A stretch of DNA of 33,101 nt from assembly GCA_001509345.1 (NCBI GenBank), contig LGGM01000014.1, positions 1 through 33,101 of the forward strand. The letters are read 5' to 3'. Shown one piece after another: positions 1 to 33,101 of the stretch (the stretch's first letter is position 1; the number at the start of each line of letters is the position of its first letter). Made by a program: the position numbers and the translations under genes. The DNA is from Clostridiales bacterium 38_11. GTDB taxonomy: Bacteria; Bacillota; Clostridia; Tissierellales; Dethiosulfatibacteraceae. The notes beneath the pieces are model-generated. The model was not told the origin of the DNA. It made no database searches and saw only the letters and a list, made by a program, of their open reading frames with translations.

Positions 1-92
1 CATCATTAACGTAGCAGTTCTCTAAACATTACATTTATGAAAACTCGCTTTCATTCTCTAATACTGTCGAATATTTAAATCAACTACTAACA

Positions 93-218
93 CTACATCT
101 TGCATAACAAACTTTTTTCTTGACATTTCTTATGCTACATCTTGTGGTTTTGGTCCTTTCACCATACTCACGTCGCGCATGATTATGATGAAAGGATAAA
201 TTTATGCAGCATCTTGTG
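93..218 (+). repeat. degenerate short direct repeats
   Basis: TATGCTACATCTTGTG at 131-146 recurs as TATGCAGCATCTTGTG at 203-218 (14 of 16 identical). A shorter version, CTACATCTTG, lies at 93-102. Between the two long copies is an inverted pair, TCCTTTCA (154-161) and TGAAAGGA (189-196). The spacing is irregular, so this is neither a CRISPR nor a regular tandem array. It could be a decayed mobile-element end or a set of protein-binding sites. Confidence 0.4.
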
Positions 219-355
219 ATTGAACACTCGTTCCCCACAATATGTGTGCTTTCTATTATTTGTCATCTTACATCATATTAACGTCTTCAACTATCAAGGA
301 TTACTTACAGTTGAATTTCTAACACCCTAGAATTCGATGGGATTAGTATTGTGAT

Positions 356-388
356 GATTGGTCACGCAGTGCGTGGTCAATCTGTTTT
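356..388 (+). terminator. terminator-like hairpin
   Basis: GATTGGTCACGC (356-367) pairs with GCGTGGTCAATC (371-382) through a 12-bp RNA stem containing two G-U pairs. The loop is three bases, and a T run follows at 384-388. This has the form of a rho-independent terminator reading rightward. No + strand gene is seen before it in the window, so it would end a transcript that starts upstream, or it is a relic. Confidence 0.5.
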
Positions 389-430
389 TCATTGGATTCA
401 TTTTAATCCCTAAAAAATCTCAGATGCTAT

Positions 431-465
431 TCGGCACTATCCGGCAGTATCCGGCAGTGCCGGAT
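431..465. repeat. 10-bp-period CCGGCAGTAT repeat with hairpin
   Basis: Three near-identical 10-bp units follow each other: tcggcactat, ccggcagtat, ccggcagtgc. The last unit forms ATCCGG (449-454) / CCGGAT (460-465) with a five-base loop. On the minus strand it directly follows the stop codon of the winged-helix remnant, so it may have been that gene's terminator, but the nearest minus-strand T run is about 30 bases further on. Confidence 0.45.
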
Positions 466-633
466 TATTTTATTTGGTAAAAAGTACTTGGCCCTTTCCC
501 TTTTTTAGCAATGACTTTTTTATCAACCAAGTCCTTTAGAACTTCTCGTGCTCTACGTTCTTCTACGTTCAATACATTTTTTGCATCTCTGGTTCTAATA
601 ATTCCATCCTGTTCTTTGAGAAACTCAACAATA
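465..633 (-). pseudogene. C-terminal remnant of a winged-helix protein
   Basis: The minus strand is open for about 55 codons, ending at the TAA at 465-467. It encodes a winged-helix-like tail: IVEFLKEQDGIIRTRDAKN, then ERRAREVLKDLVDKKVIAK, ending in PSTFYQIK. This pattern is familiar from the C-termini of AlbA_2/AAA_4-type ATP-binding proteins and some Fic proteins (family recognition from memory). The N-terminal part is absent: the reading frame runs into the structured repeat that begins at 631 and loses coding character there. The gene therefore appears truncated at its 5' side by a mobile-element end or by a deletion joined to it. It is too short for a working protein of those families. 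Confidence 0.6.
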
Positions 634-726
634 AGTGGGAGATAAGTACTGTAAAGTCCCTGGATAACGGTTTCTAAGGCTCAGATGGCGTTTCAAACGC
701 CACCTGAACCCAAGAACCCTGTTGAT
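631..726 (+). repeat. IS200/IS605-like right-end repeat, copy 1 (truncated)
   Basis: These 96 bp match 5804-5899 with six substitutions (about 94% identity). The copy contains a long hairpin, GGCTCAGATGGCGT (678-691) with ACGCCACCTGAACC (697-710), and ends CAAGAACCCTGTTGAT. The left arm of the first hairpin present in copy 2 is missing here, so this copy is truncated at about 631, exactly where the winged-helix remnant starts. Paired hairpins, an end at TTGAT and dispersed copies resemble the right end (and omega/re-RNA region) of IS200/IS605 TnpB elements. No tnpB reading frame is present. Confidence 0.6.
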
Positions 727-772
727 GCTATGTCTTCGTCTGACTCACTCGGGGCCGAAACACCCGGTGTCA

Positions 773-1309
773 TCATTGGATTTTATCGATTAGCTCGACA
801 CCCAATTGAATGGTTTTTGTCGAACCCAATAGGTCAATCTTTACCTTTGCTCTGCCTTTTCTGATGTCAAAGCTTTGTATGATTCCTTCTAATCCGGATA
901 ATGGGCCTTCCACGATTCTGATGACGTCATTTTCCTTATACGCTTTGGATATCTTCACGTTGCCGTCATCGGTTTCAAAGAAAATCCTTAATACGCTGAT
1001 TTCTGAATCGTGTATCTTCAATGGTCCGTCTTCATCTTTTAGCAACCTGGCAGCTACAGGCAATGATTTGATTGAGTAATATGTCTCTGTGGATATGATG
1101 CCTTTTAGAAACACATAGCCAGGGAACAGATTCTTTTTAACTATCCGCCAGGTACCTGCTTTTCTTTCCTTCAACTCTCTTTTGGGTACAATCACTTTCA
1201 ATTGATCTCCAAAGGCCAATTCCAGTATTTTTCTGACTTTATCCTCTTGTCCTGTCAAAACGTACAATGCATACCATTTGGTCGAATCATTGTTGGTGCC
1301 CATACTCAC
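773..1309 (-). CDS. loaP: LoaP-like NusG paralogue (processive antiterminator)
   Basis: This 178-residue protein has the NusG layout. The NGN domain starts at WYALYVLTGQEDKVR (residues 12-26) and includes the hallmark NLFPGYVFL (60-68); a KOW region lies at about 126-155. The WYxLYVxTGQE opening is typical of LoaP, the NusG specialised paralogue that loads on RNA polymerase to promote readthrough of long polysaccharide or antibiotic operons in Bacillota (established knowledge). Core NusG is normally found beside secE and rplK, which are absent here. The GTG start at 1309 overlaps the stop of the upstream regulator as GTGA; an ATG at 1303 with GTGAGG upstream is an alternative. No polysaccharide operon follows within the remaining 772 bp, although LoaP targets are often adjacent, so its target is elsewhere or has been displaced. 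Confidence 0.8.
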   Translation of the reverse strand: MSMGTNNDSTKWYALYVLTGQEDKVRKILELAFGDQLKVIVPKRELKERKAGTWRIVKKNLFPGYVFLKGIISTETYYSIKSLPVAARLLKDEDGPLKIHDSEISVLRIFFETDDGNVKISKAYKENDVIRIVEGPLSGLEGIIQSFDIRKGRAKVKIDLLGSTKTIQLGVELIDKIQ

Positions 1310-1920
1310 CTCACAAAAAACCTTTCCACCCTTGACATGTCATACCCGGTCCTTTCCAGATTATCTAAAATGGTATCCTCATAGGCATAGCTGGTGACCA
1401 CAATGACATCATGTATGTAATCATGGATGTCTTGTGAACTGATGATGGGATATCCCATCATGGATCCTCCAATCTTTGCTTGGTCATCGTCTATGACGGC
1501 CACTACCTGGAGACCATTCTCCTCAGTATCCCTTAAGACACTGAGGATAGTCTCCGCCACTTCTCCTGCTCCGTAGAGAAGGATTTTCCGATAATGCTTG
1601 TCCTTCACTTCAAAGATATAGGATTTGACGTTGCTCTTTGCCAGCTTGTACAGATCCAGCAGCTCCTTGGTATAGGTAATCAAGAGATAGTTTTTCCTTT
1701 TCAGTCCTTCCGGTGTGACAAAATAATGCACTGTCTTGGATGAGCGATACTTTCTTATAATCAAGCCCTTCTGTTCAAGCGCATTGATATACTGATTGAT
1801 CATAGAAACGGCCGCACCAACAACCTCTGACAGTTCCTTCTGCGTACAGTCAAATTTGCTCTCTATATGTTGCAAGAGCCGCAATTCCTTTAGTTCACTG
1901 GTAGGATTGAAAAATTTCAT
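1306..1920 (-). CDS. winged-helix regulator with sugar-nucleotide-type Rossmann domain
   Basis: This 204-residue protein has two parts. Residues about 10-75 form a MarR/ArsR-like winged helix (TQKELSEVVGAAVSMINQYI, then a wing ending in VHYFVTPEG). Residues about 110-204 form a Rossmann-like domain opening with ILLYGAGEVAE (113-123) and followed by AVIDDDQAKIGG. The second part resembles the CoA_binding_3 domain of CapD encoded nearby, which reads VMVVGAGEAG and LIDDDRLKIG at matching points. No catalytic SDR domain follows. The gene overlaps loaP by four bases, so the two are probably translated together. AAGGAG lies eight bases before the ATG, and a promoter with an adjacent inverted repeat is at 1941-1990. 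The likely role is a ligand-sensing regulator feeding LoaP; the ligand is inferred, not shown. Confidence 0.7.
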   Translation of the reverse strand: MKFFNPTSELKELRLLQHIESKFDCTQKELSEVVGAAVSMINQYINALEQKGLIIRKYRSSKTVHYFVTPEGLKRKNYLLITYTKELLDLYKLAKSNVKSYIFEVKDKHYRKILLYGAGEVAETILSVLRDTEENGLQVVAVIDDDQAKIGGSMMGYPIISSQDIHDYIHDVIVVTSYAYEDTILDNLERTGYDMSRVERFFVR

Positions 1921-1940
1921 TAGTCTTTCTCCTTGATATT

Positions 1941-1990
1941 ATTCGCTTTACGAACGAATTAATTATATCAATATTTTCTGCTGCTGTAAA
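1941..1990 (-). promoter_or_regulatory. promoter and candidate operator of the regulator-loaP pair
   Basis: On the minus strand, TTTACA (1985-1990) is separated by 17 bp from TATAAT (1962-1967), a good vegetative promoter. Just downstream, where transcription should start, is the inverted repeat ATTCG (1941-1945) / CGAAT (1955-1959). Its position suggests an operator, perhaps for autoregulation by the winged-helix protein. Confidence 0.6.
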
Positions 1991-2028
1991 CAAGTATTCT
2001 GTCAAGTTTTAAGTTAATTTTTCGTTAT

Positions 2029-2481
2029 TCATCTTCTTTCTGTTAGCAATCGTTTAGCCAGGTGGACACGTTTTCCAAATGACTCTAAATTCTGAAACAG
2101 CTTCAGCTTGATACCTTCAGTCATTAGTATATAGTCATCTTCCTGCTCTTTGCAAAGATCTACATAGTTGAACAGATTAATATAACCGTATGCGCCATCT
2201 CGCTTATTCCATGGTTTTCTCGCCTTATAGGGTACGAGAATGTATTTGTCAGAGAGTACAATAGGTACATTGTTTTTGATCCCCAATGTTTTCCCATAGT
2301 TGTGCCTGTTTGCCCTCAAATCGGTGCAATAATAGTGAGCCATATTGTTGACGACGCTCTTAATGTTTTTGTTGACAATATATACCTCCCCACTCTCGTA
2401 AATAATCTCCGTGCAATCACCCGTACCACTAACATATTCAGGTCGGATTGCCAAAATGTCATAGTATTGGATTTCCGTCAT
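2029..2481 (-). CDS. ComK-like transcription regulator
   Basis: The 150-residue product resembles the ComK family. The diagnostic middle part, residues about 57-102, contains RANRHNYGKTLGIKNNVPI followed by VPYKARKPWNKRDGAYGYIN. It parallels the ComK pattern of a glycine-containing segment, PI, a hydrophobic strand, a polar loop and an aromatic-Ile strand. The C-terminal FxNLxSFGKRVHLAKRL matches the ComK helical tail. ComK binds paired AT-boxes and switches on DNA uptake genes in Bacillus (established). Length is close to the usual 150-200 residues. A strong site, AAGGAGGAGAGG, precedes the ATG. The divergent neighbour is a sigma factor, an arrangement that suggests a regulatory pair. Whether it controls competence here is unknown; no late competence genes are in the window. 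Confidence 0.65.
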   Translation of the reverse strand: MTEIQYYDILAIRPEYVSGTGDCTEIIYESGEVYIVNKNIKSVVNNMAHYYCTDLRANRHNYGKTLGIKNNVPIVLSDKYILVPYKARKPWNKRDGAYGYINLFNYVDLCKEQEDDYILMTEGIKLKLFQNLESFGKRVHLAKRLLTERR

Positions 2482-2623
2482 CCTCTCCTCCTTGTTTTTT
2501 TATTTGCCTTTTTATTCGATGAAAAACAAAAGACCCTTATATTCTATCAAAGATAAATATCAATTCAAGGACTTTCGTTCATTTATTAACAATTTTTTAA
2601 AAACTTTTCACTTTTCCCTTAGA

Positions 2624-2667
2624 GGACTTGTTGAAAGTACAGCCTGTACTTTGAATAAGTCCGCCTT
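2624..2667 (+). terminator. long hairpin with T run upstream of the sigma gene
   Basis: GGACTT (2624-2629) pairs with AAGTCC (2657-2662), and inside it AAAGTACA (2634-2641) pairs with TGTACTTT (2645-2652) around GCC. A T-rich stretch follows at about 2665-2669. The shape is that of a rightward terminator, but it lies upstream of the sigma gene. It could be an attenuator in that gene's leader, or the inner perfect palindrome could be an operator shared by comK and the sigma gene. Confidence 0.5.
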
Positions 2668-2720
2668 TTTATTATCCTAAAATCTTTGATAAGCTCTCCC
2701 TAGCCGGAACTAAATTACAT

Positions 2721-2752
2721 GAGAGCGCTCTCCTGAAAAGGAGACACAATTG
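2721..2752 (+). promoter_or_regulatory. palindrome and self-pairing ribosome binding site before the sigma gene
   Basis: GAGAGCGCTCTC (2721-2732) is a perfect 12-bp palindrome. Overlapping it, TCTCC (2729-2733) can pair with GGAGA (2740-2744), which is the Shine-Dalgarno sequence of the TTG start at 2750. The two structures share 2729-2732 and exclude each other, so this is a candidate translational switch or a DNA operator. Confidence 0.45.
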
Positions 2753-3337
2753 AATAAGAAAAATTCACAAGAGTTATTCAACAGATGGTTGGATAAAGCA
2801 AAGAATGATGATGTGAAAGCCATGGAAATCGTGATGGAGATGCTGACACCACTGGTCATATCATCCGCCAGGAAGTATTTTCTGGGTGATATGCCCTATG
2901 AAGATCTGATGCAGGAAGGCTATCTGGTGATTGCGGAGTGTATGGACCAGTTCGATGATGACAGAGGAATCCCATTTCTGGGATATGTGAAGACCATGCT
3001 TCGATTTCATTTTATGGATCTTGGTAGAAAGACGATAAAAGAGCAATGCGACTCGCTGGACCGTCCCATCAAGAGTGCAGATGATGATATAACTCTAATG
3101 GATGTGATAGCGGACGAAGAAGCATCAGCAGATGGTGCTATGCTACATGACGAGAAAATGAAAGCGCTGATGCAAGGTATAAAGACCCTCAGTCCGAGAG
3201 AGCTGCAGGTCATCAGTCTAAACTACTATGTAGGGCTCAACATGATCGAAGTCGCACGCGAGCTGGGTATCGCATACCGGACAGTTGTCAACACCAAGGT
3301 CCATGCATTGCGTAAGCTGGAGGTCTATCTGCGGTAA
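2750..3337 (+). CDS. sigma-70 family RNA polymerase sigma factor
   Basis: The 195-residue protein has a sigma region 2 (about 30-95, with YEDLMQEGYLVIAECMDQFD and the aromatic-rich FLGYVKTMLRFHFMD) and a sigma region 4 helix-turn-helix (about 145-192, LSPRELQVISLNYYVG and the recognition part IAYRTVVNTKVHALRK). There is no region 1 or 3, so it is a small alternative sigma factor of ECF or SigH-like size. The start is TTG at 2750, chosen because AAAAGGAGA ends six bases before it and no upstream ATG is in frame. It is divergent from the ComK-like gene. No anti-sigma gene is adjacent, so control may act through the leader structures at 2624-2744. The regulon cannot be told from the sequence. 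Confidence 0.85.
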   Translation: MNKKNSQELFNRWLDKAKNDDVKAMEIVMEMLTPLVISSARKYFLGDMPYEDLMQEGYLVIAECMDQFDDDRGIPFLGYVKTMLRFHFMDLGRKTIKEQCDSLDRPIKSADDDITLMDVIADEEASADGAMLHDEKMKALMQGIKTLSPRELQVISLNYYVGLNMIEVARELGIAYRTVVNTKVHALRKLEVYLR

Positions 3338-3384
3338 CATTGCCTAAGATACCAAATAACCACCAAGGCTTCAGTTAGCACTAT

Positions 3385-3564
3385 ATGGTATTCAACATCA
3401 ACGCTAAACGCTTCAAACATTACTCTTGTATGAGCTCAATGACTTGCTAAATTTTCAAAAACTCACCTACGGTTCAGACACTTGAAAATTATTAACGCAA
3501 GTCATCTGCGCTCTTCTATCTGATATAACTCAGCAAAGTTTATCTTATGATAGTCGAATACCAT
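3385..3564. repeat. 180-bp imperfect palindrome, non-coding
   Basis: The 286-bp gap between the sigma gene and capD holds nested inverted repeats: ATGGTATTC (3385-3393) with GAATACCAT (3556-3564), ATGACTTGC (3439-3447) with GCAAGTCAT (3497-3505), and ATTTTCAA (3451-3458) with TTGAAAAT (3482-3489). The arms are at matching distances, so the whole stretch could fold into one long imperfect hairpin. No protein is encoded. It may be a MITE-like element or a structured RNA. Confidence 0.6.
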
Positions 3565-3608
3565 ACTATTAGATCGTTGCCAAGTGATTATGCTATCGAT
3601 ACTGTGTC

Positions 3609-3645
3609 AAAAAAGGAAACTGGCTACGAAGGCGTAGCCAGTTTC
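3609..3645 (-). terminator. terminator overlapping the end of capD
   Basis: On the minus strand, GAAACTGGCTACG pairs with CGTAGCCAGTTTC over 13 bp (3616-3628 and 3633-3645) with a four-base loop, followed by TTTTTT (complement of 3609-3614). The stem contains the last codons and the TAG stop of the dehydratase gene, so the terminator is built into the reading frame. Confidence 0.9.
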
Positions 3646-5522
3646 TTATCTTCAATATGAATCACTTTCCCATCCTCACTCTTATTATAAGTATACTCCG
3701 GTACCAGCTTCTTAAGGTATTGGCGGATATCCTCCTCTTCCCCCTTGTTGACCATTCCCTTCAATATCTCCAGATGATGAACCAGATGGCTCAGATCCGA
3801 GAATATTGACTTCCCAATAAATATCTTGCTATGGGCTGTTTCAGAGACATCTTCCTCCGCTAGCAACAATTCTTCATATAGCTTTTCACCTGGTCTCAGA
3901 CCAATAAATACGATATCAATATCCTCATAGGGTGTAAATCCCGACAGCCTGATAAGATCCTCCGCCAAATCGATGATCTTGATTGGCTCACCCATATCCA
4001 GAACGAATATTTCGCCACCCTTTGCCATAGCCCCCGCTTCCAGCACCAGCTGGGAAGCCTCCGGTATGGTCATAAAGTATCGGATGACTTCCGCATGGGT
4101 GACTGTCACCGGTCCCCCCAGTGCGATCTGTTTTTTGAATAGGGGTATGACACTTCCGTTGCTGCCAAGGACATTGCCAAATCTCACCGCAGTAAACTCC
4201 GTATTGCTTTCTCTATCATAGCTCTGGACAATCATCTCACAAATACGCTTGGTGGCACCCATGACATTGGTGGGATTGACCGCCTTGTCAGTCGATATCT
4301 GGACAAACTTCTCTACCTTGTATTTGTCAGCCATGATAGCAAGATTCCAGGTGCCAAATATGTTGTTCTTTACCGCTTCATGTGGGCTGTTTTCCATCAG
4401 TGGCACATGCTTGTGAGCCGCCGCATGGAAGACTACATTGGGCTGATAATGGTTGAAAAGATAATCCAATCTATTGAGATCCCTGATGGACGCGATAATA
4501 TAGATAAATTCGATCTTCAAATGGTCTTTTGCCAACTTCCGTTTAATCTCCTGCTGAAGATCATATAGACCATTTTCGTTTACATCAAACAATATAACTT
4601 TTTGAGGCTGATATTTGATGATCTGTCTGACCAGCTCCGACCCGATGGACCCCGCCGCTCCTGTCACCATAATTGTCTTCCCTCTGATGAACTGGCTGAT
4701 GTTGGTAACATCGAGCTGAACCTCTTCCCTGCCAAGAAGATCCTCTATTCCGACCTCTCTGACCTGGGAGATATTGACAGAGCCGTCTATGATCTCATAG
4801 ACACCCGGTAAAATCTTGAGCTTGCAGTCTGTCTTTTTGCATTCGTTGACCACTTCCTTGATCTCTCTCTTGGATGCGGATGGAATGGCAATGATGATTT
4901 CATCTATTTCTTTTGATTTTGCGATATGGACAATATCATTGCGATTTCCCAATACAGGAATACCATTGATATTTTTTCCGATTTTTAGCCTGTCATCATC
5001 AATCAATACCACCGGCAGGCTGTTAAGCTGGATATGTTTTCTCAGTTCCTTGATGACCATGACACCGGCCTCACCAGCCCCAACAACCATCACACGATTT
5101 TGAATTCCCTTGTTGAATAGATTGCCTTCACTCTTGTATTTTCTCAGCAACCGGTAGCTGAACCTTATCCCGCCTATTAAGGCTACATCCAGTATCCCCA
5201 CAATAATGAAGATGCTTCTAGGTACAGAAGCCTGAATGAAGAATAGATAAACCACTGCAGCTCCCTGTGCCACTACCGCTGCGGTTATGATTTGTATCAT
5301 TTCTTCGATAGAGGCATATATCCATAGACTGTTGTAAAGCTTGAAGAAATAAAAGACGGTGATTTTGATCACTATTGTGATAAGCAGGTGCTGGGAAATC
5401 ACTTCCCGGTGAACTGCTGGTATAGCACCGTCAAAACGTAGCATATATGCCAGGATAACCGAAAGAGCCAACAAAATGATGTCAGCAAAAATTAGCAACA
5501 AGTTTTTGTAATTTCTATCCAA
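3624..5522 (-). CDS. membrane nucleotide-sugar 4,6-dehydratase (CapD/WbpM/PglF family)
   Basis: The 632-residue product has about four transmembrane helices in residues 1-120, a CoA_binding_3 Rossmann domain (VMVVGAGEAG, 144-153), and a C-terminal catalytic SDR domain with the NAD-binding GAAGSIG (288-294). The active-site stretch STDKAVNPTNVMGATKR (410-426) is characteristic of membrane-bound UDP-GlcNAc 4,6-dehydratases such as WbpM and PglF, in which the usual YxxxK is replaced. The likely reaction is UDP-GlcNAc to the 4-keto-6-deoxy sugar, the entry to amino-deoxysugars of capsule, O-chain or glycoprotein glycans; the exact substrate is inferred. The start is TTG at 5522, with AGGGGGGAA upstream. 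It has its own promoter (5557-5585) and terminator, so it is monocistronic. A LoaP-like gene nearby fits polysaccharide regulation. Confidence 0.9.
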   Translation of the reverse strand: MDRNYKNLLLIFADIILLALSVILAYMLRFDGAIPAVHREVISQHLLITIVIKITVFYFFKLYNSLWIYASIEEMIQIITAAVVAQGAAVVYLFFIQASVPRSIFIIVGILDVALIGGIRFSYRLLRKYKSEGNLFNKGIQNRVMVVGAGEAGVMVIKELRKHIQLNSLPVVLIDDDRLKIGKNINGIPVLGNRNDIVHIAKSKEIDEIIIAIPSASKREIKEVVNECKKTDCKLKILPGVYEIIDGSVNISQVREVGIEDLLGREEVQLDVTNISQFIRGKTIMVTGAAGSIGSELVRQIIKYQPQKVILFDVNENGLYDLQQEIKRKLAKDHLKIEFIYIIASIRDLNRLDYLFNHYQPNVVFHAAAHKHVPLMENSPHEAVKNNIFGTWNLAIMADKYKVEKFVQISTDKAVNPTNVMGATKRICEMIVQSYDRESNTEFTAVRFGNVLGSNGSVIPLFKKQIALGGPVTVTHAEVIRYFMTIPEASQLVLEAGAMAKGGEIFVLDMGEPIKIIDLAEDLIRLSGFTPYEDIDIVFIGLRPGEKLYEELLLAEEDVSETAHSKIFIGKSIFSDLSHLVHHLEILKGMVNKGEEEDIRQYLKKLVPEYTYNKSEDGKVIHIEDKKLATPS

Positions 5523-5556
5523 AAGTCATTCCCCCCTATTAAGTTGTCGCATTCTA

Positions 5557-5585
5557 ATTATACCCATTTTTGGCGATCTATACAA
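5557..5585 (-). promoter_or_regulatory. promoter of capD
   Basis: On the minus strand, TTGTAT (5580-5585) and TATAAT (5557-5562) are separated by 17 bp. Transcription should start near 5550, about 28 bp before the TTG codon. The structured repeat at 5700-5899 therefore lies upstream of the promoter and is not in the capD leader. Confidence 0.7.
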
Positions 5586-5699
5586 TTATTTTACCGTATT
5601 ATATAACTTTTGCGTATTTTTATATAGTCTTATAGTGAATTTAATTTATGAATTTTTCGGAATATGTTATGATTTGAAATAATTGGTGTTGCCACTACA

Positions 5700-5899
5700 G
5701 GTTGTCAAAAACGGGAGATTATATGATAGTCGGGTCTTTGACTATGGGAAAGCCTAGCGCTCATATTTATCCGATGACTAACAGTGCTAAGACTCCCACT
5801 TCTATAAGTGGGAGATAAGCACTGTATAGTCCCTGGATAACGATTTCTAAGGTTCAGATGGCGTCTCAAACGCCACCTGAACCCAAGAACTCTGTTGAT
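5700..5899 (+). mobile_element. possible non-autonomous IS200/IS605-type element, repeat copy 2
   Basis: 5804-5899 matches 631-726 at about 94%. This copy keeps a complete compound hairpin: outer CAGTGCT (5782-5788) / AGCACTG (5818-5824) and inner CTCCCACTT (5793-5801) / AAGTGGGAG (5806-5814). A second hairpin follows, GGTTCAGATGGCGT (5851-5864) / ACGCCACCTGAACC (5870-5883), and the end is CTGTTGAT. Further left, ATAGTC (5726-5731) / GACTAT (5740-5745) is a small hairpin that could be the left end. About 200 bp with subterminal hairpins and no gene fits a palindrome-associated relic of an IS200/IS605 family element. The left boundary is a guess. The remaining DNA in 5523-6083 holds only the capD and corA promoters. 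Confidence 0.5.
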
Positions 5900-5979
5900 C
5901 CTCTATCAGTAATAATCTATTGACCTGTCCATTATATCAAAAAAATGCTGATAATACATCGCCATTATTGATTAATCTG

Positions 5980-6008
5980 TTTATTTCCCTTGTATGAATT
6001 GTTATACT
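5980..6008 (+). promoter_or_regulatory. probable corA promoter
   Basis: TTTATT (5980-5985) and TATACT (6003-6008) are 17 bp apart, giving a leader of about 70 bases before corA. No magnesium riboswitch-sized structure is present in that leader. Confidence 0.5.
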
Positions 6009-6083
6009 GTAAGTAAAGAAAAAATGTACTGGCAGTAAGGATTTCTTTGACGTAAATTTGATAATCAATCAGGAGGCCAACCT

Positions 6084-7112
6084 ATGAAAAACGATAAAAT
6101 CAATTACCCACCGGGCACACTGATCTACACAGGAGATTATACCGATCAGGAAACAAAAATGGAGCTGTACTCCTTTGATGAAAGCGAATATACCATAAGG
6201 CAAATCAGATCAATCGATGAAGTGCCTTCAACCCCACAGAAAAAATGGCTGAATGTCATCGGTCTAAACAATATTGATATAATCCGGGAGATCGGTAATC
6301 GTTACGGCATCTCTGATCTGGTGCTTGAGGATATATTGAATCCAGACCACAGAAGTAAATTGGAATATATTGATGACAAGCTGTTCGCGGTTCTGAAGAT
6401 GGTTTATTTAAAAAAAAATAAAATTGTTCATGAACAGCTCTCTCTTCTCGTATTGGATAAACTGATCATCACATTCCAGGAAATAGAAGGAGATGTGTTT
6501 GATACTCTCCGCGGTAGGATTAGCAATGGCAAAGGCTACATCAGAACGCTTAATATCGATTATCTTTTCTACTCAATGTTGGATGCTATTGTAGACCACT
6601 ATTATACAGCATTGGAGTTTGTCGAAACACTGATTGATCATGTTGAAGAGATCGTGATGAATGAAGAGAATGATGCGATGGATAGGATTTATTCCACCAA
6701 AAAGGAGCTTATATACCTGAGATCTTCCATCCTTCCTATCAAGGATTTGGTCAGAAACCTGACATCAGAAGATTTCGGTCTGGTCAATGACTCGACAAAG
6801 GCTTTCTTCAGTGATTTGAATGATCATCTGGTGGAGATATCAGATGCTTTGATGCTGGATAGGGAGCTTCTCAGCAGTCTAACAGAAACCCATATATCAA
6901 ATATTAGCAACAACATGAACAAGGTGATGACGGTTCTGACTATTTTTTCAGCAATTTTTATTCCACTATCTTTCCTGACAGGATTTTTTGGCATGAATTT
7001 CTCTACTTTCCCGGGGATTCATTATGCCTATGGTGTTCATGTCTTTATTGTCGGCTGTATTGTCCTTGCCGTCAGCATGATTGCTTTTTTCAAATACAAG
7101 GGTTGGTTATAG
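6084..7112 (+). CDS. corA: CorA-type divalent cation transporter
   Basis: The 342-residue protein is a CorA-family Mg2+ (or Co2+/Ni2+) channel of the inner membrane, active as a pentamer. A long acidic and helical cytoplasmic part is followed by two transmembrane helices at the C-terminus (about 282-302 and 315-335). The diagnostic GMNF at 303-306 closes the first helix (GFFGMNFSTFPG, with Phe replacing the more common Tyr before GMN). The short positively charged tail KYKGWL also fits. Length is typical. AGGAGG at 6071-6076 is seven bases before the ATG. It is a single gene between its own promoter and the converging regulator gene, whose terminator lies between them. Confidence 0.93.
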   Translation: MKNDKINYPPGTLIYTGDYTDQETKMELYSFDESEYTIRQIRSIDEVPSTPQKKWLNVIGLNNIDIIREIGNRYGISDLVLEDILNPDHRSKLEYIDDKLFAVLKMVYLKKNKIVHEQLSLLVLDKLIITFQEIEGDVFDTLRGRISNGKGYIRTLNIDYLFYSMLDAIVDHYYTALEFVETLIDHVEEIVMNEENDAMDRIYSTKKELIYLRSSILPIKDLVRNLTSEDFGLVNDSTKAFFSDLNDHLVEISDALMLDRELLSSLTETHISNISNNMNKVMTVLTIFSAIFIPLSFLTGFFGMNFSTFPGIHYAYGVHVFIVGCIVLAVSMIAFFKYKGWL

Positions 7113-7117
7113 GTCGA

Positions 7118-7141
7118 TAAAAAAAGTCCCTTATGAGGACT
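7118..7141 (-). terminator. terminator of the BTAD regulator gene
   Basis: On the minus strand, AGTCC (complement of 7137-7141) and GGACT (complement of 7125-7129) form a short stem around TCATAAG, followed by seven T residues (complement of 7119-7125). The stem overlaps the TAA stop at 7131. It is weak but correctly placed. Confidence 0.6.
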
Positions 7142-8357
7142 CATTGAGTAAAACATTTGCTGACTGGATCGGTTGAAACTTAATCTGCATATCCATGTAG
7201 CTCTCTTTCCCATAGAGATAGAGATTTTTCTTGATTCTGGATTCCACTACATTCAGTCCTTCATTACTGATATTATGCAGCATGATGAGCAACTGCGTGT
7301 CGTTCCAGAATGAGAACACATCTCCCTTTCTAAGGCTTTTGGATAGCACTTTTGTCATGTTATTTGACCATTTTTCTATCTCGGTCTGATCATGCCTCGG
7401 AATTTTTGATTTAGCCAGGGTTACCAGCGCGACGTAATCAGATTCATTGGTTCTGAGTGACTTTCTTTTTTGGATATTGTATAAAAACTTGAAATACTCA
7501 TATTCACAAATTAAGGCACCTGAATCCGGTCCTTCCTCCAGCTGGTCTTCCAGTCTGATGATGTCCAGCTCGCCTTTTTCAACAAAATGACTCTGGATTT
7601 TTCTAAACATGCTCTTAAGTGCGGGCGATGGCTCCATATCCATTTCTTTATGAAGCAGCATCTCAATGTATTCATAATGATCCATCGCCTTTTTGGACTG
7701 TCCTATCTTTAGCATCGCCTTAAGCAGATGAATATGGACATTCTCCTCATATGGTTCCAACAATAAAGCCGCTTCGCAAAGCTTGATGATTTCATCATTT
7801 TTATCCTGGTCGGCCAACATCTCGATCAGTCTGTTTAGTGATTTGAGATATAATCTGCTATAATAGTTTCTAATGGGAACAAGCCAGACCTCATAGGGGT
7901 TTTGAGATAGGTAGGTACCCTTATAGATATTGAGGGCTTGCTGATAAAGCTGAATTGCTTCATCTCTCTCGTGTGGGTTTTTTCTGTCTCCCTGATCTAT
8001 CAGGCTATCAAAGACATCAATATCCAGCTCAACCGCATCACCGACCTCCAGACTATAATTCCCGTTGGAAAACACGATATTCAGATGATTGCCCTCATCT
8101 GTGTGTTTCTGCTCCATTTTTTTCAGCATTTTTCTGAGTCTGAAGATCTGGGTTCTCAATACATTTTTGGGATCGTCTGTATCACTACCGGTCATCAGGT
8201 TGTCAATTATGGTATCAGGCAATATCTTCCTGTTTCTGAACGTGATAAAATACTGCAGCAGCTTATATAGTCTGTAGGTTCTGTTGGAGGGATTGAAAAG
8301 GCTTTTTTCTTCATCCCTGATATCAAATTCTCCCAGAGTGGTAATGTAAATTTTCAT
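7131..8357 (-). CDS. BTAD/SARP-type transcription regulator with degenerate GGDEF-like C-terminus
   Basis: The 408-residue protein begins with an OmpR-like winged helix (residues about 1-100; the recognition part includes DDPKNVLRTQIFRLRKMLKK). A bacterial transcriptional activation domain follows (about 115-255), rich in helical repeats (ERDEAIQLYQQALNIYKG; ALLLEPYEENVHIHLLKAML), as in SARP-type activators. The last 110 residues resemble a diguanylate cyclase fold: MTKVLSKSLRKGDVFSFWND aligns with the LRxxDxxxRxGGDEF pattern, but the GGDEF signature is lost, so no catalysis is expected. It may bind a nucleotide or a partner protein. The gene is divergent from the membrane GGDEF/HD-GYP gene, with possible binding sites at 8451-8506. 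The ATG has only a weak ribosome binding site. Confidence 0.75.
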   Translation of the reverse strand: MKIYITTLGEFDIRDEEKSLFNPSNRTYRLYKLLQYFITFRNRKILPDTIIDNLMTGSDTDDPKNVLRTQIFRLRKMLKKMEQKHTDEGNHLNIVFSNGNYSLEVGDAVELDIDVFDSLIDQGDRKNPHERDEAIQLYQQALNIYKGTYLSQNPYEVWLVPIRNYYSRLYLKSLNRLIEMLADQDKNDEIIKLCEAALLLEPYEENVHIHLLKAMLKIGQSKKAMDHYEYIEMLLHKEMDMEPSPALKSMFRKIQSHFVEKGELDIIRLEDQLEEGPDSGALICEYEYFKFLYNIQKRKSLRTNESDYVALVTLAKSKIPRHDQTEIEKWSNNMTKVLSKSLRKGDVFSFWNDTQLLIMLHNISNEGLNVVESRIKKNLYLYGKESYMDMQIKFQPIQSANVLLNESS

Positions 8358-8450
8358 AAAAGCACATCCTTGCCAATTGAAGGTTTAGCATCTGCATTCT
8401 TTAGTAAAGTGTTATATATTATATCATAAAATCTATAGAATTGAAACAAT

Positions 8451-8506
8451 TACAAATCATTTGTCAAAATCTAAAATACAAATCATATATATATGTTAGA
8501 TTTGAC
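8451..8506. promoter_or_regulatory. candidate operator between the divergent regulator and GGDEF genes
   Basis: TACAAATCAT occurs twice as a direct repeat, at 8451-8460 and 8477-8486 (26 bp apart). An inverted pair, GTCAAAATCTAA (8463-8474) and TTAGATTTGAC (8496-8506), overlaps the second copy. SARP-type regulators usually bind direct repeats near the -35 box, and these sites lie just upstream of the promoter at 8526. The assignment to this regulator is inference. Confidence 0.4.
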
Positions 8507-8525
8507 TAATTCTTAATGATAAGTA

Positions 8526-8555
8526 TTGTATACCCATCTGTTCCTAATATATAAT
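8526..8555 (+). promoter_or_regulatory. promoter of the GGDEF/HD-GYP gene
   Basis: TTGTAT (8526-8531) and TATAAT (8550-8555) are 18 bp apart. The -10 box overlaps the ATG at 8554, so that ATG cannot be translated from this promoter. This argues for the start at 8605. Confidence 0.65.
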
Positions 8556-8604
8556 GGTAAGAGTAAAAATTTTCAAAATATCATGCAATCATATGGGAGT
8601 TTCT

Positions 8605-10608
8605 ATGAATAGAGAATTTTCTACCGGTTTGATTTATAATTTATCGCTGTTGTTGGTATTGTCAATGATCTTCTCAATCGTCAACACAAAATTTGACAAA
8701 ACAAAGCATAGACGGGATTTGCTTGCAGGTATTCTCATTGGTGCAATCGGTATCGCTATCATGAGTAATCCTGTTCATTTATTGCAAGGTATCTTCTTTG
8801 ACGGCAGGTCAATCCTTTTAAGTATTACAGGCTTGTTTTTTGGTATTATCCCTACCATGATAGCTGTTCTTATTACGGGTGTTTATCGATTGTTCATCGG
8901 TGGAGATGGCGCTCTTGTCGGGTTAGCGACAATCCTGACCAGTAGTTTTATCGGTTTTATTTGGCGTAGATATCGTCTCCAAAAGTATATTCTGGACAAA
9001 GTGTATTTTCCAGTTGTTGAGTTATATTTTTTCGGTGTTGTCGTCCATATAGTCATGCTTGCAGATCTGTTTCTGTTTTTACCACATCAGTACGCTGTGC
9101 TTCGTGTTGTGGCCCTACCAATTATTACACTTTATCCTGTTGCCAGTGTTTTTCTGGGCTTGGTCATCAAGAATCAGATTGATAAAAACAGAATAATCCA
9201 AAAGATGGAAGAAAGCGAGCAACGCTATCGAACCATTTTTGAAAACACCTATGCAGCCATGCTGATTCTAGACCCCGAAAATGGTAATATATTGGATGCC
9301 AACATATTCGCTTCATGCTTCTATGGCTACAGCATCGAAACGTTAAAGACCATGAACATGACAGATTTAAACGGTTTAAGTCATAACGAGCTTAAATCCG
9401 AGATGGAAAAAATTATTCTTCATGTGAAAAACACCTTTGTTTTTATACACAAACTATCCAATGGTGAATCGCGAACGGTTGAGATCCATTCCGGTCCACT
9501 GACAGTCAATGGCAAGCAGGTTCTCTACTCGATCATCCATGATATCACTGACAGAATCAACAGAGAAAAGGAAATCGAATACCTCAGCTTTCATGATCAA
9601 CTGACCGGACTTTACAATAGACGGTTTTACGAGTCTGAACTGAAAAGACTGGATACGTCAAGGAATTTGCCGATATCCATGATTATGGCTGATGTCAATG
9701 GCTTGAAATTGGTTAACGATGCTTTCGGGCATCAAGAAGGTGACAATCTCTTGATGATGGTACGGGATATCCTTAAAAGTGCTTGTCGTGAAGATGATAT
9801 CATCTCACGGGTCGGGGGGGACGAGTTTGTGATCCTATTGCCGAAAACAAGCTATGGGGATGCCTACGCTATCGTTCAGAGAATGAAGAGTAATGAGTCG
9901 GATTACAGTCTCAATGGTCTGGAGATTAACATTTCTTACGGTGTTGCCACCAAGACTACTGAAAACACGTCAATTGCCACCGTTTATCGGAACGCTGAAG
10001 ACAATATGTACAAGAATAAATTTTTTGAAAGCAGGAAGCTGAAAGGCAACATGATCGACACGATTATGAAAACCCTGTACGAAAAGAATCCCCGAGAAAA
10101 GAACCATTCCGAGAGAGTATCGACTCTATGTCAGGAGATGGCCAAGGCTTTGGATTTCAATCATGAGTCAATAAATGAAATCGGTGTCGCTGGTTTACTG
10201 CATGATATCGGCAAAATTACGCTTGATGAGACCATCCTCAATAAAAAAGGTCTACTAAACGATGATGAGTGGTTTCAAATGAGAAAGCACCCTGAGACGA
10301 GCTATAAGATACTGAGCTCAGTCAATGGCCTGGCAACCTCTGCCGAGTATGTTCTGTCTCATCACGAGAGATGGGATGGTGAAGGCTATCCTAATAAAAT
10401 CAGTGGTGATAGAATTCCGTACTTTTCGAGAATCATAGCGCTCGCTGATGCCTTTGATGCAATGGTGAGTGAGAGAACCTATAGCAGAATGCTGACATTT
10501 GATGAGGCGATTTTAGAGATAGAAAAAAATGCGGGGACTCAGTTTGATCCCCAGCTGGTTGAGATTTTTATCAAAACAATAAGAGTTCAGTCGAGCATGC
10601 TTGACTGA
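8605..10608 (+). CDS. membrane PAS-GGDEF-HD-GYP c-di-GMP enzyme
   Basis: The 667-residue protein probably makes and breaks c-di-GMP. Residues 1-190 carry about six hydrophobic segments of the 5TMR-LYT (LytS/YhcK) sensor type, with the conserved FIGGDGALVGLATIL. A PAS domain follows (about 205-330), then a GGDEF domain with an intact GGDEF (about 404-408) and an REDD inhibitory site five residues upstream. Last is an HD-GYP domain with HSERV, HDIGK (about 533) and HHERWDGEGYP. All motifs are intact, so both cyclase and phosphodiesterase activities are possible. The start at 8605 follows GGGAG by five bases; an ATG at 8554 would add 17 residues but lies within the promoter. It is divergent from the BTAD regulator, which may control it. 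Confidence 0.9.
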   Translation: MNREFSTGLIYNLSLLLVLSMIFSIVNTKFDKTKHRRDLLAGILIGAIGIAIMSNPVHLLQGIFFDGRSILLSITGLFFGIIPTMIAVLITGVYRLFIGGDGALVGLATILTSSFIGFIWRRYRLQKYILDKVYFPVVELYFFGVVVHIVMLADLFLFLPHQYAVLRVVALPIITLYPVASVFLGLVIKNQIDKNRIIQKMEESEQRYRTIFENTYAAMLILDPENGNILDANIFASCFYGYSIETLKTMNMTDLNGLSHNELKSEMEKIILHVKNTFVFIHKLSNGESRTVEIHSGPLTVNGKQVLYSIIHDITDRINREKEIEYLSFHDQLTGLYNRRFYESELKRLDTSRNLPISMIMADVNGLKLVNDAFGHQEGDNLLMMVRDILKSACREDDIISRVGGDEFVILLPKTSYGDAYAIVQRMKSNESDYSLNGLEINISYGVATKTTENTSIATVYRNAEDNMYKNKFFESRKLKGNMIDTIMKTLYEKNPREKNHSERVSTLCQEMAKALDFNHESINEIGVAGLLHDIGKITLDETILNKKGLLNDDEWFQMRKHPETSYKILSSVNGLATSAEYVLSHHERWDGEGYPNKISGDRIPYFSRIIALADAFDAMVSERTYSRMLTFDEAILEIEKNAGTQFDPQLVEIFIKTIRVQSSMLD

Positions 10609-10614
10609 ACTCTT
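10581..10614. terminator. bidirectional terminator between convergent genes
   Basis: AAGAGTTCAGTC (10581-10592) pairs with GACTGAACTCTT (10603-10614) in a 12-bp stem. It overlaps the last codons of the GGDEF/HD-GYP gene and touches the stop of the converging cysQ gene. T-rich sequence follows on both strands (CAAATTTTC on +, ATTGTTTTG on -). Confidence 0.75.
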
Positions 10615-11429
10615 CAAATTTTCAATTTATTTCCCACGCGATTGAGGATATAAAAACCCTTATGGTTGGTGGTGTTTTTTCTGTTGTAGGTCATCTCTGT
10701 ATCGTCCATCTGCATCAGTATTCCACCGGCTTCTTCGATAATACACTGCATGGCTGCCGTATCCCACTCCATAGTCAACCCAAAACGATAATAGATATCC
10801 GCTTCTCCTTTTGCAATCAGACAGCCCTTGATGGATGAGCCAGCATGCACTATCTCACCGATTTTCTCTCTGTTATTCTCGATTAGACGGTCTGTGATCT
10901 GGTGTTGGTGGGATCTGCTGTGTAGCATTATCAGATTTTCTGTTTTTGATGAGACGTTGATTCTTACAGACCGGTTAATGTCCTGATGAGTGGAGTATTC
11001 TTCTATATAATAGGCGCCTTGCCCTTGACATGCATAGTAGATTTCATCCCTGACAGGAATATAGATGACGCCTAAAATAGGCCTGTGCTTGTAGGTGAGG
11101 GCTATGTTGACGGAAAACTCGCCATTCCTTTTGATAAATTCCTTCGTGCCGTCCAATGGATCCACCAGCCAGCAATAATCATATCCAAGCCTTTTCAGAT
11201 CATCAGCTGATTCCTCTGCCAGTATGGCCATATCCGGGTAATCCATCCTTAAGACATTGACGATGTGGTCATTAGCCAACTTGTCCGCCTTTGTCAATGG
11301 TGAGTCGTCATCCTTATAGTCCACCTTGAAGTCGGTATGGTATATACCCAGTATGATTTGCCCCGCATCAAAGGCTATGTTGATGACGTTTTCAATCATT
11401 TCTGCCTTGTGACTGTCAAATGGCCACAT
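10614..11429 (-). CDS. cysQ: 3'(2'),5'-bisphosphate nucleotidase, CysQ-like
   Basis: The 271-residue protein belongs to the Mg2+-dependent, Li+-sensitive inositol monophosphatase family. The metal-binding motifs are present: EE at 72-73, DPLDGTKEF (90-98, the CysQ form of DPxDGT) and EWDTAA near 221-226 before the glycine-rich EEAGG. The TKEF extension favours CysQ over inositol phosphatase. It would hydrolyse adenosine 3',5'-bisphosphate left over from sulfate activation and other sulfotransfer. The ATG at 11429 overlaps the end of manA by 14 bp, so the genes are probably translationally coupled. A second ATG at 11399, after AAGGCAG, is an alternative start. No sulfur genes are adjacent. Confidence 0.82.
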   Translation of the reverse strand: MWPFDSHKAEMIENVINIAFDAGQIILGIYHTDFKVDYKDDDSPLTKADKLANDHIVNVLRMDYPDMAILAEESADDLKRLGYDYCWLVDPLDGTKEFIKRNGEFSVNIALTYKHRPILGVIYIPVRDEIYYACQGQGAYYIEEYSTHQDINRSVRINVSSKTENLIMLHSRSHQHQITDRLIENNREKIGEIVHAGSSIKGCLIAKGEADIYYRFGLTMEWDTAAMQCIIEEAGGILMQMDDTEMTYNRKNTTNHKGFYILNRVGNKLKI

Positions 11430-12357
11430 AGCTCTTGATAAGGATCATTTTTCCTTCCAGCTCATAGGGTCCCAGTATTGCCGGTATGAGATAGGAATCC
11501 CCCTTCGCTATCTTTTCACGCTTGTCTCCACCATAAAGGATTTCTCCTTCTCCCGCTACACAGGTGAAAATATGGAATCTGTTCCTGTCCGATGTCTGGT
11601 ACAGAGAATCCAGTACTTCATATACCTCTATGTTGAAATCCGCAGGCAGGTTGTATTCCTTTATTTGGTTTCCTTTGTGTGTCAGCAGCATATAATCACT
11701 TTCAATGTCTTTACTGTCAAAATCCAACACCTCGTAGGCTTGTGTCAGGTCCAGTTCTCTGCCCCTGTTGTAGTCAAATATTCTAAACTCTTTTTCCACA
11801 TTCTGATGGATCTCAAGCAGGGTGATATTCTCACCAATTGCATGCAGAAGTCCGCTCTTGACATAAAACATATCCCCTGCCTTCACGTAAACTTTATTGA
11901 TACAATCCTCATAATGCTCATTTTCAAGGGCTTCCTTGAACTGTTCTTTTGTGCAGTCCTTAATACCCAGATACAGATAGGCATCCGGTTCAGACTCAAT
12001 CACATACCATGCCTCAGTTCGACCACCAGACAATCCCATTTTGATTGCATACTCTTCTGACGGATGAACTTGTATTGAAAGCTTCTCATCGGTGGTGATT
12101 ATTTTGATACTGATTGGAAACCAGCTGGTATCCACTTTTTCTCCCATCAGTTTGTGTCCATATTTATCAATCAGATTCTGAAGGGTCATCCCTTTATAAG
12201 CACCATTTTCCACTACACTGACTGCGTGTTCATGACATACGATGTCCCAACTCTCACCAATCTTTATATTTTCTGGTAGGTCATCTCTAAAAGAAGCCAA
12301 TCTCTTTCCGCCCCAGATTTTCTCTTTGTATATGCTTTTAAACTTGATAGGGTACAT
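11416..12357 (-). CDS. manA: mannose-6-phosphate isomerase, class I
   Basis: The 313-residue protein is the short, Bacillus-type phosphomannose isomerase, a zinc enzyme interconverting fructose-6-phosphate and mannose-6-phosphate. The zinc-site signature LSIQVHPSEEYA, the conserved GRTEAWYV, and LLHAIGENITLLEIHQN with a ligand His are all seen. It feeds GDP-mannose synthesis for glycans or allows mannose use. The ATG at 12357 is chosen because AAGGAG lies eight bases upstream; a GTG at 12366 falls inside the ribosome binding site. A promoter is at 12401-12429. It heads a two-gene unit with cysQ. Confidence 0.9.
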   Translation of the reverse strand: MYPIKFKSIYKEKIWGGKRLASFRDDLPENIKIGESWDIVCHEHAVSVVENGAYKGMTLQNLIDKYGHKLMGEKVDTSWFPISIKIITTDEKLSIQVHPSEEYAIKMGLSGGRTEAWYVIESEPDAYLYLGIKDCTKEQFKEALENEHYEDCINKVYVKAGDMFYVKSGLLHAIGENITLLEIHQNVEKEFRIFDYNRGRELDLTQAYEVLDFDSKDIESDYMLLTHKGNQIKEYNLPADFNIEVYEVLDSLYQTSDRNRFHIFTCVAGEGEILYGGDKREKIAKGDSYLIPAILGPYELEGKMILIKSYVAI

Positions 12358-12400
12358 GTGTTTCACTCCTTATAAATCTATTTCAATCGTATATTATACT

Positions 12401-12429
12401 ATTATACTCATTTTATCCAGTATTAGCAA
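12401..12429 (-). promoter_or_regulatory. promoter of manA-cysQ
   Basis: On the minus strand, TTGCTA (12424-12429) and TATAAT (12401-12406) are 17 bp apart, with a second TATAAT-like box a few bases downstream. The position gives a leader of about 37 bases before manA. Confidence 0.6.
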
Positions 12430-12486
12430 TATGACATGATTTTCATGTGACATGATTTTCATTAATGAAAATCGTGTTGTTTTTAG

Positions 12487-14436
12487 TTATAGCTGCTTAA
12501 TAATACCTTTTCTATAGGCATCCAATAGATTGTTCAGTATCTCGATATTGGCCTTGATTTCCATACCGGTATCCGTGTCCGCTACCAGTAGTCTTCTTTC
12601 CTCTTCTCTCACATAAACCTCATTTGGCACCATATCAACGTTTTCCTCTATGGATGCCTCATGGGTCTCAAATGGCTCATGGGACACCAGTATGACGCCC
12701 TGGGAATTGAATATCAGTGTGTATCCGGCAATGCCCGTCACCGATTGATAGGCTTTGGAGAATCCGCCGTCAATGACAAACATCTTGCCATGACCCTTGA
12801 CAGGATTTTCCCCTTTTTTGGTTTTCACCGGCACATGACCGCATATGATTCTTCCTTTTTCAAGACTTAAGCCAAACTCATCCAGTATTTTCTCACAGGT
12901 GTCCAGCTGATCCCTTATCTTGAAATAGTGGTTGTAGGTCTCTTTATGGGTCGTCTTATCATCGATGAAATACCGCTCGAAGGTGGTCATCCTGTCTTTT
13001 CCAAACAATGGTGAAAACGAGCCGCACCAGGCATACCAGGTCAGATCCTTGTCAAAATGATTGCTTGCTTCGTGCTTGTTGAAATAGGCCTCTCTTAGCT
13101 GGGCATCAAAGTAATCGCACAGGGATTTTCCGGAATAGCTCTTGCCTGCAATTGAAAAGCTTAAGAATTCCCCATCCTCATCGAAGGGAACACAGGCATG
13201 GTATAAGAGATTGTTGTTGCAAATCAAATAGAGGCTTCCCTTGGTGTACAGGAATTCCGCGTGTTGCTGCAGCTTTTCCGAATTCTTAAAGCTGATCAAC
13301 AGATTGTCCATGAGCTCCCTTTCTTCTTGAGTCAATTCGTAAGGATCAATGGCGCTAAGTGTTGGAAAAAATGTGTCCTTCATTGGGAATTCCTGGCCAT
13401 TGATCATGACTCGTGATCTGTCTTTGGATAGTTTATCTAAAAATAACCTGTCCTCCATCCTGTAACTCGGTTGTCTTTTGATGATCTGCCCTTCCAGCTT
13501 GAATTGGATGATGGCGATAGCTTTTTCCATCTTTGACATCAGCTGGATGTCTTTTGCCTTGAAATTGTGTTTGTCTTTGAGGATGGGTTGGAAAAACTCT
13601 GCCGGATCATCCTTGTAAATCTCATTGGCGAATTGGGACAATGGCATAAGATTGATTCCGTAGCCGTCCTGAAGGGTCTCAAGATTGCCATATCTCAGAG
13701 ATATCCTGACCACATTGGCTATACATGCTGCTGAACCTGCCGCCGCACCCATCCACAGGATATCGTGATTGCCCCATTGTATATCCACATTGTGATGTGC
13801 CATCAGATCATCCAAAATCAGATGGGCTCCTGGACCTCTGTCAAATATATCACCCACAATATGAAGCCTGTCAACTACAAGTCTTCTGATGACATCTGAT
13901 AATGCCATGATAAAATCATCCGCCCTGTCGGTTCTGATGATGGTTTTAATAATCTCATGGTAATATCTCTTTTTGGATTCCAGCTCTTCTTGTTCCTGCA
14001 CCAGTTCCTCAATTACATAATTAAAGCTTTTGGGCAGGGCTTTTCTGACCTTTGATCTAGAATACTTATAGGCCGCTTTTCTCAATACTAGAATCTGCTG
14101 ATAGATGGTTTCCTGATACCATTTTTCATCTACCGTCCCCTGCTTTTTGAGATAAATCAGTTTTTCTCTGGGGTAATAGATTAGGGAAGCTAGTCTTTCT
14201 TTCTCTGAAGAGGTCATCTGATCGCCAAAGGTTTCGTTTATTTTCCGTTTGACCGTTCCTGAAGCATTTCTAACCACATGGGTGAAAGCCTCGTACTCGC
14301 CGTGAATATCTGTCAAAAAATGCTCGGTTCCCTTAGGCAGATTCAGTATCGCACTAAGGTTGATGATTTCTTTGCTGACTTCATCAATGTTGGGAAATTG
14401 CTTGGCCAACAGCTTGTAGTAAGGAAGAAGTTCCAT
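12487..14436 (-). CDS. fbp: fructose-1,6-bisphosphatase, class III
   Basis: The 649-residue protein is the large Bacillota-type FBPase with a metallophosphatase core, acting in gluconeogenesis (fructose-1,6-bisphosphate to fructose-6-phosphate). The metallophosphatase motifs are in order: TDIHGEYEAF (about 42-51), GDIFDRGPGAH (about 196-206), WGNHDILWMG (about 221-230) and the late CGHVPVK. Length is close to the B. subtilis enzyme (about 670). This class is restricted mainly to Bacillota and some Bacteroidota, which helps place the genome. CAGGAGGTCATA precedes the ATG. Fructose-6-phosphate made here is the substrate of ManA downstream, although manA has its own promoter. Confidence 0.95.
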   Translation of the reverse strand: MELLPYYKLLAKQFPNIDEVSKEIINLSAILNLPKGTEHFLTDIHGEYEAFTHVVRNASGTVKRKINETFGDQMTSSEKERLASLIYYPREKLIYLKKQGTVDEKWYQETIYQQILVLRKAAYKYSRSKVRKALPKSFNYVIEELVQEQEELESKKRYYHEIIKTIIRTDRADDFIMALSDVIRRLVVDRLHIVGDIFDRGPGAHLILDDLMAHHNVDIQWGNHDILWMGAAAGSAACIANVVRISLRYGNLETLQDGYGINLMPLSQFANEIYKDDPAEFFQPILKDKHNFKAKDIQLMSKMEKAIAIIQFKLEGQIIKRQPSYRMEDRLFLDKLSKDRSRVMINGQEFPMKDTFFPTLSAIDPYELTQEERELMDNLLISFKNSEKLQQHAEFLYTKGSLYLICNNNLLYHACVPFDEDGEFLSFSIAGKSYSGKSLCDYFDAQLREAYFNKHEASNHFDKDLTWYAWCGSFSPLFGKDRMTTFERYFIDDKTTHKETYNHYFKIRDQLDTCEKILDEFGLSLEKGRIICGHVPVKTKKGENPVKGHGKMFVIDGGFSKAYQSVTGIAGYTLIFNSQGVILVSHEPFETHEASIEENVDMVPNEVYVREEERRLLVADTDTGMEIKANIEILNNLLDAYRKGIIKQL

Positions 14437-14523
14437 TATGACCTCCTGGAAATTTCTTATCGTTAATATTATATGCTATGTGAGATTATATGAACAGTTA
14501 TTACCGCAACTGCTCTATATAGA

Positions 14524-14988
14524 TTATTGTTCCTTGCAGACATCCACCCATTTTCCTTTTGTCACTTCCGCCAGATAATCAACGTCTATTTTGACCGCGG
14601 TGTTGCTACCTCCACCTGCCGGAAAGACATAATCAAATGCCTTGAGGGACTCATCCAGATAGATATCCAACGGCTTGATCAGCCCAAAGGGACAGACACC
14701 ACCTACCGGATGACCTGTGGCTTCCTCCACCTCTTCAAGCCCGACAAATTTTGCCTTTTGTTTGAATGTGTCCTTGAATTTTCTGTTGTCCAGCTTCACA
14801 TCTCCCTTTGCCAGCAACAGGATATCCATTTCCTTCAATCTGATAGCCATTGTTTTGGCGATGCGTGCCGGTTCGACACCAAGAGCCTGTGCTGCCAGTT
14901 CTACTGTTGCCGTTGAGGTATCCATTTCGATTACCTCAAGCGGTAGATTTTCATCCATAAATTGTTTTTTCACCGTTTTTATGCTCAT
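14524..14988 (-). CDS. YbaK/EbsC-type aminoacyl-tRNA deacylase
   Basis: The 154-residue protein is a YbaK-like editing domain. Features are the N-terminal STATVELAAQALGVEP, the lysine-bearing IAKTMAI strand, GDVKLDNRKFKD, the loop ATGHPVGGVCPFGL, and the late FPAGGGSNTAVKI. Family members remove mis-attached amino acids such as Cys from tRNA(Pro). The catalytic lysine and the GGV(C)PFG loop appear intact, so activity is expected; specificity cannot be told. The start at 14988 is chosen because TTAGGAGGT lies just before this ATG; an upstream in-frame ATG at 15033 would add 15 residues and lacks such a site. It is a single gene. Confidence 0.88.
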   Translation of the reverse strand: MSIKTVKKQFMDENLPLEVIEMDTSTATVELAAQALGVEPARIAKTMAIRLKEMDILLLAKGDVKLDNRKFKDTFKQKAKFVGLEEVEEATGHPVGGVCPFGLIKPLDIYLDESLKAFDYVFPAGGGSNTAVKIDVDYLAEVTKGKWVDVCKEQ

Positions 14989-15082
14989 TTCTGACCTCCT
15001 AAAATCATAGGTGTATCTTATTATATTTTTCAAGAGATTTCAAGCGGAGGAAGTGCTATTCTTTTTTGATATTCTATTTTAT

Positions 15083-15111
15083 TTGACAATTGTTATCATT
15101 TAGTGTATAAT
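15083..15111 (+). promoter_or_regulatory. perfect consensus vegetative promoter
   Basis: TTGACA (15083-15088), 17 bp, TATAAT (15106-15111): all twelve positions match the sigma-A consensus with ideal spacing. It drives the 49-codon gene at 15157 after a leader of about 40 bases, predicting strong, largely unregulated expression. Confidence 0.85.
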
Positions 15112-15156
15112 CAATTAATATAATTCAATAACAAAGTTGTTAAGGAAGTGAAATAG

Positions 15157-15306
15157 ATGAAAACTAATCGTAATAAATTGGTGGGAGCCAACCCTCCAGA
15201 AGCATGGGCAACACCTACAACGTATGACGAAGACACTTGTGTTACAAAGCCTTCAGAGGAAGCAGTCGTAGAGTCGAAGCTCTGGGTTGATGAAAACCAT
15301 AAATAA
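15157..15306 (+). CDS. 49-residue conserved small protein (DUF3787-like)
   Basis: The 49-residue product is acidic and soluble, with the central motif GANPPEAWATPTTYDEDT, a single Cys and an acidic C-terminal helix (EEAVVESKLWVDENHK). I recognise the motif from short clostridial proteins annotated as DUF3787, related to a C. difficile spore-surface protein family; this is from memory and not verified. No signal peptide or membrane segment is seen. AAGGAAGTG precedes the ATG by about seven bases. The perfect promoter upstream and a strong terminator at 15318-15346 define a complete, independent and probably abundant transcript of about 230 bases. The function is unknown. Confidence 0.8.
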   Translation: MKTNRNKLVGANPPEAWATPTTYDEDTCVTKPSEEAVVESKLWVDENHK

Positions 15307-15317
15307 ATAGTGTACCG

Positions 15318-15346
15318 TGACCCCTATTTCAGGGGTCATTTTTTTA
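15318..15346 (+). terminator. terminator of the small protein gene
   Basis: TGACCCCT (15318-15325) and AGGGGTCA (15331-15338) form an 8-bp GC-rich stem around ATTTC, followed by seven T residues and more T-rich sequence. It is a textbook rho-independent terminator. Confidence 0.92.
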
Positions 15347-15415
15347 GTTTTTTATCGGTTTATTATTTTTAGATAAATGGTATAATAAGTATTATTGCAA
15401 AAAAAGAGGAATAAT

Positions 15416-16174
15416 ATGAATTCAAAGCAAATAATCTTAGTATTTTTATTGGTTTCTGTACTGGTTTTGACCGGATGTGTCGCCAATACAGACGAAAATA
15501 TCAGTCAGCTTAGAAAAGAACTGAGTACCGAAAAAAACAAGACTCAAGCCCTTGAATCTAAGCTTATGGAATACAGCGACACCATCAATGAACTGAGACT
15601 CGAAATAAAAGATCAAGAGAAAATCATCAGTGATTTTCAGGACAGCCTCATCGTAACTGCTCCTGTCCAAGGCAATTCACTTTTGACAGAAGCACTGAAC
15701 GTCATGGAAATAATCTCCATTCATGACATCCAAACCCTGAATGCTTTTGTGAGCCCGACCAGGGGTGTCAGATTATCACCCTATGCCTATATCCATGAGA
15801 ATGATGATATGCTTTTTCCCCCAGGAAATGGACTGATCAATCTCTTCAATGACACTACCGTGTATACATGGGGAAGCTACGATGGCAGTGGTGAGCCCAT
15901 AGAACTCACTTTCACAGATTATTATGAGCGATTTGTCTATGATCACAATTTTGCCAATCCTCAAATGATTGGTATCAATCAATCAATCGGTTCAGGTAAT
16001 ACAATCAACAACATGATAGATGTTTACCCGAATGATGCTTTTGTGGAGTTTCATTTTACAGGGTTTGACCCTCAGTTTGAAGGTCTCGATTGGAGCAGCC
16101 TGACGCTTATCTTCGAGAATGACAACGGAGTCTGGTATCTTGTCGGCATCGTTCATAGCGAATGGACCATTTAA
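15416..16174 (+). CDS. secreted lipoprotein with coiled coil, unknown function
   Basis: The 252-residue product starts with a lipoprotein signal peptide ending in LVLTGC (lipid-bearing Cys at about 21). Residues about 28-70 are strongly charged and heptad-like (ISQLRKELSTEKNKTQALES onward), predicting a coiled coil. The C-terminal 170 residues form a soluble domain with many aromatic residues and a final strand typical of SH3-like or NTF2-like secreted domains (GVWYLVGIVHSEWTI). I do not recognise a family with certainty. The start at 15416 has AAGAGGA just upstream; a leftward in-frame start at 15395 lacks a signal-peptide-like beginning. A TATAAT box at 15381-15386 suggests its own promoter. 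Confidence 0.75.
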   Translation: MNSKQIILVFLLVSVLVLTGCVANTDENISQLRKELSTEKNKTQALESKLMEYSDTINELRLEIKDQEKIISDFQDSLIVTAPVQGNSLLTEALNVMEIISIHDIQTLNAFVSPTRGVRLSPYAYIHENDDMLFPPGNGLINLFNDTTVYTWGSYDGSGEPIELTFTDYYERFVYDHNFANPQMIGINQSIGSGNTINNMIDVYPNDAFVEFHFTGFDPQFEGLDWSSLTLIFENDNGVWYLVGIVHSEWTI

Positions 16175-16196
16175 CACATGAGAAATAGATAGATTT

Positions 16197-16231
16197 AAGG
16201 GTGGATAATTTGTTAATCTCCACCCTTTTTT
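16197..16231 (+). terminator. terminator after the lipoprotein gene
   Basis: AAGGGTGGA (16197-16205) and TCCACCCTT (16219-16227) form a 9-bp stem followed by T residues. It lies across the stop codon of the converging QueG-like gene at 16213, but the minus-strand T run is poor, so it mainly serves the + strand. Confidence 0.85.
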
Positions 16232-17085
16232 ATGTTGCTATAGATGATGTTGCACTGCTCTCTCACACGATTGGCCCGAGCGTAGTTTTTCCCGATCCAC
16301 TCGGCGAGTTGCGGCATCATTTGATTGAATCGCGAGCTATCGTTGACCATGTAGCGTTCAATGTGGAATACTTCCCTGTCATAATCCGGCATTTTCTCTA
16401 GTCCTGATTCTTTGATGTTTTTGGGGCAGGCTTTCTGGCATATGTCGCATCCCACCAGCCTATCTGCCATCAGAGGCTTATATTCCTCTGGAACTTCAAC
16501 GCCAGTCAGCATGTAGTGTCTGAGACACTGTTGTCTTGAGAGCACATAGGGCTTGTCAAGCGCTTGGGTCGGGCAGGCTTGGACGCACAGCTTGCAGCTA
16601 CTGCAATCTGAGGCTTCCAGATTCAATCCATTCCAGTCGATTTCTTCGTAGACACCAAGGGCTATCATAAAAAATCTGCTGCCAAACAATTCATTGTGTA
16701 TGATGCTGTTCTTGCCGTAGTAGCCGATCCCTGAAAGATTCGCCAGGGATTTAAGGTGGGTATCCTTAAGGATTTTTATCTTTCCTGTCAATGATAACTC
16801 TTTCAATAAGGGATTATAACACCTGTAATATTGATTGGAAAAGTAGTAATAGGGCGATATGCTCATACAGCCTTTCGGCACATCGGGATAATCCAGGTTG
16901 TACTGAAAAGCAATGATGCTCACGCCGGTCATGTGATCATCAAGCTCATCAAAATATAGATGCTGTGAGATCGGGCTGTCTCTGTTAAGATCTTTCCAGT
17001 TTTTTATATCATCCATTTTGATACTTCTGATCAGATTTGGCGCGGTTGTGTCCGCTATTTTTTTAATATCCAGCATTAGTGACAT
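16213..17085 (-). CDS. QueG-like protein with two 4Fe-4S clusters
   Basis: The 290-residue protein resembles epoxyqueuosine reductase. LSGIGYYGKNSIIHNELFGS matches the QueG segment before the cluster domain. Two ferredoxin-type motifs follow: CSSCKLCVQACP and CDICQKACP, with an extra Cys in QQCLRHY between them. QueG uses cobalamin and the clusters for the last step of queuosine synthesis on tRNA. The N-terminal 120 residues are less conserved, so a paralogue of unknown substrate is possible, and no other queuosine gene is nearby. AGGGGAATAG precedes the ATG. It begins nine bases after the ABC-F stop, so the two are probably co-transcribed. Confidence 0.7.
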   Translation of the reverse strand: MSLMLDIKKIADTTAPNLIRSIKMDDIKNWKDLNRDSPISQHLYFDELDDHMTGVSIIAFQYNLDYPDVPKGCMSISPYYYFSNQYYRCYNPLLKELSLTGKIKILKDTHLKSLANLSGIGYYGKNSIIHNELFGSRFFMIALGVYEEIDWNGLNLEASDCSSCKLCVQACPTQALDKPYVLSRQQCLRHYMLTGVEVPEEYKPLMADRLVGCDICQKACPKNIKESGLEKMPDYDREVFHIERYMVNDSSRFNQMMPQLAEWIGKNYARANRVREQCNIIYSNIKKGGD

Positions 17086-17094
17086 TCTATTCCC

Positions 17095-18711
17095 CTATTG
17101 ATACATCTTATCAATTCTATTTTGAACCTCATCATTTTCCAGGAAATCATCAAAGTCCGTCAGGGTATCATACAAGCCTGCAGGTGTGATTTCGAAAATC
17201 CTGTTGGAGATAGTGTTGATGAATTTGTGGTCCTGAGAAGAAAACATAATTGTCCCCTTGAATGCCATCAGGCCATCATTGACAGCCTGTATGGACTCCA
17301 GATCCAAATGATTAGTCGGTTCGTCCAATAGCAACACATTGGCGCCTGAGACCATCAGTTTTGAAAACATGCAACGCACCTTTTCTCCACCGGATAACAC
17401 CGAGGCCTCCTTAAGCGGCTCTTGCTCCGAAAACAGCATCTTGCCCAAAAATCCTCTGATAAATGCCTCTGACTTCTCAACGGAGAATTGTCTTAACCAG
17501 TCTATCAGATTCAGTTTGACATCTTCAAAATACTTGCTGTTGTCATTGGGCAGGTAATCCACTTTGGTGGTAATACCCCACTTGTATGTACCGGAATCCG
17601 GTTCCATTTCTCCCGCTAAAATCTTAAACAGGGTTGTCTTGGCCTGATCATTCTTGCTTAGGACCACAACCTTGTCTCCCTTGTTTAACGTAAAGGAGAT
17701 ATTGTTCAATACCTTTTGCCCTTGTATGGTCTTGGTTAGACCTTCTACCTCCAAGATGTCTTTTCCCGCTTCTCTTTCCGGTGTGAATCCGACGAAAGGA
17801 TATCTTCTGGTGGATGGCATGATGTCTTCAATATTAATCTTATCCAGTAGTTTTTTTCTGGAAGTGGCTTGTTTTGCTTTTGAAGCGTTTGAGCTGAATC
17901 TAGCTATAAAGCTCTGAAGCTCTTTGATTTTGTCTTCTTTTTTCTTGTTCTGCTCTTTCATCAGTCTTGACATCAATTGACTGGATTCATACCAGAAGTC
18001 GTAGTTACCCACGTACATTTTTATTTTTTTGAAGTCTATATCAACCATGTGTGTACAGACATTATTTAGAAAATGCCTATCATGGGATACGACTATAACC
18101 GTCTTTTCGTAATCCATCAGGAAATTCTCAAGCCAGTTGATAGCCCTGAAATCAATGTGGTTGGTAGGCTCATCCATCAGCAATATATCCGGATTGCCAA
18201 AGAGGGACTGCGCCAGCAATACCTTTACCTTATCTGTAGGTGGTATATCCTGCATTTCTTTGCCATGATGCCTTTTGTCCACTCCCAATCCTGTCAGAAG
18301 CTTTTCCGCCTCTGTTTCGGCTTCCCAACCATTTAGCTCAGCAAATTCACCTTCCAGCTCGGATGCCTTTATGCCATCTGCATCTGAAAAGTTCGGCTTC
18401 ATATAAATTTCGTCTTTTTCCTTCATGATCTGGTAGAGTCTTTTGTGTCCCATAATGACCGTCTCCACCACGTTATATTCGTCGTATTCAAAATGGTCCT
18501 GCTTCAAAACTGCCAGCCTCTCCCCAGGTGTGATATGGATCTCTCCCTTGTTTGGGCTCAATTCTCCTGACAGCATTCTAAGAAAGGTCGATTTGCCGGC
18601 ACCATTTGCGCCTATGACACCATAGCAGTTTCCCAGTGTGAATTTCAAATCAACATCCTTGAATAGTTCTTGTCCTCCAAAGCTTAATCCTAAATTTGAT
18701 ACTGTTATCAA
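17095..18711 (-). CDS. ABC-F family ATPase (YkpA/YbiT-like)
   Basis: The 538-residue protein has two ABC cassettes and no membrane segment, as in ribosome-associated ABC-F proteins. Cassette 1 has Walker A GANGAGKST (34-42) and Walker B LLMDEPTNHID, but a non-canonical signature, PPTDKVKVLLAQ in place of LSGG. A charged linker follows (about 240-310). Cassette 2 has a degenerate Walker A (LSKNDQAKTT), a normal signature LSGGEKVRC and Walker B LLLDEPTNHLD. The degenerate second P-loop resembles that of YkpA-type proteins as I recall them. It probably acts at the ribosomal E site in translation control or rescue; antibiotic protection is possible but unproven. The start is TTG at 18711 with AAAGGAGAAC upstream. 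The leader holds a terminator. Confidence 0.88.
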   Translation of the reverse strand: MITVSNLGLSFGGQELFKDVDLKFTLGNCYGVIGANGAGKSTFLRMLSGELSPNKGEIHITPGERLAVLKQDHFEYDEYNVVETVIMGHKRLYQIMKEKDEIYMKPNFSDADGIKASELEGEFAELNGWEAETEAEKLLTGLGVDKRHHGKEMQDIPPTDKVKVLLAQSLFGNPDILLMDEPTNHIDFRAINWLENFLMDYEKTVIVVSHDRHFLNNVCTHMVDIDFKKIKMYVGNYDFWYESSQLMSRLMKEQNKKKEDKIKELQSFIARFSSNASKAKQATSRKKLLDKINIEDIMPSTRRYPFVGFTPEREAGKDILEVEGLTKTIQGQKVLNNISFTLNKGDKVVVLSKNDQAKTTLFKILAGEMEPDSGTYKWGITTKVDYLPNDNSKYFEDVKLNLIDWLRQFSVEKSEAFIRGFLGKMLFSEQEPLKEASVLSGGEKVRCMFSKLMVSGANVLLLDEPTNHLDLESIQAVNDGLMAFKGTIMFSSQDHKFINTISNRIFEITPAGLYDTLTDFDDFLENDEVQNRIDKMYQ

Positions 18712-18771
18712 TGTGTTCTCCTTTACATTCTATGATTTGCAGCAAGATTCTGCATGATTGTTGTTTCAAGC

Positions 18772-18802
18772 AAAAATATTACATAGCTTCCTATGCAATA
18801 TT
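18772..18802 (-). terminator. leader terminator (candidate attenuator) of the ABC-F gene
   Basis: Read on the minus strand, AATATTGCATAG pairs with CTATGTAATATT over 12 bp (one G-U pair) around GAAG, followed directly by TTTTT (complement of 18772-18776). It lies between the promoter at 18815-18843 and the TTG start at 18711, so it would stop transcription before the gene unless overcome. A ten-codon reading frame (TTG to TGA) spans the hairpin, and a tiny ATG-TAA lies inside it, but neither has a clear ribosome binding site. Confidence 0.65.
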
Positions 18803-18814
18803 ATCGGCTTAAGC

Positions 18815-18843
18815 ATTATACACTTTTAAGGTGAAGATATCAA
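18815..18843 (-). promoter_or_regulatory. promoter of the ABC-F / QueG-like pair
   Basis: On the minus strand, TTGATA (18838-18843) and TATAAT (18815-18820) are separated by 17 bp. The predicted start near 18808 leaves a leader of about 95 bases. The -35 box overlaps the last bases of a 16-bp match to the end of the dispersed repeat. Confidence 0.65.
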
Positions 18844-18854
18844 CAGGGTTCTTG
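18839..18854 (-). repeat. 16-bp exact match to the end of the dispersed repeat
   Basis: The minus strand reads CAAGAACCCTGTTGAT, identical to the terminal 16 bases of repeat copy 1 (711-726), in opposite orientation. It sits in the loop of a 7-bp hairpin, AGGTGAA (complement of 18860-18866) / TTCACCT (complement of 18829-18835). No further similarity extends to either side, so it is a relic of an element end or coincidence. Confidence 0.45.
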
Positions 18855-18883
18855 TATGATTCACCTGATTTTACGATTTTTAA

Positions 18884-19105
18884 TCATATCAGTTTCGAGA
18901 GAATAATCACAAGGGCAATTGCCATTAGGACAATCGTCAGAAAATTCCGGACGCGTCTTGCCTTTTCTGTTTCCATCGGTTTGTAGTATGGTTCCAACTT
19001 CCCCTGGCAAAAGGGACACACCGCCATATGGTCAAGGACGTCCCGATTGCAATGGGGACAAGTAGTCAGATGCTTCTCATAGCCTGTTTTTGATTTTTTC
19101 ATCAT
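18884..19105 (-). CDS. small zinc-ribbon membrane protein
   Basis: The 73-residue protein has a rubredoxin-like zinc ribbon, CPHC (about 16-19) and CPFC (about 31-34), then a charged linker and one C-terminal transmembrane helix (about 50-70, ending KLI). The N-terminus is predicted to face the cytoplasm. Such short zinc-ribbon tail-anchored proteins are common in Bacillota and mostly uncharacterised. It is the last gene of the opp transcription unit, 16 bp after the small membrane protein. ATG codons at 19105 and 19102 are both possible. No clear terminator follows. Confidence 0.7.
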   Translation of the reverse strand: MMKKSKTGYEKHLTTCPHCNRDVLDHMAVCPFCQGKLEPYYKPMETEKARRVRNFLTIVLMAIALVIILSKLI

Positions 19106-19121
19106 TTAAACACCCACTCTG

Positions 19122-19370
19122 CTACCTTAGCCATATTTTTGTTGAAAAGAGAATAAAGATCAGAAACGCGCCGACAAAAATAATTCCAATAATCAAGCCT
19201 GCAAATAAAGCTGTTTTCATCACCTGAAATGTTTCTTTTTTCGTTAAGAGCAGCTCCTGGTCAGAGCCTATTTCTATAGGATCCCTGCTTTTAGTTTGCC
19301 AGGGTGCCCCATCAAAGTTCATATCAGCTACTACCCTGCTGTCATCTCTGAATTTTTCTTTTTTCTTCAT
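19122..19370 (-). CDS. small membrane protein in the opp operon
   Basis: The 82-residue protein has a charged cytoplasmic N-terminal half (residues 1-50, rich in Lys, Asp and Glu) and one transmembrane helix (about 53-78) with a short IWLR tail. I do not recognise a family. Its ATG follows the oppF stop codon directly, and it is translated in the same direction as the transporter genes, so it is part of the same operon. A role as an accessory or stability factor for the transporter is possible but unsupported by any motif. Confidence 0.6.
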   Translation of the reverse strand: MKKKEKFRDDSRVVADMNFDGAPWQTKSRDPIEIGSDQELLLTKKETFQVMKTALFAGLIIGIIFVGAFLIFILFSTKIWLR

Positions 19371-20381
19371 TTATAACCTATCCCCTATAAATCTGATTTT
19401 TGTGGGGTACAAATGGCAAGCAACCAAATGACCGCTTTCAATCTCCACCATCTGCGGATCCTGATGCTTGCATATCTCCATGCAGTGTCTGCATCGTGTG
19501 TGGAACTTACAGCCTGATGGTGGATTGGCTGGAGAAGGCATGTTTCCCTCGAGAATAATCCTATCTCTTTTTATATCTGGATCAGGTACGGGAATAGCGC
19601 TGAATAAGGCCTGCGTATAGGGATGCAACGGATTCCCAAATATGGTCTTCTTGTCCGAATACTCCACAATACTTCCCAGATACATGACACCTACCGTGTC
19701 TGAGATATGCTCCACCACAGAAAGATCATGGGAAATAAACAGGTAAGTCAAGCTGTATTTATTTTGTAGCTCCATCAGCAGATTGAGTATCTGAGCCTGA
19801 ATAGAGACATCAAGCGCCGACACAGGCTCATCGCAAACAATAAAATCCGGATTGAGCGCAATGGATCTGGCGATGCATATCCTTTGCCTCTGTCCGCCTG
19901 AAAACTCATGGGGATATCTGTCCTTGTGATAGACCTGTAGCCCGCAGTCCAGCATGACCTTTGATATGTAGTCATCAAAGTCTTCTTTTGGTACCAGGTT
20001 GTTGTCCCTGACAGCCTCACCGATGATCTCACCTACCGGCATTCTTGGCGACAGACTGGAATATGGATCTTGGAAGATAATCTGTATTTTGGGTCTGATG
20101 GCCCTGAGGTCTTTTCTGTTCAAGGTATGTATGTCGATACCATTGAAGAGAATCTGACCGTCGGTCTTGTCTGTCAGCCTTATCATAGTCTTGCCGACCG
20201 TGGTCTTACCACAACCCGATTCACCGACTAGACCCATAGTTGTCCCTCTCTTGATATTGAAAGAAATATCATCCACTGCCTTGACATAGTATTTGACCTT
20301 GGCAAAAAGCCCGGATGACACGGGATAGTATTTTTTCAGATTCCTGACTTCGATAATATTGTCATCCTTTATCGCAGACAT
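19371..20381 (-). CDS. oppF: oligopeptide ABC transporter ATP-binding protein OppF
   Basis: The 336-residue ATPase has Walker A GESGCGKT, Q-loop region IFQDPYSSLSPRM, signature FSGGQRQR, Walker B IVCDEPVSALD and H-loop YLFISHDLS. The C-terminal oligo_HPY region has a Cys-rich patch (CKFHTRCRHCMEIC) typical of Dpp/Opp ATPases, some of which bind a cluster there. The ATG at 20381 follows AAGGAGGATC; an ATG at 20399 would add six residues but lacks that site. The start lies inside the end of oppD (20 bp overlap). It pairs with OppD to power peptide import. Confidence 0.93.
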   Translation of the reverse strand: MSAIKDDNIIEVRNLKKYYPVSSGLFAKVKYYVKAVDDISFNIKRGTTMGLVGESGCGKTTVGKTMIRLTDKTDGQILFNGIDIHTLNRKDLRAIRPKIQIIFQDPYSSLSPRMPVGEIIGEAVRDNNLVPKEDFDDYISKVMLDCGLQVYHKDRYPHEFSGGQRQRICIARSIALNPDFIVCDEPVSALDVSIQAQILNLLMELQNKYSLTYLFISHDLSVVEHISDTVGVMYLGSIVEYSDKKTIFGNPLHPYTQALFSAIPVPDPDIKRDRIILEGNMPSPANPPSGCKFHTRCRHCMEICKHQDPQMVEIESGHLVACHLYPTKIRFIGDRL

Positions 20382-21549
20382 TTTGATCCTCCTTGTCATC
20401 CAGATATTGATAGCATGTCACCATGTGCGTTTCGGAGACAAATATTTCCGGAGGATATGCGCCTTCACATGCCTTGAAAGCCTTGTCGCACCTATCCCTG
20501 AAATAGCAATAGTCTGGCATGTCGACCGGATTCGGCACCGATCCCGGTATGCTGTATAGTTTGCCGGATTTTTTGCCGCCAACTCCCGGTATGCTTGCCA
20601 TCAGGCCTACAGTGTACGGATGCATTTGATTGTGGAATATCTCACTGACGGTCCCTTTCTCTATGACCTTGCCGGCATACATAACGACCACGTAATCTGC
20701 CATTTCAGCTATAACACCCAGGTCATGAGTGATCAGCATGATGCTGCTGTTGATTTTGTCCTTAAGGTTTCTCAGAAGATCCATTATCTGGGCTTGTATG
20801 GTCACATCCAATGCTGTTGTGGGCTCGTCTGCTATAATCAGTTTGGGATTACAGGCTAGCGCCATGGCTATCATTACCCTCTGTCGCATACCACCTGACA
20901 ATTCATGGGGATACATCCTGTAGACACCTTCGCCATTGGCTATGCCAACCACTTCAAGCATCTCGATGGTTCTGTTTTTTACATCTTCCGCATTCATATG
21001 GGGGTTGTGCAATTCAATGACCTCGTCTATCTGGAGACCAATCCTGAAGACCGGATTGAGGCTGGTCATGGGCTCCTGAAATATCATCGATATCTCGTTG
21101 CCCCGTATCTTCTGCATCTTTTCTGTTGGTGTCTTTGCAATATCAAAGACAAAATTGCCTGCATCGAATCGAATCGCTCCCTCGACGATCTGCCCCTGTG
21201 GTCTCTGTACCAACTGCATGATAGACAGGCTGGTGACCGACTTTCCGCAACCAGATTCTCCAACAATGCCGACGGTCTTGCCTTTGGGCACGTCAAAGGA
21301 TATGCCGCTGACCGCTTTGATAACACCGATATCCGTGAAGAAATAGGTGTGTAGATTTTCAACTTCCAGTACATTCTTCGTATTTTTCATGATAGAACGA
21401 TACTCAGACTCAGGCACATTGGTACGTTGATGCTTTGCTTCCAATTCATCAGTGATACGCCTGTTTTCTTTCGATATGCGTCTGACTTCGCTGCCGGACA
21501 TGTAATTGGCATCTTTGGTTTTTTTGGTTGAATCTTTATTTTTATCCAT
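20362..21549 (-). CDS. oppD: oligopeptide ABC transporter ATP-binding protein OppD
   Basis: The 395-residue ATPase shows Walker [10 protein letters not shown]-loop [12 protein letters not shown], signature LSGGMRQR, Walker [13 protein letters not shown] and H-loop LITHDLG, with the Cys-bearing C-terminal oligo_HPY part ([14 protein letters not shown]). It is about 60 residues longer at the N-terminus than usual: residues 1-58 are highly charged (Lys, Glu, Arg) before the cassette begins at [12 protein letters not shown]. Because TAGGTG precedes the ATG at 21549 and no better internal start is obvious, the extension is probably real, although an internal ATG at residue 54 would give a standard-length protein. 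It starts eight bases after oppC. Confidence 0.93.
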
Positions 21550-21556
21550 ACTGCAC

Positions 21557-23326
21557 CTACCGTTTCATTTTAGGATCAAAGGCATCTCTCAAGCCGTCCC
21601 CTACAAAGTTGAATCCTAACACTGTCAACAGGATCAACAATCCTGCCGGAATCCAGACAAACCAGAAATTAGTCATCTCGTACGCCGTACTGACACCACT
21701 GATGATGTTGCCCCAGGATGCAAATGGAAACTTGACACCCAGCCCTAAAAAGCTCAATGTTGACTCATATAGTATGACACCACCCAAACCCAATGTCGCT
21801 AACACGATCAATTGGGGAATGACATTTGGTATCAAGTGTTTGAATATCCGTCTGGAGATGCTTAGGCCTGTGGCTTCTGCCGCCAGCATAAATTCCTGCT
21901 CCCGCAGGGACAGTATCTGGCCTCTGACCATTCTTGCTATTCCCGGCCAACTCATGATACCCAATATCAACATCAGATAATATATTCTCAATTGGGGATC
22001 CACATCCAGTTTGTCCATAACCGATCCCAATATGATCAGAATCGGGAGAAATGGAATGCAGAAAAATACGTCTACAATCCTCATGATGAGCATGTCCACC
22101 CATTTACCAAAGTATCCGGCCAGACCACCCATGATGATGCCCAAAGCAGTCTCCAACAAAACAACAATGAAACCTATCATCAAAGAGATTCTACCACCGT
22201 ACATAAGCCTAGTCAGTACATCCATGCCGTGTTTATCTGTCCCAAGCCAGTGCTGGCTTGATGGCTGTTCGTGCATCGAAATCAAGTGTGTGTTGGTTTC
22301 TGTTTTTACCGTGTAAACATTGTTAATCCGATTGATATCATAGACAATCTCATTACCGGCATCGTCCGGATATGTAAACTTAGTCTCCCCATCGGCAATG
22401 GCTTTTTCCAATGCTGTCTTGAATTCAATTGTGAGCACCACATCACGCGATACGGCCTGGACAGCCATTGGAGAAATCAGTGCAAATTGTTCCCTGCCAC
22501 TGCCCGTTAGCCTGTATACTGATGCCACATTTTCCTCTTCCTCGATCTGATAGGTATTGCCTTCAAATACAAAGGATGTGGAATCATCGGCTCGTAAAGC
22601 TTTCTCCGATTCCAGCTTGAATCCAAAGCCAAGGTCCTTGTTGGAGCTGACACCATCAGTTATCAGCAATGATTCTATAGCCACATCCTGGGTTGTCCCC
22701 AGTACGTAATCCCTGCCATCTCTGGAAAGCGTATATTGCTCATCTCCAAATATGAAACTCGTCTGTCCGCCGTCTATTGCCTGTCTGATTGCATTCTGAA
22801 ATTCCTCATCATAAGAAAGTCCATCCTCCAATGGCGTCACACCCATTATGCCTCTGATGTAAGTGATTCTAGCCTTGGGATACGAGAGCACCACTCTGAA
22901 AAAGTCTTCCGCTTCCTGTATGATATGAAACGCTTCACCGCCGTGGGTAAAGACTGACTCGCCTTGGTTTTTAGCGAGGATAAATCTTGCATGGGTGGCA
23001 TTGTCGTATGCCATTCCTTCTGCTACTGTAAAACGAAATTCTTCATTAATCGTGACGCTGACATATTCTTTGGACATACTGCCAATATACCGGAAGACCT
23101 CTGTTTCATCATATGGGGTTATCAGTCCGCCGATAAATGAGAAAAGGAACATAAACAAAATAATAATAAAACCAATGATAGCCAGTCTGTTTCTCAAAAA
23201 TCTTCTTACCACAAGCATACCAGGCGATAAAACCTTAACACGCTGCACATCAGACAATCCATTGTCTATGTCGGTGTATTCCGTTATTCTGTTTTCTCTA
23301 TCTTTATCCATTTTATCTTTGTCCAT
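21557..23326 (-). CDS. oppC: oligopeptide ABC transporter permease OppC with large extracytoplasmic insert
   Basis: The 589-residue permease is about twice the usual length of 300. Residues 1-45 are charged; a transmembrane helix lies at about 48-68; residues about 80-350 form a large insert outside the membrane; the remaining five helices and the EAA loop (EATGLSISRRIFKHLIPN) are normal for the family. The insert contains four recurring blocks (about 97-146, 176-209, 236-273, 302-340) with the pattern F..A...A...G.T.F.F....Y......Y.L. The ATG at 23326 is chosen because AGGGGGC lies before it; 23329 is equally possible. The permease pairs with OppB. The insert may interact with the enlarged binding protein. 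Confidence 0.9.
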   Translation of the reverse strand: MDKDKMDKDRENRITEYTDIDNGLSDVQRVKVLSPGMLVVRRFLRNRLAIIGFIIILFMFLFSFIGGLITPYDETEVFRYIGSMSKEYVSVTINEEFRFTVAEGMAYDNATHARFILAKNQGESVFTHGGEAFHIIQEAEDFFRVVLSYPKARITYIRGIMGVTPLEDGLSYDEEFQNAIRQAIDGGQTSFIFGDEQYTLSRDGRDYVLGTTQDVAIESLLITDGVSSNKDLGFGFKLESEKALRADDSTSFVFEGNTYQIEEEENVASVYRLTGSGREQFALISPMAVQAVSRDVVLTIEFKTALEKAIADGETKFTYPDDAGNEIVYDINRINNVYTVKTETNTHLISMHEQPSSQHWLGTDKHGMDVLTRLMYGGRISLMIGFIVVLLETALGIIMGGLAGYFGKWVDMLIMRIVDVFFCIPFLPILIILGSVMDKLDVDPQLRIYYLMLILGIMSWPGIARMVRGQILSLREQEFMLAAEATGLSISRRIFKHLIPNVIPQLIVLATLGLGGVILYESTLSFLGLGVKFPFASWGNIISGVSTAYEMTNFWFVWIPAGLLILLTVLGFNFVGDGLRDAFDPKMKR

Positions 23327-23336
23327 CATATGCCCC

Positions 23337-24323
23337 CTAATTGATTCTGACTCTCGGGTCGACAACAGCGTATAAAATATCTGCAATCAATGTCCCCAAA
23401 ATTGTCAACACAGCCATAAATACCATATAGAACATGGTAAATGGTATGTCACCACTGACCATAGCACGATAAGCAGTATAGCCGATGCCCTGAATCTGGA
23501 AAAGTGTCTCTGTAATCAAGGCACCTGCAAACAATCCCGGCAATGATCCTCCCAGAATAGTGACCAATGGTATCAATGTGTTTCTGAAGGCATGATAATT
23601 GATGACTCTCTTCTCAGACAGTCCTTTTGCACGTGCAGTCCTGATGAAATCAGCATTTAGAACCTCAAGCATATTGGTTCTCGTGTATCTCATCAAACTA
23701 CCGATACCGATGATTGTCAGTGTGAGAACCGGTAGAAAATAGTGCCTTGCAAGATCGAGAAATCTGCCGAAGCTATCCAGCAGCTCGTAAAACCTTCCCA
23801 CCGTTCCATATAAAGGAAACCACCCAAGCCAGACGGAAAAAACCAATTTAAGCACCGTTGCAAAGAAAAATACCGGTAATGAAATACCCAACAGGGCAAC
23901 GACAGTAATACCGTAATCCATTCGACTGTATTGTTTTCTCGCAGCTAATATGCCCAATGGAACCGCAATTCCAATCTCCAATATGAAGGCGATAGCTCCC
24001 AGTACAAATGAATACCAAATGACTTCAGTAAATTTTTGCGTTACTGGCACATTGTATTGCCATGAATCCCCGAAATCTCCTCTGACAGCGCTTTTTAACC
24101 ACTGGAAGTAGCCTGGTATGATACCTCTGTCCATACCGTAGGTTTCGTTGAGCTGTGCGAGCCATTCTGAGTAGCTTTTAGCCCCAGGGAGTTGTGACAG
24201 CATTCTTGCTTGAGTCTCCACGTATGATGTTGGGATGCTTCTCATGATCGTATAAATGATTAATGATACAAAAAACAGTAAAACAACTGAAATTAACAGT
24301 CTTTTAAGTACATAACGTCTCAT
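23337..24323 (-). CDS. oppB: oligopeptide ABC transporter permease OppB
   Basis: The 328-residue permease has a typical N-terminal helix, an extracytoplasmic loop (SYSEWLAQLNETYGMDRGI) and five further helices. The EAA loop, NADFIRTARAKGLSEKRVI, contacts the ATPases. The C-terminal DILYAVVDPRVR motif is characteristic of OppB/DppB permeases. Length and topology are ordinary. GGAAGGGG precedes the ATG. It is the second gene of the operon; a hairpin at 24352-24383 separates it from oppA and should lower its transcription relative to the binding protein. OppC starts ten bases after its stop. Confidence 0.93.
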   Translation of the reverse strand: MRRYVLKRLLISVVLLFFVSLIIYTIMRSIPTSYVETQARMLSQLPGAKSYSEWLAQLNETYGMDRGIIPGYFQWLKSAVRGDFGDSWQYNVPVTQKFTEVIWYSFVLGAIAFILEIGIAVPLGILAARKQYSRMDYGITVVALLGISLPVFFFATVLKLVFSVWLGWFPLYGTVGRFYELLDSFGRFLDLARHYFLPVLTLTIIGIGSLMRYTRTNMLEVLNADFIRTARAKGLSEKRVINYHAFRNTLIPLVTILGGSLPGLFAGALITETLFQIQGIGYTAYRAMVSGDIPFTMFYMVFMAVLTILGTLIADILYAVVDPRVRIN

Positions 24324-24351
24324 TTGCTACCCCTTCCTATTGTTGATATCA

Positions 24352-24383
24352 AATAAGCCCGCTCACTTGTAAGCGGGCTTATT
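24352..24383 (-). terminator. intercistronic hairpin between oppA and oppB
   Basis: The minus strand forms AATAAGCCCGCT / AGCGGGCTTATT, a 12-bp GC-rich stem with a loop of about eight bases, followed by only a few T residues. It is likely a leaky terminator or RNA-stabilising hairpin giving more OppA than permease, an arrangement common in binding-protein operons. Confidence 0.75.
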
Positions 24384-24397
24384 AAACTTATCAGTAC

Positions 24398-26737
24398 TTA
24401 TTGCATTTGAAGAAGCTCTATATCGTTCATCCATCCCCAATAGGTTGTGATATCAGGGGTTACGGTTTCCATGTCTACACGTTGTGTACTGAATATAACC
24501 AGATTTTGTCTCTGATAGTTTGGTATTTCAACGGCCCAATCCATGATGATATCCAGGGCTTGTTTGTAGGTGGCTTTTCTGAAGGCCTGATCCGGACTTT
24601 GTCTGGCTTCAACGATCAACTCATCCAATTGTGAATCTGCTATGTTGTAGTTGTTGCTGTCTGTCCCACCAAGTCCTATACCATTAGAACTGTGATATAC
24701 CTGATACATGTCAGGATCTATGGTAGATCCCCATGCGGCTGTCCACATCTGGTGTTCATTGGCATCTATTGAATCCCAAAGCACATTGGTGTCAGATGGG
24801 TCATTGATAGTCAGCGTGATACCGATTTTCTCCAGTGCTGCTCTTGTATCTGCCAGTATAGCAAAGGCAGGATGGTCTCCAGTTCCATCTCCAGGAACGA
24901 TTACTTCATATGTCAGGCTGGCTCCTGCAGGAGCTGCGGTGAATTTTCCACTTGCCTCGTCGAGGGTGTATCCTGCCGCCATGAAGAATCCTTTAGCGGC
25001 TTCCAATGCCGCTTCATATTTATCATCTGCTACCATATTGGATGTATAAATAGGGTTGCCATCAACATCAGTTGAGAATGCAACCTCATAACCAGGATCT
25101 GCTTTTTGAGGAGCTGCCCAGGAGGTATTGGAAATCGGGTAGTTGATAACATTGGCTGCGTCTCCGTAATAGCTATCGATGGCAACATCTCTGTATACTG
25201 CATAGACTGTTGCAAAACCTTTTCTCAGATTTTTACTTTCTTCTGAGGCAGGGTTTCCGCCTACATTAACATTTTTTGCATTGATTCCAATATAGCCATA
25301 ACCCAAATTGTCGACTGAAACAGCAGTGATGACATCGCCAACTGCCTCTCCATTCGAGTTGAAGGCTTTCAGCTCTGCAAATTTAGCAACCGATCCTGAT
25401 GGATTGGCTACGTCTATTTCTCCCGCTCCAACTCCTGCTATCATTTCAGCGTCTGTTGTTTCTTTCAGCTGCAGATATTGGGTAATCGGTGCGCCTTTGT
25501 AGTAGTTTTCATTTGCTTCATAATAAACTATCTTGTTTTCATATTTGATAAATTTGTAAGGTCCTGCTCCCATCGGTTCAGTCGTTTTTGATTCAACGAT
25601 GGAAAGATCTCCTCTTTCAAAGCCAAATTTATTGTTTTCATAGTCATACATTGTGGCATCACCATAATAATGCAAAGGTGCAACATCTATTCCGCAGATA
25701 CTATAGACTGCAGGGGCCTCAAAACCTTTGACCTTTACTTCAACCTCTGTCTGGCTCAGTTTCTTGATTCCCTCGATATTGAATACCTCAACACCCTCTG
25801 AAGACTCCAATTTTTGTGTCAATAGCATTTCACTGACTGGTCCTTCGACATCGGCGGCAAAATAGGATTCAGATCCACCATAGTTGACACCAAGGGTTTT
25901 CCAGTCATCTCCGTATTGGGCTAGAATATCATCCAGTACCTGATTCTCATCCTCTACAGCATATGAGTCATAAGTTTCATCTATACTGTAAAACATGGCG
26001 AATAAATCCTTTGCTACCGGATGCTGTTCTGTATAGCTTGCCCAGTTGGCATCACCATAAAGACTCTTAACCCAATCCAACTCTGATATCAGTATATCAC
26101 TGACAAATCCCTCTATGAATGCCTGTGTCTCTTCGCTTGGATTTTCCAATTCAGCAGCTAATTCTTCCGCTGTGACAGATAGCTCTTCTGCCATGGAGTT
26201 GTTAAGTCTGTAATTGGTCATTCCCAGTATGGGATAAGAATAGAGTGTGGATGAGCCGGTGTAAGTAGGATCTGACAAGACATAATAGGAGAAGATTATA
26301 TCATCCGCATCCATTAATTCTCCATCACTGAATTTGACATCATCTCTTATTTTGATGTTATAAGTTGTGATGTCAGCGACCTCGTCAAAATCAACTTTTA
26401 TATTGGATATACCATCATAAAAGTAATCAACACCATTATAATTGTGTGTCTCCCCTTCGATGGCATTGTAGATGATTCCCCCGGTTCTGTCTGTTTTCAG
26501 TAGATTGACCTGTGTCAACAACTGTGCATCCATGTCATAAGCAGTGGTTGCAAAAAACGGACTGAACTTCTGACTGAATGCGGCATAGCCGACAACCAAC
26601 GGTGTGTTGTTAATCGGCTCAACCGGTGCTGTTGTCGCCTCTGTCGAAGCTGCTGTTGGTTGTTCTTTAGGCTGGCAACCCACAACGGTAGACGCCAAAA
26701 GTACAAATACCAGCATAAAAATAAGTAATTTCTTCAT
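24398..26737 (-). CDS. oppA: peptide-binding lipoprotein OppA (SBP_bac_5 family), enlarged
   Basis: The 779-residue product starts with a lipoprotein signal peptide (lipobox STVVGC, Cys at 21) and a low-complexity Thr/Ala/Glu linker. The family core follows: IRDDVKFSDGELMDADDIIF (about 130-150) is the classic SBP_bac_5 signature, and the lobes end with WAVEIPNYQRQNLVIFS. It is about 200 residues longer than usual; extra sequence lies at about 180-320 (acidic helices around MAEELSVTAEELAAELE). It binds extracellular peptides or a similar ligand and delivers them to OppBC. GGGAGGG precedes the ATG. A promoter is at 26824-26852, flanked by inverted repeats. The ligand cannot be told from the sequence. 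Confidence 0.92.
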   Translation of the reverse strand: MKKLLIFMLVFVLLASTVVGCQPKEQPTAASTEATTAPVEPINNTPLVVGYAAFSQKFSPFFATTAYDMDAQLLTQVNLLKTDRTGGIIYNAIEGETHNYNGVDYFYDGISNIKVDFDEVADITTYNIKIRDDVKFSDGELMDADDIIFSYYVLSDPTYTGSSTLYSYPILGMTNYRLNNSMAEELSVTAEELAAELENPSEETQAFIEGFVSDILISELDWVKSLYGDANWASYTEQHPVAKDLFAMFYSIDETYDSYAVEDENQVLDDILAQYGDDWKTLGVNYGGSESYFAADVEGPVSEMLLTQKLESSEGVEVFNIEGIKKLSQTEVEVKVKGFEAPAVYSICGIDVAPLHYYGDATMYDYENNKFGFERGDLSIVESKTTEPMGAGPYKFIKYENKIVYYEANENYYKGAPITQYLQLKETTDAEMIAGVGAGEIDVANPSGSVAKFAELKAFNSNGEAVGDVITAVSVDNLGYGYIGINAKNVNVGGNPASEESKNLRKGFATVYAVYRDVAIDSYYGDAANVINYPISNTSWAAPQKADPGYEVAFSTDVDGNPIYTSNMVADDKYEAALEAAKGFFMAAGYTLDEASGKFTAAPAGASLTYEVIVPGDGTGDHPAFAILADTRAALEKIGITLTINDPSDTNVLWDSIDANEHQMWTAAWGSTIDPDMYQVYHSSNGIGLGGTDSNNYNIADSQLDELIVEARQSPDQAFRKATYKQALDIIMDWAVEIPNYQRQNLVIFSTQRVDMETVTPDITTYWGWMNDIELLQMQ

Positions 26738-26808
26738 GTTTTCCCTCCCATGATATATTGTTTGTATCTATTGAAACACCATTCATAGAGAGCCTTCGAA
26801 AATCTCAA

Positions 26809-26899
26809 AATGAGTGATAATTAATTATATTACCAGGTTGGAATAATTACAATACATATGACAATTTTTTCATATCTAACAGGATTCTAATCACTCATT
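26809..26899 (-). promoter_or_regulatory. opp operon promoter flanked by inverted repeats
   Basis: On the minus strand, TTGTAA (26847-26852) and TATAAT (26824-26829) are 17 bp apart, giving a leader of about 80 bases to oppA. An exact 10-bp inverted pair flanks the promoter: AATGAGTGAT at 26809-26818 and ATCACTCATT at 26890-26899, centres 81 bp apart. Paired sites on either side of a promoter suggest a dimeric repressor that loops or brackets it. No known nutrient-regulator box was recognised. Confidence 0.55.
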
Positions 26900-26961
26900 A
26901 ATGAACCTTTCAGTTTACTAATATATAATAATCCTATCAACTATTATCGTGGTGAATTTCC

Positions 26962-27173
26962 ATGAGTAGAAAAAAAGGCGTATTGCTTTTAGTCATCATA
27001 TTGGCTACCAGTTTTATCATAATGGGATGCATGTGGTCCTCAAATCCATTATCTCTAAGGAACTGGTGGTGGATGTTCTGGTCAAAGAGCTGAGAATCGT
27101 TGAAACCAGTGGCAACCAGGCGACTGTAGATCTCAAGGGGTCCACCAATTCCGGCAAACTGACCATCAGATAG
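26962..27173 (+). pseudogene. frameshifted small lipoprotein remnant
   Basis: An ATG at 26962 opens a 43-codon frame with a convincing lipoprotein signal peptide (SRKKGVLLLVIILATSFIIM, then GC), which then becomes Trp-rich and stops at 27091. In another frame, about 27024-27173 encodes a protein-like segment (KELVVDVLVKELRIVETSGN, then TVDLKGSTNSGKLTIR, TAG). Together they look like the two ends of one secreted lipoprotein gene joined with a frameshift or internal deletion. An alternative is a real 43-residue peptide. The weak ribosome binding site does not decide. The rest of the 27174-27363 gap holds a short CTGGA/TCCAG hairpin at 27211-27223 and the promoter region of the next gene. Confidence 0.5.
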
Positions 27174-27283
27174 TATCATAAACAAATCAATCAACCACTC
27201 ACCCGGGGGCTGGAAAATCCAGTGTCTTTTATTCCAATTTGGAAATTTGTTTAACGGAACATATTTAGATGAAAAACGTCCAA

Positions 27284-27320
27284 TATAATGATACAATCAA
27301 GTTGTATTGATGTGTATCAA
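27284..27320 (+). promoter_or_regulatory. -10 box and nested palindromes before the macroglobulin-like gene
   Basis: TATAAT at about 27284-27289 is followed at once by ATACAA (27291-27296) / TTGTAT (27302-27307) and then TTGAT (27307-27311) / ATCAA (27316-27320). No convincing -35 box lies at 16-18 bp. Two overlapping palindromes at the predicted transcription start look like operator sites for an activator- or repressor-controlled promoter. Confidence 0.45.
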
Positions 27321-27372
27321 TCGTGTGTTTAAAAGAAATGGATGAAATACAAATAAATGGAAGGTGATTATT

Positions 27373-30300
27373 TTGAAAACAAGAATTTTAGCGGCATTAC
27401 TGTGCTTGACACTTATTGTCACCGCATGCTCCCCAGGGAATAAAACACCTGATCCCACAACTGATGCCCTCAGTGGCTTGGGTGAATGGGATTTTAGCGT
27501 CACACCATTAAAGTCAGACAGTGCGGGCATCAATTTGGATACCGGATTCAAGGTACTATCCAGGAATGAAGTATCCCCTGAATATATCAGGACAACCGTC
27601 AAAATATACCCTGAAACAGACTTTGATGTGACGGAATCCACCGGCAATGAATTTATACTAATGCCGGATGAGCCTCTCAATGACAATACGGTCTATCGTG
27701 TTGAATTGACTGACCCTGAAAACAACTACAGTTACAAATGGGCATTTCAGACTCAAAAGGAGCTGAAGATCATTGGCAGTATTCCAGGAAAAATGTCCAC
27801 TTATGTTCCAGTCAATACAGGTATTGAGGTGATTTTCACTCACAAGAATATTGAGAACTTTTCAGAGGTCTTCTCCATTGAGCCAGCTGTAGATGGAACC
27901 TTCACATCCAATGGGTATTCCATGATTTTTGTTCCTGACCAGCTCGAGAAAAGCACCACCTACCAGGTAACCGTAAAAGCCGGAGCCAAAGTCAAGGACA
28001 GCGACCTGGTTTTGGCCGAGGACTATGTTTTTTCTTTCACTACTGAGTCATCTGGCAAAGAGCAAATTCTCAGCATCAATAACCTGATCAATACCTTTAC
28101 CACGTCTCAGACCCATTTCATTTCTGCATATGTCAATCGCAATGCAGCAAAATATGAGTATGATGTGGCGGTTTATGCCTTTGACAGCTCAGATAGTTTT
28201 TTGAAGGATATCAAACAGTATGATGAGGCCTTCGCTTATTTGAAGATGTATGAAGCTATATCAGATGAGGTTCCAGCGTATCTTGATCTGGTAGAATCAT
28301 TCAAATCTGTCCCTGTGGAGGTGGCCTACGGCTATGTGAATTTCCACTCCTTTGAGATGCCAAGGCAACTGGATCCGGGCTATTACCTGGTCAGGATATC
28401 ATACGATGATAAAGACTATTTCTCGTACATTCAGGTCAACGATATGATGGTCTATGACAGCCAATTTGAAGACAGCCATTTCCTGTGGTTGTTGGACAGC
28501 AAAAATCATGATCCGATCGGCGATGCAAAGATTACCATCAACGATCAGTTTACCGGCACATCCAAACAGGATGGCACAGCTACAATCAGCTATACAAATG
28601 ACCCTGAAAGCTATACAACCTATGCCAAGATTGAGGCTACTGGGTTTAATGATTTTATCATGAGGAGTGTCGGGAGATTTGACCCTTATTACAGATTTGA
28701 TGATGCCTCACTTCGTGTCCCTCAGTTCTCCGAGACATCCAATGACTATTTCAAGTATATCTTCACCGATAGAAGCACCTATCTACCGACTGATACCATC
28801 CATCTCTACGGCTATGTGAAGCCTAAGCTCAAAAGCACAGGTCAGTACAGATTGAGCCTCTATTCTATGGTTAACGGTATCTACCAACTGGATAGCAAAA
28901 GCATCACCACCACCAACACCGGCACACTGACCGAAAGCTTCAGCTGGAAAGATCAGTCACCAGGATGGTACTCTATTCTGTTGGAGGATGGAGATGATCT
29001 GGTCCTGAGACACGAGTTCTACATCAATGAATATACCAAGCCTGTCTATAAGGTCGAGGGTGATTTTGACAAGGAATTTATTTCGGCTGGTGAAACAATC
29101 AGCTACACCATCAAATCCAGCTTCTTCGACGGTGGTGTTGTACCGGATATGCCATTTGTTTATTATATGCACCTAGGTGGTTCACTGGAGGGTAAACTAA
29201 CAACCGATACTAACGGTGAAGCCAGCGTAACCCTTTCACCGACTTATGTCACTGACAACTGGAGACCGGTATCGGCTAGTATTGAGGCCTATAACCAAAA
29301 TGCTGAGAACTATCCAATAAACGATTATGCCAGCTTTGTGTTCCTGCCAAAAGATAAGATGGTAGAGCTTGAGTACGATGGGGATTCCGATATTCCACAG
29401 GTAACCATCAAAGGACATGAGCTGGATTCTAAAAAATACAGAACCGACTTTGACTTCAGCTATGATGATCTCAGAGGGACTCCCCTCAGTGTGACGGCTA
29501 GTGTTACCGTCACCGCCACCTGGTTCGAGAGCAGAGAGACCAGACAGGTCTATGATTATATCAATAAGGTAAATCGCAAGACCTACGAATCCATCAGAAA
29601 AACTGAAGTGGTGGAAAAAATGGATGTTTTGCTGGTCAATGGCACTTATGTGCTGCAAATGCCATATGTCAAGGATTCCGAAAAGAGCTATGAGGTTGTT
29701 GTGACAATCAATGATGGAAATGGGGGTAGAATTGTAGAACAGACATCTTTTAGCCATCAGAAAAGACCGACCACAGACCCCTTTGCCAATTACTATACCA
29801 TTCAGACAGTGGACAATAAATACAATTACAAAGTCAACGAAACGATCCATTACTTTTTGGACAACGACGGACAGGTAGAGGAATCAGACAATGACAAGAT
29901 GATAGTCATGTACCTGCAGGATGGCCTGCTGAAATATGAAATAAAGGATACATTAACAGGCAGTTTTCCATTCCTTGAGAAACATATCCCCAACATTCTT
30001 ATGCAGGCAGTCTATGCCAAGGATGGTTCCATTTATAAAACTGCTTATCCTACTTACATCAACTATGACTACAGTGAAAGAGAAATAGCTATCACCGTCA
30101 CAGCCGATAAAAAAGACTACGGCCCTGGTGAAGAGGTAACACTTGACGTGACTACAACCGATGCCAGTGGCAATCCATACCCGGCTGACATCAACCTGAG
30201 TATTGTGGATGAGGCTTACTTCAATCTATACTCACAAACCGCCGATATGCTGGCAAATATATACACCGGCGTTTACAGCACAGGCATAATCAGCGAGTAT

Positions 30301-32223
30301 GTATCTTCTGAAAACAGTGGTGGTTTCTTTAGGTTCGGTATGGGTGCCGAAAAGGGTGGCGATGCCGCTGAGTATTATGTCAGAAGCGAATTTAGAGACA
30401 CCGCGACGTTTATGACCCTGACAACCAATGCCACTGGAGAGGGCACCATTACCTTCAATCTTCCTGACAATCTGACCTCATGGAGAATCACCTATCAAGC
30501 TATCAACAATAAGATGGAGGCTAGTACCGGCTGGATCAACATCAATGCCAAGCTGCCGTTCCATGTTTCAACAATTCTCAGCAAATACTTTATCACCAGT
30601 GACAATCCATCCATCAGCCTTAGGGTGTTTGGCGAAAAAGCTGTAAAGGACAAGGCGGTTGACTACAGAGTGGTGCTGGAAAGAAAAGGATCGGACACCA
30701 TCAAGGAAATACAGAAGGACGGCATGATAGGCCAATACACTAATATATCTCTGGGAGAACTGGAAAAAGGAGAATATGTGATTACCTCCTACGCAGCAGA
30801 TGGCGAGTTCACAGATGCCCTCCAGCAATCTTTTGAGGTGGTGGATTCGACTGTTTCGTTCAACAACAAAAAATATTATGACATCACCACCGGCACCCGA
30901 TTTAGCGATGTGCTCTCCAATGCGGAGGTTACCTTCTTCAATGAGAGCAAATCCAATTTCTACAACAGCTTGCTGGATTTAAGGTTTGCATCAGGTGTCA
31001 GGATCGACCAGCTGCTATCAGGAATGGAAGCTAGACGTTTTATCAAGGAAAATTTCGAGCCGGACCTTGCGCTTTGGGATGATCCGATTACCAGATATCA
31101 GAACTATGATGGCGGTATTAAGCTGCTGCCATATGGAGACAGCGACCCCTTCATCAGCATGCGAGTGGCATTGTTGAATTACGACTACTTCAGTCGCGAG
31201 TCCCTGAAAACATATTTTTACAACATCGTAAACAACAGTGACTCAGATCTTCAAAGTGTGGTTTATGCCTACACCGGATTGTCACTGTTTAAAGAGCCTG
31301 TATTGCTGGATATGTACGAGCTCCTGGAGATGGAAGGTTTGGCAGATATCCACAGGATTTCTCTTGCGCTTGGTCTGGAATCCATCGGTGACAAAACCAG
31401 AGCAACTGAACTCTACAAGGATGTCCTAAGTCGAACCGTCAAGACAGGTGAGAAAACAGCAGTCTCGATCAGTCAATCAGACGGCGAGAACCATGTGGCT
31501 GCAGGATTATTGGCTACACTGGCTGCCAAGCTTGGTGACTACACCAATGGAGACTTGTTGTTCGATTACGTTTATGAGGTGCCTTCAATTTATGAGATCG
31601 CTTATATAGAGCAGCTGTCTTACCTAAAGAATAGAAACATCATGGATAGTGAAGAGATTAAAGCCTTGTCCGGCAATGTCATCGTTGAATATAACGGCAA
31701 AGAAGAAACCTTTGAGATATTCGGGTTTGAAACCAAAACCCTCACCGTATCCAAAGAGGATCTGAGAAACATGACAATCAGGGGTGTGGTCAGTGACCTT
31801 GGAGCCTATGTATATGCTTTGAGCGGGGTCGCAGACTTGAATGAAAACAGGGTTGACGAGTACAGCCTGAAAAAACAATATAGTGTCAGCGGCCAAAATC
31901 AAACCGAATTCAAACAGTCTGACCTAATCAAGGTAACCATCACACCGTCTGTAGATGCCGATAAATCGTTCAGTTATCAGATTACAGATTTCATACCGGC
32001 TGGATTCAGATTTGTCAAGGTTGACAAGAACTCCAACTGGTATGAGCAGCAGGAACAGAAGCTGGTCTTCTACTACTGGAATTCGGAAAACAACAAGACC
32101 ATCTCTTACTACATGCAGGCAGTGATGCCAGGCACCTACACAGCGGACCATGTTGTCATGACCAAGATAGGCCATGTGGGACTGAACTACACAGATCAGG
32201 AAGTATTGAGAGTCAATGACTGA
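27373..32223 (+). CDS. alpha-2-macroglobulin-like lipoprotein lacking the thioester
   Basis: The 1616-residue product has a lipoprotein signal peptide (LIVTAC, Cys 19) and two N-terminal Big_5-type Ig-like domains (about 45-220). Macroglobulin-type modules follow: FTDRSTYLPTDTIHLYGYVK is the MG1 pattern, YTKPVYKVEGDF begins the next. The A2M core motif LPDNLTSWRITYQA is near residue 1035, and an alpha-helical thioester-domain-like region follows (NYDGGIKLLPYGDSDPFISM). Where family members have CxEQ, this protein has GVRIDQ (1208-1213), so the thioester Cys is missing and covalent trapping is unlikely. Bacterial A2M proteins are thought to trap proteases; this one may act non-covalently or bind the envelope. 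The start is TTG at 27373 after GGAAGGTGA. No pbpC lies beside it. Confidence 0.85.
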   Translation: MKTRILAALLCLTLIVTACSPGNKTPDPTTDALSGLGEWDFSVTPLKSDSAGINLDTGFKVLSRNEVSPEYIRTTVKIYPETDFDVTESTGNEFILMPDEPLNDNTVYRVELTDPENNYSYKWAFQTQKELKIIGSIPGKMSTYVPVNTGIEVIFTHKNIENFSEVFSIEPAVDGTFTSNGYSMIFVPDQLEKSTTYQVTVKAGAKVKDSDLVLAEDYVFSFTTESSGKEQILSINNLINTFTTSQTHFISAYVNRNAAKYEYDVAVYAFDSSDSFLKDIKQYDEAFAYLKMYEAISDEVPAYLDLVESFKSVPVEVAYGYVNFHSFEMPRQLDPGYYLVRISYDDKDYFSYIQVNDMMVYDSQFEDSHFLWLLDSKNHDPIGDAKITINDQFTGTSKQDGTATISYTNDPESYTTYAKIEATGFNDFIMRSVGRFDPYYRFDDASLRVPQFSETSNDYFKYIFTDRSTYLPTDTIHLYGYVKPKLKSTGQYRLSLYSMVNGIYQLDSKSITTTNTGTLTESFSWKDQSPGWYSILLEDGDDLVLRHEFYINEYTKPVYKVEGDFDKEFISAGETISYTIKSSFFDGGVVPDMPFVYYMHLGGSLEGKLTTDTNGEASVTLSPTYVTDNWRPVSASIEAYNQNAENYPINDYASFVFLPKDKMVELEYDGDSDIPQVTIKGHELDSKKYRTDFDFSYDDLRGTPLSVTASVTVTATWFESRETRQVYDYINKVNRKTYESIRKTEVVEKMDVLLVNGTYVLQMPYVKDSEKSYEVVVTINDGNGGRIVEQTSFSHQKRPTTDPFANYYTIQTVDNKYNYKVNETIHYFLDNDGQVEESDNDKMIVMYLQDGLLKYEIKDTLTGSFPFLEKHIPNILMQAVYAKDGSIYKTAYPTYINYDYSEREIAITVTADKKDYGPGEEVTLDVTTTDASGNPYPADINLSIVDEAYFNLYSQTADMLANIYTGVYSTGIISEYVSSENSGGFFRFGMGAEKGGDAAEYYVRSEFRDTATFMTLTTNATGEGTITFNLPDNLTSWRITYQAINNKMEASTGWININAKLPFHVSTILSKYFITSDNPSISLRVFGEKAVKDKAVDYRVVLERKGSDTIKEIQKDGMIGQYTNISLGELEKGEYVITSYAADGEFTDALQQSFEVVDSTVSFNNKKYYDITTGTRFSDVLSNAEVTFFNESKSNFYNSLLDLRFASGVRIDQLLSGMEARRFIKENFEPDLALWDDPITRYQNYDGGIKLLPYGDSDPFISMRVALLNYDYFSRESLKTYFYNIVNNSDSDLQSVVYAYTGLSLFKEPVLLDMYELLEMEGLADIHRISLALGLESIGDKTRATELYKDVLSRTVKTGEKTAVSISQSDGENHVAAGLLATLAAKLGDYTNGDLLFDYVYEVPSIYEIAYIEQLSYLKNRNIMDSEEIKALSGNVIVEYNGKEETFEIFGFETKTLTVSKEDLRNMTIRGVVSDLGAYVYALSGVADLNENRVDEYSLKKQYSVSGQNQTEFKQSDLIKVTITPSVDADKSFSYQITDFIPAGFRFVKVDKNSNWYEQQEQKLVFYYWNSENNKTISYYMQAVMPGTYTADHVVMTKIGHVGLNYTDQEVLRVND

Positions 32224-32278
32224 AAACCAAATAAAAGCCAGTCATTCAAAACGAGAAAGGTGATTTAGCTAGTATATT

Positions 32279-33101
32279 ATGATCAGAAAATTGTTTCCAC
32301 TATTAATGATTGCTTTAATCCTCACCGGTTGTGCTGTTTCGGAAGGGCAAGAGCAAAACGTCACCACAAATGCCGAGCAACCCGGTTTATATATTAGCTT
32401 GTCGGATTTTGATGAGGCCCTGTTTTGGGTTACCCTAAAAGACAAGGAGCTTCAATCCTATGAAGATGTAAAGGGCATCATCTCCACACACCATGCCCTT
32501 GCATCCGAGATGATTCATAATTTGTTTCGCTCAATTCAAGTCAATGACTATGACAGCGTCATCATCATAGGTCCTGACCACAACAGCCGTGAAGGACTGA
32601 CAATCATAACATCCGATGCAGGATGGAGTACGCCGTTTGGGACCCTTGAATTGAATAAAACCTATCACCAAAGGCTTCTCCAACATCCCTATATGGCGGT
32701 CAATAATATCGTTATGAAAAATGAGCACTCGAGTGGTGCCCTTATTCCCTACATCAAATACTATTTTCCAGATGCATCTATCAACACCGTTGCAATTCCA
32801 GCTACCATGAACCTGAATGAATCTGAGGAGTTTGGTGTTTTTCTGAGCGAAATGATAGATGTTGAAAACACACTACTGGTCGCTTCCTTGGATTTCAGCC
32901 ATTATCTTCCTGTCCCAAAGGCCTATGCAATGGATGAAATAACTATAAAAGCGATCCAAGAAAAAAACTACCGCGAGATCATGCAGTTCACCAACGACAA
33001 CGTTGATTCTCCCCAGACCTTGATAGCTTTTTTGACGTATATGAATGAGATTGATTATTCAAAAGAAATTCTATTGGATCACAAGAACTCGTATGACCTG
33101 G
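32279..33101 (+). CDS. MEMO-family (AmmeMemoRadiSam protein B) lipoprotein, partial
   Basis: The reading frame is open for 274 codons to the right edge, so the C-terminus is missing. It starts with a lipoprotein signal peptide (LILTGC, Cys 18). The rest matches the MEMO/AMMECR1-associated family: GIISTHH (66-72, in place of the usual PHAGY), IIIGPDHN (95-102), EHSSGALIPYI (149-159) and SLDFSHY (203-209), whose His residues bind metal in relatives. The family is related to extradiol dioxygenases and often sits with AMMECR1 and a radical SAM protein; those may lie to the right. An exported lipoprotein form is unusual. The ATG at 32279 is the only good start but is about 14 bases after AAAGGTGA. 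It is 55 bp after the macroglobulin-like gene, probably in one operon. Confidence 0.8.
   Translation, partial: MIRKLFPLLMIALILTGCAVSEGQEQNVTTNAEQPGLYISLSDFDEALFWVTLKDKELQSYEDVKGIISTHHALASEMIHNLFRSIQVNDYDSVIIIGPDHNSREGLTIITSDAGWSTPFGTLELNKTYHQRLLQHPYMAVNNIVMKNEHSSGALIPYIKYYFPDASINTVAIPATMNLNESEEFGVFLSEMIDVENTLLVASLDFSHYLPVPKAYAMDEITIKAIQEKNYREIMQFTNDNVDSPQTLIAFLTYMNEIDYSKEILLDHKNSYDL

Follow-up and report, generated by a model that had tools for sequence, protein, structure and literature searches.

We suggest that the gene at 1306-1920 encodes a one-component, autogenous regulator of a glycan operon that would sense a uridine nucleotide or UDP-sugar, and that LoaP, made from the same transcript, would carry the polymerase onward. 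We give this reading a probability of roughly 55%. The DNA analysed (the window) is a 33,101-nt stretch from Clostridiales bacterium 38_11, and the features discussed here are collected in Table 1. The basis is comparison: the homology of the regulator's C-terminal domain, a conserved repeat, the promoter, the family and hairpin of LoaP, the association with glycan genes, and independent pairings of the regulator with NusG paralogues. Judged from sequence, the regulator represents a family without a name that heads glycan operons in Tissierellales, in relatives of Acholeplasma and Izemoplasma, and in Desulfobacterota. The papers searched contain no account of this family or of its operator, and a search of plasmid records returned no relative of the window regulator.

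Table 1. Positions of the regulator-loaP locus and associated features in the window
Feature	Position	Strand	Details
CapD-type UDP-sugar 4,6-dehydratase	3624-5522	-	CoA_binding_3 domain at residues ~137-217
Sigma-70 type promoter of the regulator-loaP operon	1962-1990	-	TTTACA-17-TATAAT; 11/12 match; kept in the sister genome G002
Operator-like inverted repeat	1938-1958	-	TTCGTTCGTAAAGCGAATAAT; arms ATTCG/CGAAT; directly 3' of the -10
Regulator open reading frame	1306-1920	-	204 aa
Regulator domains (AlphaFold2 model)	residues ~8-68, 70-107, ~110-204		winged helix; long helix (38 residues); Rossmann domain
CoA_binding_3-like Rossmann domain of the regulator	1306-1602	-	hhalign; model pLDDT 93.1; superposition
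loaP, NusG paralogue	773-1309	-	178 aa; NF033641
UNCG-type LoaP-box RNA hairpin	741-775	-	core GGGTGTTTCGGCCC at 752-765; starts at the loaP stop codon; folded
99-nt dispersed repeat with very stable hairpin	631-729	-	second copy 5804-5902
Conserved non-coding junction repeat	85-180	-	CGACGTGAGTATGGTGAAAGGA...; up to 92% identical to copies in other families

Both open reading frames given in a preliminary description of this DNA are present as described there. Its account of the regulator as a winged helix joined to a Rossmann domain with GAGE and VIDDDQAKIGG motifs also agrees with the Pfam matches, the motifs and the structural model. The AlphaFold2 model, built on an alignment of 21 homologues, is a confident two-domain prediction (mean pLDDT 89.5). 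The winged helix is MarR/PadR-like, with Pfam matches to HTH_24 and MarR, and the C-terminal domain carries the motifs YGAGEVAETI and VIDDDQAKIGG. The YGAGEVAE loop is near-invariant, also across phyla, and Asp144 at the end of beta-2 is invariant. The MarR family EPS-associated transcriptional regulators (MarR_EPS, TIGR04176) resemble the regulator in having a winged helix and take their name from exopolysaccharide loci, but their model is 105 positions long and lacks a Rossmann domain. The window regulator scores 40.1 bits against the curated TIGR04176 cut-off of 88, and two regulators from Desulfobacterota also fall below it at 58-61 bits.

The best evidence for the mechanism came from the inverted repeat, which had at first been mentioned merely as adjacent to the regulator's own promoter. 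The repeat proved to be real and conserved. The promoter is the best of eight sigma-70-like matches in 600-2600, and a TG precedes its -10. Because 5.9 such matches are expected by chance in this interval, what supports the promoter is the quality of the match and the fact that the sister genome retains it; there, the -10 and the operator-like repeat are identical to those of the window. Upstream of the Tissierellales regulator genes, the best site lies just 3' of the -10 in 21/21 regions, with the consensus ATCGTTCGTTCAACGAATGAA. The Acholeplasma relatives have ATTATTCGATAAACGAACAAT-like sites in the upstream region, and the Desulfobacterota genes have GTTCAATTATTGAAC-like sites, often two. 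The pattern RTTC-N7-GAAY occurs upstream of 62 of 75 regulator genes, where shuffled sequences give an expectation of about 1.75, and spacers other than 7 are near zero except for 3 and 11 in a minority of genes. The window operator is among the weaker sites. It fits the strict pattern only if shifted, and its leave-one-out score is 14.1 against a shuffle maximum of 9.6 (14.1 against 16.6 in the sister genome). A search of the whole genome with the pattern gave one convincing site, which suggests dedicated autoregulation. Thus, there is strong comparative evidence for autogenous control through this predicted, conserved dyad. The regulator most likely acts as a repressor, since the repeat lies over the core promoter and start site. 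GTTC-N7-GAAC is also found at the start of four shorter winged-helix relatives elsewhere in the phylum (L229-L232). These and a fifth relative (L093) are 172-187 aa long and lie mostly at glycan loci; the fifth, from G006, adjoins CapD and has a different C-terminus.

The regulator is strongly associated with glycan operons, as far as gene order can tell. In the order, 37/249 genomes have a match. In about 26 of them the alignment spans most of the homologue; the rest have short, broken or CapD-type matches. When 84,980 species genomes were scanned, Acholeplasma, Izemoplasma, Halanaerobiales, Oceanobacillus and Deltaproteobacteria joined the list. Outside the order, few genomes of the phylum carry the family (7/398, this genome included), and a wider survey of Desulfobacterota found matches to the regulator profile in 68 of 297 genomes. 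At 20 Tissierellales loci, the regulator usually stands directly ahead of a DegT aminotransferase or a sugar transferase (PGT), and CapD, Wzc-like, CpsB-like or flippase genes often lie upstream. The link to glycan operons recurs in the survey that the preliminary description had proposed: at 37 of 40 loci outside Deltaproteobacteria, at least one of the next three genes encodes a glycan enzyme (PGT, DegT, SDR/CapD, UDP-sugar dehydrogenase or PglD). Some copies of the regulator contain internal stops (G155:C1:2777-3384, G191:C2:1625110-1625406 and G206:C220). In the window, genes for a ComK-like protein (2029-2481, minus strand) and a sigma-70-family factor (2750-3337, plus strand) lie upstream of the regulator, an order that is kept in G002 (L033).

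A recurrent pairing of the regulator with loaP near glycan operons, which the same survey was to reveal, was not found. The adjacency is seen in this genome alone. In the sister genome the regulator is followed by DegT, without loaP; in 20 Tissierellales relatives, re-checked with the LoaP profile, the regulator is never beside loaP; and none of the other 11 LoaP loci above the cut-off in 398 genomes of the phylum (12 with the window) adjoins a regulator. A strict regulator-loaP pairing as a general rule is therefore rejected. LoaP stands without the regulator at the corresponding position in G010 and G804, preceded by Wzc or ligase genes and followed by glycan genes, which suggests that the regulator and LoaP are usually alternative heads of the operon and that both are present here. 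The same observations, together with the repeats and the gene remnant downstream of loaP, could also mean that the neighbourhood arose as insertions and deletions reshaped a hypervariable glycan locus, and that no functional coupling was selected. We consider this explanation unlikely, though it deserves weight. Against it, the regulator and loaP are likely to share a transcript, as they have a single promoter and overlap or nearly do so, the LoaP hairpin is intact directly downstream of loaP, and the regulator recurs in tandem with NusG paralogues in Desulfobacterota.

This recurrence is extensive. At the deltaproteobacterial loci of the 84,980-genome scan, a NusG paralogue is the next gene in 8/8, with an exact 4-nt overlap in seven and an ambiguous start in the eighth. 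Among 36 distinct regulator loci of Desulfobacterota, a NusG paralogue lies directly downstream in 17 and upstream in three (20/36). RTTC-N7-GAAY is present in 17/17 upstream regions of the loci with the paralogue downstream and in 9/18 of those without. Three of these paralogues that were scored against NCBIfam pass the cut-off of UpxY and not that of LoaP, so their mechanism may differ from that of LoaP. In a tree of 78 regulators, with the three upstream cases counted as unpaired, the label for downstream pairing changes five times, and at least two of these changes are forced by well-supported branches. The window regulator falls among Bacillota without the pairing, beside the unpaired sister. 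By this tree, the pairing of the regulator with a NusG paralogue arose at least twice. Thus, the initial idea of a sensor switch ahead of a NusG paralogue fails for loaP as the recurrent partner, but since the two-gene arrangement recurs with other NusG paralogues in Desulfobacterota, it survives in altered form. The capsule operons of Bacteroides also have a NusG paralogue (UpxY) and a second regulator (UpxZ) as their first genes. UpxZ inhibits the UpxY proteins of other loci, whereas the regulator described here would be a DNA-binding protein with a dyad at its promoter.

LoaP proteins are antiterminators with which RNA polymerase can read through long surface-sugar operons. The window protein passes the NCBIfam model NF033641 with 176.2 bits against a cut-off of 125. 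There are two candidate starts, GTG at 1307-1309 and ATG at 1301-1303. The four-base overlap with the regulator, as originally proposed, holds with the GTG; the ATG, which has GAGG five nucleotides upstream as read from the sequence, looks likelier and leaves a 2-nt gap instead. Translational coupling of the two genes is expected with either start. Directly after loaP, CACCGGGTGTTTCGGCCCCGAGTG forms a UNCG-type hairpin, and G010 has such a hairpin at the same place. Its core, GGTGTTTCGGCC, is also found after loaP in G010 and at one locus of G161, where the predicted LoaP-box fold is weak. A related UUCG hairpin is present at another G161 locus, so that a hairpin or core follows two of the three LoaP genes of this genome. 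A loose LoaP-box pattern matched the window genome less often than did its reversed control, and among its matches GGTGTTTCGGCC appears once, after loaP. An Rfam search of 1-6200 gave no match. In B. velezensis, a UNCG-type hairpin is required for LoaP antitermination (PMC12691694). The LoaP of the dfn/mln operons in that species resembles the window LoaP in belonging to the NCBIfam LoaP family and in having such a hairpin in the presumed leader (PMC12691694), but the window loaP differs in standing in tandem with a regulator and in having the hairpin directly after its stop codon. The UNCG hairpin of G010 and of one G161 locus is followed by a further long predicted hairpin, which GGGCGAAGCTATRYC closes, and G804 and G222 have the GGGCGAAGCTATRYC motif as well (loci after loaP: L083, L085, L122 and L213). 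The motif is absent from the window, where a dispersed repeat stands in its place; the LoaP step may therefore be impaired in this strain.

The C-terminal domain of the regulator is, by sequence and fold comparison, homologous to the CoA_binding_3 domain of CapD and WbaP. The CapD of the window carries GAGEAG and LIDDDRLKIG, and its near end lies 1704 nt from the start of the regulator. When the genome is searched with the regulator, CapD is the sole other match (37% over residues 111-170, E 6e-5), and hhalign aligns the two domains over 76 columns with a probability of 95 and an E value of 1.9e-8. The likeness between the two proteins, first noticed in their motifs, is thus above chance. We describe the domain as homologous to PF13727 rather than as a member, because the single-sequence score of the regulator (15.1 bits) is below the Pfam gathering cut-off of 25. 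When superposed alone, the predicted domain matches 2g6t best (Z 13.6), followed by 3nkl, a UDP-quinovosamine 4-dehydrogenase entry (11.8), Rex Rossmann domains (up to 11.2), succinyl-CoA synthetase (11.2) and the CoA_binding_3 domain of WbaP (8t53, 10.6). It therefore shares its fold with WbaP and 3nkl, but since most of these Z values are close together, the fold alone does not pick a ligand. The WbaP domain is stabilised by UMP, UDP and UTP and destabilised by UDP-Gal (PMC10942596). From the homology to this domain and from the gene context, the ligands of the regulator are probably uridine nucleotides or UDP-sugars. In WbaP and CapD/PglF, which share the fold and the sugar-nucleotide context, the domain is part of membrane enzymes, whereas here it would be the effector domain of a DNA-binding protein.

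The signal had initially been put as a sugar nucleotide or a redox cofactor. The response of the WbaP domain to uridine nucleotides and a UDP-sugar (PMC10942596) makes a sugar-nucleotide sensor reasonable, and NAD, as in Rex, stays a rival. The regulator would then be a Rex-like redox sensor, with NAD(H) on its Rossmann domain coupling glycan expression to the NADH/NAD+ ratio. Like the regulator, the Rex redox-sensing repressor has a winged helix followed by a Rossmann domain; Rex proteins are the top Foldseek matches of the whole model, their Rossmann domains superpose well as given above, and GAGEVA, together with the acidic residue that closes beta-2, is compatible with dinucleotide binding. 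We nevertheless find a redox sensor rather unlikely. The whole model superposes poorly on Rex (TM 0.37, rmsd 17 A), the DNA-binding domain of Rex itself is not among the listed Pfam matches, domains of the CapD/WbaP type are at least as close as Rex, and the gene context is UDP-sugar metabolism. The regulator also differs from Rex in its type of winged helix, its long linking helix, its domain arrangement and its adjoining glycan genes. Membership of the Rex family itself was rejected, as the regulator falls below every curated NCBIfam cut-off for Rex (at best 25.5 against 138 bits). It is improbable that the regulator is a feedback autorepressor with no metabolite signal, whose Rossmann domain serves mainly for dimerisation as also in WbaP, where most dimer contacts lie in the homologous domain (PMC10942596): an operator-like dyad does need a dimer, but the near-invariance across phyla of the YGAGEVAE loop and Asp144 exceeds the needs of a dimer interface alone, and a domain of the same type in WbaP responds to nucleotides.

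We therefore favour an autogenous regulator that senses uridine nucleotides or UDP-sugars, and we hypothesize that it works as follows. The winged helix would bind the RTTC-N7-GAAY repeat at its own promoter, most likely repressing it; in the window, the repeat sits at the expected start site, next to TATAAT. A uridine nucleotide or UDP-sugar on the C-terminal domain would change the affinity for DNA, and the glycan operon would open when precursor is available. loaP would be the second gene of the transcript, its UNCG-type hairpin following at once, and the regulator would set both the initiation of this transcript and the amount of LoaP. LoaP would then let the polymerase pass terminators into the downstream, presumably glycan, genes. 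Since one promoter serves both genes, relief of repression would increase LoaP along with its target transcript. More tentatively, and with somewhat less than even odds, the system may be a relay from initiation to processive elongation, in which one metabolite signal sets both the start and the completion of a long glycan operon. An autorepressor with one operator design across phyla would then have been joined at least twice to antiterminators of the NusG family, of the UpxY type in Desulfobacterota and LoaP here.

How specialised NusG paralogues and polysaccharide operons are switched is largely an open question. The regulator family, whose members are found at glycan loci of several phyla, offers a concrete candidate for such a switch: a sensor for which both a DNA site and a class of ligand can be predicted. 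The RTTC-N7-GAAY inverted repeat upstream of its members is new here. If our reading is correct, the nucleotide-sensing domain recently characterised in WbaP would serve gene regulation as well as enzyme allostery.

The contig stops 772 nt past loaP. In this stretch, GACATAGC gives way to the 99-nt dispersed repeat, then to the 3' remnant of a gene whose homologue lies between the regulator and a PGT in G219, and then to non-coding repeats that other glycan loci share. The two window copies of the 99-nt repeat are 93% identical, and its hairpin has a predicted energy of -30 kcal/mol (z -6.4). A PF02397 phosphoglycosyl transferase was sought in this 97%-complete genome and none was found, and this family was dropped as a route to the glycan operon. 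Given the contig end and the lack of PF02397, the controlled operon is unseen in this genome; it is either missing from the assembly or lost from the genome. The genes read with LoaP here would presumably be glycan genes. The CGACGTGAGTATGGTGAAAGGA... repeat recurs where glycan operons begin, in many cases ahead of the first PGT or DegT gene (L088 at about 10284-10365 and 11951-12337, L083 at 9158-9207, L119, L121 and L122), and is possibly a JUMPstart-like leader or an insertion-linked repeat.

Other contigs also end about 0.3-0.8 kb downstream of the regulator or loaP (the set is G000:C23, G002:C217, G200:C178, G222:C67, G227:C28 and G228:C93), and such repeated assembly breaks are as expected for a strain-variable glycan locus. 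At L122 (G222:C128, 6555-7070), a divergent LoaP-like gene with 90 bits to the LoaP profile lies at a contig end ahead of PGT genes; the same genome has a regulator at another contig end, which may be its near neighbour in the same locus. Small inserted genes are found between the regulator or LoaP and the glycan genes at L083, L087-L091, L119 and L213. By eye, the inserts at these junctions comprise four-helix-bundle (S23-like), pilin-like and AlbA_2-like genes and a HEPN/MNT-like pair.
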